From Mesorhizobium sp. WSM3626 (lineage in GTDB: Bacteria > Pseudomonadota > Alphaproteobacteria > Rhizobiales > Rhizobiaceae): a stretch of 64,000 bases of DNA. The notes under the pieces are model-generated. The model searched no databases, was not told the DNA's origin, and worked only from the letters and a program-made list of their open reading frames with translations. A program made the position numbers and the translations under genes. Where the stretch lies: contig NZ_AZUY01000006.1 in the NCBI RefSeq assembly GCF_000513935.1, positions 122,134 through 186,133 on the forward strand, written 5' to 3'. Shown piece by piece: positions 1 through 64,000 of the stretch (its first letter is position 1; each line of letters starts with the position of its first letter).

Positions 1-564
1 ATCGCCGCGATGCTGCCATCCGCGGCACCAATGATCCGCATTTATTGCGAGATCGCCGATACGGCGCGGATCAAAGGGGAGTCAGTCGTCCATCCGCTGG
101 TGCTGGTTGCCGGCTACCTCTGCGTCTGGCTTGCCGCCTCGATGCTGTTTGCGGCACTGACACTTGCCGTCCACGCATTCGCCGCCTCCGGCGGGATATT
201 CGATCCGGTGCTTGGCGTTGCTGGTGGGCTCGCCTTGCTGGTTGCCGGCCTCTACCAGTTCAGCGGCCTCAAGGAGGCCTGCCTGACGAAATGCCGGAAC
301 CCGTTCTCGATCCTGTTTTCGAACTGGAGTGCCGAGACCGTCCGCGTATTTCGGCTCGGCGCCGCGCAAGGCATCTGGTGCCTGGGATGTTGCTGGGCAT
401 TGATGCTGGTGATGTTCGCCGTGGGCGTGATGAATGTCTTCTGGATGGCGCTGATCGGTGTGTTCACCCTGATTGAAAAACAGACGACGGGCAGTCTTCC
501 AACCCGGCTGGCTGGTGCGATACTGCTTGTCTGGGCAGCCGCGCTGCTAGTAGTCTCGCTATGA
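1..564 (+). CDS. DUF2182 family membrane protein, 5' end outside window
   Basis: The reading frame is open to the left edge of the window, so the N-terminus is missing; 187 codons are visible and the family usually has roughly 240-280 residues. The visible part has several hydrophobic segments. The loop typical of DUF2182 (predicted metal-binding integral membrane proteins), GLKEACLTKCRNP near visible codons 89-101, is followed by a conserved Trp, and a second Cys cluster (CLGCCW) lies near codon 125. It is 13 bases upstream of a DUF1326 gene, a pairing often seen in proteobacteria, so the two products probably act together. The biochemical role is unknown. Confidence 0.85.
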   Translation: MAAMLPSAAPMIRIYCEIADTARIKGESVVHPLVLVAGYLCVWLAASMLFAALTLAVHAFAASGGIFDPVLGVAGGLALLVAGLYQFSGLKEACLTKCRNPFSILFSNWSAETVRVFRLGAAQGIWCLGCCWALMLVMFAVGVMNVFWMALIGVFTLIEKQTTGSLPTRLAGAILLVWAAALLVVSL

Positions 565-577
565 GTGGGGAAATTCG

Positions 578-1192
578 ATGGCAGATCAAAGCTGGGCAAT
601 GAAAGGAGAGCTCGTACTCTCCTGCAATTGCACCGTTTTTTGCCCTTGCGTGTTGTCGCTTGGCAGTCATCCTCCGACCGAGGGCTATTGCCAGACCTGG
701 GCGGGTTTTCGTATCGACGCTGGGCATTTCGGCGAGGTCGACCTCTCCGGCCTCAATCTTGGGCTGATCATGGAAATCCCCGGTTACATGAGCCGCGGCA
801 ACTGGACCGCGGGCCTGTTCATCGACATCAGAGCCTCGGTCTACGCGGTCAAGGCATTGACCAAGATCTTCACCGGCAAGGCCGGCGGGACGACGTCGCT
901 GCTCTCGATCCTCGTCGGCAAATTCCTGGGCGTCGAACAGGTGCCGATTACCTACGAGACGCGGGACAAGACGCGTATTGTCCAGATACCGAAGATCATC
1001 GACGGGGCGGTCACGCCAATCGCGGGCAAGGACCGCGAGAAGGATACGGTGATCACGAATTCCGAATACTGGATCGCGCCGGAGATCATCGTGGCGAGGT
1101 CCGACAAGAGCAAGATGCGCGCCTTTGGCCGCAATTGGAATTTCGCCGGCCGCTCGGCCGAAATCTGCAAGCTGGATTGGCGGGGCCCGTGA
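578..1192 (+). CDS. DUF1326 domain-containing protein
   Basis: The 204-residue soluble protein starts with an ATG preceded by GGGGA. The N-terminal Cys motif CNCTVFCPC (residues 17-25) and the spacing of conserved Gly and Trp residues are typical of DUF1326. The family commonly sits beside DUF2182 membrane proteins, as here. The cysteines suggest metal or redox chemistry, but that is inference and no reaction is known. Its stop codon overlaps the GTG start of pcs, so the three genes are probably co-transcribed. Confidence 0.85.
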   Translation: MADQSWAMKGELVLSCNCTVFCPCVLSLGSHPPTEGYCQTWAGFRIDAGHFGEVDLSGLNLGLIMEIPGYMSRGNWTAGLFIDIRASVYAVKALTKIFTGKAGGTTSLLSILVGKFLGVEQVPITYETRDKTRIVQIPKIIDGAVTPIAGKDREKDTVITNSEYWIAPEIIVARSDKSKMRAFGRNWNFAGRSAEICKLDWRGP

Positions 1193-2007
1193 GAAAGAAC
1201 ACAAAGGCCCGGAAAATCGCCGAGAAGATCACCGAGCGGATTCCGCGACCGAAGAAGAAGGTAACCTGGCCGCAGGCGCGCGCGTTTTCGGTGCATCTGC
1301 TGACCGCCTCCGGTTCGTTCCTGGCTTTCCTGTCGCTGGTCGCGGCGAGCGAGGAGCGCTGGACGGCCATGTTCTGGTGGCTCGGACTGGCGCTGTTCGT
1401 CGATGGCATCGATGGGCCGATCGCCCGAAAGCTGGAGGTCAAGGAAATCCTGCCGACCTGGTCCGGCGAACTCCTCGACAACATTATCGACTATGTGACC
1501 TACGTGCTGATCCCGGCCTTCGCGCTCTACCAACGGGGCTTCATGGGCGAAGGCCTCTCGTTCCTTTCGGCCGCCATCATCGTCGTGTCGAGCGCGATCT
1601 ACTATGCCGACACCGGCATGAAGACGAAGGAGAACTTCTTCAAGGGATTCCCCGTGGTCTGGAACATGGTGGTGTTCACTCTATTCGTCATAGAACCGGG
1701 ACAATGGGTTTCGTTCGCCGTGGTCGTGGTGGCCGGTATTCTGACTTTTGTCCCGATAAACTTCATCCATCCGGTGCGGGTGGAGCGGCTGCGGCCGATC
1801 AATCTCGGCATGACACTGTTGTGGTGCGCCTTTGGCGCGCTTGCGCTCGCGCAGGCGGCGCTCGCCGCCTTCTACGACCAGATCGGCGTGCTGGGCGAGC
1901 AGGTCGGCACTTTCACCAAGATCGGCATTACCGTTACCGGGCTCTATCTTGCAACCATTGGTGGCCTCATGCAGTTCTTTCCAAACCTCGGCGCCAAAAA
2001 GGCCTGA
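1189..2007 (+). CDS. pcs: Phosphatidylcholine synthase
   Basis: Pcs condenses CDP-diacylglycerol with choline to make phosphatidylcholine directly in the inner membrane, a pathway typical of host-associated alphaproteobacteria. The CDP-alcohol phosphatidyltransferase signature appears as DGIDGPIAR at residues 72-80, followed by the Pcs-type LDNIIDY segment near residue 97. Six or more hydrophobic segments follow. I chose the GTG at 1189, which overlaps the upstream stop by four bases (GTGA) and gives 272 residues, close to the usual Pcs length. The basic N-terminal tail of about 25 residues is a common rhizobial form. Confidence 0.93.
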   Translation: MRKNTKARKIAEKITERIPRPKKKVTWPQARAFSVHLLTASGSFLAFLSLVAASEERWTAMFWWLGLALFVDGIDGPIARKLEVKEILPTWSGELLDNIIDYVTYVLIPAFALYQRGFMGEGLSFLSAAIIVVSSAIYYADTGMKTKENFFKGFPVVWNMVVFTLFVIEPGQWVSFAVVVVAGILTFVPINFIHPVRVERLRPINLGMTLLWCAFGALALAQAALAAFYDQIGVLGEQVGTFTKIGITVTGLYLATIGGLMQFFPNLGAKKA

Positions 2008-2034
2008 CCAGCCGCTTTTCAAGGAATCCCGTCC

Positions 2035-3012
2035 ATGTCCAAAGCGATCCGCATCCATGCCAATGGCGGCCCGGAAGTCCTGACCTATGAAGACGCCGAT
2101 CCCGGCCAGCCGGGTTCGGGCCAGATCCTGATCAGGCATACCGCGATCGGTCTCAACTTCATCGATGTCTATCATCGCTCGGGCCTCTATCCGCCGCCCG
2201 GAGGGTTTCCGCTCATTCCGGGCAGCGAAGCCGCCGGCATGGTGCTGGAAGTCGGCCAGGGCGTCGACTGGCTGAAGCCCGGCGACCGGATTGCCTATGC
2301 CGTGACGACGGGCGCTTATGCGCAAGAGCGCGTCATCGATGCCAGCAAGGTCGTCAAGGTGCCGGACGGCATCAGCGACGAACAGGCGGCCGCCATGATG
2401 CTGAAGGGCATGACCGCGGAATATCTGCTGCGCCGAACCTTCAAGGTAAAGGCAGGCGACACGATCCTGTTTCATGCAGCGGCCGGCGGCGTCGGGCTCA
2501 TTCTGGGCCAGTGGGCGAAGCATCTCGGGGCGACGGTCATCGGCACCGCCAGCTCTGCCGACAAGATCGAACTGGCCAAGGCACACGGTTTCGATCACGT
2601 CATCAACTACAAGGAGCAGGATTTCGTCGCCGGCGTCGCCGCTATCACCGGCGGCAGGAAATGCGACGTTGTCTATGATTCCGTGGGCAACGACACATTT
2701 CCGGCCTCGCTCGACTGCCTCAAGCCGCTCGGTATGTTCGTCAGCTTCGGGCAGTCTTCCGGACCCATCCCGCCGTTTTCGATGTCGCTGCTGGCGCAGA
2801 AGGGCTCGCTGTTTGCCACGAGGCCGACGCTGTTCGTCTACAATGCTAAACGCAAGGATCTCGACGCCTCCGCCGCCGCACTGTTCGAGGTTGTGCTCAG
2901 TGGTGCTGTCGAGATTAAGATCAATCAGCGCTATGCGCTGAAGGACGCGGGCAAGGCACATCAGGATCTTGAAGGACGTAGAACGACAGGCACGACCGTC
3001 CTGGTTCCCTGA
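2035..3012 (+). CDS. qor: NADPH:quinone reductase (zeta-crystallin/QOR family)
   Basis: This is a medium-chain dehydrogenase/reductase of 325 residues. It has the GroES-like N-terminal domain with NFIDVYHRSGLY near residues 38-49 and a Rossmann domain with the AAAGGVG nucleotide-binding loop near residues 149-155. It lacks the zinc-binding cysteines of alcohol dehydrogenases, which places it with zinc-free quinone oxidoreductases that reduce quinones with NADPH in the cytoplasm. It starts 27 bases after pcs, so read-through is possible. The exact substrate cannot be told from sequence. Confidence 0.88.
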   Translation: MSKAIRIHANGGPEVLTYEDADPGQPGSGQILIRHTAIGLNFIDVYHRSGLYPPPGGFPLIPGSEAAGMVLEVGQGVDWLKPGDRIAYAVTTGAYAQERVIDASKVVKVPDGISDEQAAAMMLKGMTAEYLLRRTFKVKAGDTILFHAAAGGVGLILGQWAKHLGATVIGTASSADKIELAKAHGFDHVINYKEQDFVAGVAAITGGRKCDVVYDSVGNDTFPASLDCLKPLGMFVSFGQSSGPIPPFSMSLLAQKGSLFATRPTLFVYNAKRKDLDASAAALFEVVLSGAVEIKINQRYALKDAGKAHQDLEGRRTTGTTVLVP

Positions 3013-3236
3013 CGACAGCCTGGGTTTTCAGCGTCCTGCCGCAGCGGCGGGCATGGTTTGCACGAAAAGCCGGCCAGCCGTATCCTTGTGCGAGAAGGGC
3101 TAATCTTTACCCTTGAGTTTCCGCTGAAATTCTTGAAGCTCTTTCAAGTTGCGTGCTGCTTTCGCACGAGAGCCGGCCGCGCATACGATGCTTGCGGGAA
3201 CACAGAACATGTCCGGTAATCCGGATGGGAGGCACT

Positions 3237-4802
3237 GTGAGTGCAAATCATGATGGGGCGAACCTGCTTGAGGTTCGTGGCCTGACCAAGATATTCGGCA
3301 CGTTGACGGCGTGCGACCATATCGACCTCAACATCGCCAAAGGTGAAATCCACGCTTTGCTCGGCGAGAACGGCGCCGGCAAGTCGACGCTGGTCAAGAT
3401 GCTGTTCGGCTCGCTGGAGCCCAATTCGGGCGAGATTTTCTGGAACGGCCAAGCGGTGCGGATCACCAGCCCTGGCGCCGCCAAGAAGCTCGGCATCGGC
3501 ATGGTGTTCCAGCATTTTTCGCTGTTCGAGGCGCTGACGGCTGCCGAGAACATCGCGCTGTCGCTGGATGACGGCTCGCCGATCAGCAGCATCGCGGCCA
3601 AGGCGAGGGCGCTTTCCTACAGCTACGGCCTGCCGCTCGATCCGGAATCGCTGGTCGGCGACCTTTCGGTCGGTGAGCGCCAGCGCATCGAGATCATCCG
3701 CTGCCTGTTGCAGACGCCACAACTCATCATCCTGGATGAGCCGACATCGGTACTGACGCCACAGGAGGCCGACAAGCTGTTCGAGACGTTGGAACGGTTG
3801 CGCTCGGAAGGCAAATCGATCCTCTACATTTCGCACCGGCTCGAAGAGGTCAAACGCATCTGCGACCGCGCCACGGTGCTGCGGCACGGCAAGGTGGTCG
3901 GTCACTGCAATCCGCGCGAGCAGACCGCTTCATCGCTCGCCCGCATGATGGTCGGCAGCGAGGTGCAGGCGGTGGTGCGGGCGCCGGTCGAGGGGATCGA
4001 AACCGCGCAGCCGCTGCTCGAAATCCGCGGCCTCAACCGCAAGCCGGCAACGCCGTTTTCCATTCCGCTCAAGAACATCAGCCTCAATGTCCGCGCCGGC
4101 GAGGTGATTGGCATTGCCGGCGTCGCCGGAAACGGCCAAGGCGAGTTCTTCGAATCCGTCTCCGGCGAGGTTTTGCAGCAGGATACCGCCTCGGTGCGCA
4201 TACGTGGCAAGGACGCCGGCGGCCTCACCATTACCGGGCGGCGCCTGCTGGGGGCTGCCTTCGTGCCGGAGGAGCGTCTCGGCCATGGTGCCGCGCCGCG
4301 CATGAAACTCTCGGAAAACCTCCTGCTGTCGCGCCATGCCACGGACGGCAAGGCCTTTGTCGGCACCGGTGGCATGGTCAGGAGCGGCGCCGTCTACGCC
4401 GCTTCGCAACGCATCATCGAGGCGATGGATGTGCGCAAAAGCGCGCCGGATCCCGAAGCAGCGGCACTTTCGGGCGGCAATCTGCAGAAATTCATCGTCG
4501 GCCGCGAACTCGACCGCCGGCCAAGCGTCATGGTGGTGAACCAGCCGACATGGGGCGTCGACGCCGGTGCCGCCGCCCACATTCGCCAGGCCCTGATCGA
4601 GCTCTCTCGCAGCGGATCGGCCGTACTGGTGATCAGCCAGGATCTGGACGAGCTGTTCGAGATATCGGACGCGATCGCGGTCATGCACAATGGCGAATTG
4701 TCCAAGCCGATGCCGATCGCCGAGGCGACTTTCGAGAAGGTCGGCCTGTTGATGGGCGGCGCCGAACCCGGCCACGCCGAACACACGCTGGAGACGGCAT
4801 GA
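3237..4802 (+). CDS. BMP-type ABC transporter, tandem ATP-binding protein
   Basis: The protein has two ABC ATPase halves in one chain (521 residues), as in NupO/YufO and RbsA-like importers. The first half has Walker A GENGAGKST (about 43-51), signature LSVGERQR and Walker B LIILDEPT. The second half has a degenerate P-loop region, signature LSGGNLQKF and a diverged Walker B NQPTWGVD, as is usual for this family. I chose the GTG at 3237 because GGGAGG lies five bases upstream; an in-frame ATG at 3225 overlaps that site. It is followed by two permeases and a BMP-family binding protein with 4-base and 1-base overlaps. The family points to nucleosides or similar compounds, but the substrate is inferred. 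Confidence 0.92.
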   Translation: MSANHDGANLLEVRGLTKIFGTLTACDHIDLNIAKGEIHALLGENGAGKSTLVKMLFGSLEPNSGEIFWNGQAVRITSPGAAKKLGIGMVFQHFSLFEALTAAENIALSLDDGSPISSIAAKARALSYSYGLPLDPESLVGDLSVGERQRIEIIRCLLQTPQLIILDEPTSVLTPQEADKLFETLERLRSEGKSILYISHRLEEVKRICDRATVLRHGKVVGHCNPREQTASSLARMMVGSEVQAVVRAPVEGIETAQPLLEIRGLNRKPATPFSIPLKNISLNVRAGEVIGIAGVAGNGQGEFFESVSGEVLQQDTASVRIRGKDAGGLTITGRRLLGAAFVPEERLGHGAAPRMKLSENLLLSRHATDGKAFVGTGGMVRSGAVYAASQRIIEAMDVRKSAPDPEAAALSGGNLQKFIVGRELDRRPSVMVVNQPTWGVDAGAAAHIRQALIELSRSGSAVLVISQDLDELFEISDAIAVMHNGELSKPMPIAEATFEKVGLLMGGAEPGHAEHTLETA

Positions 4803-5929
4803 TGCGCCTCGAACTCGTCAAACGCCCGCAGCGCTCGGCGCTGTTTTCGATGCTGTCGCCGTTCATCGCCTTCGCGCTGACCATCATCGCCGGAGCCATT
4901 ATGTTCGCGCTGCTCGGCGTCAACCCGCTCAACGCATTCAAGATCTATTTCATCGAGCCGATCAGCCAGGTCTGGCAATTGCATGAGCTGGCAATCAAGG
5001 CCGCGCCGCTGATCCTGATCGCTGTCGGCTTGTCGGTCTGCTACAAGGCCAACATCTGGAACATCGGCGCCGAAGGCCAGTTCATCTTCGGCGCAATCTT
5101 CGGCTCCATCATTCCCGTGCTGTTTCCGCAATTCGAGGGCCCGCTGGTGCTGCCGCTGATGCTTCTGCTCGGTATGGTCGGCGGTGCGGCCTACGCGGCG
5201 ATCCCGGCCTTGCTGAAGACCCGGTTCAATACCAACGAGATCCTGACCAGCCTGATGCTGGTCTATGTCGCGCAGCTGTTCCTCGACTGGCTGGTGCGCG
5301 GTCCCTGGCGCGATCCGCAGGGACACGGCTTTCCGCAGACGATCCAGTTCGGCGACTCGGCCGTGCTGCCGGAGCTGATGCCCGATGCCGGGCGAGCCAA
5401 TTGGGGCTTCGTCTTCGCCCTGGTTGCGGCGGTGCTGATCTGGATCCTGATGGGCCGCATGCTCAAGGGTTTCGAGGTCCGCGTGCTGGGCTCCAGTCCG
5501 AGGGCAGGGCGGTTCGCCGGCTTCGGCCTGAACCGCATGGTATTCTTCGCCTTCCTGCTGTCGGGCGCGCTGGCCGGCCTTGCCGGCATCTCGGAAGTCT
5601 CCGGTGCCATTGGGCAACTGCAGCCCGTGATTTCGCCCGGCTATGGCTTCACCGCCATCATCGTGGCCTTCCTTGGCCGCCTCAATCCGCTCGGCATCGT
5701 CGCCGCGGGCCTGGTTCTGGCGCTGACCTATCTCGGCGGCGAGGCGGTGCAAAGCGCGCTCGGCATTTCCGACAAGGTGGCGAGGGTGTTCCAGGGCATG
5801 CTGCTGTTCTTCGTGCTCGGTTGCGACACGCTCATTCATTACCGCATCCGATTGATCGGCCTGGCGCTGACCAAACAGGAAGCCCCCGCGAAGCTCGAGG
5901 CCGCGCCAAAGTTGAAGGAAGCCCGCTGA
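4799..5929 (+). CDS. BMP-type ABC transporter permease 1
   Basis: This 376-residue inner-membrane permease belongs to the branched-chain/ribose permease-like family (BPD_transp_2) and corresponds to NupP/YufP. Conserved pieces include YKANIWNIGAEGQF near residues 80-93 and the FAGFGLNRM loop in the second half. The ATG at 4799 overlaps the ATPase stop in an ATGA arrangement, which implies translational coupling. It should pair with the following permease as a heterodimeric channel energised by the tandem ATPase upstream. Confidence 0.9.
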   Translation: MMRLELVKRPQRSALFSMLSPFIAFALTIIAGAIMFALLGVNPLNAFKIYFIEPISQVWQLHELAIKAAPLILIAVGLSVCYKANIWNIGAEGQFIFGAIFGSIIPVLFPQFEGPLVLPLMLLLGMVGGAAYAAIPALLKTRFNTNEILTSLMLVYVAQLFLDWLVRGPWRDPQGHGFPQTIQFGDSAVLPELMPDAGRANWGFVFALVAAVLIWILMGRMLKGFEVRVLGSSPRAGRFAGFGLNRMVFFAFLLSGALAGLAGISEVSGAIGQLQPVISPGYGFTAIIVAFLGRLNPLGIVAAGLVLALTYLGGEAVQSALGISDKVARVFQGMLLFFVLGCDTLIHYRIRLIGLALTKQEAPAKLEAAPKLKEAR

Positions 5930-6849
5930 TGGACATTACCGTCAACATCCTCCTGACCATCGCAACGGCGGCGACGCCGCTTTTGATCGCGGCGATCGGC
6001 GAATTGGTGGTCGAGCGCTCCGGCGTGCTCAATCTCGGTGTCGAAGGCATGATGGTCATGGGCGCCGTCGGCGGCTTCGGAGCCGGCTATCTGACCGGAT
6101 CTCCCTGGGTCGGCCTCCTGGCAGCGATCGCCGTGGGCGCGCTTTTCTCCCTGCTGTTCGCCGTCATGACGCTGTCGCTGGCCACCAACCAGGTGGCGAC
6201 CGGCCTGTCACTGACGCTGCTCGGGCTCGGCCTTTCCGGCATGATGGGAACGCGCTTCGTCGGCCAGCCTGGCGTCAGGCTGCCCAACCTCGACATTCCC
6301 GGCCTCAGCTCGATTCCGGTCGTGGGCAGGCTGCTCTTTGGCCAGGACCCTGTGTTCTACATTTCGATCGCGCTGACGGCCGCGGTAATGTGGTTCCTGT
6401 TCAAGACGCGTACCGGGCTGACGCTGCGTTCGATCGGCGACAGCCACACATCGGCGCATGCGCTCGGCATCAAAGTCATCCGCTACCGCTACCTGGCGGT
6501 CATCTTCGGCGGCGCCTGCGCCGGTCTTGCCGGCGGGCATCTGTCGCTGGTCTACACGCCGCAGTGGGTCGAGAACATGTCCGCCGGCCGCGGCTGGATC
6601 GCGCTCGCACTGGTGGTGTTCGCATCCTGGCGGCCGTGGCGGGTGCTGGCCGGCGCCTATATCTTCGGCGCGGTCTGGATCGGCCAGCTTCATGCACAGG
6701 CTTTTGGCATTCCGGTGCCCTCGCAGATGCTTTCTTCTCTGCCCTATCTGGCAACCGTCGTGGTTCTCGTTCTAATCTCGCGCAACAAGCGTCTGACGAT
6801 GATGAACACGCCGGCCTCCCTGGGGCAGCCATTCGTTCCGGATCGTTGA
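5929..6849 (+). CDS. BMP-type ABC transporter permease 2
   Basis: The second permease has 306 residues and corresponds to NupQ/YufQ. The motif GELVVERSGVLNLGVEGMM (residues 24-42) is the hallmark of this subunit. About eight membrane segments are predictable by eye. Its start overlaps the stop of permease 1 by one base (TGATG). The paired permease-1 and permease-2 forms, with a lipoprotein-like BMP binding protein, are the standard composition of this importer class. Confidence 0.9.
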   Translation: MDITVNILLTIATAATPLLIAAIGELVVERSGVLNLGVEGMMVMGAVGGFGAGYLTGSPWVGLLAAIAVGALFSLLFAVMTLSLATNQVATGLSLTLLGLGLSGMMGTRFVGQPGVRLPNLDIPGLSSIPVVGRLLFGQDPVFYISIALTAAVMWFLFKTRTGLTLRSIGDSHTSAHALGIKVIRYRYLAVIFGGACAGLAGGHLSLVYTPQWVENMSAGRGWIALALVVFASWRPWRVLAGAYIFGAVWIGQLHAQAFGIPVPSQMLSSLPYLATVVVLVLISRNKRLTMMNTPASLGQPFVPDR

Positions 6850-6900
6850 CAACAACAAAAAGACGGGAAGCTCCAAGGCTTAACACAGAGAGGTAACACA

Positions 6901-7968
6901 ATGAAAAAACTGCTTATTGCCCTGATGACGACGACAGCGGCTTTGTCGCTGGCGGCGTCGGCAGAGGCCGCCGACAAGTTGAAGGCCTGCTGGGTCTATA
7001 CCGGCCCGATCGGCGATTTCGGCTATTCCTACCAGCACGACCAGGGCCGTCTCGAGGTCGAGAAAGCGCTCGGCGACAAGGTCGAAACCGCCTATCTGGA
7101 GAACGTCTCCGAAGGTCCCGACGCCGACCGGGCTTTCGAGCGTCTGGCGCGCGAAGGCTGCAAGATCATCTTCGGCACCTCGTTCGGTTTCATGGACGCC
7201 GAAGTGAAGGTCGCCAAGAAGTTTCCCAAGGTGATGTTCGAGCACGCCACCGGATACAAGACGGGGGACAATCTCGGCATCTACAATGCGCGCTTCTATG
7301 AAGGCCGCTACGTGCTCGGCCAGATCGCCGCCAAGGAATCGAAGTCCGGCGTCGCCGGCTACATCGTCTCCTTCCCGATCCCCGAAGTGGTGATGGGCAT
7401 CAACTCCTTCATGCTCGGCGCGCAATCGATCAATCCGAACTTCAAGGCCAAGATCGTCTGGGTGAACTCGTGGTTCGATCCGGGCAAGGAAGCCGACGCC
7501 GCCAAGGCTCTGTTCGACCAGGGCGCCGACATCATCGTCCAGCACACCGACTCGACCGCTGCGCTGCAGGTGGCCGAAGAGCGCAAGCTGCACGGCTTCG
7601 GCCAGTCGTCCGACATGATCAAGTTCGCGCCGAACGCGCAGCTGACCTCGCTGACCGACGAGTGGGGCCCTTATTATATCAGCCGCGTGCAGGCAGCCAT
7701 CGACGGCTCCTGGAAGCCGGACAATGTCTGGCTCGGCATCAAGGACGGCGCGGTCAAGCTCGCGCCCTACACCAACATGCCTGATGACGTGAAGGCGATG
7801 GCCGAAGCGACCGAAAAGAAGATCGCCGGCGGCTGGAATCCCTTCACCGGACCGATCGCAAAGCAGGACGGCTCGGCATGGCTGAAGGACGGCGAGGTCG
7901 CCGACGACGGCACGCTGCTCGGCATGAATTTCTACGTCAAGGGCGTCGACGACAAGCTGCCGCAATAA
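6901..7968 (+). CDS. BMP family ABC transporter substrate-binding protein
   Basis: This periplasmic binding protein has 355 residues and a typical Sec signal peptide (MKKLLIALM, hydrophobic core, cleavage after AEA near residue 23). The mature part begins with a conserved stretch around WVYTGPIGDFGYSYQHD, typical of the BMP/PnrA-like family that binds purine nucleosides and related ligands. There is no lipobox Cys, so it is probably soluble in the periplasm. GAGAGG stands before the ATG. It is the last gene of the importer operon and is followed by a strong hairpin-T-tract terminator. Confidence 0.92.
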   Translation: MKKLLIALMTTTAALSLAASAEAADKLKACWVYTGPIGDFGYSYQHDQGRLEVEKALGDKVETAYLENVSEGPDADRAFERLAREGCKIIFGTSFGFMDAEVKVAKKFPKVMFEHATGYKTGDNLGIYNARFYEGRYVLGQIAAKESKSGVAGYIVSFPIPEVVMGINSFMLGAQSINPNFKAKIVWVNSWFDPGKEADAAKALFDQGADIIVQHTDSTAALQVAEERKLHGFGQSSDMIKFAPNAQLTSLTDEWGPYYISRVQAAIDGSWKPDNVWLGIKDGAVKLAPYTNMPDDVKAMAEATEKKIAGGWNPFTGPIAKQDGSAWLKDGEVADDGTLLGMNFYVKGVDDKLPQ

Positions 7969-7994
7969 GCAGCGGATCACCTCGGATACTGAGA

Positions 7995-8020
7995 GGGCGC
8001 CGCGAGGCGCCCTTTTCATT
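7995..8020 (+). terminator. Intrinsic terminator of the BMP transporter operon
   Basis: A perfect 7-bp GC stem (GGGCGCC/GGCGCCC, 7995-8001 with 8006-8012) closes a GCGA tetraloop and is followed by TTTT. It begins 27 bases after the stop of the binding protein and separates it from the convergent rimO. Confidence 0.85.
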
Positions 8021-8041
8021 TGTCGGGAAAGCGAGGAAGGG

Positions 8042-9355
8042 TCAGACGGCCGAACCGTAGAGATCATAGGCGTCGGCGCGCTCGACCTTGACGGTGACGA
8101 TGTCGCCGGCGCGCAACGGCCGGCGCGACTGGATGTGGACCGAGCCGTCGATCTCAGGCGCGTCATATTTGGTGCGGCCCTTTGCCGAGTTCCCGTGCGC
8201 TTCGTCGATCAGCACCGGCAGCCGTTTGCCGACCTTCCTGGCCAGCTGCGTCGCCGAGATCTTCTGCTGGCGCTGCATGAAGCGATGCCAGCGCGCCTCC
8301 TTGATCTCCTGCGGAACCTGCTCGAGCCCAAGGTCGTTGGAACGGGCGCCCCTGACCGGCTCGTATTTGAAGCAGCCGGCGCGATCGATCTTCGCTTCAT
8401 CCAGCCAATCGAGCAGCATCTCGAAATCGTCGTCCGTTTCGCCGGGGAAGCCGACGATGAAGGTCGAGCGGATGGCGAGATCCGGGCACACGTCGCGCCA
8501 GCCGCGAATGCGCTCAAGCGTCTTTTCGCCGTGGGCGGGCCTGCGCATGTTCTTCAGCACCTGCGGTGAGGCATGCTGGAAGGGGATATCCAGATAGGGA
8601 AGGATTTTTCCCTCGGCCATCAGGGGGATGACGTCGGCGACATGCGGGTAGGGGTAGACATAATGCATGCGAACCCAGATGCCGAGCTTGCCCAGCTCCT
8701 CCGAGAGATCGAGGAATTTCGCCCGCACTTCGCGGTCGCCGAACATGGACGTCTGGTACTTGATGTCGATGCCGTAGGCGCTGGTATCCTGCGAGATGAC
8801 GAGGAGTTCCTTGACGCCGGCCTTGGCCAGTTTTTCGGCTTCGCGCAGCACATCGGCCGCCGGCCGCGAGACGAGATCTCCGCGAAGTGCCGGGATGATG
8901 CAGAAGGTGCAACGGTTATTGCAGCCTTCCGAAATCTTCAAATAGGCATAGTGGCGCGGCGTCAGCTTGACGCCTTGCGGTGGCAGGAGGTCGATGTAGG
9001 GATCGTGCGAGGGAGGGGCAGCCTCATGGACGGCGGCCATCACGCTCTCATAGGCCTGCGGCCCCGTGATCGCCAGCACGTTGGGGTGCTTCTCGCGGAT
9101 CACGTCCGGCTCGGCGCCCAGACAGCCGGTGACGATGACCCTGCCGTTTTCCGAAAGCGCGGAGCCGATGGCGTTGAGCGACTCGTCGCGAGCGGAATCA
9201 AGGAAACCACAGGTGTTGACGACAACGAGGTCGGCGCCATCATGCTTGCGGGCGATCTCGTAGCCCTCGGCCCGCAGACGCGTGATGATGCGCTCGGAAT
9301 CCACGAGCGCCTTCGGGCATCCAAGGCTGACGAAACTGACGCGAGGGGCGGACAT
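8042..9355 (-). CDS. rimO: Ribosomal protein uS12 methylthiotransferase RimO
   Basis: RimO is a radical-SAM enzyme that adds a methylthio group to an aspartate of ribosomal protein S12. The 437-residue protein shows the N-terminal UPF0004 domain ([15 protein letters not shown], near residue 8), the radical-SAM cluster motif CNNRCTFC near residue 150, and a C-terminal TRAM domain ending in DLYGSAV. The SLGCPK and PALRGD motifs separate it from MiaB. I chose the ATG at 9355 over an in-frame TTG two codons upstream. Confidence 0.95.
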
Positions 9356-9520
9356 AGGCAAGTTTCCGATGGGGGCACGGGCCGAAACGGTGCCCCGGCC
9401 TCAAGTCGCTGTAAATGTCGGTCTGTGGCGCATGGCCGGAGCCAATACGCGCGGCGCAATAGCACGGGTTCAGCAATCAAGCAAACCTGTCGATTGGCTG
9501 GTCCACGCCATCAGGGTGGC

Positions 9521-10207
9521 TCAGTGGCCTCCCGATCCGAACCAGGGTGCCAAAAAAGCGAAATGACCGGGGAATTGCTGCACGGCCCCATCAAGCAGCA
9601 TCTTGACCGCGACATAGAGGATGATGATCAGGCCGACATAGGCAATCCAGCGGTATTTGTGCAGCAGGCGCGCGACGAACGACGCGGCAAAGCCCATCAA
9701 CGCGATCGACAGCGCCAGTCCGACAATCAGTACCGTCGGATGGTTCATGGCCGCGCCCGCCACGGCAAGGACATTGTCGAGCGACATCGACACGTCGGCA
9801 ATGACGATCTGCCAGGCGGCTTGCGAGAAGGTCTTGCTGGGCCCCTTGCCGCCGACGACGCCATCCTTGTCGAAGTCGCCGTTCGACAGCGCTTCGGTGG
9901 CGTCGCGCTCGTCGTCGTGGCTGACACGCAATTCGCGCCACATCTTCCAGCAAACCCACAGCAAAAGCAGGCCGCCACCGATAAGCAGCATGGGACCAAT
10001 GGTCAGCAGCCATTGCGTGATCAAGGCGAAGAAAATGCGAAGAACGGTGGCTGCCGCGATGCCGACAAGAATGGCTCGCTTGCGCTGGCTGACCGGTAGG
10101 CCGGCCGCCGCGAGGCCGATGACAATGGCATTGTCGCCCGCTAGGGCAAGATCGATAGCGATGACCTGAAGAAGAGCCGAAAAGCCCGCGGTGGTAAAAA
10201 TTTCCAT
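9521..10207 (-). CDS. TerC family integral membrane protein (YjbE type)
   Basis: The 228-residue polytopic protein has the TerC signatures DLALAGDNAIVIGLA near residue 17 and a second half with ADVSMSLDNVLAVAG, each carrying the acidic residues thought to bind metal. Members are implicated in metal efflux during secretion, notably manganese, and in tellurite resistance; the role here is inferred from family only. A hydrophilic loop around residues 93-120 separates the halves. The ATG at 10207 was chosen because the extra upstream residues are not hydrophobic or conserved-looking. Confidence 0.88.
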   Translation of the reverse strand: MEIFTTAGFSALLQVIAIDLALAGDNAIVIGLAAAGLPVSQRKRAILVGIAAATVLRIFFALITQWLLTIGPMLLIGGGLLLLWVCWKMWRELRVSHDDERDATEALSNGDFDKDGVVGGKGPSKTFSQAAWQIVIADVSMSLDNVLAVAGAAMNHPTVLIVGLALSIALMGFAASFVARLLHKYRWIAYVGLIIILYVAVKMLLDGAVQQFPGHFAFLAPWFGSGGH

Positions 10208-10262
10208 CGACCTGGAAGCCCTTCGTCGAGTGTTCGTCGTCGATCGTCCAAACGGGCCTAAA

Positions 10263-10284
10263 GGCATGGTCCGCTGGCGTCAAG
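10263..10284 (-). promoter_or_regulatory. Possible sigma-70-type promoter upstream of the TerC gene
   Basis: On the minus strand CTTGACG is followed, about 16 bases on, by TTTAGGC, ending roughly 55 bases before the TerC start. The -35 element fits the CTTGAC consensus of rhizobial housekeeping promoters; the -10 element is poor. I saw no yybP-ykoY riboswitch in this leader. Confidence 0.3.
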
Positions 10285-10391
10285 TCGCGGCACCGGACAA
10301 CGCTGGAAAACCATTTTCGTGGCGGTGGAACCACGCGAGATTCTCAACAGCCGCCGACTGCAGCCAGATGCCGGCGCGAGCCCGCGAGAAC

Positions 10392-10781
10392 CTAATCGTA
10401 GAGATTGTACTTCGCCCAGTCGGCCTCCGGGATCTCATCCCCGATCCGATAGCGGAGCTGGAGAACGTCCATATGGTCCGGCCCCGTCTGGCATTTGAAT
10501 TTCAGCCGGTACCATTGTCCCTTGCTGCGGAACGCCGCACCGGGGCTCCGGATCGCGTCGGCGCTCATCTCTGGCGTCGCGAAGGCGTATGCGACGACGC
10601 GGTCGGCCTTGAACTTGCGGTCGTCATGAGAGATGCGGTCGAGGATTTCGGCGTCGCAACGTTGTTCGAGGCGAGTTTGCGGGTCGAGTTTCAGGAGGCC
10701 GGCGCGCAGGGCGCTGTCCATGGCGCTGGCCGGAAAAGCCAGGGCCAAGGACGCCACGGCCGTCATACATAGTGTCTTCAT
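10392..10781 (-). CDS. DUF930 domain-containing exported protein
   Basis: This 129-residue protein has a Sec signal peptide (MKTLCMTAVASLALAFPASA) and then the DUF930 core, LDPQTRLEQRCDAEIL near residues 31-46. DUF930 proteins are small periplasmic or secreted proteins of rhizobia without a known function. An in-frame ATG at 10799 would add six residues ahead of the basic start of the signal peptide, so the start is not certain. It stands alone between the TerC gene and the TfoX-like gene, all on the minus strand. Confidence 0.82.
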   Translation of the reverse strand: MKTLCMTAVASLALAFPASAMDSALRAGLLKLDPQTRLEQRCDAEILDRISHDDRKFKADRVVAYAFATPEMSADAIRSPGAAFRSKGQWYRLKFKCQTGPDHMDVLQLRYRIGDEIPEADWAKYNLYD

Positions 10782-10897
10782 GGGTGGGACAAGCAGCATG
10801 TTTTGTCTGAAAAATCAACCAACAGGCCTGGCAGGTTCCCGTGTTCAGGCGGTCGGCGCGTTCAAAATCCCGTGTCGTGTTTCATCGTCGGACGACC

Positions 10898-10919
10898 GCG
10901 GCCAACGGATCAGCGAGGC
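10898..10919. repeat. 22-bp direct repeat, copy 1
   Basis: The 22 bases starting GCGGCCAACGGATCAG are identical to 11294-11315. In copy 2 they encode ASLIRWP near the end of the DUF2161 gene. Copy 1 overlaps the stop of the TfoX-like gene and continues as an alternative open C-terminal tail ending at 10845. The two copies bracket the TfoX-like gene. Confidence 0.9.
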
Positions 10920-11203
10920 GTGCGTAACGCCGTCCCCAAGACTTGGCCGGCGCCAACCTGTTGTCGGAGAAACACCTTTGTGTCCTGGTCGAGATTCCGC
11001 CAATCGCAGTCGCACAATGCAGCTTCCATCGCATAGAGCGCGAGGATCGTCACATGCCGGCCAAATCGAAACTTCAGGCGATGATAGGCTTCGACCGAGC
11101 CGAGATTGCGCAAATCGTCGTCGGAGACAATGTCGATTTCCGCCAACATCCGCGCCATCGCCGGGCCAAGGTTTCGCATGTCCAGGATGCGCACCATCAC
11201 CAT
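10910..11203 (-). CDS. TfoX C-terminal domain protein
   Basis: The 97-residue protein matches the TfoX/Sxy C-terminal domain: RNLGPAMARMLAEI at residues 10-23 and the DLRNLGSVEAYHRLKF segment near 30-45. It lacks the N-terminal TfoX domain, as do many short rhizobial homologues. TfoX proteins influence competence in gammaproteobacteria; for stand-alone C-terminal domains no role is established. The gene lies between two copies of a 22-bp direct repeat, and its stop falls inside one of them, which suggests it was inserted into the 3' end of the adjacent DUF2161 gene. Confidence 0.8.
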   Translation of the reverse strand: MVMVRILDMRNLGPAMARMLAEIDIVSDDDLRNLGSVEAYHRLKFRFGRHVTILALYAMEAALCDCDWRNLDQDTKVFLRQQVGAGQVLGTALRTPR

Positions 11204-11267
11204 GCATCCCCTGGTTCGATCGGCAAATCCCGCTCAAACTGACCGACGGCATAGAGCACGTTCACGA

Positions 11268-11939
11268 TCATCCTGGCGAACTGTCCGGGGCCTGCGGCCA
11301 ACGGATCAGCGAGGCACGGCCAGCGTCGGTGAGATCGTAGACGCCGCGGTCGACGCGCGCGAACCAGCCATAGACATTATGCAGCAGGATCTTTGGCGCA
11401 AGCGGCGTCAGCGCCTTCAGGTCGCGTGGGCGCTGGGGCCCGTCCGCCAACGCCGCGGCGCAGGCGAGGGCGCTCTGCCGGTAGGCGGTCATGATCGGAG
11501 TGCGCGATCCTCCGCCGGCGACAGGATCGCCGCGGCGGCGCTGGTGCTCGTCGACCAGGCGAGAACGCCGTCTCGCATTCTTGCGCGGCGCCACGGCGAT
11601 CGGACTGAGAAGCACTTCGACCCGATCATTGGCGGTTACGCCAATCAGGCCGAAGCCGAGCCGACGGCAAAGGTTGCGGAACCTGGCATCGCTTTCGCGC
11701 CCCTTGCCACGCGCCGACATGCGCGCCGCCAGCCACACTTCATCGCAAGCAGCCGCGCGGTCGACGCCCTGCAGAACCAGCTCGAGATTGAACTGCAGCT
11801 TCAACTCGCAGATGACGACGATCGGCGGCTCTCCCTCGCGCAGCGCGACGATATCGCAGCCGCCGATTTCGCCTTTCACGACGAAGTCGAGGTTTTCGAG
11901 GAAACGCTTCACCGGCGCATAAAGTGAGGTCTCGTTCAT
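11268..11939 (-). CDS. DUF2161 domain-containing protein (PD-(D/E)XK nuclease-like)
   Basis: The 223-residue protein begins MNETSLYAPVKRFLE and contains GCDIVAL (about 27-33) followed by VICELKL (about 42-48), the D...ExK arrangement of restriction-like nuclease folds. These features match DUF2161, sometimes annotated as a putative PDDEXK phosphodiesterase. The C-terminal half has a basic region and ends in a winged-helix-like segment (VYDLTDAGRASL). Its last residues may have been replaced during insertion of the neighbouring gene, because an identical 22-bp segment with a different continuation lies at 10898. Substrate unknown. Confidence 0.8.
   Translation of the reverse strand: MNETSLYAPVKRFLENLDFVVKGEIGGCDIVALREGEPPIVVICELKLQFNLELVLQGVDRAAACDEVWLAARMSARGKGRESDARFRNLCRRLGFGLIGVTANDRVEVLLSPIAVAPRKNARRRSRLVDEHQRRRGDPVAGGGSRTPIMTAYRQSALACAAALADGPQRPRDLKALTPLAPKILLHNVYGWFARVDRGVYDLTDAGRASLIRWPQAPDSSPG
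11294..11315. repeat. 22-bp direct repeat, copy 2
   Basis: Identical to 10898-10919, 396 bases away. It lies in frame within the 3' end of the DUF2161 gene. Confidence 0.9.
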
Positions 11940-12034
11940 GCCGCAAGGCTAGCCGATTCGACGTGAAAAGCCTCGCAGGCGAAATGATGTCTCGCGTGCA
12001 TGGCCCGGAGCTGGGACTCCGGAGGCGGCAGGGC

Positions 12035-12841
12035 TCAAGGATGAATTTCTTTGAGGAAAGCCAACAGCACGCGATTGAACTGGTCGGGGCGCTGCAAGGG
12101 CGCGAAATGACTAACCTCGGGCAGCATGACCAATTCCGATCCCGGTATGCTGTGGGCCAGATAGATCGCGTGCTCGTCCTTGATAAACTCGTCGTGCTCG
12201 CTTTGGACGACCGCCACGGGCACGCCGATCTCTCCCAGTTCGGCGGCGCCATAGTTGGGTTCGGTCTTCATCATCAGGCCGACAGCTTTCACAAACGCAT
12301 CGAATTGACCTGGCGTGGCCGACAGCTCGGCATAGTCCTTTTTATGCCGGCTGAAACACCGCTCGATGACCGGACTGGCCTCGAACTCCTTCGTGCCGCT
12401 GGGATCCATGTTGCAGCCGAAGAAGAACACACCCGCGATGCGATCGGCGGCCTTCATCCCAAGGATCAGGGCAACGCAGGCGCCATCGCTCCAACCCACT
12501 GCGATAGCCTTGTTCAATTGCAGGCGGTCCATCACCGCCAGGACATCCGAGGCCATCAGTTCGTATTTGTACGGCCGTTCGTCGCGGGTGCTGCGTCCAT
12601 GGCCTCGGCTGTCGACAGTGACGACCTGATAGCCGTGCTTGACCAATGACGGGACCTGAAATCCCCAATTGCCGCTATGGCCAAGGCCGCCATGCAACAG
12701 GATCACGGGATAACCCGTCCCAAACGTCGCGTACCAGATCTTTGCGCCCTCGTGCTCCACCTGACCTTCGTCCGCCGCGGCCGGCAAAGGAGCGGCGCCA
12801 TGCGCTTCGAATTTCGTGAGGTCGTCGTCGCGATAATCCAT
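12035..12841 (-). CDS. Alpha/beta hydrolase
   Basis: This alpha/beta-hydrolase-fold protein has 268 residues from the ATG at 12841. The oxyanion segment ILLHGGLGHSGNW is near residues 46-58, the nucleophile elbow is GWSDGA (Ser near 114), an acid candidate lies in QSEHDEFIKD, and the catalytic His is in EVSHFAPLQ near the C-terminus. A longer frame upstream has no hydrolase-like sequence, so I did not use it. It is cytoplasmic by sequence with no signal peptide. The substrate is unknown. Confidence 0.85.
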   Translation of the reverse strand: MDYRDDDLTKFEAHGAAPLPAAADEGQVEHEGAKIWYATFGTGYPVILLHGGLGHSGNWGFQVPSLVKHGYQVVTVDSRGHGRSTRDERPYKYELMASDVLAVMDRLQLNKAIAVGWSDGACVALILGMKAADRIAGVFFFGCNMDPSGTKEFEASPVIERCFSRHKKDYAELSATPGQFDAFVKAVGLMMKTEPNYGAAELGEIGVPVAVVQSEHDEFIKDEHAIYLAHSIPGSELVMLPEVSHFAPLQRPDQFNRVLLAFLKEIHP

Positions 12842-13015
12842 GCCGAAACCAGCCTCGTGGCAAATTGCGCAGGACCTACATTTATCGCCGGCACCCGCCG
12901 ATACCAACCCACGAAGGAATTTCTGCTGCATCAGCCGACACGACAAGTGGGGTTGTGTTGCCGCCATGAACGCCGTTCGGCGCGAAGCAGCCACATCGGG
13001 CGGCAACAGCCGCGG

Positions 13016-13813
13016 TCAATATTTGCCGTCAGCCTTTGCCCGATTCGATCGTTTCCCGCGGCGCAGCAGTGGGTAGCCAATCTGTCCGAAGTAGCTGGAG
13101 GGGACCGGATCATCGACGCCATACTTCTCAGGCACTTTGTTGCCTGTCGCATTATAGGTGCCGAACACCACGTCGAGGAGGGGCAACTGTCCGGCGAAGT
13201 TCTTGTCATAGGCTTCGCGCTGGTTGGCATGGTGCCAGCGATGGAACTGCGGGCTGGCGATAAGCCACTTCAAGGGGCCGAACGGAATTCGCAAGTTCGA
13301 ATGAACGAGCAGCGTGTGCCAGAAGTAGATGACGGAAAAGACCCCGATCGAAGCTTCGGAAAATCCGAGAAAAAAGATCGGAGTCAGCGAAATTGCCTTC
13401 GTGATTATGGAGTCGACGGGGTGAGAGTGGAATGCACCGAGCCAGTCCAGTTCCTCGATGCCGTGATGGACCGCATGGAACTTCCAAAGCGCGGGGATTT
13501 CGTGAAACGCACGGTGTGCCCAGTAGACACCTGTATCGGTAATCACGATGATTTCAGCGACCTGCAGCCAGATTGGCTGGCCGCCGATCGCGTGCGTTAC
13601 CGATTGCGGGACCAGCATTGCAGCGGCTTCGAGCGTGTTCGCCGCGATCAGGACTACTACTGCCTTTATGACGAGGCCGTTGAACAGCACATAGATCAGG
13701 TCGACACCCAAGCCGTTGCGCAGGATCTTCTGCGGTCGCTCTGCAAACAGATGCTCGAACGGAATGAAGATCAGCGCGCAGATCAGCAGCCCCTTGATGC
13801 CAAAGATATCCAT
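13016..13813 (-). CDS. Sterol desaturase / fatty acid hydroxylase family protein
   Basis: This 265-residue integral membrane di-iron enzyme has the three histidine clusters of the family: HRAFH near residue 100, HAVHH near 113, and HRWHH near 192. Three to four hydrophobic segments lie in the N-terminal half. Bacterial members hydroxylate or desaturate lipids, including ornithine lipids, hopanoid or carotenoid compounds; the substrate cannot be named from sequence. It sits 174 bases upstream of the hydrolase on the same strand and could be transcribed with it. Confidence 0.88.
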   Translation of the reverse strand: MDIFGIKGLLICALIFIPFEHLFAERPQKILRNGLGVDLIYVLFNGLVIKAVVVLIAANTLEAAAMLVPQSVTHAIGGQPIWLQVAEIIVITDTGVYWAHRAFHEIPALWKFHAVHHGIEELDWLGAFHSHPVDSIITKAISLTPIFFLGFSEASIGVFSVIYFWHTLLVHSNLRIPFGPLKWLIASPQFHRWHHANQREAYDKNFAGQLPLLDVVFGTYNATGNKVPEKYGVDDPVPSSYFGQIGYPLLRRGKRSNRAKADGKY

Positions 13814-13897
13814 TCGACCGCTATCGCCTTGCCTTTGGCCAGCGCCACCCGCGCTTCAGTTTCGAACAGAACCACACTTCTCCTTTCGAAAGGCTTG

Positions 13898-14029
13898 ATG
13901 CCGGCCGCCTGTGTCATGCTCACGGCTTGTCACGCACTCGCCGGGTGTCACATCCGCGTCGCAAGCTGGCGCTACTTGGTCGGCGCGCGCTTGTCGAACG
14001 CAGCGCAACGCGCGTCCTCCCAGGACTAA
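13898..14029 (+). CDS. Possible small protein ahead of a terminator
   Basis: This 43-codon frame starts MPAACVMLTACHALAG and has AAAGG four bases before its ATG. Its TAA lies one base before a terminator-like hairpin on the same strand, which is what raises it above chance. It resembles nothing I recognise. The Cys and Ala content could fit a short secreted or membrane peptide, but it may equally be noise. Confidence 0.22.
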   Translation: MPAACVMLTACHALAGCHIRVASWRYLVGARLSNAAQRASSQD

Positions 14030-14030
14030 G

Positions 14031-14060
14031 CCCTCCGGGTCCCTGCCGGCGGGGTTTTTC
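14031..14060 (+). terminator. Terminator-like hairpin
   Basis: A stem of CCC.CCGG pairing with CCGG.GGG (14031-14038 with about 14046-14053, one internal mismatch) is followed by TTTTT. It implies a plus-strand transcript from 13.8-14.0 kb, where only a tentative small frame is seen. Confidence 0.5.
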
Positions 14061-14149
14061 ATTTCCAGAACCATATTGTCGGTCGCGAGTTGTCCTTGCT
14101 ATTGTGGCATTGCGGTCAGCACAGGGACGCCCATCATGGACGCAGCGAA

Positions 14150-14368
14150 ATGAGTGCGATCGGCGACACTCTCATGAGGATCGTCACGCCCGACATGTCT
14201 CCCAAGCAGCTTGTCAAAGCTGCCCGGAAAGCGCACCCCAAGGCCTCCAAGAAGGACATTGCGAGAGCAGCCTTCTTCTCGATCATCGCGAACGCGGACC
14301 AGGACATCGGCAAGGCCAGGAACCTGCAGGCATTTGCCATCGCGGAGCGCACACAGCAATCGGACTGA
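14150..14368 (+). CDS. Small hypothetical protein
   Basis: This 72-residue protein starts MSAIGDTLMRIV. Its composition is that of a folded cytoplasmic protein, with the basic amphipathic stretch KQLVKAARKAHPKASKKDIARAAFFSII (spanning about residues 19-46) and an acidic segment after it. No domain is recognised. It is convergent with the LysR gene; their ends are 28 bases apart. Confidence 0.55.
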   Translation: MSAIGDTLMRIVTPDMSPKQLVKAARKAHPKASKKDIARAAFFSIIANADQDIGKARNLQAFAIAERTQQSD

Positions 14369-14396
14369 GCAAGTCGGCGCCTTGGCGTTGGTCTTA

Positions 14397-15347
14397 CTAT
14401 CGCTGCGCGATCACGCTTCCTCGCCGGGGATAAGCCGCCCGGCAGACCGACATGACGGTATCGCGCAGCCAACGATGCGCCGGGTCGGCGTCCATGCGAG
14501 GATGCCACATCGCCGATATCTTGAACTCCGGAATGAGAAGCGGGAGCTCGAAGCTCTCGAGACCCGCCGTGACGGCATGGTCGCTTGCGCCGGCATTGCC
14601 GAAACACGAGCGCGGCACGGTCGCGACCAGATCCGATTGGCGCACGATCCGCATTGCATCGGGGTAGCCGGGCACGACAACCACGACGGTGCGTCCGAGG
14701 CCAAGCTTCACCAAGGCTCCATCGATCGGCTCGACGACATTTCCTTCCCGTGATGCCACCACATGCTTGCAGGCGGCGTAGCGTTCGGGCGTCACACCCG
14801 CACCCGTCAGAAGCGGGTGTCCGGCCCGGGCCACGCCGACATATTTGTCGTGGAACAGCAACTGGGTGCGTATCTCGGGCGCGGACGTTCCAAGCAAACC
14901 GATCTCCAGATCGATGAGACCTTCCCGAAGCGGACGCGCGTCCTTGTCGGGCTTTGGTGCGAAGCGCAGGCGCACACGGGGCGCCGCACGGGTGACCGCA
15001 ATCACGACCGGGCCGGAAAGGAATTCCAGGAATGCCTCGCTGGCGCGAATGGTGAATGTCAATTCGAGCTTGGCCAGGTCCAGGCGCATGTTTTGCGGCC
15101 GTAGAACAGCTCGCACGTCCCGGCTGAGCTCATGGACGCGATCGCGCAATTCCGTGGCGTGGGGCGTGGGCACAAGCCCGCGTCCGGCCCGGACGAGCAG
15201 CGGGTCGCCGGTGGCAGCGCGAAGTCGCGTGAGCGTCCGGCTCATCGCCGAGGTGCTCAAGCCGAGCCGGCGGGCCGCCCCCGTCACGCTGCCTTCGGCA
15301 AGCAAGACGTCCAGCGCCACGAGAAGGTTCAAGTCCACATTGTCCAT
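14397..15347 (-). CDS. LysR family transcriptional regulator
   Basis: This LysR-type regulator has 316 residues. The N-terminal winged helix-turn-helix appears as LNLLVALDVLLAEGSVTGAA-type sequence (residues 6-25) followed by LSTSAMSRTLTRLR, and the rest is the periplasmic-binding-like effector domain. It is divergent from the SDR gene at 15480 with 132 bases between them, the usual arrangement for a LysR protein and the gene it controls. The effector is unknown. Confidence 0.92.
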   Translation of the reverse strand: MDNVDLNLLVALDVLLAEGSVTGAARRLGLSTSAMSRTLTRLRAATGDPLLVRAGRGLVPTPHATELRDRVHELSRDVRAVLRPQNMRLDLAKLELTFTIRASEAFLEFLSGPVVIAVTRAAPRVRLRFAPKPDKDARPLREGLIDLEIGLLGTSAPEIRTQLLFHDKYVGVARAGHPLLTGAGVTPERYAACKHVVASREGNVVEPIDGALVKLGLGRTVVVVVPGYPDAMRIVRQSDLVATVPRSCFGNAGASDHAVTAGLESFELPLLIPEFKISAMWHPRMDADPAHRWLRDTVMSVCRAAYPRRGSVIAQR

Positions 15348-15479
15348 GGCACAGCCTTATCGCAGCTGTTCTGGCAGACATAGCGCCGGATGCAATCATA
15401 GTTTGAATTTGGCGCGTCTGGCGCGTGGCTTCCGCTTGCCCATATCTGCGTTCACCCAGCAAACGAAAGAGATTGCCCA
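15348..15479. promoter_or_regulatory. Divergent LysR/SDR control region
   Basis: The 132 bases between the divergent genes must hold both promoters. A twice-occurring GGCGCGT near 15411-15426 is the only short repeat I see; I could not settle on a convincing T-N11-A box. Confidence 0.4.
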
Positions 15480-16196
15480 ATGTCCGCAGACGTTCTGAAC
15501 ACCCCATCAGGTACAGCCCTTCTTATCGGCGCATCGCGCGGCCTCGGCCACGCGATGGCGGCCGAGTTCCTCAGGAAAGGCTGGCATGTCGTTGGCACGA
15601 TCCGGGAAAGCGGCGGCCGGACCAAGCTGCACGATCTCGCGGATGAGTTCGACGGCCGGCTCGAAATCGAGACGGTCGACATCTGCGAGCCCGATCAGGT
15701 CGCGGCCTTGCGCGACCGGCTGTCGGGCAGGGCATTCGACATAGTGTTCGTCAATGCCGGCGTGACAAACAACCCGGCTGAAACGATCGCTGATGTGACG
15801 ACCGACGAGTTCGTTCGCGTGATGGTCACAAATGCACTCAGCCCGATGCGTGTCCTCGAGAGCCTGGAGCCATTTGTCCCGGCGACCGGTCTGATCGGCG
15901 TGATGTCGTCCGGGCAGGGCAGCATTTCCAACAACGAAACAGGTCAACGTGAGGTCTACCGCGGCAGCAAGGCGGCGCTGAACATGTTCATGCGAAGCTT
16001 CGCGACCCGTCATGCCGCAACATCGCGTGCCATGGTGCTGATGGCGCCCGGATGGGTCCGTACTGAGTTGGGCGGACCAGATGGACGGCTGAGCATCGAG
16101 GAAAGCGTGCCCAGCCTTGTGAACGTCCTGCTTGCCAGGCGGGGAACCCCGGGGTTGACCTATGTCGACTATCTCGGCCGCACCGTCCCCTGGTGA
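15480..16196 (+). CDS. SDR family NAD(P)-dependent oxidoreductase
   Basis: This classical short-chain dehydrogenase has 238 residues. It has the cofactor loop GASRGLG (residues 18-24), VNAGV near residue 90, a catalytic-site Ser in MSSGQGSI, and the YRGSK active-site Tyr/Lys near residue 160. A C-terminal segment PGWVRTELGG is typical of the SDR subgroup often annotated as C-factor/CsgA-like. It is probably regulated by the divergent LysR protein. Substrate unknown. Confidence 0.9.
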   Translation: MSADVLNTPSGTALLIGASRGLGHAMAAEFLRKGWHVVGTIRESGGRTKLHDLADEFDGRLEIETVDICEPDQVAALRDRLSGRAFDIVFVNAGVTNNPAETIADVTTDEFVRVMVTNALSPMRVLESLEPFVPATGLIGVMSSGQGSISNNETGQREVYRGSKAALNMFMRSFATRHAATSRAMVLMAPGWVRTELGGPDGRLSIEESVPSLVNVLLARRGTPGLTYVDYLGRTVPW

Positions 16197-16334
16197 TATA
16201 GGCCCGCCAAGCGGAACGTCGCAAACGTCACCGGCACCGCACGATGGTTCTGGAGAAAGAGGGACAAAGGTTCGGGCGTCGGCGCTCAATCCTTGAGCGT
16301 CGGTCCTGTGCGGAAAGTGCAGGCGTCTGAAAGC

Positions 16335-16511
16335 CTACATGTTGCTGGCGGCGTGATGCTGCGGCGGAGCCGGTCTGTTCTTGGCGGGCCGGGGTTTGAT
16401 GTGAACCGGCCGATCGGCGAGTGTTTTCACTATCGGCGGCATGACGCGCTGCTTGGCAGCTACGCGCTCGCGTTTCACCATCTTGGCGACAAAGCTCCGC
16501 ACTTCAAACAT
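16335..16511 (-). CDS. Possible small basic protein
   Basis: This 58-residue frame starts MFEVRSFVAKMVKRER and is strongly basic and proline-rich toward its end. Its ATG is preceded by GGGAGGAG six bases upstream, an unusually good ribosome-binding site. I do not recognise the product. It stands alone, with about 140 bases to the SDR stop. Confidence 0.4.
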   Translation of the reverse strand: MFEVRSFVAKMVKRERVAAKQRVMPPIVKTLADRPVHIKPRPAKNRPAPPQHHAASNM

Positions 16512-17066
16512 AAAGGGCTCCTCCCAGATGCCCTCCCGCGAGTCCATCGTACGCCTGCTGAAGGCCAACCGCATCTAGATTCGGCATGGTTAACCCGCCT
16601 CCCTGCCTTTGCTGCCGCTCCTCGCCCTCTCCGCAGCGCTGGCCGTCGTCGGCGCCCCGCTGCTGCACTGAAAGGAAACACGATCCTCCCACATCAAACC
16701 TGCATATTTGCAGGTTTAGCTCGGCTGCTCAGGTGCCCGGGCTTTCTTCGTCTGTGGCGGAAAAGTCACGCAACCCGGATAATGCGGTGCTTCAACTGCT
16801 GCGCGCTTATTATCCAACCAGGCGAGGCGTATCGTCATCGAGGGTAAAAGGGGGCCACCCTTGACCGCACGCGTTTCATTTCCTCCCATGAACTAGCGCC
16901 CGCTGCGCAAAACGTGGCGGGCGTTTTCTTTAAGTCAGGGCGTCAAGGCCCGGCGGGGTTCGGCTTCCGGCCCTTTTCATTTTGCCAAATCTTAGCCAAT
17001 AGGAACATATTCCGCGCGCGGCGATTTTGTCATTCCGAGGCCGCACCTCGCCCAAAACCATTGCCG
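16512..17066. other. Sparse intergenic DNA
   Basis: I see no convincing gene here. It holds a stem-loop at 16696-16717 (9-bp stem AAACCTGCA/TGCAGGTTT, TATT loop) and a terminator-like hairpin at 16897-16930. The plus-strand frame at 16586-16864 is Cys/Pro/Ser-rich and looks random. Confidence 0.5.
16897..16930 (+). terminator. Terminator-like hairpin
   Basis: A 7-bp stem CGCCCGC/GCGGGCG (16897-16903 with 16917-16923) is followed by TTTTCTTT. No obvious gene precedes it on the plus strand, so it may end a short RNA or be a relic. Confidence 0.5.
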
Positions 17067-17372
17067 ATGCGATTCGTTTTACGTCACTTGCGGCATCCCA
17101 AGTGCAAACATTCCGTCAAGTTCGACCTTGCGGCGTTAGGCGCGCCCGCCTGGGGCTTGAGCACGCTCATGCACGGTGACTTGGTGAAGATGTTCCGGTG
17201 CGAGTGCAAGCAGGCGGGCAGGGACCAGCGCCCGGTGTTCTTCACCTGTATCCCGGATTATGGCCGAATAGATCGGGAGATTGGCAGAAAGGGCCGACTC
17301 TTCCCAGGGCCTTATTCTGTGCAACGCCAAGCAGCCAGGGAAAGCTTGGCCAAAATTGGCGCTGGCTGCTGA
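17067..17372 (+). CDS. Possible small Cys-containing hypothetical protein
   Basis: This 101-residue frame starts MRFVLRHLRHPKCKHS. It has the pattern HPKCKH...FDLAALG...FRCECKQAGRD, which recalls short rhizobial proteins with zinc-ribbon-like Cys pairs and a conserved DLAALG segment. The frame stays open further upstream without an ATG that has a better context. It lies just outside the left att site of the integrated element, so it belongs to the ancestral chromosome downstream of tRNA-Ser. Confidence 0.35.
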   Translation: MRFVLRHLRHPKCKHSVKFDLAALGAPAWGLSTLMHGDLVKMFRCECKQAGRDQRPVFFTCIPDYGRIDREIGRKGRLFPGPYSVQRQAARESLAKIGAGC

Positions 17373-17442
17373 GATTGTTGAGCAGATGAAGAGCACACCG
17401 CAAGGTAAAAATGAAGAAACCTCGGTGATTTTCAATGAGATA

Positions 17443-17456
17443 TGGCGGAGGGAGTG
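17443..17456. repeat. Left attachment-site core (14 bp)
   Basis: TGGCGGAGGGAGTG is identical to 28053-28066, the 3' end of tRNA-Ser including CCA, read on the opposite strand. Here it stands outside any tRNA gene, as the displaced copy left at the far end after integration. Confidence 0.85.
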
Positions 17457-17520
17457 ACCGTCTATCTAATCTATACATCATATTGATATCATTTATCATT
17501 CATAACGCCAGTGCGACAAA

Positions 17521-17540
17521 ATACCCGTAAAAGTACCCGG
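17521..17540. repeat. TACCCG motifs near the left end (2 copies)
   Basis: TACCCG occurs at 17522-17527 and 17534-17539, 12 bases apart, within an AT-rich stretch between the left att core and alpA. The same motif with the same 12-base spacing recurs next to the right end. Likely arm-type integrase sites or AlpA/excisionase operators (inference). Confidence 0.5.
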
Positions 17541-17545
17541 CTCGA

Positions 17546-17755
17546 TTATGCGGCTTTTTGGACGGGCAGCCCTGTGATCCATGCGAGGATTTCCGACTCA
17601 AGCCATCGCACACAGGCTTCGCTCAAGACACGCGGCCGAGGGAAGGATTCGGCATCCATCTTACGATAGATCGTGCTACTCCCGAGACTCGTCATCCGCA
17701 TGACTTCTTTGAGCTTCAGCAGGCGATCGGGCAGATTGTCGTTGTCAGCGTGCAT
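17546..17755 (-). CDS. alpA: AlpA family phage/satellite transcriptional regulator
   Basis: This 69-residue helix-turn-helix protein starts MHADNDNLPDRLLKLKEV. The segment RMTSLGSSTIYRKMDAESFP, residues about 19-38, is the AlpA (CP4-57 regulator) motif, and the C-terminal part RWLESEILAWI completes the domain. I chose the ATG at 17755 because GGAGGA lies six bases upstream. In P4-like elements and satellites AlpA-type proteins control integrase/excision and mobilisation genes. Here it is the last gene of the element, 55 bases after the capsid operon and on the same strand, rather than next to int, which is unusual. Confidence 0.85.
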   Translation of the reverse strand: MHADNDNLPDRLLKLKEVMRMTSLGSSTIYRKMDAESFPRPRVLSEACVRWLESEILAWITGLPVQKAA

Positions 17756-17810
17756 TGTCTTCCTCCGTTGAGCAGGCCGCCCGCCCATTACGGGCAGACG
17801 GCAAGATGCA

Positions 17811-18353
17811 TCAAAGCCCAGCCTGGTCCATAGTTTCCGAAACGGCAGGGCTGACGCCAAGAAAAGCGTGTAAGCCTGCCGCATCGTCTACTGGGTCAAG
17901 GTGCTCGTTCATGCGGGCAATCTCGCACTCCGCTTCCGCAATGACTTCATCGATCGGCTGGCCGTTTGCCGTGCCGATCTTGAAGGTTGCCGGAAACACA
18001 CGTCGCTCAATCTTGCCTGCCTTCGCATCGGCTATGGCCTCGACGCGGGTCTTTTTCGCCGGAGCCGGCAGTTTGCCGCCCATCCGCTCATACATGTCCA
18101 ACAGCTTCTCCTTGAGGTCAGTTGCGAAAGCGCCCTTATGCAGCCATTGGATCACCGGCTGACCGCCTTGCACGGTTGCGAATGGCGCCATGGCTACGTA
18201 GCCACGGTCAGCCGACCATGACAGCACCACGCCTTTGATGTTCGTGTGCAGTTCAGGAACGTAGATGTCGGCATATGCAAGCTTGGTGAAGGCCCGCTTG
18301 CCGTCGTCGTTCTGGAAGAATGTCATGCCGCGAATTTCGGTATTGAAGGTCAT
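17811..18353 (-). CDS. Unknown satellite protein at the end of the head operon
   Basis: I do not recognise this 180-residue protein. It starts MTFNTEIRGMTFF; the N-terminal half is mixed beta-like (IYVPELHTNIKGVVLSW), followed by a helical, charged part with LKEKLLDMYERMGG and KKTRVEAIADAKAGKI. Its ATG overlaps the adaptor stop by four bases, so it is co-translated with the head genes. It could be a minor head or size-determining protein, or a factor that directs helper proteins. That is inference from position only. Confidence 0.75.
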   Translation of the reverse strand: MTFNTEIRGMTFFQNDDGKRAFTKLAYADIYVPELHTNIKGVVLSWSADRGYVAMAPFATVQGGQPVIQWLHKGAFATDLKEKLLDMYERMGGKLPAPAKKTRVEAIADAKAGKIERRVFPATFKIGTANGQPIDEVIAEAECEIARMNEHLDPVDDAAGLHAFLGVSPAVSETMDQAGL

Positions 18354-18685
18354 GTTGCGACTCCGCTTTCCACGAGGAGGTCGATATAGTCGCCTCGCTC
18401 GGCCTTAATGATTGATCTGATGTTGAATGCTGTTCCGGCACGCGCATCAAGCGCGCGCCAGTCTGTCGTCACGACGGCCACAGGGCCGCCATTGCGGATC
18501 GTGATGACGATGGGCTGCACGCCCGTTAGCCGAGCGGAGAGGACTTCCTCGCTTCCCTTGAGGTAGCGGATCCTGGCAGGCACAGTAGCGACGTCGAACC
18601 AATCGCTAATGGTATTTCCATGCCCGTCGTCCATCTCCACGAAGTCTTGCAGAGTCACCAGTTCGCGAAGCTGACCGGCGCTCAT
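18350..18685 (-). CDS. Phage head-tail adaptor (head closure, SPP1 gp16-like)
   Basis: This 111-residue protein starts MSAGQLRELVTLQDF and matches the head-closure family (Phage_H_T_join): N-terminal LRELVTLQD, central VPARIRYLKGSEEVLSARL and a C-terminal beta-rich part. In tailed phages it sits under the connector and presents the site to which the tail binds. In a satellite without tail genes it is the part that must accept helper tails. It overlaps the portal gene by four bases. Confidence 0.85.
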   Translation of the reverse strand: MSAGQLRELVTLQDFVEMDDGHGNTISDWFDVATVPARIRYLKGSEEVLSARLTGVQPIVITIRNGGPVAVVTTDWRALDARAGTAFNIRSIIKAERGDYIDLLVESGVAT

Positions 18686-19908
18686 GCCGCCGCCTCATCG
18701 ATCTTCGCCTTGTTGTCATTCGCGCCGACTAGCCCCATGTTCAAGGCTTGGACGAACTGGTCCCCATCCGGGATCTTCGACATGTTCTCCATCGACCTGA
18801 TCTCGTTGGTGGACAACCAGCCGCCTTCGCGGCCGACGCGGTATGCGTTGTACCTGTCAACCAAACTGCCATGGAGCAATCCGTCCAAGTCATGCTCGAT
18901 GAAGAGCGACTTTCGGCTTTCCGGCGACAGCAGGGCCACGTTCATTGTCTGCTCGATACGCTTTGCCCATGGCTGCAAGCAGCGCTGAACCAAGGCTCGG
19001 CTTTCACCCTCGACATTCGAGTATGTGGCCTGATCAACAATGCCGGCTGCGGTAGGCGGCACGCCAAAGATGCGGCAAACATCAAGGTTGGAAAGCTGAC
19101 GGCTAGCCAGGAATTCCGAATCCTTGCTGTTGAAGCTGATGTTGGACCATGTGGCGCCGCCGTCCAGTACTAGGGGCTGATTTGCCTTAAGCGAGCCGAT
19201 CAGCCTGTTCTGGAATTTGGTGATAATGTCTTCCTTGCCAGCGCCGGAAAGCTTGTCTGGAAACGTTAACAGACCGCTTGGGCGGAAGGCATTTTCTGCG
19301 GCGGAACCGGCTTGCTCCTGTTGCGAAAGCGCAAGCCCAAAGGTCGCCGCAGCGATCGAGATTGGTGACTGACCGAGGAAGCCGGTCGTTCGGTCGAGCC
19401 TGTATCTCAAGTGCAAGATTTCGTCGGCTAGCAAGGTCTCCGTGCTAGCGACCGTGATCGGACTAACACGATATCGCAACCTACCGGATGCAAGCTGTTC
19501 GACGGAGACCCTGCTTGCCGGGATCGGATGCAACGCCGCGACCTGGCCGCGACCGTTACGCTCTATCTTGGCAAAGGCATTACCGAAGAGAAGACACGAA
19601 ACGATCAGTGCCTCGCGAGCCTCGTAGGCGGTAAGCAGGGACGAGGACTGCGACTGTAGGACGTCATGCAACGGATGGTCCGTTGCGGGCTCACGGCCTC
19701 CGTCTGCCGTCTTGCGGTACAGGACGAGCGGCACGCTGGCGAGGTTTTCCGCAATGACCGAAATACAGCGATGGGCCACGGCATGGCCCGCCGCCGCCTC
19801 AGGGCTAATAGGCGTGCCGGTAGCCGAATAGTACGTCGTGCCTTGGAGGAGATCCCATGAGGTCAGGTCTCGGGTCTCCGTCTTCTTTCCGAAAGGCCAC
19901 CAGTTCAT
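18682..19908 (-). CDS. HK97 family phage portal protein
   Basis: This 408-residue portal subunit forms the ring at the capsid vertex through which DNA enters. Diagnostic pieces are AVAHRCISVIAENLASVPL near residues 43-61, FGNAFAKIERN near 108-118, and the C-terminal wing/crown part FGVPPTAAGI...YSNVEGESRALVQRCLQPW. Full family length. ATGA overlaps on both sides (protease upstream, adaptor downstream) indicate strict co-translation. In HK97-type phages the portal gene precedes protease and capsid; here it follows them. Confidence 0.92.
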   Translation of the reverse strand: MNWWPFGKKTETRDLTSWDLLQGTTYYSATGTPISPEAAAGHAVAHRCISVIAENLASVPLVLYRKTADGGREPATDHPLHDVLQSQSSSLLTAYEAREALIVSCLLFGNAFAKIERNGRGQVAALHPIPASRVSVEQLASGRLRYRVSPITVASTETLLADEILHLRYRLDRTTGFLGQSPISIAAATFGLALSQQEQAGSAAENAFRPSGLLTFPDKLSGAGKEDIITKFQNRLIGSLKANQPLVLDGGATWSNISFNSKDSEFLASRQLSNLDVCRIFGVPPTAAGIVDQATYSNVEGESRALVQRCLQPWAKRIEQTMNVALLSPESRKSLFIEHDLDGLLHGSLVDRYNAYRVGREGGWLSTNEIRSMENMSKIPDGDQFVQALNMGLVGANDNKAKIDEAAA

Positions 19909-20435
19909 CGTGCGGCCTCCAGGTCGAGAAGCGCAATCCGGCGATCGGCGGTCGTGCGCGTAGCGGGCCGGGAACGGGCCTGCACGCTTGTGCCGCTGTA
20001 GGCTGGGAATGACTGGACAACGCTAATCTCGTGCAGTGTCACGGCTCTAAGCTCGCGCTTGTCGCCGCTCCAGACTTCGCCGCTGGCTTCGACCGTGAAG
20101 CCAAAGGATGCGCCGCCAAGATCGCCACGAGCGGCAAGGGCGAGAACGTCGCGGCCTGCCGATGTGTCGGGGATGTCTAGTTCGAAAGCGAGTCCGCGCT
20201 CATTTTCGGAAAGGCGCAGCGAACCGCTGCGCGTCCTCGCAAGCACCTTGCCGGAATCGTGGTCGACCAGGGCCAGAATGTCCTTGCCGCTTGCCAGGCT
20301 CGCCGCGAACGCACCGCGTTTGATCACTTCCCGGAAGTCGGTAATCCGAGTCTCTTGGTCGAAGACCGCGGCAAAACCGACCAGTTTCCGACCTTCGGCG
20401 CGAACCTCATGGGCCGCGCGAGTTTCCATTGTCAT
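19905..20435 (-). CDS. HK97 family prohead protease
   Basis: This 176-residue capsid maturation protease removes the scaffolding delta domain of the capsid protein during head assembly. The order GFAAVFDQET, then the His-bearing LVDHDS near residues 56-61, then the Ser-bearing GASFGF near 111-116, matches the catalytic centre of the U35 family. A C-terminal tail rich in Arg follows. It lies between the connector and portal genes with 4-base overlaps. Confidence 0.9.
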   Translation of the reverse strand: MTMETRAAHEVRAEGRKLVGFAAVFDQETRITDFREVIKRGAFAASLASGKDILALVDHDSGKVLARTRSGSLRLSENERGLAFELDIPDTSAGRDVLALAARGDLGGASFGFTVEASGEVWSGDKRELRAVTLHEISVVQSFPAYSGTSVQARSRPATRTTADRRIALLDLEAAR

Positions 20436-20710
20436 ATCGTTTGCTCCCTAAACGGTTGCAGCAAAGCGTCTACGCCGTAGGCAATCGCCTTCGGTGGTGC
20501 CTCGGTCGCTGCATCTCGGTTTGAGTACCAGTGGCTCACAAGTAGCAAAATGGCGTGCCTGACGGGCGCCTGAACCGGGGTGGCAAACGCCACCCCGATC
20601 TCGGTCACATACCCTTCGGCCGCCTCTAGAAGCGAGGTCACATAATCGTCGTCACTATCGAATGTGACGCGCAAATGTGCCTTGCCTTCCGCAAGGCTAA
20701 CCGCGGTCAT
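20432..20710 (-). CDS. Phage head-tail connector (gp6-like)
   Basis: This 92-residue protein begins with SLAEGKAHLRVTFDSDDDY (residues 5-23) and AEGYVTEIG, the pattern of HK97 gp6/YqbG-like connectors (Phage_connect_1), which form a ring under the portal. A segment VRHAILLLVSHWYSNRD follows. It overlaps the capsid gene by one base and the protease gene by four. Confidence 0.87.
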   Translation of the reverse strand: MTAVSLAEGKAHLRVTFDSDDDYVTSLLEAAEGYVTEIGVAFATPVQAPVRHAILLLVSHWYSNRDAATEAPPKAIAYGVDALLQPFREQTI

Positions 20711-21972
20711 TATGCGGTCAGCATGTCTTTGATGGCAGCGAACGACTCGGCGTGGCGCACGGCCACATCGACGTCCTTCATAGCGCGGACCATAACCCGA
20801 CCCTTGGCGTAAGCCGTTGTTTCATACGGATTAACCAGAATGTCTGTTCCCGAATAGTTGGCGATAATCAGGTCGGCGAAATTGCCGAAGATCAGGGCCG
20901 AAGCAACCGCGCCCGACGTGCCCTTGACCAGGTTGGACGGCACCAGATTGGTGCTGGCCAGCACATAGCCAGCGAGCGAGCCGGGTGCTTCCTGCAGCAT
21001 CACGGAGTCGGTTGCCGAAACCTTCTGGGTGCCGCGCATTTTCTTGACCGCCTTGGGGTTGGTCAGGAAGGCGCTGCCTTCGGCGTTGGCAGTTTCGAGC
21101 GCGGCAATCAGGTCCAGAATCGACTGCCAGGTCGGTACGGCGCCGTTGGTGCCTAGCGCCACGGAACCGATACCCGACGTGCTCAGGATACCGGTCGGCG
21201 TGTTTGACGTGCCGTCGCCGGCAATGGCCTTGTCGTCAATCGCGTTGGCAATCACAGCGGCCAGGTCGTTGCGGACCAGCTGCTCGATGGCAGGAACGGC
21301 GTTGATGAGGGTGCGGCGGCTAAACGACGTCATTGCGCCAACCGTCTTCGGCGCCAAGTTCACGTCATCGAAGGCGGCATCCGTTTCGGTGAGCGAGCCG
21401 TCTTCGGCAACCCACTGGCCGGTGCTAGAGCCGGTCTGGCGCGGGATGTCGACGTTGCCGACGAGACCGTCCAGAACAGTTGCGCCCAGCCTGCCGACAA
21501 CGAGCTTGGCCCGCAGGCGATCGATGAAGAGGTCGGCCCGGTGCACGTTCGGAATCAGGTCGGCAGCGGACGAGCCAGCAAGCAGGGTGCGCCGCTCGAG
21601 GAATACCTCGTCCGGAACTGCGATGCCCTGAAATTTGCGGCCGGAACGCTTGGCAACTTCCTGCGACATTTCCCGCTCAAAGCCGGCGTCGACGTTATCG
21701 CCGATGGCGGCAGAGATGGCCTTTGTGATCGAGAAGCCGCGAGCGCGTTCCTCGTACTGGCCGTCACCGATATTGTCGGACGACACGATGGCGGGCGCGG
21801 CACGCTCGAAGTCGGCCAGCGTCTTGGCGCGCCCAATCTGCTTATCGAGATCGCGAACTTCGGTTTCGAGCGCATCGAACTTCCCGGCCTTATCGCCGGT
21901 CAGGTCGTTGCCAAGAGCCTTCATATCGACTACCTTGGCGGCACGCTGTTCCTGAAGTGTATGAACGTTCAT
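20710..21972 (-). CDS. HK97 family major capsid protein
   Basis: This 420-residue capsid subunit has the full HK97 layout. The N-terminal delta (scaffold) region, about residues 1-100, is coiled-coil-like (ALETEVRDLDKQI), and the shell part has GQWVAEDGSLTETDAAFDDV near residue 190 and the AGDGTSNTPTGILS segment near 250. The protease encoded two genes downstream should remove the delta domain. It is the first gene of a six- to seven-gene operon read from a leader with a near-consensus promoter. The ATG at 21972 has a weak AAAGGA site upstream. Confidence 0.93.
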   Translation of the reverse strand: MNVHTLQEQRAAKVVDMKALGNDLTGDKAGKFDALETEVRDLDKQIGRAKTLADFERAAPAIVSSDNIGDGQYEERARGFSITKAISAAIGDNVDAGFEREMSQEVAKRSGRKFQGIAVPDEVFLERRTLLAGSSAADLIPNVHRADLFIDRLRAKLVVGRLGATVLDGLVGNVDIPRQTGSSTGQWVAEDGSLTETDAAFDDVNLAPKTVGAMTSFSRRTLINAVPAIEQLVRNDLAAVIANAIDDKAIAGDGTSNTPTGILSTSGIGSVALGTNGAVPTWQSILDLIAALETANAEGSAFLTNPKAVKKMRGTQKVSATDSVMLQEAPGSLAGYVLASTNLVPSNLVKGTSGAVASALIFGNFADLIIANYSGTDILVNPYETTAYAKGRVMVRAMKDVDVAVRHAESFAAIKDMLTA

Positions 21973-22053
21973 GTAATGTTTGTCCTTTCGAGACAGTTGG
22001 TAGAAATGAGGGGTTCGCGGTCGTTTCCTAGGCCACCGCGGCCCCTTTGCTTT

Positions 22054-22071
22054 CCCGTAGGTACCTACGGG
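22054..22071. repeat. 18-bp perfect palindrome in the capsid leader
   Basis: CCCGTAGGTACCTACGGG is a perfect 18-bp palindrome about 82 bases upstream of the capsid start. It is followed by TTTT on the plus strand. It could be an operator for a dimeric regulator, part of an RNA switch, or an arm of a packaging site. Confidence 0.8.
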
Positions 22072-22072
22072 T

Positions 22073-22093
22073 TTTCCGGCCTAACGCCGGAAA
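22073..22093. repeat. Stem-loop next to the palindrome
   Basis: An 8-bp stem TTTCCGGC/GCCGGAAA closes a CTAAC loop, directly adjoining the 18-bp palindrome. The two hairpins together form a structured block in the capsid leader. Confidence 0.7.
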
Positions 22094-22296
22094 CACGAAT
22101 AGCCCGCACGGCTGATGCCGGCAGGCTGAAAACTTTTAGGATTTTGAAGCGCCTCCCAGCGCGAGCCTTGTGGCTCTATTCATTCCGGCGCCCCTGTTGC
22201 CGGCTTCTATATCTTCCACGCTTTTCGCGCGGTGCTTGTGAGCGGCCTCGACCGCTACCTGAAGATGCCGAATCGGTATCCGACCTTCAAAAAGTT

Positions 22297-22326
22297 ATTA
22301 TAGCACGTTTCCGCTTAGAAAGTCAA
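22297..22326 (-). promoter_or_regulatory. Sigma-70 promoter for the capsid operon
   Basis: On the minus strand TTGACT (22326-22321) and TATAAT (22302-22297) are separated by 18 bases. This is close to the Escherichia coli consensus and unusual for a GC-rich alphaproteobacterium. It points at the capsid gene about 320 bases downstream. Confidence 0.7.
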
Positions 22327-22545
22327 TATGTAGTGGGTCGGTTTTCTAAAGAATCTACATCTAGTGGCTGCGAATCGCTCAGAAAACCCGATCTGACAAT
22401 AGGATCGCAAATCATTGCGGCTTTTTTAGGTCCGAAGCACAAGATATGCGAATTTTTCTCGCCACCACCACTATATATAGAGTTGAGCCGCATAATCGGC
22501 AAGGAGCAGCCACGCAGGAGCAGGCGCCGCCGCATGGCTGCATAG

Positions 22546-22851
22546 CTATTTCTTCGGCCAGCCTTTCTCGTCATAGCCGCCGTCTAGGTAACTGCGGAGT
22601 GAGGTGAGCGCTGGACCGAAGCCGGAATAGGGCGAGGGCATTTCTTCCCGTACGTCACGCGTGAACCATCCCAGCCCCTGCTTCAGGCGCCCTAGCGTTT
22701 TCATGATCGCCTTGTCTGCGGAATGGTAGCGTTCAAAGTGCGATTCCAGCCGATAGTAATGGTCCCAAGCTTTGTCGATTTCTTCAATAGAGCGACCTTG
22801 AACCATGCCGTTTCGCAAGGCGTCAATTTCGGCTTTAGTTTCTTCATTCAT
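22546..22851 (-). CDS. Unknown 101-residue protein after the large terminase
   Basis: No family is recognised. The protein starts MNEETKAEIDALRNG, is highly charged and looks mostly helical, with aromatic residues in DKAWDHYYRLESHFERYH (about 31-48). I chose the ATG at 22851 with GGGGAA upstream; it begins 17 bases after the terminase stop. Position next to TerL and small size make it a candidate for the missing small terminase or another packaging factor, but no helix-turn-helix is obvious. Treat this as a guess. Confidence 0.65.
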   Translation of the reverse strand: MNEETKAEIDALRNGMVQGRSIEEIDKAWDHYYRLESHFERYHSADKAIMKTLGRLKQGLGWFTRDVREEMPSPYSGFGPALTSLRSYLDGGYDEKGWPKK

Positions 22852-22868
22852 AGTGCTTCCCCTGTTCT

Positions 22869-24476
22869 CTAAGCCGCCATAAGACACGCCGGCAAGCTAT
22901 CATTCTCGTGCCGCCGCGCAATTCCGAGCGCGATTGTCATCGCCACTAGGCCATCGATTTTTTCTCGCGACCTGTCTTTATCGAGCTTGCGGTTTCCAGC
23001 GGCGTCACGGCTCACCGCCGCGTTTGCCGCATTCCATGTCATGACCGGGTGGTCGCCGTGCCGCAGCTTGCCGGATATCAGCAAGGTTTCCATGTAGTCG
23101 AGCGAGGGCGAAATATCGCGGTAGCCCTGGCCGAACTCGACAAGATTGACACTGATGTCGTCGTCGGCCAGGTCGCGCTGCAAATCCTTAATGCGCCAGC
23201 GGTCGAACCCGATCGCCTGCACATCGTACGTCTGCACAAGCTCGCCCATACGGTGCGAGATGAACGAATAGTCCGTTGCGGCGCCCGGCGTAGGCTCTAT
23301 GAAGCCGTCCTTAGCCCATGAGAAATAGGGCACGCGGTCGGTGTCTTCCCGCTCGAGAAGGTTGTCGCCAGGACACCAAAAGAACGGCAACACGTCGAAG
23401 CCGCCTTCGTCGTCGGGAAAGACGAGCGTCAGGCAGCTAAGGTCGCGCGTTGAACCAAGATCCAAACCGCCATAGCAGCGCCGTCCGGCAAGCCCGGCAA
23501 CGTCGACCTTGCCGCCGCACGCCTTCCATTCGGCAGCCCGTATAAACCGCTCCTGCGCCTCTACGCGGCGATTGAGGCGGAGGTTCAAGAACCGCGGCAG
23601 GAAGGACGCCATGCGCTTGGCGCGCTCCGCTTGTGCCCGGAATTCGGTTTCGTCTAGGAAGATGCCCCAAGCCGGGTTGCACGCCTTCCACACTTCCTCA
23701 TCGAACGGATCAGCGTCATCCGGTGCGCATATCAACTGGCAATAGACGGTCGGGTCTTCGCCCCGCAGAGCATCGTCTATCATCACGGAAAGCGGATGGT
23801 GGTCGTTGGCCGCTTGCGTCGAAATGACGATGCCAAGGCTCTCTTTGCGCTTGCCTTGCGCGGTCTGCAGGTTGTGCAGCAGCTCGTCCGTCTTGGCCTG
23901 CGCAAATTCGTCGTAGGTCCAGAGGGAGGGCGCCAAGCCGTGACCACGGCGGACATCTGCCGACAGGGACTCGTAAAGCGAGCCCTTGCCGTCGCCGTCC
24001 AGAACCTCAATCCGCTTGTGGAAACGCTGGCAGTTCGTGCGCTCCTCGAACTCAGGCACAGCGGAGATTATGGCTTCCATCTCTCGATACAGGAGACCGG
24101 CTTGCTGCTTATCGATGGCTGCGCTGTAGATTTCGCCGCGCGGTTCGCTCTCCGGGCCAAGCAGATGGGCAAGATTTATTCCTGCTAGGAAACCGGTCTT
24201 TCCCCCGCCGCGTGGCTGACTCTGAATTGCCAGCCGCACTTTGCGCCGACCGTCTTCATCGACATTGCCGTACACATTATCGATGAATTCGATCTGTTCC
24301 GGCAGCAATTTCATAGTCTGGCCGGCCAGGATGCCCTTAGTGATGGGCAGGAACTCCATGAAGGCGACCAGCCGCTCGACGCGGGTGAGGTTGGGCGCCA
24401 TCCATGGCAGATCACGGGCCGGTGCCGATATGATGGATTTGCCCTTAGCGCGGGCGCCAGGTCCACGCAGGCCCAT
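22869..24476 (-). CDS. Phage terminase large subunit
   Basis: This 535-residue packaging motor belongs to the HK97-type terminase family (Terminase_1). It has an ATPase P-loop variant QPRGGGKT near residues 92-99, a Walker B-like LWTYDEF near 190-196, and the nuclease domain starting GLDLGST near residue 343 with a later acidic DGLVAM segment. Length is normal and the frame intact. The ATG at 24476 overlaps the HNH stop by one base. No recognisable small terminase precedes it; in related phages TerS lies between HNH and TerL. Confidence 0.92.
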   Translation of the reverse strand: MGLRGPGARAKGKSIISAPARDLPWMAPNLTRVERLVAFMEFLPITKGILAGQTMKLLPEQIEFIDNVYGNVDEDGRRKVRLAIQSQPRGGGKTGFLAGINLAHLLGPESEPRGEIYSAAIDKQQAGLLYREMEAIISAVPEFEERTNCQRFHKRIEVLDGDGKGSLYESLSADVRRGHGLAPSLWTYDEFAQAKTDELLHNLQTAQGKRKESLGIVISTQAANDHHPLSVMIDDALRGEDPTVYCQLICAPDDADPFDEEVWKACNPAWGIFLDETEFRAQAERAKRMASFLPRFLNLRLNRRVEAQERFIRAAEWKACGGKVDVAGLAGRRCYGGLDLGSTRDLSCLTLVFPDDEGGFDVLPFFWCPGDNLLEREDTDRVPYFSWAKDGFIEPTPGAATDYSFISHRMGELVQTYDVQAIGFDRWRIKDLQRDLADDDISVNLVEFGQGYRDISPSLDYMETLLISGKLRHGDHPVMTWNAANAAVSRDAAGNRKLDKDRSREKIDGLVAMTIALGIARRHENDSLPACLMAA

Positions 24477-24883
24477 TAGACAAACTCCCAATTGGTTTCA
24501 GGTGAAACTAATTCTTTCTTTGTGGGGCACGGCGGTCCCCGGCCGGTCGAACCTGGCGATGCGAAGCCCCCAGGCGCCCACCAGTCGTCTTCATCGTCCA
24601 GCGGGTTGCCCTCGACGTCGCAGCCCTTGAAGCGCGAGCCGCCTTTGCTATCCGCGCTATCGACGCGCCGTGTCTTGCTGTTGTGGCACGGCAAGCACAG
24701 GCTCATGAGTCGGTCGATCGGCGGGAACGGATCCCCGCCTTTCTCGATTGCAACAACATGGTCGACGGCAATGGCAGGCTCGATCACTTCCCGCCGTACG
24801 CACGCCTCGCACAATGGGTCAGTCGATAGCTTGGCTTGCCGCAAGCGCTGCCATGCGGCGGTGTTGTAAGGCCAACGGCTCAT
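24476..24883 (-). CDS. HNH endonuclease (packaging-associated)
   Basis: This 135-residue HNH nuclease has CEAC near residues 25-28, then VDHVVAIEKGGDP near 40-52 and LCLPCHNSKT near 62-71, giving the two Cys pairs and the His/Asn core. The C-terminal tail is Gly/Pro-rich. In HK97-like phages and capsid-forming satellites such an HNH protein works with the large terminase in cutting DNA at cos sites. It overlaps the RepA-like gene by four bases and terL by one. Confidence 0.88.
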   Translation of the reverse strand: MSRWPYNTAAWQRLRQAKLSTDPLCEACVRREVIEPAIAVDHVVAIEKGGDPFPPIDRLMSLCLPCHNSKTRRVDSADSKGGSRFKGCDVEGNPLDDEDDWWAPGGFASPGSTGRGPPCPTKKELVSPETNWEFV

Positions 24884-26376
24884 GCTGCCCTCCGCAGGAA
24901 GGTGGGCACGCAATCGGGGACTTCACTCTCTAGTGTTCCCCCCTCAGAGTCCTCAGACTCCTCAGTCTTAGTACCCATAGGAGGATAGTGTGAGGATGAA
25001 GACTGAGGGGTCATAGGAGTCTGAGGGGTTGAGACATAGGAGCCGTAACCTTGCTTCTCGGCTTCGCCGGCCGCGACCATCTTGCGGAGCAGATAGTTGA
25101 CGTTGGGCAGCTTCATGCCGGTTGCCGTGACGATCTCGGCTGGAGTCATCGGGCCACTGGCTGCGGCCAGAGCTTCCATGATCTGCTTGCGCTCGCCGGA
25201 ACGCTTCACATCATCGACGTCGCCAAGCACAGACCAGCGCCCACCGTCGAACTTCAACGCCTTCTCAACTTCCTCCACGTCACGTCCGCGACCGTAGAGT
25301 TTCGGGCCGTCTGTGGTGCGATTGAGGATCATGATGGAGTCCGCCGCGCCGGTTAATCCGTTCGTGCCGGATATCATTTCAAGGGGATCTTCCGCTTCGG
25401 CCTTCCTGACGTGGGTCACGACCACCACGGCAAGCCGATGTTCGCTGGCGAACCGCTGCAATGGCGAAAGCGCCTCGTAGTCCGCCGCATAACTGTCTTG
25501 GTTCTTGCCTTTGGGCGGCCGCACAATCGCCAGCGTGTCCACGATGATAAGGCGCGGGTCAGGCACGGATTGCCGCCATTTGTCGAGCATCTCAATCAAT
25601 CCGGCCCCGATCTTGGGCGCTTCGGTCAGCAGGGAAAGGCGCGACATATCCGGACGCTTGAACCTCGGTAGCACCACGCGAAGCCGGTCCTGCAAACGAC
25701 GCTGGTTATCTTCCAATGCCAAATACAAAGCGTCGCCTTGTTCGCACTCCGCACCTAGCGACCGCCCGCCGCTGGCAACGGCAACGCCGAAGTCTAGGGC
25801 CAGCCAGGACTTGCCGAGCTTCGGCCTGCCGCCAAGCAGTGTAAGACCTTCCGCCACATAGCCGGGTATGACGTATTTGATGGGCGCGAATTCCATGCCG
25901 AGCAGCGTTTCCGCGTCGATCGATGCGAACTTGGGCTTGTTGTCGTTTGCGGCCTTCCGCGGCTCTGGCGCGGCTTCAACCGTGACTGTCTTACGTGCTG
26001 GGGCCTCCGTCTGTTCGGCCCTTAGATCGCGGGCCACCATGCGGATGGCAACGGCATGGTCATGGGCAGGACCGGAGAGTGCTGCAATAATCGCACTGCC
26101 GGTTTCGCCATCGAGGTACATGAACGCGGCTGTATCGCCATCGCATTCCGGAATATCGGAGACAAGCACGCACCACCGCATGGCCTCGTCAATGTCTGCG
26201 GGATCGGTTTCGGCACGCTGGAACTTGTCCGCGGTCAGCGTGTGGTCTTCCCAGCCGACATCTGCGGGCCGCACCTTGACTGTGCCTTTGGCTTTGGCTG
26301 CGCTGGTGTAGAAGAAATCGCCCAATCGGGCAGTGTCGCCGGCCTGGATAAGGTCGAGTAGGGTTTCACGCTGCAT
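24880..26376 (-). CDS. RepA-like AAA family ATPase (replicative helicase)
   Basis: This 498-residue protein has a RecA-like ATPase core: GGRPKLGKSW (Walker A) near residues 182-191, LALEDNQRRLQ near 220-230 and LIIVDTLAIV (Walker B) near 274-283. This is the RepA/RSF1010-type hexameric helicase family (AAA_25). The N-terminal 150 residues resemble the PriCT-like part of phage primase-helicases but contain no primase motif. The last third has a winged-helix-like region and a low-complexity Ser/Thr/Glu tail. It probably drives replication of the excised element. The ATG at 26376 has GGAG seven bases upstream. Confidence 0.85.
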   Translation of the reverse strand: MQRETLLDLIQAGDTARLGDFFYTSAAKAKGTVKVRPADVGWEDHTLTADKFQRAETDPADIDEAMRWCVLVSDIPECDGDTAAFMYLDGETGSAIIAALSGPAHDHAVAIRMVARDLRAEQTEAPARKTVTVEAAPEPRKAANDNKPKFASIDAETLLGMEFAPIKYVIPGYVAEGLTLLGGRPKLGKSWLALDFGVAVASGGRSLGAECEQGDALYLALEDNQRRLQDRLRVVLPRFKRPDMSRLSLLTEAPKIGAGLIEMLDKWRQSVPDPRLIIVDTLAIVRPPKGKNQDSYAADYEALSPLQRFASEHRLAVVVVTHVRKAEAEDPLEMISGTNGLTGAADSIMILNRTTDGPKLYGRGRDVEEVEKALKFDGGRWSVLGDVDDVKRSGERKQIMEALAAASGPMTPAEIVTATGMKLPNVNYLLRKMVAAGEAEKQGYGSYVSTPQTPMTPQSSSSHYPPMGTKTEESEDSEGGTLESEVPDCVPTFLRRAA

Positions 26377-26620
26377 TACGGACTCCGGAATTAGCACTCG
26401 CAAGGGCTGCGCCAGCGGCGCGCGTTAAGGAGTCGGCCAAGGCCGGGGCGAAGGTGGCGACGTTGGCGCCGAAGGCATGGGGGGCATGAACTCGCCGCCC
26501 GCGTGGGCCTTCAATGAGTTTCACATTGTAGAGGCGAAGCTCTGGGGTTAGCTGCACGTCGAACCGTGCAAGGGTGCTGCCGGAACCCGGAGGTTCGAGG
26601 CGGATATCAATGATATGCAA
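26366..26620 (-). CDS. SpoVG-like small phage protein
   Basis: This 84-residue protein starts IIDIRLEPPG after the first two residues, continues with ARFDVQLTPELRLYNVKLI and ends in an Ala-rich helix. The arrangement resembles short phage proteins related to SpoVG septation-regulator homologues, which bind nucleic acid; this is a weak match by eye. The only plausible start is TTG at 26620 with GGAG six bases upstream. It overlaps the helicase gene by 11 bases and lies 25 bases after int. Confidence 0.6.
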   Translation of the reverse strand: MHIIDIRLEPPGSGSTLARFDVQLTPELRLYNVKLIEGPRGRRVHAPHAFGANVATFAPALADSLTRAAGAALASANSGVRNAA

Positions 26621-26645
26621 TATATGCTCCGTTTCGTGATTTGAT

Positions 26646-27881
26646 TTACCGTCTAGGCCCGCTCAAAAGCTCTCGGGCCGGTCTTGCTCCCTCAAGAATG
26701 AGGTCGGCCCATAGCTGGGCAAGTTCCCGTCGCCGCTCTAAATGCAGCGCGCGGTTATAGGCGCCTTCCACCTTGTCTTTCGGAACGTGCGCCAACATGA
26801 GGTCGATAACGGGCTTGTCGGCCCGAAACCGCTCATTCATCACTGACGAGAATGTCGCTCGCCAGCCGTGCGGGACGTGCTTGTGATGATACCCGGCCCG
26901 ATTGAGCAAATACCCGATTGCGTTCTCACTCATGGGCTTGTGCGCATGGCGGGTGTTGGGGAAGGCAAGCGGGCCGCGTCCCGATATCGTGCGAAGCGCT
27001 GCGATTGCATCCACCGCTTGCCGCGACAGCGGCACTAGATGGTCGCGGGCTTCGTCTTCCTTATGCTGAAGTCGCATTTTCATGCGTTCGGCGGGTATCT
27101 GCCAAAGGTCAACGCCAACGGGCCACTCCGCCCAAGGCGTCGTCGCAAGCGTGCCGGGGCGAATGGCGGTTAGCGCAAGGATCCGAAGCGCAAGCTTCGT
27201 CACCGGGTGTGCCGTCTCGGCCTCCGCCTTCACGAGCATTTCGCGGGCCTTGTCCAAGTCGGTTATGGCGGGCTGCTTGCCTTTCTTCATTGGCGCCATT
27301 GCGCCTTTGACGATCGCGGCAGGGTCGTTTTCCGCCCGGCCAGAAGCGATGGCGTAGACGAAGATTGCCGACATGCGCTGGCGGATACGGCGTGCCGTTT
27401 CTTTCGCTTCCCGCTTCTCGACAACGCGAAGCAAAGCCAACACCTCCGCCGCGGTAATATCCTTGATCGGAACATCGCCAAAGGTGGGGAATACGTCGCG
27501 CTCTAGACTGACCAGCACGTCGTGCGCGTGCCGTTCCGCCCACTGCGGCTTTTGCAGTTCGTACCATTCGCGGCCGATCGCCTCGAAGGTGTTAGCCGTG
27601 CTTGTGACGTGCGCCAGCTTCCGGAGCTTCTTGGCGATGCCAGGATCGCGCCCGGCCCGGATGGTGGCCTTGGCCTCGTCACGAGCCGAACGAGCATCAA
27701 TGAGCGAAACTACCGGGTACGCGCCAAGTGAAAGAAGCTTTTCCTTCCCGCCAAATTCGTACCGGAAGCGCCAAAGCTTCCCGCCCGCCACGCTGACAAA
27801 CAGGTGTAGTCCACCGCCATCTGCGAGTTTGTAGGGTTTGTCCGCTTTCTTCGCGTTCCTGCATTGCGTGTCTGTGAGCAT
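26646..27881 (-). CDS. int: P4-type tyrosine integrase
   Basis: This 411-residue site-specific recombinase inserts and excises the element. The N-terminal DUF4102 arm-binding domain is seen in LADGGGLHLFVSVAGGKLWRF-like sequence (about 18-38). The catalytic domain has Arg in ALTAIRPG, the HGWRATF box (HxxR), His in LMLAHV and the Tyr in EGAYNRAL. The ATG at 27881 has AGGGGA upstream; the frame continues through the tRNA by chance and earlier starts are rejected. It lies next to the tRNA-Ser gene, the usual place for integrases of this family. Confidence 0.95.
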   Translation of the reverse strand: MLTDTQCRNAKKADKPYKLADGGGLHLFVSVAGGKLWRFRYEFGGKEKLLSLGAYPVVSLIDARSARDEAKATIRAGRDPGIAKKLRKLAHVTSTANTFEAIGREWYELQKPQWAERHAHDVLVSLERDVFPTFGDVPIKDITAAEVLALLRVVEKREAKETARRIRQRMSAIFVYAIASGRAENDPAAIVKGAMAPMKKGKQPAITDLDKAREMLVKAEAETAHPVTKLALRILALTAIRPGTLATTPWAEWPVGVDLWQIPAERMKMRLQHKEDEARDHLVPLSRQAVDAIAALRTISGRGPLAFPNTRHAHKPMSENAIGYLLNRAGYHHKHVPHGWRATFSSVMNERFRADKPVIDLMLAHVPKDKVEGAYNRALHLERRRELAQLWADLILEGARPARELLSGPRR

Positions 27882-27898
27882 GTTGCTTTCCCCTTGAA

Positions 27899-27951
27899 AT
27901 ACCCGGTTCAAAGGGAACATACCCGGTTTCATACCCGACTTCCACCGGGTA
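27899..27951. repeat. TACCCG motif cluster near the right end
   Basis: TACCCG occurs at 27900-27905, 27920-27925 and 27932-27937, and in inverted form near 27946-27951, between the int start and the att core. Two copies have the same 12-base spacing as the pair at the left end. Likely integrase arm sites or regulator operators (inference). Confidence 0.55.
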
Positions 27952-27982
27952 GGTGCGGCAGGGTTTGGCAAAGCATGGGAAC

Positions 27983-28012
27983 GGAATACCGCAATATTCC
28001 TCGCCTTTTCAA
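27983..28012 (-). promoter_or_regulatory. Possible int promoter with an overlapping dyad
   Basis: On the minus strand TTGAAA (28012-28007) and TATTCC (27988-27983) are 18 bases apart, about 100 bases before int. The -10 element overlaps an inverted repeat GGAATA/TATTCC (27983-28000) that could be an operator. The -10 match is weak. Confidence 0.35.
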
Positions 28013-28052
28013 GGCATTGCGGCAATGTATGGGTACGTATGGGAAAGGTAAT

Positions 28053-28066
28053 TGGCGGAGGGAGTG
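28053..28066. repeat. Right attachment-site core (14 bp)
   Basis: Identical to 17443-17456. It covers the end of the T arm, the 3' acceptor strand, the discriminator base and CCA of tRNA-Ser, so integration recreates an intact tRNA gene. Confidence 0.85.
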
Positions 28067-28142
28067 GGATTCGAACCCACGGTGAACTTGCGCCCACGCC
28101 GGTTTTCAAGACCGGTGCCTTAAACCGCTCGGCCATCCCTCC
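28053..28142 (-). tRNA. serT: tRNA-Ser (anticodon TGA)
   Basis: This 90-base serine tRNA, read on the minus strand, has a 7-bp acceptor stem GGAGGGA/TCCCTCC, the D-arm start TGGCCGAGCGG, the anticodon loop CTTGAAA with anticodon TGA, a long variable arm typical of serine, a T loop GTTCGAATC and an encoded CCA. Its 3' end is the attachment site of the satellite-like element. Confidence 0.95.
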
Positions 28143-28318
28143 AAGTAATTACAAACGCTGCGCTTTTTTTGATTCTACGTCCGGTCGAGAAATGCCGGCT
28201 GCTGCGCACTTTGCAACTATTTGCCTTTTCGATCGCTGCTTATAGCCGCCTGCAACGCGACGTCAACTTGCTCCTTGTCTCCGCAGCGTGGAGATGTCCC
28301 CTCAACTCCTAGCGAAAG

Positions 28319-28360
28319 TCCGCTGCCCGAGGCAGCGGACCGCTGCCCGAGGCAGCGGAC
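28319..28360. repeat. Tandem duplicated hairpin (2 x 20 bp)
   Basis: The 20-bp unit CCGCTGCCCGAGGCAGCGGA occurs twice in direct tandem (28320-28339 and 28340-28359). Each unit is an inverted repeat with an 8-bp stem and a 4-base loop. It stands 64 bases ahead of a small gene and could act as an RNA structure in its leader. Confidence 0.8.
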
Positions 28361-28423
28361 GTTCTTGTTTTTGGAACCCGAGCCTCCCGTCCTTGTTTCT
28401 GGAGAGAACTAAAGGAGGCGCAT

Positions 28424-28603
28424 ATGGAACCGAAGTCATCACGCGACATGCCAGGTCCAAAGCCCCGCAAGGACAAAGACAGAGACACCCGAGAGGCTGT
28501 CGTCAAAACGCCCGAGAAGACGAACAATCGGGACCATGATGCCCTGCATGGAGATGACGATACAATCGACATACGGCCTGAGCTGGGCGTGGAGTCGAAA
28601 TAG
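28424..28603 (+). CDS. Small charged hypothetical protein (59 residues)
   Basis: This short gene starts MEPKSSRDMPGPKPRKD and has AAAGGAGG seven bases before its ATG, one of the best ribosome-binding sites in the window. The product is very hydrophilic, basic at the start and acidic at the end (HGDDDTIDIRPELG), and probably disordered. I recognise no family. It stands alone downstream of the tandem hairpins. Confidence 0.55.
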   Translation: MEPKSSRDMPGPKPRKDKDRDTREAVVKTPEKTNNRDHDALHGDDDTIDIRPELGVESK

Positions 28604-29094
28604 CCGACCCCGCCGCCCATCGTTGACCTATGCTGGCCTCGAACAGGCCCGCTACCGTTCCTCACACCTTGAAACCTCTAGGCCGCTTCTCACGCGTTAA
28701 GAGATAGCTTGGGTTTCCAACGCTCCGGTTATGTCCCTTGATTCATCCTGGAGACTTCCGGCGGGCTTTTTTGCATCTGGTGGCGGGACGGCGGCCGACG
28801 CAGCTCGCTCTATTTGCAACAACTGCAGTAACAGTTGATTCAACCATTGCTGGTATCTTCAGGCTAGTATGGTGGCGGCTCCGACAGTGCGGCGGGGGCT
28901 GTGTTGCCGGAGCCGCCTGCGCAGTCCGGATGGGACTAGACCGCGCTGTCTCAGAATAGGACAGCGCGGTCAACGATCCGTTAATTTTTGCGATCTCGCA
29001 GGCCAGGCGGGCATCAGCCGTTATCCCTCAGCTTCTCGACCGTGGTGACGATTGATACCGCCAGCGCTTCGGCCTTATCCAGAGGGCTTGGTTG
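28604..29094. other. Sparse intergenic DNA with a long hairpin
   Basis: I see no supported gene. A perfect 12-bp inverted repeat GACCGCGCTGTC/GACAGCGCGGTC with a 9-base loop lies at 28939-28971. A weak 73-codon frame at 28738-28959 has no good start. Confidence 0.5.
28939..28971. repeat. 12-bp perfect inverted repeat
   Basis: Stem GACCGCGCTGTC (28939-28950) pairs with GACAGCGCGGTC (28960-28971) around TCAGAATAG. The next T-run is 13 bases away, so it is not a standard terminator. Confidence 0.75.
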
Positions 29095-29442
29095 CTAGTT
29101 AGGATCGCCTGCCCTCGATCCTCCGTGGGATCCGCCGCCGGCGTTGTCAGAGTGGCCTCGCTCGAACAGGAACTGAGTATGGACCTGACCGGGAGGGCCG
29201 CCTTGAGGATGACCGGGAGGGCCGGCGTGGGGGTGGTTCTTGTCCCCCCCTCCGTTGCCAGGACGTGATCCGCCTGATTTGGCAATCGCCTTGGAATTCA
29301 AGCTTGTGCCGAGCAGGAGAGTTACAGCCGGCGGCGTAACCGCAGCGAAACGCCCCGCCTTCTTAAGAAAGTCCCGGCGCGCTTGAGATTCCGATACAAG
29401 GCCCTGGTCGAGTTTCGAGCCGTTCGTGTTCTGGGTCGACAT
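29095..29442 (-). CDS. Probable Tat-exported Gly/Pro/His-rich small protein
   Basis: This 115-residue protein starts MSTQNTNGS. A twin-arginine signal is seen at residues 21-27 (ARRDFLKK), followed by a hydrophobic stretch VTPPAVTLLLGTSL. The mature part is low in complexity, rich in Gly, Pro and His (NHPHAGPPGHPQGG), which could bind metal. GGAGG lies nine bases before the ATG. Proteins of this type, with a Tat signal and a short disordered tail, are frequent in rhizobia and remain uncharacterised. Confidence 0.6.
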   Translation of the reverse strand: MSTQNTNGSKLDQGLVSESQARRDFLKKAGRFAAVTPPAVTLLLGTSLNSKAIAKSGGSRPGNGGGDKNHPHAGPPGHPQGGPPGQVHTQFLFERGHSDNAGGGSHGGSRAGDPN

Positions 29443-30132
29443 GTATAAAGCCTCCAATTCAACACTACCGTACCATTCGCAGCATCGGCCGCCAGCAAGC
29501 TAATGGGCTTAGATGGGTGTATGAAAGAAGTAGAATTCTTAGAAGAGGATTCCGCCCGCGCCGGTCCCGCCGGTGCCATGCATGAAGAAGGTTGGTTTTT
29601 TCTACTTTTTAGCCATAGCTAACGGAACAAAAACGTTCAAAATCTATTGAATTGGCAGTTGCGTAAGCGTTGCGTTGTTAAGTTCTGGATTGAGCCTACA
29701 TTCGGTAAGCCGTCGTTGCCCGCCCTCGGGAGAAGCCTCCCGAGGGCGGCGACTGAACAGCCCTTCCTGATGAGAACTACCAAATGCATACGCAGAAACG
29801 CGACGCTCCGCGCTCGCGGGCGCGATCACCGTTGTTCCTGGCCTTGGAGCGGCTTTCCGACGCCGGCAACTTGCCGACGAAGCGGAGATCGACCGCCTGA
29901 TCGCTTCCTGCAGGCAGGCTCCGCAAAGGCATACCTCTCCCTAGCCAACGACAGGACGGGCAGTGTCACAATCTTGCCCGGTTCCGGCCACAATCGGTTA
30001 ATACCGTAATAAACAATTCCTGCGCACAAAGGATCGGGGTCCGAGACATCGTTGGCATTGTCGAGTGAGTGCTTGGCTCCTCTGATGGTCGGATACGACG
30101 TCTTTGGTTGAGACTTTAGGGGACAATCAAGA
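29443..30132. other. Sparse intergenic DNA upstream of rlpA
   Basis: These 690 bases contain no gene I can support. They hold a perfect 13-bp hairpin at 29720-29749 with an AAGC loop. The region should include the promoters of rlpA and of the Tat-signal gene, but I could not identify them with confidence. Confidence 0.5.
29720..29749. repeat. 13-bp hairpin with tetraloop
   Basis: CCGCCCTCGGGAG (29720-29732) pairs perfectly with CTCCCGAGGGCGG (29737-29749) around AAGC. No T-tract follows on either strand. Confidence 0.75.
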
Positions 30133-31356
30133 ATGCAGGCTGTGACGCACCCGCGTCTTCGTCGCGTTGCCACGGCTGCGTTGCTTGCAGCGTCTGCTGC
30201 ATTGCTTGCCGCTTGCGCGTCGCAGCCTGAGCCGAAAGGCATGGTCTACAAGAAGACCCGCTCCAAGGAATATTTCGCCGAGACCGAATATGGCGTGAAG
30301 GCCAGTCCGCGCGCTGCCTTCATGCGGCGCGGCGGCGGCCGCGACCAGCTCGGCAAGCCCTATCAGGTGCGCGGCAAGTGGTATTATCCCAAAGAAGACA
30401 AGAAGTACGCCAAGGTGGGTCTGGCCTCGTGGTATGGCGACGCCTTCCATGGCCGGCTGACCGCCAACGGCGAAGTCTACGACACGGCGCATCTGACGGC
30501 GGCGCATCCGACCATGCCGCTGCCCAGCTATGCCCGCGTCACCAACCTCGAAACCGGCAGTTCGGTGATCGTGCGCGTCAATGACCGCGGCCCATACCAT
30601 GAGGGCCGCATCATCGACGTCTCTGAGCGAGCCGCGCAGATGCTGGACTACGACAAGGTCGGCACCGCGAAGGTGAAGGTCGAATATGTCGGCCGCGCGC
30701 CGCTCGACGGCAATGACGACCAGTACCTGATGGCCTCTTACCATCCAGGCAACCGCATACCGGATCCGTCGGATGGCCTGCCGACCGGCGTCATGGTGGC
30801 CATGAACGGGCCTTCGCCGAGCCTTCCGGTCGGCGCGGCCGCAGTGCCGTTTCCAGGTCAGCTGACCGATGCCGCAACCCCGGTGCAGGGGCAGATGTCC
30901 GCGCAGTCGGCGGCCTTCGGCGATCTGGCGCTGCCCGATTTCGGACCGATCGTGCCGGAGCGGCCGGAGATCAGCCTGCCGCCGCAATCGCCGTTCGCCA
31001 TGGCCTCGCTGTCATATGCGAATGAACGCGTCCATCACGCAGATGTTTTTGCCGCTCTGGATGACAGCGGCATGTCGCCCGCCGATATCCTGCGGTCGTG
31101 GAAAAAGAACGGCCGCCAAGCGGCGCCGTCCAGCCCAGATTATGTCGCCGCCGGCACGTTCGACGATGCTACCGAAGCCAAACGTGTGGCCTCGGCACTA
31201 AAGCCCTTCGGCAGAATAGAAATCCAGCGCTCCGATCTCGACGGCAATGACTGGTATGCGGTCAACCTCTATCCGGACGGCCATGGCGGCCTGGACGAGT
31301 TGCTGAAGGCGGCATGGTCCCACGGTGCGCCCGATGCGCTGGTCGTGCGCGACTGA
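30133..31356 (+). CDS. rlpA: RlpA family septal ring lytic transglycosylase, SPOR domain
   Basis: This 407-residue envelope lipoprotein has a signal peptide that ends in the lipobox LLAAC (Cys at about 28). The double-psi beta-barrel domain at about 95-185 contains GLASWYGDAFHGRLTANGE and VRVNDRGPY, the RlpA core with its catalytic-type Asp. The C-terminal 70 residues form an SPOR-like peptidoglycan-binding domain (VAAGTFDDATEAKRVASAL). RlpA cleaves glycan strands without stem peptides at the division site. It is followed by a dacF-like gene. Confidence 0.9.
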   Translation: MQAVTHPRLRRVATAALLAASAALLAACASQPEPKGMVYKKTRSKEYFAETEYGVKASPRAAFMRRGGGRDQLGKPYQVRGKWYYPKEDKKYAKVGLASWYGDAFHGRLTANGEVYDTAHLTAAHPTMPLPSYARVTNLETGSSVIVRVNDRGPYHEGRIIDVSERAAQMLDYDKVGTAKVKVEYVGRAPLDGNDDQYLMASYHPGNRIPDPSDGLPTGVMVAMNGPSPSLPVGAAAVPFPGQLTDAATPVQGQMSAQSAAFGDLALPDFGPIVPERPEISLPPQSPFAMASLSYANERVHHADVFAALDDSGMSPADILRSWKKNGRQAAPSSPDYVAAGTFDDATEAKRVASALKPFGRIEIQRSDLDGNDWYAVNLYPDGHGGLDELLKAAWSHGAPDALVVRD

Positions 31357-31358
31357 TC

Positions 31359-31386
31359 CAACAGCCGGCTTTCCGCCCGGCTGTTG
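31359..31386 (+). terminator. Hairpin after rlpA
   Basis: A 10-bp stem CAACAGCCGG/CCGGCTGTTG with an 8-base loop begins three bases after the rlpA stop. It lacks a T-tract, so it may be a weak terminator or an mRNA-stabilising structure. Confidence 0.45.
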
Positions 31387-31451
31387 ATCCCTCAGCGAAA
31401 AAGCCCGATAGTTTCGGCACGCCGGAGGGGCCGGCCAACGGGTCGAATTTC

Positions 31452-32615
31452 ATGCAGTTTCGCTTGCTACAGCCTTTTGCCGGGTTCTTTCTCCTCGGCC
31501 TCCTGCTCACGCTTTCGCCGGCCCAAGCGCAGCTTTTCGAGACCAAGGCCGCACAGGCCTTCATGATCGATGCCGACACCGGCACGGTGCTGTTTTCGAA
31601 AGATGCCGACAAACCCATTCCGCCGGCCTCGATGGCCAAGCTGATGACGATGGAGGTGGTTTTCAACGCCCTCAAGTCCGGGCGCCTCAAACTCGACGAT
31701 ACGTTCGTGGTCAGCGAGAACGCCTGGCGCAAAGGCGGCGCGCCGTCGGGAACCTCGACGATGTTCGCCAAGCTCAAATCGGCGATCCGGATCGAGGACC
31801 TGATCCAGGGAGTGACCGTGCAGGCCGCGAATGACGGCTGCATCGTTATCGCCGAAGGCATGGCCGGATCCGAGGACAATTTTGCCGCAGAGATGACCGA
31901 ACGCGCGCGCCAGATCGGCCTCAAGACATCGACTTTCGTCAATTCGACCGGCCTGCCTGCCGATGGCCAGCAGACAAGCGTGCGCGAGCTGGCGCAGCTT
32001 GCCCTGCATCTGTGGCGCGAATACCCGGATTTCTATCGCTACTATGGCCTGAAGGATTTCACCTGGAACAAGATCTCGCAGAGGAACCGCAACCCGTTGT
32101 TGGCGATAGACATCGGCGCCGACGGCCTGGCTGTCGGTGCAAGCGAGACATCCGGCTTCGGCATCGTCGCTTCGGTCAGCCACGGCGGCACACGGGTGAT
32201 CGCGGCAATGAGCGGGCTGGCCAATGACAAGGAGCGCGCCGAAGAAGCGCGCAAACTGCTCGATTGGGGCGTTCGTTCCTTCGCGAGGACCGAGATCTTC
32301 GCCAAGGACGAGGTGGTCGGGGAGGCCCAGGTCTTTGGCGGTGCGAAATCCGGCGTGACGCTGAAGGCAAAAGGTCCGATCGACATTTTCCTGCCGATCA
32401 CCAACCGCGACAAGCTGACGGCCAGGATCATCTACTTCGGCCCGGTCGCCGCACCGGTGGAGGAGGGGCAACCGGTGGGCGCACTGCGGGTCTGGATCGG
32501 CGACACGCTGAGCCAGGAGACACCGTTGTTCGCCGCCGAGTCGATCGGCGTCGGCACGTTGCCGCAACGCGCGCTCGACGCCGTCAAGGAACTGGCGGTC
32601 GGCTGGCTTCGATAG
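31452..32615 (+). CDS. dacF: D-alanyl-D-alanine carboxypeptidase family protein with degenerate active site
   Basis: This 387-residue PBP5-type (peptidase S11) protein has a signal peptide (ending SPAQA) and a C-terminal PBP5-associated beta domain. The SxxK motif is intact (SMAKL, near residue 61). The second motif SxN reads AAN in QAANDGCIV, and the third, normally KTG, reads AVG in GADGLAVGAS. Loss of both the second-motif Ser and the KTG Lys makes normal carboxypeptidase or beta-lactam chemistry doubtful. It may be a structural or regulatory relative. Placement between rlpA and tmk is conserved in rhizobia. Confidence 0.85.
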   Translation: MQFRLLQPFAGFFLLGLLLTLSPAQAQLFETKAAQAFMIDADTGTVLFSKDADKPIPPASMAKLMTMEVVFNALKSGRLKLDDTFVVSENAWRKGGAPSGTSTMFAKLKSAIRIEDLIQGVTVQAANDGCIVIAEGMAGSEDNFAAEMTERARQIGLKTSTFVNSTGLPADGQQTSVRELAQLALHLWREYPDFYRYYGLKDFTWNKISQRNRNPLLAIDIGADGLAVGASETSGFGIVASVSHGGTRVIAAMSGLANDKERAEEARKLLDWGVRSFARTEIFAKDEVVGEAQVFGGAKSGVTLKAKGPIDIFLPITNRDKLTARIIYFGPVAAPVEEGQPVGALRVWIGDTLSQETPLFAAESIGVGTLPQRALDAVKELAVGWLR

Positions 32616-32696
32616 TGCCGACGGCATGGACGTTTTCCCTGTCGCGGACTATCTAGAGCGCAACAACCCACTCAAACAGGAATAAAGGCCCCTCGG

Positions 32697-33371
32697 TTGG
32701 CGCGCGGATTTTTCATCACCTTCGAAGGCGGCGAAGGCGCAGGCAAGTCGACACAGATCGAGCGGCTGGCCACAAAGATGCGCGCCAAGAAGTATGATGT
32801 CCTGCGCACGCGCGAGCCGGGCGGCTCGCCGGGCGCGGAAGCGGTCCGGCATGTGCTGCTTTCGGGTGCCGCCGAACCGTTCGGGCCGAAGATGGAAGCG
32901 CTGCTCTTCGCTGCCGCGCGTTCCGACCATGTCGAGCAGGTCATCCGGCCGGCGGTCGAGCGCGGCTCCATCGTGCTTTGTGACCGCTTCCTGGATTCCT
33001 CGCGTGTCTATCAGGGCGTCACAGGCGGGATCGATCCGGCCTTCATGGCCATGCTGGAACAGGTCGCCATCAACGGCATGATGCCCGACATGACGCTGAT
33101 CTTCGATATCGACCCGGCCGAGGGCTTGAAGCGGGCGACATTGCGGCGTGGCAGCGATGCCGTCGCCGACCGCTTCGAAAAGGAGACGCTGGCCATCCAC
33201 CAGGCCCGCCGCGAAGCGTTCCTGGCGATCGCGGCGGCAGAGCCGGAACGCTGCATCGTCGTCGATGCCTCCGCCGATCCGGACACGGTGGAGGATGTCG
33301 TCACGGCGACCGTGTTCGCGGCACTGGAGGCAAGGGCGCCCGAGCGCAACAGGCAGGTCGCACCGGTATGA
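32697..33371 (+). CDS. tmk: Thymidylate kinase
   Basis: Tmk phosphorylates dTMP to dTDP. This 224-residue protein has the P-loop [11 protein letters not shown] at residues 8-18, the DR(F/Y) motif as [13 protein letters not shown] near residue 100, and a LID region with [13 protein letters not shown]. The start is a TTG at 32697, directly before the conserved [11 protein letters not shown]; no ATG fits. It overlaps holB by four bases, a common pairing that links nucleotide supply with the replisome. Confidence 0.94.
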
Positions 33372-34423
33372 TCTTCGAACGCATCGCGCCGGAACAGCAC
33401 GACACGCTGGACGGTGTGCCGGAACCTTCCGAAACGCCACGTCTGGTCGGGCACGGGCAGGCCGCCACCATGCTTGCCGCCGCCTATCGCGCGGGAAAGC
33501 TGCCGCACGCGCTGATCTTCGCTGGACCGGTCGGGATCGGCAAGGCGACGCTCGCCTTCCATCTTGCCCACCACCTTTTAAAGCATCCAGCCTTCGAGCA
33601 GGCGCCCGGCAACCTTGCGGTTCCCGATCCGGCCTCGCCGCTGTTTCGCCAGATCGCCACCGGTGCGCATCCGGGGGTGCTGCATCTGACCCGTCCCTTG
33701 AACGACAAGACCAAGAGCTTCAAAACCGTCGTCACCGTCGACGAAATCCGCAAGGTCAGCCGCTTCCTGTCGCTGACTTCGCATGACGGCAGCTACCGGG
33801 TGGTGATCGTCGACCCGGCCGACGACATGAATGCCAATGCGGCCAATGCCCTGCTGAAGAATCTCGAGGAGCCACCGGCACGGACCCTGTTCATTCTCAT
33901 CGTCCATGCGCCGGGCAGTCTGCTGCCGACGATCCGTTCGCGCTGCCAGGTGGTGCGGCTGACACCGCTCGACGCCGACGAATTGATGGCGGTGCTGGAG
34001 ACAGCGGAGCCGCCACCACCGGACGATCCGGTAGCGAGGGCCGCACTGGTCGAGCGGGCAGGGGGGAGCGCCCGCAGCGCGATCCTGTTGACGCAGTATG
34101 GCGGGCTGGAGATCGCGCAGACGCTCGATGGCCTGGTGGCGACGGGAAAGAGCGATATTGCCGGTGCCTACCGCCTGGCCGAGGCCGTCGCGGGCAAAGA
34201 CCAGGCGATCCAGTTCGACATCTTCAACCGCCGGGCGCTGGACCTTCTGTCGGACGCGGCAAGCCAGGCGGCGCGGGCTGGCGATCTCAAGCGGGCCAAA
34301 ACGCTCTCCGATACTTGGCACGAGGCCCTGGACGCTATATCTGAAACGGACACCTACAATCTCGACAAGAAGCAGCACGCCCTGACCATGATCGACCGCC
34401 TGAATTCTGCAATGCGAATGTGA
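33368..34423 (+). CDS. holB: DNA polymerase III subunit delta'
   Basis: This 351-residue clamp-loader subunit has a P-loop variant [12 protein letters not shown] near residues 58-69, the sensor region [16 protein letters not shown] near 172-187 and the SRC motif TIRSRCQVV near 194-202. Delta' completes the clamp-loader ring with tau/gamma and delta. The ATG at 33368 overlaps the tmk stop (ATGA). Length and motifs are normal for alphaproteobacteria. Confidence 0.93.
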
Positions 34424-34434
34424 CGGCCTTTTTG

Positions 34435-34484
34435 GTGCATGCCGTTGGCCTCCCAAACAGGAGCCACTTTTGGGCGGCATGCAC
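34435..34484. repeat. Dispersed palindromic repeat, copy 1
   Basis: About 50 bases beginning GTGCATGCCG and ending CGGCATGCAC, with an inner CTCCCAAA/TTTTGGG pair. It closely resembles 59888-59935. Such elements are scattered between genes in rhizobial genomes. It lies between holB and metG. Confidence 0.75.
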
Positions 34485-34564
34485 TGGTCTCGGGATGGCA
34501 ATCGCCATTCCGATGCGATATCCACCGCCACGGCTTCCATTCAGACATTCATGACGGTTCATTC

Positions 34565-36118
34565 ATGTCACGCGACACATTCTACATCACCACCGCGATT
34601 TCCTATCCGAACGGCAAGCCGCATATCGGCCATGCCTACGAGCTGATCGCCACCGACGCGCTTGCCCGTTTTCAGCGGCTCGATGGCAAGCAGGTCTTCT
34701 TCCTCACCGGCACCGACGAGCACGGCATCAAGATGCTGCAGACGGCAAAGAAGGAAGACATTTCGGCGCGCGACCTGGCCGACCGCAACTCGGCCGAATT
34801 CAAGCGCATGGCGACCGCGCTCAACGCCTCGAACGACGATTTCATCCGCACCACCGAGGAGCGGCATTACGCGGCTTCGCAGGCGATCTGGAAGGCGATG
34901 GCCGCCAATGGTGACGTCTACAAGGGCGGCTATGCCGGCTGGTATTCGGTGCGCGACGAAGCCTACTACGGCGAGGAAGAGACCGAGGTCCGTCCCGACA
35001 ATATTCGCTATGGGCCACAGGGAACGCCGGTCGAATGGGTCGAGGAAGAGAGCTATTTCTTTCGGTTGTCGGCCTATCAGGACAAGCTCGTCGCGCTTTA
35101 TGAAAACCAACCCGACTTCATCGGTCCGGCCGAGCGCCGCAACGAGGTGATGAGCTTCGTCAAGTCGGGACTGAAGGACCTTTCGATCTCGCGCACCACA
35201 TTCGACTGGGGCGTGCCGGTACCTGGCGATGAAAAGCACGTCATGTATGTCTGGGTCGACGCGCTGACCAACTACATTACCGGCGTCGGCTATCCCGATG
35301 AAAAAGCTGATAATTGGCGGTTTTGGCCGGCTGATGCACACATCATCGGCAAGGACATTGTACGCTTCCACGCGGTTTATTGGCCCGCCTTCCTGATGTC
35401 GGCCGGCATCCCGCTGCCGAAGCGCGTCTTCGGCCACGGCTTCCTGTTCAACCGCGGCGAGAAGATGTCGAAATCGGTCGGCAACGTCATCGACCCGTTC
35501 ACCATGATCGAGCATTACGGCCTCGACCAGGTGCGGTACTTCTTCCTGCGCGAGGTGCCGTTCGGACAGGACGGCAGCTACAGCCATGAAGCGATCGTCA
35601 ACCGTACCAATGCGGATCTGGCCAATGGTCTCGGCAATCTGGCACAGCGCTCGCTGTCGATGATCGCCAAGAATTGCGGCGGCGTGGTGCCGAAGCGCGG
35701 CGATCTGGCGGAATCCGACAAGGTGATCCTGGATCAGGCGGTCGACGCTCTCGCCACCGCGCGCAAGGCAATGGCCGAACAGGGCATCCATCTGGCACTG
35801 GCGGCGATCTTCGGCGTGGTCGCGGAAGCCGATCGGTATTTCGCCGGTCAGGAACCTTGGGTGCTCAAGAAAACCAATCCGGAACGCATGGAAACGGTGC
35901 TGTGGACGACGGCCGAAGTGGTCCGGCGCGTGGCCGTTCTATGCCAGCCCTTCATTCCGGGCTCGGCCGGCAAGCTGCTCGACCTCTTGGCAGTGCCGGC
36001 GGACAATCGCGATTTCGTGCATGTCCACGCCGACCATGCGCTTGTGTCCGGCACGGCGCTGCCTGCGCCAGAGGGCGTGTTTCCGCGCTATGTCGAACAG
36101 ACGGACGCGAACGCCTGA
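34565..36118 (+). CDS. metG: Methionyl-tRNA synthetase
   Basis: MetG charges tRNA-Met. This 517-residue class I synthetase has the HIGH motif as PHIGHAYE near residues 20-27 and KMSKS near 300. It lacks the zinc-knuckle cysteines of the E. coli form, so it is the short type without a C-terminal dimerisation domain. I chose the ATG at 34565, since upstream residues come from the dispersed repeat. Its stop overlaps the tatD start by one base. Confidence 0.95.
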
Positions 36119-36918
36119 TGCTCGTCGACAGCCATTGTCATCTGGACTTTCCGGACTTCGCCGAGGAGCGGGCGGCCATTGTCGCCCGCGCCAAGGCGGC
36201 CGGTATCGGCCGCATGGTGACGATCTCCACGCGCGTGAAGCGGTTTCAGCAAATCCTTGAGATCGCAGAGACTTTCGACGAAGTCTATTGCTCGGTCGGC
36301 ACCCATCCGCACAATGCCGCCGAGGAGCTCGACGTCACCACCGCCGACCTTGTCCGCCTCTCCACTCACCCGAAGGTGGTGGCGATCGGTGAAGCGGGGC
36401 TCGATTTCTTCTACGACAAGGCACCACGCGATGCGCAGGCGCGGAGCTTTCGCGCCCATATCGCCGCCGCCCGCGAGACCGGGCTGCCTCTCGTCATCCA
36501 TTCGCGCGATGCAGACGACGACATGGCCGCCATTCTCGAGGACGAGACAGGGAAGGGCGCCTTCCCGTTCATCCTGCATTGTTTTTCGTCGGGACGGCGG
36601 CTCGCCGAGGTTGGCGTATCATTAGGCGGCTATGTGTCGTTCTCGGGCATCCTGACCTTCAAGAATTCGATCGAATTGCGCGCCATCGCCGCCGATGTCC
36701 CGCACGACCGGCTGCTGGTCGAAACCGATGCTCCATATCTGGCGCCGGTGCCGTTTCGCGGCAAGCGCAACGAGCCGGCCTATGTCGCGCAGACCGCCAA
36801 GGTGCTGGCCGAGACGATCGGCGTCACCGAGGCTGCAATCGCAGCGGTGACCACCGATAACTTCTTTCGACTGTTTGGAAAAATGCCACGTCCGGACCAG
36901 CAGGCGCCCGAGGCATGA
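36118..36918 (+). CDS. tatD: TatD family metal-dependent hydrolase
   Basis: This 266-residue TIM-barrel protein has metal ligands seen as DSHCHLDF at residues 4-11, GEAGLDFFYD near 96-105, HSRDADDD near 131 and ETDAPYL near 206-212. TatD proteins are 3'-5' DNA exonucleases or D-aminoacyl-type hydrolases in different species. The gene overlaps metG by one base and the next gene by four, the usual metG-tatD-metallohydrolase cluster. Confidence 0.93.
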   Translation: MLVDSHCHLDFPDFAEERAAIVARAKAAGIGRMVTISTRVKRFQQILEIAETFDEVYCSVGTHPHNAAEELDVTTADLVRLSTHPKVVAIGEAGLDFFYDKAPRDAQARSFRAHIAAARETGLPLVIHSRDADDDMAAILEDETGKGAFPFILHCFSSGRRLAEVGVSLGGYVSFSGILTFKNSIELRAIAADVPHDRLLVETDAPYLAPVPFRGKRNEPAYVAQTAKVLAETIGVTEAAIAAVTTDNFFRLFGKMPRPDQQAPEA

Positions 36919-37736
36919 GCGACCGGCTGCGCCTCACCATTCTCGGCTGTGGATCGTCGCCAGGCACGCCGCGCATCACCGGCGACTGGGGCAATTGCGA
37001 CCCCGCCAATCCCAGGAACCGGCGCATGCGCACGGCCGCGCTTGTCGAGCGCATCGCCGACAATGGCGGCCGCACCACGGTCGTCATCGACACCGGTCCG
37101 GATTTCCGCGAGCAGATGCTGATGGCTTCAGTCAGGCGTATCCATGGTGTGCTCTACACGCACCCGCATGCCGACCACATCCACGGCATCGACGATTTGC
37201 GCGGCTATGTGCAGGAGCAGGGGCATCGCATCGACATCCATGCCGACGAGCCGACCATGCTACGGCTGCGCCAGGCGTTCGGCTATTGCTTCGAGACGCC
37301 GCCAGGCAGTTCCTATCCGCCGATCGTCGACGCCCACATCATCGATCATTCCAGGCCGGTTGTGATCGAAGGAGAGGGGGGTGCCCTCACCTTCGAGCCG
37401 CTGCCCCAGATCCATGGCGACATCATTTCGCTGGGTTTCCGTATCGGCGGGCTCGCCTACTGTCCCGATATCAGCGACTTTCCCAAGACCACCACAGAGC
37501 GGCTGAGAGGCCTCGACATGCTGGTCATCGATGCGCTGCAGTACAACACGCATCCAAGCCATCTTTCGCTTGGCCAGGCGCTGGACTGGATCGAGGCGCT
37601 TTCGCCTTGCAACGCCGTGCTGACGCACATGCACGTGCCGCTCGACTACACCGCCGTGATGACTGAGACGCCCGACAATGTCGAACCGGCCTATGATGGT
37701 ATGGTGATCGAAATCCCTTACGAGTCAGAACGATAG
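36915..37736 (+). CDS. MBL-fold metallohydrolase (PhnP-like)
   Basis: This 273-residue metallo-beta-lactamase-fold enzyme has the metal site HPHADHIHGIDDL near residues 79-91, with further ligand candidates in CPDISDF and LTHMHVPLD. It starts LTILGCGSSPGTPRI, typical of PhnP-like phosphodiesterases that act on cyclic phosphates. It lies in an operon with metG and tatD rather than with phosphonate genes, so the substrate is open. Confidence 0.9.
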   Translation: MSDRLRLTILGCGSSPGTPRITGDWGNCDPANPRNRRMRTAALVERIADNGGRTTVVIDTGPDFREQMLMASVRRIHGVLYTHPHADHIHGIDDLRGYVQEQGHRIDIHADEPTMLRLRQAFGYCFETPPGSSYPPIVDAHIIDHSRPVVIEGEGGALTFEPLPQIHGDIISLGFRIGGLAYCPDISDFPKTTTERLRGLDMLVIDALQYNTHPSHLSLGQALDWIEALSPCNAVLTHMHVPLDYTAVMTETPDNVEPAYDGMVIEIPYESER

Positions 37737-37746
37737 AGACAGCGGC

Positions 37747-37929
37747 TCAGTCGGCTTTCAACCCGCCGTTCGAATGTTCGATCATGAGTTCGAGGTCGTG
37801 AGGTGCCGGCGTGGTGCTGTTCACGATGTTGCTCGTCAAACGCCGAAACCGCAGCAATTCCCGGGCTGCGCCCCATGCGCTAGTTCCATAATCTATCTTA
37901 TGCGACTTTCGCCACAACGTGAGAAGCAT
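37747..37929 (-). CDS. Possible small gene downstream of imm11
   Basis: This 60-codon frame starts MLLTLWRKSHKIDYG and begins 25 bases after the imm11-like stop. Codon composition is plausible, but no good ribosome-binding site is seen and no family is recognised. It could be a real partner of the immunity-like gene, a degraded remnant, or chance. Confidence 0.25.
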   Translation of the reverse strand: MLLTLWRKSHKIDYGTSAWGAARELLRFRRLTSNIVNSTTPAPHDLELMIEHSNGGLKAD

Positions 37930-37954
37930 CTCGAATCCATCTCGCAACCCTGCT

Positions 37955-38617
37955 TTACAGCCCTGCCTTCCGAAGCAGGCCGGCCCAGAAGCTTCTGAGC
38001 GAACTCGCGGATGAGACAGGCGCACGCCGCTTCCCGCCGCGGTATTCGATCCTGTCGCGACCGACCGTTTCGTCGTTCCAGGCCAACTCAAAGGCGATGC
38101 CTTTGAGCCCGAGGTCTCCGATCTGACGCACGATGGTTTCTTGCAGATAGATATCGGATCTTCGCACGCCATCGGCACGCTCCGGCAGCTTGAATATCTC
38201 GGCCCCGGCGATGGCCTCGGCCCGAAGGACGAGGTTTTCGATCGTCATGATGCCGCCATCGTCAAAGCGGACGATTCCTGAACGTTCTTCATCCAGCGCG
38301 TCGACCACAGTGGTGACGTTGAAGAGCGATATCGGCTCGTCAGCACGAAGCGGCAGGAATTCGCCATACGGTTCGAGAATCGGCCGTAGCGACTCCAACG
38401 CCGTGCCCCTCAGAATGAGCACGTGCTCGCCAAGCCAAGGAAAATCCGAATACAGCCGGGGTGTTCCGTCGTCTTGCTCGCGCAGGAATTTCATCCGGGG
38501 CGAACGCCATCGCTTCTGGCTCCGGCACCCGAGGGTCGCGAATAGCTGGTAGTCGTCGGGTTGATGGGGAAGAACCCATTCCTGCCCCTCCACTACACTC
38601 AAAACATAGATTTTCAC
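37955..38617 (-). CDS. Imm11-family (DUF1629) immunity-like protein
   Basis: This 220-residue protein starts at a GTG with AGGAGG four bases upstream (KIYVLSVVEGQEWV after the initiator). It has the DUF1629/Imm11 pattern: a beta-rich N-terminal part with RSPRMKFLRE, then YSDFPWLGEHVLILRGTA and the later SDIYLQETIV segment. Imm11 proteins protect against polymorphic toxins, usually encoded just upstream. No toxin gene is seen here, so it may be an orphan immunity gene. Confidence 0.75.
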   Translation of the reverse strand: MKIYVLSVVEGQEWVLPHQPDDYQLFATLGCRSQKRWRSPRMKFLREQDDGTPRLYSDFPWLGEHVLILRGTALESLRPILEPYGEFLPLRADEPISLFNVTTVVDALDEERSGIVRFDDGGIMTIENLVLRAEAIAGAEIFKLPERADGVRRSDIYLQETIVRQIGDLGLKGIAFELAWNDETVGRDRIEYRGGKRRAPVSSASSLRSFWAGLLRKAGL

Positions 38618-38813
38618 CCGACCTCCTGACCCTCGTCCGCTCAAGGCAGTGCTGCTCCGCAGGTGTACTCCTCCTGAGGTGTATTCGGCCTCGCAGCGGA
38701 TTTCGAACGGCGCCCCCGATACAGACACGTCGATCGAGACAAACGCATCCGGTTTGGCGAACCGCCCGCACCCAACATATCATTGTACATGACGCGGCGG
38801 TGCCGCGCGACGC

Positions 38814-39158
38814 TCACTGTGTGTTCCGATATCCGCGGAGCCTCCGCCGGTCGAGCAGGATGCGATGGATCTGGATGCGCTCCGGCAGCTCGATCAGGAA
38901 CTCCGGGTCGCGGTCGAGATGATGGACCTTGGTTGGCTCGCCCTTGGTGAAAGCCGTCATGGATTCGTGGTCGGGCCAGTACGAGATGGTGGTAAACCAG
39001 CTTTCCCCTTCGCGATCCTCGCGAAACAGCTGGACGCCCAGCGCGGTCTTCTCAAGCGGCGGAATGCCCTCGGCCTTCAAATAGACTTCGTAAGCGTCGC
39101 CCACACCAGCCCGGGTGCGGCCGCGCCAAATGCGCGCGATTGTCGGCGTTGTCGTTAT
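38814..39158 (-). CDS. Antibiotic biosynthesis monooxygenase-like (dimeric alpha-beta barrel) protein, start codon ATA?
   Basis: The core (DAYEVYLKAEGIPPLEKT, SWFTTISYWPDHESM) looks like the small ferredoxin-like ABM fold found in rhizobia. The frame continues in good sequence upstream (TIARIWRGRTRAG) to an ATA at 39158-39156, eight bases after AGGAG, where an ATG would be expected. The only standard start in frame is a GTG at 39104, which would cut off the first beta strand. Either the start codon has mutated, or ATA is used. Function unknown. Confidence 0.65.
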   Translation of the reverse strand: MTTTPTIARIWRGRTRAGVGDAYEVYLKAEGIPPLEKTALGVQLFREDREGESWFTTISYWPDHESMTAFTKGEPTKVHHLDRDPEFLIELPERIQIHRILLDRRRLRGYRNTQ

Positions 39159-39182
39159 CGATCCTTCTCCTTTTGCACTTCT

Positions 39183-40061
39183 TCACAAACCTTGCGCTGA
39201 ACGATGGATGCGCGCGAGGAAGTCACGCACCAGCGGAAGCACGTCATCGAAATGGGTCTCCAGAAGCCAGTGGCCGGCGCCCTCGATGAGATGGAGTTCT
39301 GCTCCCGGCAGGTCGCGTTTGTAGGCTCGAGCCGATGCGGCCGGCATGTAGCCGTCTTCCGGCCCCCAGACGATGAGCGTCGGCGGCTGTCTTTCGCGCA
39401 AATAGGCCTGGTATCGCGGGAACCAGTCGAGATTCGCCTCCAGCTTCTCCATCAGGCCCACGGCCAGCCGCCGACGCAGCGGCGTATCCATGAGCGGCCA
39501 GTGGAGTTTCCATAGATCCGGTGGCATTCGCTCGGCCACGGCGTCAGCCACCTCACCGATAAACTCGTGCCGGAAACCCTCCTCGCTCACCGCCTCCTCC
39601 AGCGGACGATGCTTCTCAGGTGTTTTCTCGGTCCAATAGGCTTTGATAGCCGCATATTTCGGGCCGAGCACGTCTTCGTAGACGTCGCCGTTCTGAATGA
39701 TCAACGCGGTGATGCGTTGCGGATGTGCGATGGCGTGGCGCAAGCCGATCTGCGACCCGTAGTCGTGCAACCAGAGCGCATAGCGGGACAGACCGAGCGT
39801 ATCCGCGAAAGCCGTCAGAAATCCTGCATAGGCATCGAAATCATAGCCGAATGCCGAGAAGTCGGGCGTCGCGCTGTAGCCAAAGCCCGGGAAATCCGGC
39901 GCAAAGGTACGCCAGCGATCGGCCAATGCCGGCATCAGCCTCCGAAATTGATAGGACGAGCATGGATAGCCGTGCGGCAGCAGAAGCACCGGTGCGTCGG
40001 TCGGACCATCCTCGCGATAGAAAATGGTATTTCCGTCAACTTTCACTTGGCGGTGTCGCAA
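39183..40061 (-). CDS. Alpha/beta hydrolase (epoxide hydrolase/haloalkane dehalogenase-like)
   Basis: This 292-residue hydrolase has LLLPHGYPCSSYQFR (oxyanion region, residues 26-40) and the nucleophile elbow LHDYGS near 99, with Asp rather than Ser as the nucleophile, as in epoxide hydrolases and dehalogenases. The catalytic His lies in GAGHWLLE. The start is a TTG at 40061 with GAGGAGG five bases upstream. It lies 24 bases after the ABM-like gene's likely start, on the same strand. Substrate unknown. Confidence 0.86.
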   Translation of the reverse strand: MRHRQVKVDGNTIFYREDGPTDAPVLLLPHGYPCSSYQFRRLMPALADRWRTFAPDFPGFGYSATPDFSAFGYDFDAYAGFLTAFADTLGLSRYALWLHDYGSQIGLRHAIAHPQRITALIIQNGDVYEDVLGPKYAAIKAYWTEKTPEKHRPLEEAVSEEGFRHEFIGEVADAVAERMPPDLWKLHWPLMDTPLRRRLAVGLMEKLEANLDWFPRYQAYLRERQPPTLIVWGPEDGYMPAASARAYKRDLPGAELHLIEGAGHWLLETHFDDVLPLVRDFLARIHRSAQGL

Positions 40062-40325
40062 CCTTGCCTCCTCGATAGAGCGTTCGAAGACGAGCGCATT
40101 GCGCTTCCAATACCTCTCGTCGTTTACGATGCTCGCGCTGGAAGGTTCCGTGCCAAACGGTGGTCAAGGAAAGATCGAAAGGGTCACCCGGCGCGGAACG
40201 CCGGGAATGAACCCAATGCAGGCCCAGCATGGGATCAAGATTTCGACGATGGAATCCGGCATACAAAGCAACTACCCTGCCCCAATCCGCTCATCATGCG
40301 TCGGCGGGACTGAAGGCGATCAGAA

Positions 40326-41237
40326 ATGACCACTCGATCTTCCTTTCTGGGCTTGCCCGATCGCCTCGCCGATGGCACGGCGCCCCGCGCAGTGATCTTC
40401 GGAGCTGGTCACGGCAGCACCTATCCCGGCAAAGACAGCGGCAGCCATGCCTTGGCCGCCGATGCCATCCGTGTTGCAAGCCAGGGTGATGCCGCGCTCA
40501 TCGAGCATTGGGATTTCGATCTCGGCGGCCCGCTGTTCGACGGCAGGCCGATCTGCTGCGTCGACGCCGGCGACATCCTGACCACCATGCATGACAATGC
40601 CGGCAACCGCGCCCGGATCGAGGCGAAGACGCGCGAGGTCCTGTCATTGCCGGCCGTGCCCATCCTGCTCGGCGGAGACGATTCCGTGGTCATTCCCTTC
40701 CTCACCGGCTTCGCGGATCACGGGCCTGTCTGGATCCTGCAGATCGACGCCCATATCGACTGGCGCGACGAGGTGCATGGCGAACGCCACGGCTACTCCA
40801 GCCCGATGCGCCGGGCGAGCGAGATGGCGCACGTCGCCGGCATGGTGCAGGTCGGACTGCGCAGCGTCGGCAGCGCACGCCTCACGGAGATCGAAGCGGC
40901 GCGGCACTATGGCAGCCGTTTCGTCACCGCGCGCGAGGTCCACACCCTGGGTGTCGAAGCGGCGCTCAGGCACATCCCGGAGGGAGCGCGGGTCGTCGTC
41001 ACCCTGGACTTTGACAGCCTCGATCCCAGCATCATGCCGGGCGTAGCAGCGCGTACTCCCGGCGGCCTCACCTACACGCAGGTCATCGATCTTATTGCCG
41101 GCTTGGGCAAGCGGGCGAGGATCGCCGGATTCAATCTGGTGGAGTTCTATCCGCCAGCCGACATTGACGGCCTGTCGGCGCTGACCGCCGCGCGCCTCCT
41201 CGTCAATGTGATCGGCGCCGTGGTCCGGCAGGTTTGA
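40326..41237 (+). CDS. Agmatinase/ureohydrolase family protein
   Basis: This 303-residue arginase-fold enzyme has metal-binding motifs GGDDS near residues 120-124, DAHIDW near 141-146 and DFDSLDPS near 223-230. In classical agmatinases and arginases the first motif is GGDHS; the Asp in place of His occurs in a subgroup of proteobacterial ureohydrolases. The substrate could be agmatine, guanidinobutyrate or a similar guanidino compound. No neighbouring polyamine genes help to decide. Confidence 0.87.
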   Translation: MTTRSSFLGLPDRLADGTAPRAVIFGAGHGSTYPGKDSGSHALAADAIRVASQGDAALIEHWDFDLGGPLFDGRPICCVDAGDILTTMHDNAGNRARIEAKTREVLSLPAVPILLGGDDSVVIPFLTGFADHGPVWILQIDAHIDWRDEVHGERHGYSSPMRRASEMAHVAGMVQVGLRSVGSARLTEIEAARHYGSRFVTAREVHTLGVEAALRHIPEGARVVVTLDFDSLDPSIMPGVAARTPGGLTYTQVIDLIAGLGKRARIAGFNLVEFYPPADIDGLSALTAARLLVNVIGAVVRQV

Positions 41238-41285
41238 AACCCGACCTGAGGTCGAATACGGCCCCTGTCCAGCCTACAGGAAACT

Positions 41286-42170
41286 TTACCGAGGCCCCTG
41301 CTCCAGCCTGATCCGGTAACTCAGCGAACGCTTCGCGCCCGGCGCGATCAGCATCAGGCCCGGTTTGTCGGTGAACTCTCCATCGAAATCCAGCGGGCTG
41401 GCCGTGCCGTGCCAAGGCTCGATGCACAGGAACGGTGCGCCGCCTGGTTTGGACCAGATGCCCAGTTCCTGAAATCCCTGCCATGAGACCTCGATCGCCG
41501 GACCAGTCTCGGCGCCGTAGCGAACGCTGTTGCTGACCGGCCGGTCCATGATCACGGCGTCTTCGTCGAACAGCCGTTCGGAGAGTTCGAGGATATTGCC
41601 TTTGACCGGCGTTGGCTGCGGCTTCGCGGTGAGCAGGCCATCCTTCAGCCGGCGGATCGGCGCTGGCTCGTCATCGGAAAAGGTCAGCCGATAGTCCGTT
41701 TTGGCCAGATCCGGCAGCAGCGGCCAATTGAAAGCCGGATGCGCCCCGATCGAGGCCGGCATCGGCTGGTCGCCGGAGTTGGTGACCTCCAATCCTATGT
41801 CGAGTTGCCCCTCGCCCAGTGTATAGGTCACGGCCAGGCGGAATGCGAATGGGTAGTGGGTTCGGGTTTCCGCGTCATCGGTGAGCACCAGCGTACAGGA
41901 TCGAGGCGCCCTCTCCGCCCACATAAACGGCTTGTCGCGGGCGAAGCCGTGCTGCGTCATCGGATAGGTCTGGCCGCGATGGCGCAGTTGATCGCCCTCC
42001 AGCCGGCCGACGATCGGAAACAGCACTGGTGAATGGCGCCGCCAGGCCGGACCGGCCTGCCACAGGAACTCAAATCCTTGCGCATCCCTTAGCGAAACCA
42101 GTTCGGCGCCTTGCCCGGCAATGGTCGCCGATATGCCGTCGCCATGAAGCGTCAGGCTGTCCTGTTCCAT
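41286..42170 (-). CDS. Aldose 1-epimerase family protein
   Basis: This 294-residue galactose mutarotase-like protein has a beta-supersandwich fold. It carries SPVLFPIVGRLEGDQL near residues 46-61, MTQHGFARDKPF with a candidate catalytic His near 70-80, the second His in SIGAHPAFNWPL near 140-151, and EPWHGTASP late in the protein. These features match the YeaD/LacX-type epimerases. The ATG at 42170 has GAGGA upstream; a longer frame upstream is not epimerase-like. It converges with the ureohydrolase gene. Confidence 0.88.
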   Translation of the reverse strand: MEQDSLTLHGDGISATIAGQGAELVSLRDAQGFEFLWQAGPAWRRHSPVLFPIVGRLEGDQLRHRGQTYPMTQHGFARDKPFMWAERAPRSCTLVLTDDAETRTHYPFAFRLAVTYTLGEGQLDIGLEVTNSGDQPMPASIGAHPAFNWPLLPDLAKTDYRLTFSDDEPAPIRRLKDGLLTAKPQPTPVKGNILELSERLFDEDAVIMDRPVSNSVRYGAETGPAIEVSWQGFQELGIWSKPGGAPFLCIEPWHGTASPLDFDGEFTDKPGLMLIAPGAKRSLSYRIRLEQGPR

Positions 42171-42302
42171 ATGTCCTCGCGGTTCGTCTGGTGGCCGGCA
42201 GGCTAGCAAATGGCCAGGCGTGAACTCAAGGCGGCGGACGCAGCATTTCACACAGTCGCGATGAACTTCGATGGCGCCACGAGCCGGGCGCCGTCTCAGA
42301 TC

Positions 42303-42333
42303 AAAAAGTGGCCGGAGGTTTCCCTCCGGCCAC
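42303..42333 (-). terminator. Intrinsic terminator of the Bax inhibitor-1 family gene
   Basis: On the minus strand an 11-bp perfect stem GTGGCCGGAGG/CCTCCGGCCAC with a GAAA loop is followed by TTTTTGA. It lies 36 bases after the stop of the gene at 42369. Confidence 0.88.
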
Positions 42334-42368
42334 GGCAAGATGCCAGCTGTTTCCTGCTACGGTTCGGA

Positions 42369-43085
42369 TTATTCCCGCTCGCCGGTGAAATTCAGCAGCA
42401 GTTGGAAGATGTTGATGAAGTTCAGATAGAGCGAGAACGCGCCGAAGACGGCGAGCTTCTGCCGCGACTCCGCATCGAAATTCTCCGCATACTGCTCCTT
42501 GATCGTCTGCGTGTCCCAGGCGGTCAGGCCGATGAACACGGCGATGCCGATCACCGAGATGGCGAACTGCAGTGCGGTCGAGCCGAGGAAGATGTTGACG
42601 ATGCTGGCGATCACCACGCCGATCAGACCCATGATCAGGAAGGACGAGAACTGGGTCAGGTCGCGCTTTGTCGTGTAGCCATAGAGGCTGGTGGCACCGA
42701 ACATGGTCGCGGCGATGAAGAAGGTGCGCGCGATGCTGGTTCCGGTGAAGACCAGGAACACCGAGGCCAGCGAGAGGCCCATGACGGCACAGAAGGCCCA
42801 GAACATTGCCTGCGCGCTTGCCGCCGACATGGTCTGCATCTTGAACGAGAACAGGAGCACGAAAGCGAGCGGCGCCAGCATCACCACCCATTTCAGCGGG
42901 CTGGAAAAGATCGGCACATAGAGAGACGGCGTCGACGACACCAGCAAGGCGACAAGGCCCGTAACCACCAGGCCGAGGCCCATATAATTGTAGACGCGCA
43001 GCATGTGCTGGCGCAGGCCCTCGTCATAGACGGCTCCGGTCCGGGCGCCCGTGCCCACGCGGTATCCAAGATTGGGCGTATTCAT
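42369..43085 (-). CDS. Bax inhibitor-1/YccA family membrane protein
   Basis: This 238-residue protein has seven hydrophobic segments. Typical sequence includes HMLRVYNYMGLGLVVTG at about 27-43 and the C-terminal GLTAWDTQTIKEQYAENFD, with the conserved Asp of the UPF0005/BI-1 family. Bacterial members act as pH-sensitive calcium leak channels (BsYetJ) or interact with the FtsH protease. It has its own strong terminator and lies 24 bases after the anti-sigma gene. Confidence 0.92.
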   Translation of the reverse strand: MNTPNLGYRVGTGARTGAVYDEGLRQHMLRVYNYMGLGLVVTGLVALLVSSTPSLYVPIFSSPLKWVVMLAPLAFVLLFSFKMQTMSAASAQAMFWAFCAVMGLSLASVFLVFTGTSIARTFFIAATMFGATSLYGYTTKRDLTQFSSFLIMGLIGVVIASIVNIFLGSTALQFAISVIGIAVFIGLTAWDTQTIKEQYAENFDAESRQKLAVFGAFSLYLNFINIFQLLLNFTGERE

Positions 43086-43109
43086 TTTGAGGTCTCCTTT
43101 GTGGATGGG

Positions 43110-43883
43110 TCAGTAAAGCGTTCTGGCGAGCGTTTCGGCGGTGCGGTCGAGATCATGAACCCCGCTCTTCGCGACAACCGCGTAGGCGACATCGCCAATC
43201 TGGAAATAAGCCGAGGAGATATCGCCGGAGGGCGCGACGGTCGGTTTGACCACATCGAAAGTGCCCGGCCGGATCGCGAACAGCGACACCAGGCCCATCT
43301 CCTTCGTTTCAACCGCGATCTCGACGCTCGGGCCGAAGCGCGACGGATAGATCTGCACGTCGCGGACCTTCCAGTCCTTCGGCAGCGACGGCATGACGAT
43401 GGCGGTGGCGGCGCGGATCTCGCCGGCATTGTAATTGGGCGCTTCGGTCTGCGAGGGCATGTTTTCGCGCAGCAACGTCGTCCTGTGTGCCTGGACAGCC
43501 TCGTCGACATAAGCGGGCGGCTGTGGCGAAGCGACGACCTTTGTCACCGACATCGGCCCGACGATACCGTTGGCCAGCCAGCCGGCGGCAACGAAGGCGG
43601 CGACCGCCGCGGCGCGTTGCAGCACGCCGAAGATGCGACCCCGGCCAAGTCCCCTCTCCAGCCGCCGCGCCGCATCGGCCGTCGCCGGCCGCGCCATGCC
43701 CTCGGAGCCGGCCAGCGCCACGCGCAGTTCGTCGCGGGTGCGCAGATCCGACATCACGCGCGCGGCCGCATCCGGACGCGCGGACAGGAAAGCCTCGACC
43801 TCGATGCGGCGGGCGACATCAAGCTGGTCGTCGACATAGGCGTCGAGATCGGCGTCCGTAACCGGGTCGACAAGAGCGGTCAT
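43110..43883 (-). CDS. Anti-sigma factor (membrane-anchored)
   Basis: This 257-residue protein has a cytoplasmic N-terminal domain starting ALVDPVTDADLDAYVDDQLD, with the zinc-finger-like anti-sigma pattern reduced to acidic residues. One transmembrane segment near residues 88-108 (AAAVAAFVAAGWLANGIVG) is followed by a periplasmic domain. It is encoded directly after an ECF sigma factor with a 4-base overlap, so it should hold that sigma factor inactive until an envelope signal arrives. Confidence 0.88.
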   Translation of the reverse strand: MTALVDPVTDADLDAYVDDQLDVARRIEVEAFLSARPDAAARVMSDLRTRDELRVALAGSEGMARPATADAARRLERGLGRGRIFGVLQRAAAVAAFVAAGWLANGIVGPMSVTKVVASPQPPAYVDEAVQAHRTTLLRENMPSQTEAPNYNAGEIRAATAIVMPSLPKDWKVRDVQIYPSRFGPSVEIAVETKEMGLVSLFAIRPGTFDVVKPTVAPSGDISSAYFQIGDVAYAVVAKSGVHDLDRTAETLARTLY

Positions 43884-44428
43884 GAGTCACCTCCAACGAT
43901 CCTGAGATGATTTTTGCCGCGCGCTGGCGCCTCTTCCATCTGGCGCAAGGCCGCGCGCGCCCGGCCGATACGCGACATTAGCGTGCCCAGCGGCACGCCA
44001 CTGGCGTTGGCGGCCTGCTGGTAGGAGAGCCCCTCGATGGCGACCAGATGCAGCGCCGAGCGCTGCTCTTCCGGCAGGCTGAAAAAGGCTTCGCGCACCT
44101 GCGCCAGGCGCACGGAATGTTCCTGCGGCGCCGGCGTGCTGCCGTCGGCCAGATATCCGGCTTGTTCGAGACGTGCCGCTTCCGAGCGGCGCGAACGCAT
44201 GCGGTCGATGAAGGTGTTGTGGACGATCGACAGCAGCCATGCCCGCAGGTTTCCGCCGGAGCGGAAGGTGCCGCGCCGCTCATAGGCGCGCACCAGCGCG
44301 TCATGCACGAGATCCTCGGCCTCGACGCCGTCGCGCGTCAGCGAGCGCGCGTAGCGCCGCAGCGGCCCGAGCTGTCCTATGATGTCAAAGCGTGGCATCG
44401 ACGGTTTCATGTCCTGTTTACGGAGCAT
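43880..44428 (-). CDS. ECF-type RNA polymerase sigma factor
   Basis: This 182-residue sigma-70-family protein has region 2 (DLVHDALVRAYERRGTFRSG, about 39-58, and LRAWLLSIVHNTFIDRMR) and region 4 (LPEEQRSALHLVAIEGLSYQQAA) with a helix-turn-helix; regions 1 and 3 are absent, as in ECF factors. An in-frame ATG at 44410 is an alternative start, and neither has a clear ribosome-binding site. It is paired with the anti-sigma gene by an ATGA overlap. Target promoters are unknown. Confidence 0.92.
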   Translation of the reverse strand: MLRKQDMKPSMPRFDIIGQLGPLRRYARSLTRDGVEAEDLVHDALVRAYERRGTFRSGGNLRAWLLSIVHNTFIDRMRSRRSEAARLEQAGYLADGSTPAPQEHSVRLAQVREAFFSLPEEQRSALHLVAIEGLSYQQAANASGVPLGTLMSRIGRARAALRQMEEAPARGKNHLRIVGGDS

Positions 44429-44437
44429 GTGGGGGTT

Positions 44438-45085
44438 TTAATCCCGGGGGCGCCACTTTTCTTTGCTGGAGGATATCGCCGCGGCTCGCGTCTCAGCCCC
44501 AAGCGGTTTTGCCGGTTTGAGAGCTGTTACGCCGCAGGCGCGCAGCATCCACCTGCGGCCATCGCTGCGAAAATCGGTGATGCTCAGCGGCTCGACGTCA
44601 ATCTTCCAACTGGCGGCAAGCGGCGCGCTGAGAACATGCAGGATCGCGGTGCGGATGACGCTGGCATGCGTCACAGCGATCGTGTGACCACGTTCGGCGA
44701 TCAATCGATCCATCAATCCAGCGGCCCGTTGGGCAACGTCGGCCAGCGATTCACCGCCACAGGGGGCCGCATTCGGATCCGTGCGCCAGGCGGCGATCTC
44801 GTCCGGCTGTAGCGCCTGCACCTCGTCGAAGCTCTTGCCTGCCCATCGACCGTAGTTCTGGTCTGCCAGCATCGGATCGACAGACGTATCCAGCGATAGC
44901 GCCTCCGCGGTCTGACAGGCGCGAAGCGCCGGCGCTGTCCACACACGGTCGGCCCGACGCAGCGTCCCACGCATCGCCTTTGCCAATGCCCGCGATCGTG
45001 GCTCCAGCGGTTCATCCGAAGGAAACGATCCTTTCCGGGTCGCCGCCGTGGCGCCGGCGCAGATCATGGTCAGACGGACGAGCAT
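44438..45085 (-). CDS. Histidine phosphatase superfamily protein lacking the catalytic His
   Basis: This 215-residue protein has the phosphoglycerate-mutase-like fold: ATRKGSFPSDEPLE near residues 15-28, AQRAAGLMDRLI and the second-half motif AVTHASVIRTAI. At the N-terminus, where the nucleophilic His of the RHG motif should be, the sequence reads LTMICAGATAATR, so the His is an Ala. Similar variants occur in other bacteria, which suggests a conserved non-phosphatase role. The ATG at 45085 was chosen because the domain begins there. Confidence 0.78.
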   Translation of the reverse strand: MLVRLTMICAGATAATRKGSFPSDEPLEPRSRALAKAMRGTLRRADRVWTAPALRACQTAEALSLDTSVDPMLADQNYGRWAGKSFDEVQALQPDEIAAWRTDPNAAPCGGESLADVAQRAAGLMDRLIAERGHTIAVTHASVIRTAILHVLSAPLAASWKIDVEPLSITDFRSDGRRWMLRACGVTALKPAKPLGAETRAAAISSSKEKWRPRD

Positions 45086-45212
45086 GGAGCATGCTTTCTC
45101 TGAAGTTTGTGGAAGCTGCACCAACAGGTGCCGCCTTTCGCGTCGGCGCACCGAAACCTCTGGTGAAACCTGGCCAATTTGCGTATCACTCCGCCGCGCC
45201 AACGGAACCATA

Positions 45213-46400
45213 ATGATGTTCGAAGACCTGCAGCCAGCTCCCGCCGACAAAATTCTTGCGCTGATCGGCCTCTATCGCGCCGATCCACGCCCTGGCAAGG
45301 TCGACCTCGGCGTCGGCGTCTATAAGGATCGTGACGGCAAGACGCCGGTCATGCGCGCCGTGCGCGAGGCCGAAAAGCGGCTGCTGGAGCGACAGGATAC
45401 AAAGACCTATCTCGGCCTTGCCGGCGATACCGCTTTCAACACTGTGATGGCTAAGCTCGCCTTCGGTCCGGGTGCGGACCTGTCGCGCATCCGTGCGGCA
45501 CAGGCGCCCGGCGGCTCCGGCGCGCTGCGGCTGGTGGCGGAACTGCTCAAGCGCACACGGTCAGACGCGACAGTCTGGGTCTCCGACCCGACCTGGCCGA
45601 ACCATATGCCGGTGATGCGTGCCGCCGGCCTGCGGATTCGCGAATACCCTTATTTCGATGCGGCCTCGGGTGCGGTTCGTTTCGACGCCATGCTGGCGGC
45701 ATTGCGGACGGCCGGCAGCGGCGACGTGGTGCTGCTGCATGGCTGCTGCCACAACCCGACCGGCGCCAATCTGGACGCGGCTCAGTGGGAGGCCGTCACG
45801 GTTCTGATGGTCGAGCGTGGCTTGCTGCCGTTTGTCGACATCGCCTATCAGGGCTTTGGTGACGGCCTCGAGGCCGACGCCCTCGGCTTGCGGCTACTGG
45901 CCGCGAAAGTCCCGGAAATGGTTGTCGCGTCGAGCTGCTCGAAGAATTTCGCCGTCTACCGCGACCGTGTCGGCGCGGCGATGGTCCTGGCCAGGGACGG
46001 CGCGCAGTCAGACGTCGCGATGAGCCAGATGCTGTCGGCGGCGCGCGCTATGTATTCGATGCCGCCGGACCATGGCGCGGCCGCGGTGCGCATCGTGCTG
46101 GAAGACGCCACGCTGCGTGCCGACTGGGAAGCCGAGCTCGAAGAGATGCGCCTGCGTATGCTGAGGCTTAGGGTCGCGTTCGCCGAGGCGCTGCGCCGGC
46201 AATCCAACTCCGACCGTTTCGACTTCGTTGCCAGCCATCGCGGCATGTTCTCCCGGCTTGGCCTCACGGAAGCGCAGGTCGAACGGCTGCGCGCCGAGCA
46301 CGCTGTCTACATGGTCGGCGACAGCCGCATCAACGTGGCCGGCCTGCCCGAGGACGGCATGGATGACCTCGCCAACGCGATCGTTTCCGTGCTCGACTGA
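45213..46400 (+). CDS. Aspartate/aromatic amino acid aminotransferase (class I)
   Basis: This 395-residue PLP enzyme belongs to the E. coli AspC/TyrB branch (aminotransferase subgroup I-alpha). It has DLGVGVYKDRDGKTPVM near residues 31-47, the CHNPTGANLD segment near 187-196 and the PLP-binding Lys in SSCSKNFAVYRDR near 242-254. It transfers amino groups between aspartate or aromatic amino acids and 2-oxoglutarate. The first of two adjacent ATGs at 45213 is used. It is divergent from the phosphatase-like gene. Confidence 0.9.
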   Translation: MMFEDLQPAPADKILALIGLYRADPRPGKVDLGVGVYKDRDGKTPVMRAVREAEKRLLERQDTKTYLGLAGDTAFNTVMAKLAFGPGADLSRIRAAQAPGGSGALRLVAELLKRTRSDATVWVSDPTWPNHMPVMRAAGLRIREYPYFDAASGAVRFDAMLAALRTAGSGDVVLLHGCCHNPTGANLDAAQWEAVTVLMVERGLLPFVDIAYQGFGDGLEADALGLRLLAAKVPEMVVASSCSKNFAVYRDRVGAAMVLARDGAQSDVAMSQMLSAARAMYSMPPDHGAAAVRIVLEDATLRADWEAELEEMRLRMLRLRVAFAEALRRQSNSDRFDFVASHRGMFSRLGLTEAQVERLRAEHAVYMVGDSRINVAGLPEDGMDDLANAIVSVLD

Positions 46401-46489
46401 CGAAGCGGATGCGGTGCAATTGTGGACAAGGTCCCCTCGCCGGCTGACAGCGTTGGCAGTGCCGCGGTTCGCGCTGTAGCATCCGCTAC

Positions 46490-47314
46490 ATGACGCCATC
46501 GAAGGACATTTCACGCCTGATCGAGATCATGGCGGCGTTGCGCGCGCCGAAGACCGGCTGCCCGTGGGACATCGAGCAGAATTTCTCCACCATCGCCCCC
46601 TATACGATCGAGGAGGCCTATGAGGTGGCGGACGCCATCGCGCGCGGCGATCTCGACGACCTGCGCGACGAGCTTGGCGACCTCCTGCTGCAGGTCGTCT
46701 ACCATGCCCAGATGGCGCAGGAGGTCGGTGAATTCGCGTTCCCTGACGTGGTCCAGGCCATCACCACCAAGATGATCCGCCGCCATCCGCACGTCTTTGG
46801 CGACGAGAAGGCTCGCAGCGCCGGCATGGCCAAGGGCATGTGGGAGAAGATCAAGGCGCAGGAGAAGGCCGAGAAGCGGCAAGCCCGCCTCGCGCGTGGC
46901 CTCGACCCGGAGGACAATGGCAAGGGATTCCTGGACAGTGTTCCGGTCGCCCTGCCCGCCTTGACGCGAGCCTTGAAGCTTCAGGAAAAGGCCGCCCGTG
47001 TCGGCTTCGACTGGAGCGAGGCTGCTCCCATCCTGGATAAAATCGAAGAAGAGATCGGGGAGCTGCGCGAGGCTCTGGCCAAGGGCGAAACGGCTGAGAT
47101 CAAGGATGAGTTCGGCGACATGTTGTTTGCCGTCGTCAATCTCGGTCGTCACCTCAAGCTCGATTCGGAGGCAGCGCTGAGCGGAACGAACGAAAAATTC
47201 CGCTCGCGCTTTCACTATGTAGAGCGGGCCTTGGAAAAATCAGGCGGCTCGCTAGAGGAAGCTACCCTGGAGGAAATGGAAGCGCTCTGGCAGGAAGCAA
47301 AAACCGCGAAGTAA
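46490..47314 (+). CDS. mazG: Nucleoside triphosphate pyrophosphohydrolase MazG
   Basis: This 274-residue protein has two MazG domains. The first carries CPWDIEQNFSTIAPYTIEEAYE near residues 24-45 and DELGDLLLQVVYH near 61-73, and the second carries EEEIGELREAL and KDEFGDMLFAVVNL. The acidic ExxE...ExxD residues bind magnesium. MazG hydrolyses NTPs to NMP and pyrophosphate and affects ppGpp and non-canonical nucleotide levels. It converges with hflX. A 13-bp direct repeat spans its 3' end. Confidence 0.95.
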   Translation: MTPSKDISRLIEIMAALRAPKTGCPWDIEQNFSTIAPYTIEEAYEVADAIARGDLDDLRDELGDLLLQVVYHAQMAQEVGEFAFPDVVQAITTKMIRRHPHVFGDEKARSAGMAKGMWEKIKAQEKAEKRQARLARGLDPEDNGKGFLDSVPVALPALTRALKLQEKAARVGFDWSEAAPILDKIEEEIGELREALAKGETAEIKDEFGDMLFAVVNLGRHLKLDSEAALSGTNEKFRSRFHYVERALEKSGGSLEEATLEEMEALWQEAKTAK

Positions 47315-47375
47315 GCCTGTAGCTCGGCAATCCCAGGCAAAAACCGCGATACACTTTCCCTGGAATTGTTGTGCG

Positions 47376-48767
47376 TTAGCCGTTGTTTTTGCGGCGCAAC
47401 CGGCTTTCGATCTCTTCACGGGCGCTTTGCGTGGCCTGGAGCGAGATGGTGGCGCTGCCGTCGTCATTGTCGGTTCGCGAAACGACATCACCATTGCGGT
47501 AGAGCCAGTCGAGAAGCCCGAACTGGGCCGGCTCGATCGTCACCGTCAGATCTTGCAGCTCGCCGGCCATCCGCGTTTCGATGATCGCTTTCAGCGCATC
47601 GATGCCCTCGCCTGATATCGCCGATATTGCGATTGGCGGCTCCTTGCTGCCGTCGGCGCCGTCGGCGAGCAGCCGCTGCCTGTTGCCTTCGTCCAGCAGG
47701 TCGATCTTGTTCCAGACTTCGATCACGCGCTTGGTGTCGCTGGCGTCGACGCCGAGATCGGCGAGGATGCGTTCGACATCCTCGGCCTGAGCCGCCGTAT
47801 CGGGATCGGAAATATCGCGTAGATGGAGGACGAGATCGGCCTCGACCACCTCTTCCAAGGTCGCCCGGAAAGCCGCGATCAGATGCGTCGGCAGGTCCGA
47901 GATGAAGCCCACCGTGTCGGAAAGGATAATCGGCGTTCCATGCGGCAGGCGCACGCGGCGCAGTGTGGGATCAAGCGTGGCAAACAGCATGTCCTGCGCC
48001 AGCACCCCTGCTCCGGTCAGCTTGTTGAACAACGTCGACTTGCCGGCGTTGGTGTAGCCGACGATCGCCACCACTGGAAACGGCACCTTCTTGCGCTTGG
48101 CGCGATGCAGGTCGCGAGTGCGGCGCACGGTTTCCAGCTCATGCTTCAGCTTTATGATCTTTTCCTGCAACTGACGCCGATCGGATTCGATCTGCGTTTC
48201 ACCGGGGCCGCCGAGGAAGCCGGCACCACCACGCTGACGCTCCAGGTGGGTCCAACTACGCACCAGGCGGCCCTTCTGATAGTTGAGATGGGCAAGCTCG
48301 ACCTGCAGCGTGCCTTCCTTGGTGCGCGCCCGCTCGCCGAAGATCTCCAGGATCAGCCCCGTGCGATCCAGCACCTTGGCGTTGAATTCCTTCTCGAGAT
48401 TGCGCTGCTGCACCGGGGTCAGCGGATGGTCGACAATGACCACTTCCACATGACCCTCCTTCACGATTTGACCGAACTCCTCGACCTTGCCGCTGCCGAG
48501 CAACGTCGCCGGACGTGGATCGTTGACGGTTACGACCGCTGTATGGATTAGATCAAGGTTGATGGCTCGGGCAAGGCCGACTGCTTCGTCGTGGCGCGCC
48601 TCGGCCGAGCGCGTCAGCCGGGGACGGCTCGTGTCATCGTCATTACGCGGTTGGCGGGTAAGCACAGGCACAATGACAACGGCCCGGGTCGGACCCTTGG
48701 CTTCCGTCCCGGGATGATGCGCTGGTTTTCCGCGAACCGTGCCGTCCGCGTCCTTCTCACGTGCCAA
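47376..48767 (-). CDS. hflX: GTPase HflX
   Basis: This 463-residue ribosome-associated GTPase has the N-terminal HflX domain with LLGSGKVEEFG near 93-103, the glycine-rich RQRGGAGFLGGPGETQIESD-type segment near 180, and the G domain with GYTNAGKST (G1), DTVGFISDLP (G3) and NKIDLLD (G4). HflX splits stalled ribosomes after stress. The start is a TTG that immediately follows the hfq stop (TGATTG), so translation is coupled to hfq, the usual gene order. Confidence 0.94.
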   Translation of the reverse strand: MAREKDADGTVRGKPAHHPGTEAKGPTRAVVIVPVLTRQPRNDDDTSRPRLTRSAEARHDEAVGLARAINLDLIHTAVVTVNDPRPATLLGSGKVEEFGQIVKEGHVEVVIVDHPLTPVQQRNLEKEFNAKVLDRTGLILEIFGERARTKEGTLQVELAHLNYQKGRLVRSWTHLERQRGGAGFLGGPGETQIESDRRQLQEKIIKLKHELETVRRTRDLHRAKRKKVPFPVVAIVGYTNAGKSTLFNKLTGAGVLAQDMLFATLDPTLRRVRLPHGTPIILSDTVGFISDLPTHLIAAFRATLEEVVEADLVLHLRDISDPDTAAQAEDVERILADLGVDASDTKRVIEVWNKIDLLDEGNRQRLLADGADGSKEPPIAISAISGEGIDALKAIIETRMAGELQDLTVTIEPAQFGLLDWLYRNGDVVSRTDNDDGSATISLQATQSAREEIESRLRRKNNG

Positions 48768-49013
48768 TCAGGCGCCCTGGCTTTCCTCGCCATCGAACAT
48801 CTGAACCGGCTGGCTCGGCATGATCGTGGAAATGGCGTGCTTGTAGACGAGCTGGGAGTGGCCGTCGCGGCGCAACAGGACGCAGAAGTTGTCGAAGGAA
48901 GTGACCACGCCGGTCAGCTTCACGCCGTTGATAAGGAAGATGGTGAGCGGGTTCTTGCTCTTGCGAACTGAATTCAGGAACAGGTCCTGAAGGTTTTGCG
49001 ATCGTTCCGCCAT
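48768..49013 (-). CDS. hfq: RNA chaperone Hfq
   Basis: This 81-residue Sm-like protein has [18 protein letters not shown] (Sm1 start, residues 5-22), the FDNFCVLLR segment and the conserved YKHAIST motif near residue 56. The hexamer binds small RNAs and mRNAs and in rhizobia is needed for nitrogen fixation and stress regulation. The ATG at 49013 starts the conserved MAERSQ sequence; a longer frame upstream is rejected. It is followed directly by hflX. Confidence 0.96.
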
Positions 49014-49157
49014 TGTTTTTGTCTTTCGCCGATCCCCTTCGGTTTGCAGCCAATGCGCCAAATTAACGGGCACATGTCAAGCGCGCAAACACCCTCTTGC
49101 CGTCAGTAACGACAAGCAGAACGAGATATATTGATGTTCATTCCACCTGTGCGGTTA

Positions 49158-50021
49158 TCAGGCTGGACTTTTTTCCGCAATGTCAAAAAAGGCCTGCCGC
49201 AACGAAAGTGTTATTGAGCCGGGGTGCCCATTGGCTATGGGATCACCGTCAATGGTCACGATTGGCATGGCAATAGTCGTCGCCGAACTGATGAATGCTT
49301 CGCGAGCCGTCTTGGCCTCGGCAACGGAAAATCCACGCTCCTCGATCTTCAGGCCAAGTTTCGCCGCGACTTCGAACATGGTGGTGCGCGTGATTCCGCG
49401 CAGAATGCCATGTTCGGCCGGCCTGGTGACCAGAACCCCATCCCTGGTAACGATCCAGGCGTTCGACGAGCCACCTTCCTTGACGTTGCCATCCGTGTCC
49501 ACGAACCAGGCTTCCTGGGCGCCGGCCTCCTTGGCCTTCTGCTTGGCCAATACATTGGGCAGCAGCCCGGTGCTCTTGATGTCGACACGGTCCCAGCGAT
49601 TCTCGGGTACGGTGATGACCGCGATACCAGTCTCAGCCCGTTTCGTGCCGGCGGCAGGATCCGCCTTCCTGGCGGTCACCACCAAGGCCGGCTTCGTGTC
49701 CGCCGCCGGAAAGACGAAATCGCGGCTGGCGACACCGCGCGTTACCTGAACATAGACCAGACCGTTGACGACATGATTGCGGTTGACCACCTCGCGCAGG
49801 ATCAGCGGCAACACATTGCGTGTCACCGGCCAGGTGATCGACAGTTCGGTCAGTGAGCGGTTCAGCCGGGCAAGGTGGCGCGGCATGTCGACGATGAAGC
49901 CGCGCGCCACCTCGCAGACCTCATAGACGCCGTCGGCGAATTGATAGCCGCGATCCTCGATATGCACGGAAGCGTCGGCATGAGCGACGTAGCGCCCGTT
50001 GACATAGGCAATGCGCGGCAT
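49158..50021 (-). CDS. dat: D-amino-acid transaminase
   Basis: This 287-residue class IV PLP aminotransferase has YVNGRYVAHADASVHIEDRG near residues 6-25, VTRGVASRD, the PLP-site Lys in VDIKSTGLLPN near 147-157 and EGGSSNAWIV near 183-192. Dat makes D-alanine and D-glutamate from keto acids for peptidoglycan. In rhizobia the gene lies between ntrX and hfq, as here, and that synteny supports the call over the related branched-chain IlvE. Confidence 0.88.
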   Translation of the reverse strand: MPRIAYVNGRYVAHADASVHIEDRGYQFADGVYEVCEVARGFIVDMPRHLARLNRSLTELSITWPVTRNVLPLILREVVNRNHVVNGLVYVQVTRGVASRDFVFPAADTKPALVVTARKADPAAGTKRAETGIAVITVPENRWDRVDIKSTGLLPNVLAKQKAKEAGAQEAWFVDTDGNVKEGGSSNAWIVTRDGVLVTRPAEHGILRGITRTTMFEVAAKLGLKIEERGFSVAEAKTAREAFISSATTIAMPIVTIDGDPIANGHPGSITLSLRQAFFDIAEKSPA

Positions 50022-50119
50022 TGGCGACCCCTGGAAAATTCTCGGGCTTTCTTATGCGATTCCGTCGCCGCCGTAACCGGCAAATGCTTGGCCCAGGCGC
50101 GTCTGACGGACGCCGCGCG

Positions 50120-51481
50120 TCAGACGCCCAGCGACTTCAGCTTGCGATGCAAGGCGGAGCGCTCCATGCCGATGAACTCGGCCGTCTTCGAGATGTTGCC
50201 GCCGAACCGGTTGATCTGGGCGATCAGATAGTCCTTTTCGAACTGCTCTCGTGCCTCGCGCAGCGGAAGCGCCATGATGTGCTGGTCCGACTGGTTGGGC
50301 GTGCGCGGCATGACATCGCCGATTTCGGACGGCAGCAGATCCGCGGTGATCGGCGCGTCGACGTCCTCGCCGCGCGCCAGGATCATCAGCCGCTCGACAT
50401 TGTTGCGCAGCTGACGCACGTTGCCCGGCCAATTGTGCGCCTGCAGCACGGCCAGCGCGTCGTCGCCGATACGCCGCGGCTTGATGCCGGCCTGGCGGGC
50501 GATCTGCTTCATGAAATTGTCGACGAGATAGGGAATGTCCTCGCGCCGCTCGGCCAGCCCCGGCACCATGACCGGAACCACGGCGAGACGGTGGTAAAGA
50601 TCCTCGCGGAAGCGCCCGTCGGCGATCATCGCCTCCAGGTTCTGCGAGGTCGAGGAAATGATGCGGACATCGACCTTGACCCGCTTTGTGCCGCCCACCC
50701 GCTCGAACTGCTGTTCGACCAGCACGCGCAAAATCTTGTTCTGCGTCTCGCGCGGCATGTCGGCCACTTCGTCGATGTAAAGAATGCCGCGATGGGCTTC
50801 CTCCAGCGCTCCCACCTTGCGTTCGACGCCGTTCGATTCGGTGCCGAACAGTTCGATCTCCATGCGTTCGGGCGTGATGTTGGCGGCGCTCAGCGTCACG
50901 AACGGCGCGCCCTTGCGGGTCGACAGCGTATGGATGGCGCGGGCCGCCAGCTCCTTGCCCGAGCCGGAGGGACCAATGATCATCACGCGGCTGTTGGTCG
51001 GCGCGACGCGCTCGATGGTCTGGCGCAACTGGCTCATCGCCGACGACATGCCGATCAGGTCAAAGGTCTCGCCGCTGCGCAGCTTGAGGTCGGAAACCTC
51101 GCGGCGCAATTTCGAGGTCTCGAGCGCACGTTCGGCAATGAGGATCAGCCTGTCGGCCTTGAATGGCTTCTCGATGAAGTCATACGCGCCGCGACGGATG
51201 GCGGAAACCGCGGTTTCGATGTTGCCGTGGCCTGAAATCATCACCACGGGCAGGTTCGGGTGCATGGTCTTGATCTCGTCCAGCAACGCCAATCCGTCCA
51301 GGCGCGAGCCTTGCAGCCAGATGTCCAGGAAGATCAGCCTCGGCGCTCGATCGGCGATGGCCGCCAGTGCGCTGTCGGCATCGAATGCCGTGCGGGTTTC
51401 GTGACCCTCGTCGCTCAGGATGCCTGCGACGAGTTCCCGGATGTCTTCCTCGTCATCGACGATGAGAATATCAGACGCCAT
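50120..51481 (-). CDS. ntrX: Nitrogen assimilation response regulator NtrX
   Basis: This 453-residue sigma-54-type regulator has a receiver domain (LIVDDEEDIRE, phosphoacceptor Asp in FLDIWLQ near 53), an AAA+ domain (GPSGSGKELAAR near 167-178) and a C-terminal Fis helix-turn-helix (GNISKTAEFIGMERSALHRK). The GAFTGA loop needed to contact sigma-54 is replaced by NGVERKVGALE, as is normal for alphaproteobacterial NtrX, which can act without sigma-54. It overlaps ntrY by 11 bases. Confidence 0.95.
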   Translation of the reverse strand: MASDILIVDDEEDIRELVAGILSDEGHETRTAFDADSALAAIADRAPRLIFLDIWLQGSRLDGLALLDEIKTMHPNLPVVMISGHGNIETAVSAIRRGAYDFIEKPFKADRLILIAERALETSKLRREVSDLKLRSGETFDLIGMSSAMSQLRQTIERVAPTNSRVMIIGPSGSGKELAARAIHTLSTRKGAPFVTLSAANITPERMEIELFGTESNGVERKVGALEEAHRGILYIDEVADMPRETQNKILRVLVEQQFERVGGTKRVKVDVRIISSTSQNLEAMIADGRFREDLYHRLAVVPVMVPGLAERREDIPYLVDNFMKQIARQAGIKPRRIGDDALAVLQAHNWPGNVRQLRNNVERLMILARGEDVDAPITADLLPSEIGDVMPRTPNQSDQHIMALPLREAREQFEKDYLIAQINRFGGNISKTAEFIGMERSALHRKLKSLGV

Positions 51482-53801
51482 TATCGACCTTTTCAGTTTC
51501 TCTTTCGTGGTCCGCCCTGCTTTCGCCGCGCGGCAGTGCGGCGGCTGCGGGCGGCAGGATGATGCTGATCATCGCGCCGCGCCCGCCATGGAAATCAGCA
51601 GGTGCATCATTGAGCTCCAGCCTGCCGCCATGGTCCTCCACGATCTTCTTGACGATAGCGAGACCAAGACCGGTGCCTTTTTCACGTGTGGTCATATAAG
51701 GCTCCAGCAACCGTTGGCGATTCTCGCGCGGCAGGCCTTTGCCGTTGTCGATGACGTCGATGCGAATCGCGCCATTCTGACGCCCGGCTTGAATCCGGAT
51801 TATGCCGTGCGAACCGTCCTTCTGTTCCAGTCCGTCGATCGCTTCGGCCGCATTCTTGATCACATTGCCGAAGGCCTGGGCCATCAACCGGCTGTCGAAA
51901 GTGCCCTTGAGCGGCTCATTGCCGAATATCCGCTCGAACATGATATCGGCGCGGCTGACTTCGACCAGGAAGGAAGCTTCGCGCAGTGATTCGCGCAGGT
52001 CGATGGCCTTCATCTCGGGCTTTGGCATGCGCGCGAAAGCCGAGAACTCGTCGACCATGCGGCCGATGTCCTCCACCTGCCGGATGATGGTGTCGGTACA
52101 CTGGTCGAAAACTTCGCGGTCTTCGGTGATGACCTTGCCATAGCGGCGCTTGATACGCTCGGCGGAAAGCTGGATCGGGGTCAGTGGATTCTTGATCTCG
52201 TGGGCGATGCGCCGCGCCACGTCGGCCCAGGCGGATGAACGCTGGGCCTGAACCAGATCAGTGATGTCATCCACCGTCACGACATAGGATTTTTCCTCAG
52301 AGCCGTCGTCGCCGGCCTCGATGGTGACCTGCACATTGAAGGTCCGTTCGGCGCCGGCGCGATAGAAAGTCACCTGCTCGCGGTAAACCGGCTTGCCGGA
52401 CTTGCGGCCGATCTCGAAGACACGGCCGACATGCGGCAGGAGCGCGGAAAGGTTTTGCCCAAGTGCCGCGCTGGCGGAAATGGCCAGCATCGATTCGGCA
52501 GATCGGTTGACGATGGTAACGATGCCGTAAGGGTCGACGCCGATGACGCCGGCGGTGACACCGGCAAGCACGGCTTCCGAAAAACGCCGCCTCTCGTCGA
52601 TCAGGTCCTTCGCCGACAGGATCTCGTTGCGCTGTGATTTGAGCTCCAGCAGCATCTTGTTGAAGGTATCGCCAAGCGAGGCGACATCGCCATCGGACGG
52701 CCGCACCGGCACCGCGACATCGAGATTGCCGGTCGCGACTTCGTCGGCGGCGCCGATCAGCTGACGGATTGGCCGCACCAGCCGGTCGGCGACGGCTATG
52801 CCGGTCCAGATCGCCGACAGGATAATGATCAGGGTCAGCGACAGGTAGGGCAGCGCAAATGCCACTTGCGAGGTGCGCCTGTTGTCCTCGAGATTGCGAT
52901 ACTCGTCGGTGTTGGACCTGACGATCTGCCGCGCCTTGATCACCTCTGGGTCGACCAGCCGGATGGTGTAGAGATAGAGGCCCTCGATCTCACGCAACTT
53001 GACGATGGCGCCCATGATGTTGCGCGTGCGCGGCTCAATCAGCACCGGCTTGCCGTCGGTGGCAGTGGCAACCGCGCCTTCCGGCGGTTCCGGCATGGCG
53101 AAATCGGCATCGGTCTTGGCGCTCATGACGAAGGAGCCGTCGGGCTTGATCAGCGCGGCGTGCGCCAGCGAGCGGCCTACGGCTTCCTTGTTCATGAGAT
53201 CGAGAAAGCCCGTGCGATCGAGGCCATAAAGCGAGCGGGAGGCATCGAGATCGTAGGCCATCGACAATGTCGTGCCCTGCAGGTTGCGCGCGTTCTCCTG
53301 CACATAGGCGTCGGCGATCGACAATGAAGAATTGACGATTGTCTTGGTGCGAATCTCGAACCAGCGATCAAGGCCGATATCGAGTGTGATCGAGGCGATG
53401 ATCGCCACCATGATGGCGGGAATGGCGGCAACCAGCGCGAACATGGCAACGATGCGCACATGCAGGCGCGAAGCCGCCTTGCCATGGCGGCGGGCCATGA
53501 CGATGCGATGCACCTCGCGCCCGACCAGCGCAATCAGGAAGACCACGAAGGCGGCGTTGAGTGCGATCAGCGCCCAGGTTGCCTTGGCGTCCGGCGCAAT
53601 CGGCGTCGCTCCGACCAGGATAGCGAACGAAATAGCCGCCATGGCCAGGGCGCCGACGACCGCGATCACGCCGGGCAGCGCCAGCAGCCGGCGTCCGTCG
53701 CGCGCGCCGGGTTCGCTGAAAAGCGGTTGGTTGAGTACAGGTGTCTGCGGAGCCATGTCGCCGTGTAGAGCCAGTGATTGCATCCGATCTATGCAACGCA
53801 T
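51471..53801 (-). CDS. ntrY: Nitrogen sensor histidine kinase NtrY
   Basis: This 776-residue membrane kinase has several N-terminal transmembrane segments, a periplasmic loop, a HAMP linker (DRLVRPIRQLIGAADEVATG near 345), a PAS domain, the phosphoacceptor H box [18 protein letters not shown] and ATPase motifs DNGKGLPRE and GTGLGLAIVKK. NtrY phosphorylates NtrX and links nitrogen and redox status to gene expression. Start codons at 53783 and 53756 are alternatives; none has a clear ribosome-binding site. Confidence 0.94.
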   Translation of the reverse strand: MRCIDRMQSLALHGDMAPQTPVLNQPLFSEPGARDGRRLLALPGVIAVVGALAMAAISFAILVGATPIAPDAKATWALIALNAAFVVFLIALVGREVHRIVMARRHGKAASRLHVRIVAMFALVAAIPAIMVAIIASITLDIGLDRWFEIRTKTIVNSSLSIADAYVQENARNLQGTTLSMAYDLDASRSLYGLDRTGFLDLMNKEAVGRSLAHAALIKPDGSFVMSAKTDADFAMPEPPEGAVATATDGKPVLIEPRTRNIMGAIVKLREIEGLYLYTIRLVDPEVIKARQIVRSNTDEYRNLEDNRRTSQVAFALPYLSLTLIIILSAIWTGIAVADRLVRPIRQLIGAADEVATGNLDVAVPVRPSDGDVASLGDTFNKMLLELKSQRNEILSAKDLIDERRRFSEAVLAGVTAGVIGVDPYGIVTIVNRSAESMLAISASAALGQNLSALLPHVGRVFEIGRKSGKPVYREQVTFYRAGAERTFNVQVTIEAGDDGSEEKSYVVTVDDITDLVQAQRSSAWADVARRIAHEIKNPLTPIQLSAERIKRRYGKVITEDREVFDQCTDTIIRQVEDIGRMVDEFSAFARMPKPEMKAIDLRESLREASFLVEVSRADIMFERIFGNEPLKGTFDSRLMAQAFGNVIKNAAEAIDGLEQKDGSHGIIRIQAGRQNGAIRIDVIDNGKGLPRENRQRLLEPYMTTREKGTGLGLAIVKKIVEDHGGRLELNDAPADFHGGRGAMISIILPPAAAALPRGESRADHERETEKVDNGV

Positions 53802-53885
53802 TGTGGCGATTATGCAACAAGTGTGACGGCGACGGGACTCTTTCCCCGTTCGGTCCCCTGAAAAGATCGTGTGCCCGGCGCCGGC

Positions 53886-55342
<1,457 letters not shown>

Positions 55343-55346
<4 letters not shown>

Positions 55347-56485
55347 TTGCGGTCTCCTTCGCCGTCTTGATCGGCGCCCAGCGCCGTTTCCTTCCAGGCC
55401 GGCATCAGGACCCGGAACGTTGTCGCGCGCGGCGTCGAATCGCATTCGATGATGCCGCCATGTTCGCCGACGATCTTGGCCACCAGCGCCAGCCCCAGCC
55501 CCGAGCCGTTCGGCTTGGTGGTGATGAAGGGATCGAACAGGATCGGCAGGATATCTTCCGAGACGCCGGAACCATTGTCGCGCACGCAGAACTCCAGCGG
55601 CAGCGATACGCGGTCCTGCGTGCCCGGGACCGAAACCCGAATACCGGGCCGGAAGGCGGTGGACAGCACGATTTCGCCCTGCGGATCGCTGCCGATTGCC
55701 TCGGCGGCGTTCTTGATCAGGTTGAGGAACACCTGGATCAGCTGGTCGCGGTTGGCGAATACCGGAGGCAATGAAGGATCATAATCCTCCAATATCTTGA
55801 TTTTCTTCGCGAAACCATTCTTTGCGATCGCTTTCACGTGATCGAGCACGACGTGGATGTTAACGGGGTAGCGATCGATCGGCCGCTCGTCGGAAAACAC
55901 CTCCATACGGTCGACCAGCGACACGATGCGGTCCGTCTCGTCGGTGATCAGCCGCGTCAGCGCGCGATCCTCATCGGATGCGGACAGTTCGAGCAGCTGG
56001 GCAGCACCCCTGATACCGGAGAGCGGGTTCTTGATCTCATGCGCCAGCATCGCCGCCAGGCCGGTCACCGAGCGCGCGGCGCCGCGATGCGTCATCTGCC
56101 GGTCGATCTTGTCGGCCATCGACCGCTCCTGGAACATGACGACGACGGAGCCCGGAAATTCCGGCACCGGCGCGACATAGAGATCGACGACCTTTTCGAT
56201 GCCGAGGCGCGGTGACGAGACGTCGACCCGATACTCGTTGACGGGCGCGCGGCGCTCGCGCACCTGGTCGACCAGCGTCAGCAACGGGCTGCCGAAGGGT
56301 ATGAGCTTGGACAGGGTGTTGCGCGCCAGCATGGTCGCGCTGGAGCGAAAGAAATCCTCGGCATCGGCGTTGGCGAAGGTGATGAAGCCTTCCTCGCTGA
56401 GCATGATCACCGGGCGGCGGATCGTGTTCAGCACGATCTGGGCGGCATCGGCCATTTCGGTGCCCTGGCCAGCGGTGGCGGTCAT
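55343..56485 (-). CDS. ntrB: Nitrogen sensor histidine kinase NtrB
   Basis: This 380-residue soluble kinase has an N-terminal PAS domain ([14 protein letters not shown] start and [13 protein letters not shown]), the H box [22 protein letters not shown] box [11 protein letters not shown], and [21 protein letters not shown] motifs. NtrB is controlled by PII protein and phosphorylates NtrC. It overlaps dusB by four bases and ntrC by four, giving the classic nifR3-ntrB-ntrC operon. Confidence 0.96.
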
Positions 56486-57510
56486 GCGGCGCTCCGCAGG
56501 TTCAAGGTTTGCGGATCGCGCGAAAACACATCGCGCAGCAAGGTAATGACGCGAGCCGGCTCGAGTGCGGTCATTATCGCTTTTCTACTCTCGCCAGCGA
56601 CACCGCCGGCATGTCGATCGAGATACCAGCCCAGATGCTTGCGCGCCTGCCGCAGGCCGCTCTCGATGCCGTAAAGCGCCAGCATGTCCTCGTAATGGGC
56701 GACGACATAGTCGGCGAGCCCTTGCGGGGTCTCGGGAATGCCGGATGAAAATGTCCCGCCGGCAGCCGCAGCGATGCTGCCGGCGACCCACGGCGCGCCA
56801 TAATGGGCGCGGCCGACCATCACGGCGTCGGCGCCGGACTGTTCGAGAATGACCGACGCTTCAGCCTGGGAGCAGACATCGCCATTGGCGACGACCGGGA
56901 TGGAAACGGCCTCCTTGACGCGAGCGATGGCGCGCCAATCCGCCTTGCCCTGGTAGAACTGGCAGCGTGTACGACCGTGAACCGTGACCATCCTGACGCC
57001 CGCCTGCTCGGCACGGCGGGCCAGGACGGGAGCGTTAAGTGCGGCGTCGTCCCAACCCAGTCGCATCTTGACCGTCACCGGCACCTTGACGGCGGCGACC
57101 ACGGCCTCGATCAGCGAGAGCGCGTGGTGGAGGTCCAGCATCAATGCCGAGCCGGCATAGCCACCGGTGACTTTCTTGGCCGGACAGCCCATATTGATGT
57201 CGATGATGTCGGCACCCTCGCCGGCGGCGATCCGTGCGCCTTCAGCCATATGCATGGCTTCGCGGCCGGCAAGCTGCACCATATGGACGGGCAGGCCGGA
57301 ATGACGTATGCGCAGGTCGCAGCCGGCCCTGCCCTTGGCGAGTTCGCCGCTGGCCACCATTTCGGACACGACCAGGCCGGCGCCATGCGCATGGGCGCGC
57401 TGTCTGAACGCCTCGTCCGTAATCCCGGACATCGGCGCGAGGAAGACGCGGTTGCGGATTCTCACGCCGCCGACGTCGAGAGGCGCGGCCAATCTGATCA
57501 AGTTAATCAT
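56482..57510 (-). CDS. dusB: tRNA-dihydrouridine synthase DusB (NifR3)
   Basis: This 342-residue FMN-dependent TIM-barrel enzyme reduces uridines in the tRNA D loop. It has [15 protein letters not shown] near residues 23-37, [21 protein letters not shown] FMN and catalytic Cys segment near 106-122, [13 protein letters not shown] near 176-188 and [12 protein letters not shown]. The ATG at 57510 begins [11 protein letters not shown]; longer frames upstream are not Dus-like. It is the first gene of the ntr operon, as in other rhizobia where it was named nifR3. Confidence 0.95.
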
Positions 57511-57650
57511 GCACAAAAACCAAGCATGTCCATTCGTTGCACATTCTCTAGCCAGATCGAGAGAAATGTGCAACGCGGAATGACGCCACATTAAGGCGCA
57601 ATTGGGAAAATGCTGGCCTTCGGCCTTAGCCGCGACTAGGACCAGACTGA
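57511..57650. promoter_or_regulatory. Divergent dusB-ntr / ispDF control region
   Basis: The 140 bases between divergent genes must carry promoters for the ntr operon and for ispDF. I could not pick a confident sigma-70 pair and saw no clear sigma-54 GG-N10-GC site. Confidence 0.4.
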
Positions 57651-58880
57651 ATGACTGGCGCAACTGAAAATCAGGCTCCGGATCCGGGTGGCAAAGTCGC
57701 GGTGGTTATCGTCGCGGCCGGTCGCGGCGCGCGTGCCGGACAGACTGATGGTCCGAAGCAATATCAACGAATTGGCGGACGTGCCGTCATCGCTCGTGTC
57801 ATAGATATTTTTCTGGCGCACCCACTTATCGGCCGGATCGTCGTGGCCATTCATGCCGAGGACCAGGAGCTTTTTCGGCAAGCGGTCGGCACCGATGCCG
57901 ATCGGGTGACGGCAATCGCCGGAGGGGCGACCAGACAGGATTCGGTTCGGCTCGGATTGCACGCGCTAAGAAGCTACGCGCCGGACAAGGTCCTCATCCA
58001 CGACGCCGCGCGCCCCTTTGTCGACATGGATCTGATCGACCGCACCATCGCGGCCATCGGCGAGGGCGAAGGCGCGCTTCCCGCCTTGCCCGTTGCCGAC
58101 ACGCTGAAACGCGAATCGGCCACCGGCATGGTCGGCAAAACAGTCCCCAGGCGCGGGCTGCACGCGGCGCAAACGCCGCAAGGCTTTCCCTTCCTCGCGA
58201 TCATGACGATGCATGAGGAAGCCTATAACAGAGGCAGAACCGACTTTACCGACGACGCGTCGATCGCTGAATGGATGCAAATGCCGGTGAAGCTCGTTCC
58301 CGGCTCGCCGGACAATGTCAAACTCACATGGGCACGGGACATCGCCATGGCGCACCAGCGACTTTCCAGTGAGCGGGCGCACTTTCCCGACATCCGCACC
58401 GGCAATGGCTATGACGTCCATGCCTTCGAGCCCGGCAACCATGTCACGCTCTGCGGCGTCGCCATTCCGCACGACAGAAAATTGTCGGGCCATTCCGACG
58501 CCGATGTCGGCCTGCATGCCCTGACCGACGCGTTGCTGGCGACTTGCGGGGCCGGCGACATCGGCACGCACTTCCCGCCGTCCGATCCGCAGTGGAAAGG
58601 TGCTGCGTCGCGGATATTCGTCGAACATGCGGCAAGACTGGTGCGGGAGCGCGGCGGGCGCATCGCCAATGCCGACATCACGCTGATCTGCGAGGCACCG
58701 CGTGTCGGCCCGCACCGTGAGGCGATGACGGCGGTCCTTTCCCAGATGCTGGGCATTTCCGCCGACCGCATCTCGATCAAGGCGACAACCAACGAGAAGC
58801 TCGGCTTCGTCGGCCGCGAAGAAGGCATCGCGGCGATCGCAACCGCCAGCGTGGTGTTTCCCGGCGAGGTTCCGGAATGA
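57651..58880 (+). CDS. ispDF: Bifunctional IspD/IspF isoprenoid synthesis protein
   Basis: This 409-residue fusion catalyses two non-consecutive steps of the MEP pathway. The N-terminal IspD part (about 16-235) has [12 protein letters not shown] and HDAARPFVD, for CTP transfer to methylerythritol phosphate. The C-terminal IspF part (about 248-405) has [29 protein letters not shown] and [18 protein letters not shown], for cyclodiphosphate formation with zinc. Fusion of the two is typical of alpha- and epsilonproteobacteria. It overlaps cinA by four bases. Confidence 0.96.
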
Positions 58881-59386
58881 CCAACAGCGACCTGGCAATC
58901 GCCCTGTTCGAGGCCTGCCGGGAGCGCAGCATCATGCTGGCGACCGCGGAAAGCTGCACCGGCGGCATGATCATTGCCGCGCTGACCGACATTGCCGGCT
59001 CTTCGGCCGTGGTCGATCGCGGCTTCATCACCTATTCCAATGAAGCCAAGATGGACATGCTCGGCGTGCACGCCGCCACGCTTGACGCGCATGGCGCGGT
59101 TTCTCGCGAGACAGCGATCGAAATGGCAGCCGGCGCGCTCGCCCTTTCACGCGCCGGGCTGACCCTGGCCGTCACCGGCATTGCCGGTCCGGGTGGCGGT
59201 TCTAGGGAAAAGCCGGTCGGGCTGGTCTGGTTCGGCGTTGCGGTGAACGGCCAGCCGGTGACGGCTGAACGCAAGCTGTTTGCCGACAATGGCCGTGACT
59301 TCATCCGCCGGGAAACGGTCAACCATGCACTCGAGCTCGGCTTGCAGGCTCTTGGCGCGAGTCAGGCCGCCGGTGTCTTGCCATAG
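58877..59386 (+). CDS. pncC: CinA family protein (nicotinamide-nucleotide amidase domain)
   Basis: This 169-residue protein consists only of the CinA C-terminal domain. It has [21 protein letters not shown] near residues 21-41 with the Ser/Thr active region, and [20 protein letters not shown] near 99-118. Single-domain forms such as E. coli PncC deamidate nicotinamide mononucleotide in pyridine-nucleotide recycling. Its start overlaps ispDF, and its last 25 bases overlap the convergent gene at 59362. Confidence 0.92.
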
Positions 59387-59820
59387 ATGACGTCGGCGCG
59401 TTTTTCGAAAGCCTCGGCGAACATGCGGAAGGCGCGGTCGAACATCGTGCCCATCAGCGCACCCAGGATGCGGCTCTTGAATTCATAGTCGATGAAGAAG
59501 CGCACTGTACAGCCGGCACCGTCCGGCTCGAAACGCCAGACATTGCTCAGATATTTGAACGGGCCATCAATGTATTTCACATCGATTGCGTTCTCTTCGG
59601 GCTTCAGCAGCACCTGCGTCGTGAAGGTCTCCCGGATCGCCTTGTAGCCGATGCTCATATCGGCCACCAGGATGGTGCGTCCGTCACGCTCCTTGCGCGA
59701 GCGGACCGTCAGCGCTTCGCAAAGCGGCAGGAATTGCGGGTACGTCTCGATGTCGGCGACCAGCGCGAACATCTGCTCAGGCGTGTGGGCGACGCGGCGG
59801 TTGGCTTCGAATTTCGGCAT
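59362..59820 (-). CDS. COQ10/RatA-like START-domain protein
   Basis: This 152-residue protein of the polyketide cyclase/START family begins PKFEANRRVAHTPEQMF and contains YPQFLPLCEALTVRSR near 32-47. Homologues are mitochondrial COQ10, which binds ubiquinone and supports its function, and E. coli RatA. The adjacency to lipA and lpdA is conserved in rhizobia and favours the ubiquinone-binding role over a toxin role. It overlaps the pncC end by 25 bases in convergent orientation. Confidence 0.9.
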   Translation of the reverse strand: MPKFEANRRVAHTPEQMFALVADIETYPQFLPLCEALTVRSRKERDGRTILVADMSIGYKAIRETFTTQVLLKPEENAIDVKYIDGPFKYLSNVWRFEPDGAGCTVRFFIDYEFKSRILGALMGTMFDRAFRMFAEAFEKRADVIYGKTPAA

Positions 59821-59828
59821 GAACCCTG

Positions 59829-59935
59829 CCCTAAAGCGCGTCGCGTCGAAACGGACTCATGCGACGCGCTTCGGAGTCTTTGTCTTTATGCACGTCGTTC
59901 TCCCAAAACCGAGTTCACTTTTGGGCAACATGCAT
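59829..59935. repeat. Composite dispersed palindromic repeat, copy 2
   Basis: Two adjoining inverted repeats fill the gap between the COQ10-like gene and lipA. The first is AAAGCGCGTCGCG... pairing with ...GCGACGCGCTT (about 59833-59872). The second is at 59888-59935, similar in sequence and inner CTCCCAAAA/TTTTGGG pairing to 34435-34484. The end touches the lipA stop codon. Composite elements of this kind are widespread between genes in rhizobia. Confidence 0.75.
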
Positions 59936-60900
59936 TAGAGCGCTTTCATGAGCTGCGCTTCGCGCGCCGCGCGCAGCCGGGCGAAATCGTCGCCGGCGTG
60001 ATGCGACGAGCGCGTCAGCGGGCTCGATGCCACCAGCAGGAAACCCTTGGTCTTGCCGATCGTCTCGAAGGACTTGAATTCCTCGGGCGTGACGAAACGG
60101 ATCACCGGATGGTGCTTTTTCGACGGCTGCAGGTATTGGCCGATGGTCATGAAGTCGACATTGGCCGAGCGCAGATCATCCATCAACTGCAGGATTTCAT
60201 TCCGCTCCTCGCCAAGACCCACCATGATGCCGGACTTGGTGAAAATCGACGGATCGAGTTCCTTGACCCGCTGCAGCAGCCGGATCGAGTGGAAATAGCG
60301 GGCGCCCGGCCGGACCTTCAGATAGTTCGACGGCACAGTTTCGAGATTATGGTTGAAGACGTCGGGCCTGGCCGCCACGACGATCTCCAGCGCCCCGTCC
60401 TTGCGCAGGAAATCCGGCGTCAGGATTTCGATCGTCGTCAGAGGCGTTGCCGCCCGAATCTCACGGATGACGTCGGCGAAGTGCTGCGCACCGCCATCGG
60501 CGAGATCGTCGCGGTCGACCGAGGTGATGACGACGTGGGTAAGGCCCATCTGCTTGACGGCATGCGCGACGCGGGCCGGCTCGTCGGGATCGAGCGCGGT
60601 CGGGATACCGGTGGCGACATTGCAGAAGGCGCAAGCGCGTGTGCAGATCTCGCCCATGATCATGAAGGTGGCGTGCTTCTTTTCCCAGCACTCACCGATA
60701 TTCGGGCACCCGGCCTCTTCGCATACGGTCACCAGCTTGTGCGATTTCACGATCTCGCGCGTCTCGGCATAACCTTTCGAGACCGGCGCCTTGACGCGGA
60801 TCCAGTCCGGCTTGCGCAACACCTCCTGGTCGGGCTTGTGCGCTTTCTCGGGATGCCGCAGCCGCGGCGCGTTGGCGATCGTGTCGAGGACAGTGACCAT
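59935..60900 (-). CDS. lipA: Lipoyl synthase
   Basis: LipA is a radical-SAM enzyme that inserts two sulfurs into octanoyl groups on E2 and H proteins. This 321-residue protein has the auxiliary cluster motif [12 protein letters not shown] near residues 61-72, the radical-SAM motif [10 protein letters not shown] near 87-96, and the C-terminal RSSHHAG segment with its Ser ligand. It stands close to lpdA and the pdh E2 gene, whose product it modifies. The stop codon lies at the edge of a dispersed repeat. Confidence 0.96.
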
Positions 60901-60975
60901 CTGAACCCTGGCTTTTCTCGCGACCGCCCGTCGGCGATCGTCACTTTCACGTCATCTAGGACTTTTCAACACAAA

Positions 60976-61003
60976 GAAAAAGGCGGCAGCGGCGCATGCC
61001 GCC
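60976..61003 (-). terminator. Intrinsic terminator of the GlsB-like gene
   Basis: On the minus strand a 7-bp stem GGCGGCA/TGCCGCC with an 8-base loop is followed by TTTTTCTTTG, 33 bases after the stop of the gene at 61037. Confidence 0.8.
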
Positions 61004-61036
61004 ACAACCGTTTTCGCATAGCCGGAGCGATATCGA

Positions 61037-61294
61037 CTAACGGCGCACCAGACGACCGACCCAGATCAGCAGGCAGGCACCGATAAAGCCGGTGATCAGA
61101 TAGGCGGTCCAGCCGACGCCGAACACGCCGATGTTGAGCGCCTGCAGGATGGCATTCAGCACCACAGCGCCAACGATGCCCATGATAATATTCATGAATA
61201 TGCCGGTGTTGCTCTTCATGACCATTTCGGCCAACCAGCCTGCCAGGCCGCCGATGATGATGGCTGCGATCCAGCCCACGCCGTTCAAGTGCAT
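61037..61294 (-). CDS. GlsB/YeaQ/YmgE family stress-response membrane protein
   Basis: This 85-residue protein has three hydrophobic segments: WIAAIIIGGLAGWLAEMV (about 8-25), FMNIIMGIVGAVVLNAIL and YLITGFIGACLLIWVG. This is the Transglyc_assoc pattern of small GlsB/YeaQ proteins, induced by general or envelope stress. AGGAG stands ahead of the ATG. It has its own terminator, so it is probably a separate unit inserted between lpdA and lipA. Confidence 0.92.
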   Translation of the reverse strand: MHLNGVGWIAAIIIGGLAGWLAEMVMKSNTGIFMNIIMGIVGAVVLNAILQALNIGVFGVGWTAYLITGFIGACLLIWVGRLVRR

Positions 61295-61393
61295 ATGCCT
61301 TCTCCTTGCGCCAGTAAAAATGCATCCGGAAACGAACTGCCCCGCCGTCGCGATCTCGCGACTTTCGAAGCTGAGTCTCCTGCGGCGAATCTA

Positions 61394-62857
61394 TCATGCG
61401 TTCAAGGCGCGGCCATAGGCGTCGAGCACGCTTTCCTTCATCATCTCCGACAGCGTCGGATGAGGGAAGATCGTGTGCATCAGCTCTTCCTCGGTCGTTT
61501 CGAGGTTCATCGCCACGACAAAGCCCTGGATCAATTCGGTGACTTCGGCGCCGACCATATGCGCGCCAAGCAACTGACCGGTCTTCTTGTCGAAGATGGT
61601 CTTGATGAAGCCTTGGTCCTCGCCAAGCGCGATCGCCTTGCCGTTGGCGGCGAACTGGAAGCGGCCGACGCGGATGTCCTTGCCTTCGGCCTTGGCCTTG
61701 GCTTCCGTCAGGCCAACCGAGGCGACCTGCGGATTGCAGTAGGTGCAACCAGGGATCTTGAGCTTGTCTATGGCGTGAACACCGGGGAAATTCGCGATCT
61801 TCTCGACGCACACGACGCCCTCGTGCTCGGCCTTGTGGGCAAGCATCGGCGGGCCGGCGACATCGCCGATGGCGTAAATGCCAGGCACATTGGTCTTGCC
61901 GTAACCGTCGATGACGACGCAACCGCGATCGGTCTTCACGCCGAGTGCTTCAAGGCCGAGGCCCTCGATATTGCCCTGGACGCCGACGGCCGAGATCATG
62001 CGGTCGGCTGATATCTTCTCGATCTTGCCGTCCTTCATCTCGACATGCGCGGTGACCGAGTTCGCCCCTTTCTCGACCTTGGTCACCTTGGCTTCGAGGA
62101 TGATCTTCATGCCTTGCTTCTCGAACTGCTTTTGCGCGAATTTCGAGACTTCGGCGTCCTCGACAGGCATCACCGCCGGCAGCAGTTCGACGACCGTTAC
62201 GTCCGCGCCCATGGTGCGGTAGAAGGAGGCGAATTCGATGCCGATGGCGCCCGAACCCATCACCAGCAGCGACTTCGGCATCTCCTTGGGCACCATGGCT
62301 TCGAAATAGGTCCAGATCAGCTTGCCATCCGGCTCGATGCCGGGCAGTGCGCGCGGCCGGGCGCCGGTCGCCAGGATGATGTGCTTGGCGGCGTAGGTGC
62401 CCTCGCCCTTGACGCCTTTCGGCACCGGCGGCTGCGGTTCCATCGGCTTCTTGGCCGTCTTGGAAACAACGATCTCACCCAATTTATCACCGGAAGGAGG
62501 CCTCGATAGCTTGGCCTCACCCCAGATAACGTCGACCTTGTTCTTCTTCATCAGGAAGGCAACGCCGCCATTGAGCCGCAGTGACACTTTCCGCGACCGA
62601 TCGACCACTGCCGCCGTGTCGGCGCTGATCTTGCCGTCGAGCTTCAGGCCATAGTCCTTCAGGTGATCCGAATAGTGCATGATCTCGGCCGAGCGCAGCA
62701 GTGCCTTGGTCGGAATGCAACCCCAGTTCAGGCAGATGCCGCCGAGATGCTCGCGCTCGACGATCGCCGTCTTGAAGCCGAGCTGGGCGGAACGCACCGC
62801 CGTGACATAGCCGCCGGGACCGGAGCCGATGATGATGACGTCGTAGTTCTCAGCCAC
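61394..62857 (-). CDS. lpdA: Dihydrolipoyl dehydrogenase
   Basis: This 487-residue FAD enzyme reoxidises the lipoyl group of E2 with NAD. The FAD motif IIGSGPGGYVTAVRSAQLG is near residues 10-28, the redox disulfide GGICLNWGCIPTKALL near 39-54, the NAD motif VMGSGAIGIEFASFY near 199-213, and the His/Glu pair in THTIFPHPTLSE-like sequence (MHTIFPHPTLSEM) at the C-terminus. The start is GTG with AAGGAG upstream. It belongs to the pyruvate dehydrogenase cluster that continues past the right edge. Confidence 0.96.
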   Translation of the reverse strand: MAENYDVIIIGSGPGGYVTAVRSAQLGFKTAIVEREHLGGICLNWGCIPTKALLRSAEIMHYSDHLKDYGLKLDGKISADTAAVVDRSRKVSLRLNGGVAFLMKKNKVDVIWGEAKLSRPPSGDKLGEIVVSKTAKKPMEPQPPVPKGVKGEGTYAAKHIILATGARPRALPGIEPDGKLIWTYFEAMVPKEMPKSLLVMGSGAIGIEFASFYRTMGADVTVVELLPAVMPVEDAEVSKFAQKQFEKQGMKIILEAKVTKVEKGANSVTAHVEMKDGKIEKISADRMISAVGVQGNIEGLGLEALGVKTDRGCVVIDGYGKTNVPGIYAIGDVAGPPMLAHKAEHEGVVCVEKIANFPGVHAIDKLKIPGCTYCNPQVASVGLTEAKAKAEGKDIRVGRFQFAANGKAIALGEDQGFIKTIFDKKTGQLLGAHMVGAEVTELIQGFVVAMNLETTEEELMHTIFPHPTLSEMMKESVLDAYGRALNA

Positions 62858-62873
62858 GGTTTTTCTCCTTCAA

Positions 62874-63509
62874 TCACAATTCCAGCATGACGCGCACGAC
62901 CGAAGTCAGCGCCTTGCCGATGTTTCGCGTGTTTTCGGCGTCGAGGTGGACACCGTCGAGCGGTGTGGTTTGCGCCACAGTGGCTGCATCGAAGAAGCCG
63001 CAGCCGACTTCGTCGGCAAGCGCCGAATACTGCCCTGCGAGCTGTGCCGAGGCGTCATCGCCGCCGGCAAACATCTCCTTGAAATCGGCATTCTCGGTGC
63101 GGCTTACAACAGGTGGCGAAACGATCAGTATCTGCGGCGCCGGCCAGTCGAACGGATAGTCGTGGCCACGCACGATGTCGATCAGCCGCTGGATGCCTTG
63201 CTTGGCCGCAACCGGGTTGCCATGGATCCATGGCTTCATGTCGTTGGCGCCGAGCATGATGACAATCAGTTCGATCGGCGCATGCGTCGTCAGCACCGTC
63301 GGCAGCAGCCGCGCACCGTTGCGGTCGGCTCCGGCCAGATGATCGTCGAAGGCGGTGGTGCGGCCGTTGAGGCCGTCGGCGATAACCTGAACGCCTTCGC
63401 CGAGGCCAGCTTGCAGCACGCTTGGCCAGCGATCCTCGAGCGCATGACGCCCGCCTTCGGCATTGTAACCCCATGTCAGCGAGTCGCCGTAACAAAGAAC
63501 CGTCTTCAT
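62874..63509 (-). CDS. SGNH/GDSL hydrolase (arylesterase-like)
   Basis: This 211-residue esterase has the GDSL block LCYGDSLTWGYN (Ser near residue 9), the Gly/Asn blocks DGLNGRTT and IMLGANDMK, and the catalytic Asp-x-x-His pair in DGVHLDAENT near the C-terminus. There is no signal peptide. It lies 16 bases upstream of lpdA on the same strand, a placement shared with other rhizobial pdh clusters. The natural substrate is not known. Confidence 0.9.
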   Translation of the reverse strand: MKTVLCYGDSLTWGYNAEGGRHALEDRWPSVLQAGLGEGVQVIADGLNGRTTAFDDHLAGADRNGARLLPTVLTTHAPIELIVIMLGANDMKPWIHGNPVAAKQGIQRLIDIVRGHDYPFDWPAPQILIVSPPVVSRTENADFKEMFAGGDDASAQLAGQYSALADEVGCGFFDAATVAQTTPLDGVHLDAENTRNIGKALTSVVRVMLEL

Positions 63510-63513
63510 CCGT

Positions 63514-63927
63514 TCAACCCGCCTTTATGTCTGCCACACCGCGCTTCACGCGCCAGCGCACGAACAACCAATGGATGATGATCGTCACCAGGCCCGGCAG
63601 ACCGAGACCGGCAACCACCGGCATGTCTCTCCTGACCACCGCGGCGCTGCTGTCGCTGTAGAGGATCAGCGCGACCAAGAGGAGGAGCAGCGTCACAAAT
63701 ACAATCAGCGTCCACTTTCCGGCGGTCGCCACGGCCGCGACCGGATCGTTCGTTAATTGCGCGACGAAGAAGACGAAGGTGACGACAAAAGTCACCAGCA
63801 CCGAGAACATGAAGACAATGATGTATTCTTCCTCGGCGCCGGTGGCGACGGCCAACCATTGCGCGATCAGCCCGCCGGCCAACCCGGAAATGAGAAAGGC
63901 AAAAAGGCTGGTGAAGAATATCCGCAC
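63514..63927 (-). CDS. Small polytopic membrane protein in the pdh cluster
   Basis: This 137-residue protein has four hydrophobic segments, starting MRIFFTSLFAFLISG and ending in a basic tail RWRVKRGVADIKAG. The start is GTG at 63927 with AAGG upstream. It lies 13 bases after the pdh E2 stop and four bases before the esterase gene, so all belong to one transcript. No domain is recognised. Confidence 0.7.
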   Translation of the reverse strand: MRIFFTSLFAFLISGLAGGLIAQWLAVATGAEEEYIIVFMFSVLVTFVVTFVFFVAQLTNDPVAAVATAGKWTLIVFVTLLLLLVALILYSDSSAAVVRRDMPVVAGLGLPGLVTIIIHWLFVRWRVKRGVADIKAG

Positions 63928-63940
63928 AGCCTTTTCCTTC

Positions 63941-64000
63941 CTAGACCAGCATGCCCATCGGATTTTCGATCAGCTTCTTGAAGGCGACCAGCAGTTCGGC
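63941..64000 (-). CDS. pdhC: Pyruvate dehydrogenase complex E2 subunit, C-terminal end only
   Basis: Only the last 19 codons and the TAG are inside the window; the gene continues past the right edge. The visible end AELLVAFKKLIENPMGMLV matches the C-terminus of dihydrolipoyl acetyltransferase (E2 of pyruvate dehydrogenase) rather than the 2-oxoglutarate enzyme, which ends differently. The downstream lpdA and lipA genes agree with this call. Confidence 0.75.
   Translation of the reverse strand, partial: AELLVAFKKLIENPMGMLV

Follow-up and report, generated by a model that had tools for sequence, protein, structure and literature searches.

The 64,000-nucleotide stretch of Mesorhizobium sp. WSM3626 DNA analysed here (the window) carries an element that we read, with a probability of about 0.86 and from sequence comparison, as an integrated capsid-forming phage satellite that would dock the tails of a helper phage. 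As the element encodes head and packaging proteins and no recognisable tail gene, it likely spreads by borrowing the tails of ordinary phages. An earlier note on this DNA had proposed a capsid-forming phage satellite, and the results below support that reading.

Bounds and gene content of the element

The element is 10,610 bp long and is bounded on either side by 14 bp that repeat the 3′ end of tRNA-Ser. The integration target is tRNA-Ser(TGA) (28053..28142, minus strand), and the att repeat at its 3′ end (TGGCGGAGGGAGTG, 28053..28066, no strand assigned) recurs as an exact 14-bp copy at the distal end (TGGCGGAGGGAGTG, 17443..17456, no strand assigned), so that the bounds given in the earlier note proved exact. 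Of 20,000 random 14-mers drawn from the window, only 0.11% recurred exactly within 14 kb. In the relatives L169 and L172 an orthologue of window 9.6-10.8 kb stops about 0.2-0.5 kb short of the tRNA 3′ end, which leaves no room for an element of about 10.6 kb there. No clean empty site with a base-for-base junction match was found in these two relatives, where only 14-31 bp align at the tRNA end, because the window holds a further 6.6 kb (10.8-17.4 kb) at that place.

The 13 ORFs of the element contain no interruption, share the minus strand and for the most part overlap, the main exception being 0.57 kb left free upstream of the capsid gene, as expected from the earlier description of full-length, overlapping genes on one strand. 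Searches against Pfam and PHROGs recognised an integrase, an AAA_25 helicase, an HNH protein, a large terminase (TerL), a Phage_capsid protein, a gp6-like connector, an S78 protease, a portal, a head-completion protein and AlpA, and thereby bore out the gene set claimed before (integrase, AlpA, helicase, HNH, TerL and head genes). No tail, lysis or CI-type family was matched among the 13 ORFs, in keeping with the claimed lack of tail, lysis and lysogeny genes and unlike a complete siphophage. The proteins p84, p113 and p180 matched no family in these searches.

Integration, regulation and replication genes

The tyrosine integrase gene adjoins the tRNA (26646..27881, minus strand; PF22022, PF13356, PF00589) and its product is 87% identical in L144, a relative from the same genus as the host. 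The gene for an AlpA-family regulator or excisionase lies at the end distant from the integrase (17546..17755, minus strand; PF05930, 8.5e-16; 80% identical in L144) and encodes 69 aa from the ATG at 17755, within an ORF that extends to 17884. Apart from these, p84 (26366..26620, minus strand) has no assigned function and is 74% identical in the relative L035, and an AAA_25 (RepA-like) helicase with a C-terminal HTH (24880..26376, minus strand; PF13481, 4.3e-28) likely serves replication. In Pfam the latter consists of AAA_25 and HTH without a primase domain, and its matches to PHROGs named polymerase/primase are confined to residues 108-359, mostly the helicase part.

The protein p180 (17811..18353, minus strand) has a predicted SpoVG-like N-terminal domain and a conserved C-terminal peptide. 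No usable match came from an HMM search of Pfam with p180 relatives or of PDB with their profile, and plain Foldseek gave nothing at E<=0.001. A tail-docking role had been considered for p180 because its gene follows that for head closure, the place expected of a tail terminator, and was dropped in view of the predicted SpoVG-like domain.

Packaging and head genes

The terminase large subunit (22869..24491, minus strand; PF20441, 1.4e-33; PF03354, 1.4e-9; phrog_9, 1.7e-123) is adjoined by an HNH endonuclease gene (24476..24889, minus strand; PF01844, 5.6e-7; phrog_2323, 4.9e-23). No separate small-terminase gene was recognised among the 13 ORFs in Pfam or PHROGs; the HNH protein matches phrog_4581, annotated as small terminase, over its HNH part. 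The next gene, p113 (22546..22887, minus strand), has no assigned function, and in L035 the DNA of its final codons is conserved. Two non-coding blocks precede the capsid gene. A conserved block with a CGATC-n9-GATCG inverted repeat (22367..22450, minus strand), which blastn recovers at 80-84% identity in L144 and L143 and also in L035, is a possible operator or packaging site. The conserved leader (21973..22190, minus strand) is possibly structured: a four-sequence alignment has two-sided changes in 5 of 39 pairs, against 4 when the partners were slid by one column, and no known RNA family was matched in Rfam.

The head module, all on the minus strand, comprises an HK97-type major capsid protein (20710..21972; PF05065, 1.2e-41), which is the sole PF05065 match in the genome, the gp6-like head-tail connector Ad1 (20432..20710; PF05135, 2.3e-10; phrog_40), the S78 prohead protease (19905..20435; PF04586, 2.4e-39), the portal protein (18682..19908; PF04860, 5.4e-93) and the head closure or head-completion protein Hc1 (18350..18685; PF05521, 4.6e-17; phrog_25, 2.5e-12). 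The element could also be a complete virus, either tail-less or with an unrecognised tail made from p84, p113 or p180, as three proteins are without a family and short novel adsorption proteins are conceivable. We hold this to be very improbable, because blastp at 1e-3 finds no counterpart of p113 in five loci compared (four relatives, as L179 and L144 share one element), the p180 domain is predicted to be SpoVG-like and not structural, the presence of connector and head-closure proteins presupposes a tail, and no lysis gene was recognised.

The portal matches the solved Rcc01684 portal 6tba (4.9e-21), which we take to be the portal of the Rhodobacter gene transfer agent, and this likeness would suit a head module that has been domesticated or resembles a gene transfer agent and that packages host DNA. 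Such a module has very little probability here, as the element keeps an integrase, AlpA, a helicase and att ends, none of which a host-locked agent would presumably need, and its relatives sit at different sites in different hosts.

Relatives of the element

The 18 delimited elements (15 att-bounded and 3 circular contigs, the window's element counted) measure 9.8-11.5 kb, with a mean of 10,671 bp and a standard deviation of 427. A repeat derived from a tRNA or tmRNA bounds 10.1-11.5 kb in 15 of the 19 loci tested, and the three further contigs, of 9.8-10.9 kb, are circular by terminal repeats of 125-141 bp. The delimited elements occupy many tRNA and tmRNA sites, relatives being found at different sites in different hosts. 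No flanking repeat of 11 bp or more was present in the stretches searched at L074 and L075, and no tRNA was seen at L157 and L158, which were both left undelimited. When the longest contig of each of 117 capsid-homologue clusters is taken, the lengths peak at 10-11.2 kb, with 26 contigs against 4 per neighbouring 1.2-kb bin (117 of 118 lengths were used, the left-out 2,842-bp contig lying outside the bins compared).

Conserved synteny, another check of the satellite reading, was found among 46 capsid loci (the element's own included), where TerL lies upstream in 38, the protease downstream in 42 and protease plus portal downstream in 39; this check and that for tail genes set aside 19 of 25 capsid-homologue loci (L040-L058, 27-38% identical, L058 being a 35-residue match), some of which may be tailed phages. 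Exceptions to the order are L065, without TerL in the 10 kb upstream, and L080, with TerL inverted; at L098 no neighbour was recognised. Inspection of 20 further regions found L160-L162 without a capsid match and L147 in the order TerL-portal-capsid, and L146 and L148 were left out of the further comparison of regions. By ORF layout only, L155 looks like a tailed prophage, and L156, without TerL, looks like a remnant.

A Pfam tail match was obtained for one of 88 unassigned ORFs in 17 elements, the tape measure of L149, which belongs to the same size class and in which TerL was not found among the matches listed (PHROGs results for the loci being the best 25 of 71 families at 1e-3 and the best 25 of 31 at 1e-8). 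With a single size class and this one tail match, progressive tail loss, sought among species-level relatives as a sign of decay, was not seen. A full prophage at this tRNA was likewise sought and none was found; the same-genus L144 carries there an 11.5-kb element with the same 14-bp att and no recognised tail gene. In one pairwise comparison, with the close relative L035, dN/dS was 0.07-0.39 for the 10 element genes with a match, dS being saturated for the protease and helicase. TerL of L144 is 86% identical to that of the element and its capsid protein only 40%, so capsid genes appear to have been swapped between satellites, and the satellites do not form one clade in the TerL and capsid trees.

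Comparison with tailed phages and known satellites

Tailed near relatives were sought in the phage collection, where the best listed identities were 39% for the capsid, 42% for TerL and 36% for the portal, and no record at least 60% identical to any of the three was among the matches listed. The HK97-type siphophages HK97, HK022, SaltyDalty and PAJU2 share an HK97-type head with the element, their TerL is 40-42% identical, and HNH adjoins the terminase in SaltyDalty (as annotated) and in HK97 (available part of PMC10448857). These phages are tailed and 37-47 kb long, unlike the element, and HK97 has the order TerS-TerL-portal-protease-capsid followed by tail genes. In PAJU2 the capsid gene precedes the portal gene, as in the element, and the capsid-portal order is therefore not unique to satellites. 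The Roseobacter and Rhodobacter phages CRP-4xx/8xx and RcCronus are among the best listed capsid matches (31-39%); they are tailed, 29-36 kb long and ordered TerL-portal-capsid, unlike the element, and their long capsid genes are probably fused to the protease.

The homology of the head genes to HK97-type phages, with a TerL 42% identical to that of HK97, and the remnant suggested by L156 would also fit a siphophage prophage in decay, from which the genes for tail, lysis and control have disappeared. We consider such decay quite improbable, as one size class recurs at many sites with a conserved order in the 18 delimited elements, dN/dS against L035 is well below 1, the best listed phages are at most 42% identical with no tailed close relative among them, the integrase and att ends are intact, and the capsid-protease-portal order is unlike that of HK97.

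Among satellites, P4-like and canonical PICI elements are without their own capsid, whereas the element has capsid, protease and portal. The earlier note had likened it to capsid-forming PICIs (cf-PICIs), and this holds for the way it would work. We compared two cf-PICI-like records, Pmp8 (L032) and vB_KppS-Ant (L033), their cf-PICI label being assigned in this analysis. Integrase and att-bounded insertion of the element agree with a cf-PICI. The two records have in common with it an integrase, HNH and TerL, the head proteins (capsid, protease, portal, connectors) and the capsid-protease-portal order; AlpA is present in the element and Pmp8, while vB_KppS-Ant has an annotated transcriptional regulator. 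The likeness does not extend to size, gene order or lineage. In the available text of the respective papers, cf-PICIs average 14 kb (PMC10803314), against 10.6 kb here, have the Pri-Rep replication initiator as a signature gene (PMC10448857) and carry HNH with large and small terminases (PMC10690885). The element has no recognised separate TerS, its AAA_25 helicase has no recognised primase domain, and its HNH-TerL pair is placed between integrase/helicase and the capsid block. Besides, its TerL and portal fall on branches apart from those of the two records (whose capsids lie outside the capsid tree), and neither the annotated tail terminator of Pmp8 nor the tape measure of vB_KppS-Ant has a recognised counterpart. 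We therefore treat the element as a distinct lineage of capsid-forming satellites, set against these two cf-PICI-like records only.

The accessible part of PMC10690885 describes the Streptomyces satellites MulchRoom and MiniFlayer as having their own capsid and packaging genes, with a helper-made tail suggested for MulchRoom, and the element may be likened to them by that description only. They are actinobacterial, carry TerS and a scaffolding protein, parasitise virulent phages and, as stated there, have no significant homology to cf-PICIs.

Candidate helper and proposed mechanism

A Mu-like prophage in the host genome encodes a tail terminator, a tube, a tape measure and a lysozyme, and this makes it a candidate helper. 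A PF10145 search of the host genome gave no match even though this prophage carries a TMP_2 tape measure, and absence of a single family is thus weak evidence. Gene-transfer-agent tails in the host were considered and rejected, as the PF13550 match falls inside the Mu-like prophage.

After infection by a phage or after induction, integrase-mediated excision would be triggered by AlpA, to which the SpoVG-like protein may contribute, and the AAA_25 protein would assist replication of the satellite. HNH and TerL would then cleave the DNA and load a length of about one unit (10.6 kb) into a small capsid of the HK97 type, made by capsid protein, protease and portal. The connector and head-closure proteins would take a siphophage-type helper tail, and the helper would also lyse the cell.

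Significance

In the parts of the literature available here, reports of capsid-forming satellites come mainly from Enterobacteriaceae, Pasteurella, Morganellaceae and Firmicutes (PMC10803314) and cf-PICIs are called widely distributed (PMC10690885), so an earlier description may exist; none of such elements in rhizobia was found in open PMC papers, as judged by titles and abstract starts. We tentatively propose, at somewhat less than even odds, that capsid-forming satellites of about 10.7 kb are a separate, so far unnamed class widespread in Alphaproteobacteria, which would package a single unit genome by means of HNH and TerL but with no small terminase of the classical kind, use different tRNA and tmRNA sites, trade capsid genes between lineages and obtain tails from siphophages residing in the cell, the Mu-like prophage here being an example, with one branch having its own tape measure.

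If rhizobia and their relatives harbour a family whose genomes vary so little in size, tail piracy would be extended to bacteria that live in soil or with plants. Such a family would offer tests of how capsid size matches genome length, of a terminase working without a recognisable small subunit and of whether a head can take its tail from an unrelated phage of the Mu type. A further implication is that many phage contigs of 10-11 kb that viral databases list as 'partial' may be whole satellites.

Ends and gene content of the element

The tRNA-Ser(TGA) gene lies on the minus strand at 28053-28142, and an exact 14-base copy of its 3' end, the distal att repeat, is present at 17443-17456. The repeat encloses an element of 10,610 bp; for comparison, a second exact copy at most 14 kb away was found for 0.11% of 20,000 random 14-mers of the window. 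The host is probably rhizobial, judging from the relatives that carry names. The element is filled by 13 ORFs, all on the minus strand, in the order integrase, p84, AAA_25 helicase with HTH, HNH, TerL, p113, capsid, connector, protease, portal, head closure, p180 and AlpA, and none of the 13 matched tail, lysis or CI-type families in Pfam or PHROGs.

Capsid-forming PICIs (cf-PICIs) are described as encoding capsid, protease, portal, connectors, both terminases and HNH while a helper supplies the tails, and are called widely distributed across Bacteria (PMC10690885). AlpA and Pri-Rep are further features reported for them, and the HNH protein of HK97 is stated to act with the terminase at cos (PMC10448857). 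They are given an average length of 14 kb, with hosts that are mainly Enterobacteriaceae, Pasteurella, Morganellaceae and Firmicute (PMC10803314), and their capsids are reported to fall into three clades (PMC11389934). The element follows the same logic, with its own head and packaging genes and no recognised tail gene, but differs in that neither a primase domain nor a separate TerS was recognised in it. Because of these two differences we do not count it as a proven cf-PICI, and treat it as a variant that, judging from its genes, would work like one.

The region at 21973-22450, upstream of the capsid gene, holds a conserved, possibly structured leader and an inverted-repeat block, and matched no Rfam family. 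The leader, made up of the 218 bp before the capsid gene, is conserved among four relatives and can be folded into stems in which 5 of 39 pairs are changed on both sides, a count equalled or exceeded in 4 of 500 shuffles; with the partners shifted by one column the count was still 4, and the fold was derived from the same four sequences. The second conserved block, with its inverted repeat, lies about 400-480 bp upstream of the capsid gene. Both could be control or packaging sites, a reading that is suggestive only.

Synteny and size among relatives

Among the candidates scored, 2,165 homologues of the capsid protein were found at E<=0.001. The longest contigs, tabulated for 117 of the best 120 (own excluded), numbered 26 in the range 10-11.2 kb, against 4 in 8.8-10 kb and 4 in 11.2-12.4 kb. 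Across 46 loci, own element included, taken from IMG/VR and one-genome-per-species scans, TerL is upstream of the capsid gene in 38, the protease downstream in 42, and protease and portal both downstream in 39. The exceptions comprise contig ends near the capsid gene (L061, L073, L083, L087, L094, L097), circular permutation (L039, L096) and counting artefacts from long open frames (L070, L072). The real departures are L080, with TerL inverted, L065, with no TerL found within 10 kb upstream of the capsid gene, and L098, with no recognised neighbour around it. The capsid profile, own genome included each time, matched 13 of 146 genomes in the genus (three strongly, own among them), 37 of 397 in the order and 11 of 337 in the class, the many weak matches being probably ordinary phage capsids. 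One relative (L156) lacks TerL beside its integrase, portal, protease and capsid genes; chromosomal genes follow directly, and it is probably a remnant. On two IMG/VR contigs (L074/L075, about 2.8-13.1 kb) a different phage appears to have its terminase and portal genes separated by an inserted, integrase-bearing satellite; a flanking repeat was sought there and none was found.

For 19 loci that hold a tRNA or tmRNA gene we asked whether some stretch of this gene recurs exactly at a distance; 15 of them had such a repeat of at least 13 bp, and none was found in L150, L154, L067 and L095. The lengths so bounded are 10,610 bp for the window element, 11,011 (L143), 11,527 (L144), 10,894 (L145), 10,095 (L149), 11,005 (L151), 11,081 (L152), 10,210 (L153), 10,944 (L159), 10,676 (L059), 10,102 (L060), 10,642 (L063), 10,468 (L064), 10,717 (L079) and 10,977 bp (L080). 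Three further contigs (10,442, 10,874 and 9,805 bp) are circular by terminal repeats of 125-141 bp, a length that suggests assembly overlap. All 18 delimited elements average 10,671 bp (sd 427), and insertion sites across the relatives include tRNA-Ser, Arg, Gln, Ala, Asn, Gly, Glu and Pro, and tmRNA.

Tail genes and a candidate helper

Tail families were sought in 88 unassigned ORFs of at least 60 aa from 17 delimited elements (window excluded; 5 further of the 93 listed were left out), called with a simple gene caller by which some genes may be missed. Pfam gave 21 families with one tail match, a TMP_2 tape measure in L149, and PHROGs gave tail families only for that same protein (among the best 25 of 71 families at 1e-3 and the best 25 of 31 at 1e-8). 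This 780-aa protein is encoded at 5376-7715 of L149, an att-bounded relative of 10.1 kb with no recognised TerL; this satellite may determine how long a tail that it borrows becomes. Tape-measure genes in satellites that encode a capsid were noted earlier (PMC10448857), and vB_KppS-Ant, a record that we regard as resembling cf-PICIs, likewise has an annotated tape measure.

The only PF05065 capsid in the whole genome is the element's own. The same genome carries a Mu-like prophage (contig C85, about 61.7-98.5 kb) that encodes a Mu-type transposase and a lysozyme; its head genes include those for the Mu portal and gpT, and its tail genes those for a terminator, a tube, a 961-aa tape measure and tail-tip proteins. 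Its tail families look siphophage-like in a search that did not take in sheath, and the prophage is a plausible candidate tail donor for the element. The tail module also includes a Phage-tail_3 protein with an Rcc01698-like C-terminal domain.

Ancestry and probable capsid exchange

Among the phage matches listed, the best identities were 39% for the capsid (CRP-823), 42% for TerL (SaltyDalty, HK022, HK97) and 36% for the portal, the helicase reached 38% in one of seven records, in a match covering half of the protein, and no record stood at 60% or more. In the TerL tree HK97-type phages lie among the satellites (90/96, just under the program's star threshold), with Pmp8, another record resembling cf-PICIs, and vB_KppS-Ant apart from the window's group. 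The satellites were not recovered as one clade in the TerL or capsid tree, and no tailed close relative was found in the phage listings. Judged from these identities and the two trees, the head module is of HK97-type ancestry.

Against the close relative L035, dN/dS was 0.07-0.39 for the 10 matching genes, with dS at saturation in the protease and helicase genes; L035 gave no match to integrase, p113 or AlpA. The same-genus relative L144 shares both the tRNA-Ser site and the 14-bp att with the window's element. In the related species that carries L144, tRNA-Ser and element have the opposite orientation with respect to the two chromosomal neighbours that both genomes share. Two relatives (L169, L172) have host genes at most 0.2-0.5 kb from the tRNA end and thus carry no such element there. 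About 6.6 kb between conserved neighbour genes and the element (window 10.8-17.4 kb) are missing beside the tRNA in both, so another insertion may be present in that stretch.

Between L144 and the window the integrase is 87% and TerL 86% identical, but the capsid protein only 40%. The window's capsid is 55-62% identical to those of six genome loci titled Pseudolabrys, Nitratireductor, Caulobacterales, Rhodoplanes, Reyranella and an unclassified Pseudomonadota, most from other bacterial families. The window's portal groups with L143, L144 and L180 (99/95), whose capsids stand apart from the window's in the capsid tree, where the deep forks are weak (82/34). As the window's capsid is nearer to loci that are mostly of other families while its integrase, TerL and portal side with L144, we infer that satellite lineages have swapped the capsid gene with one another.
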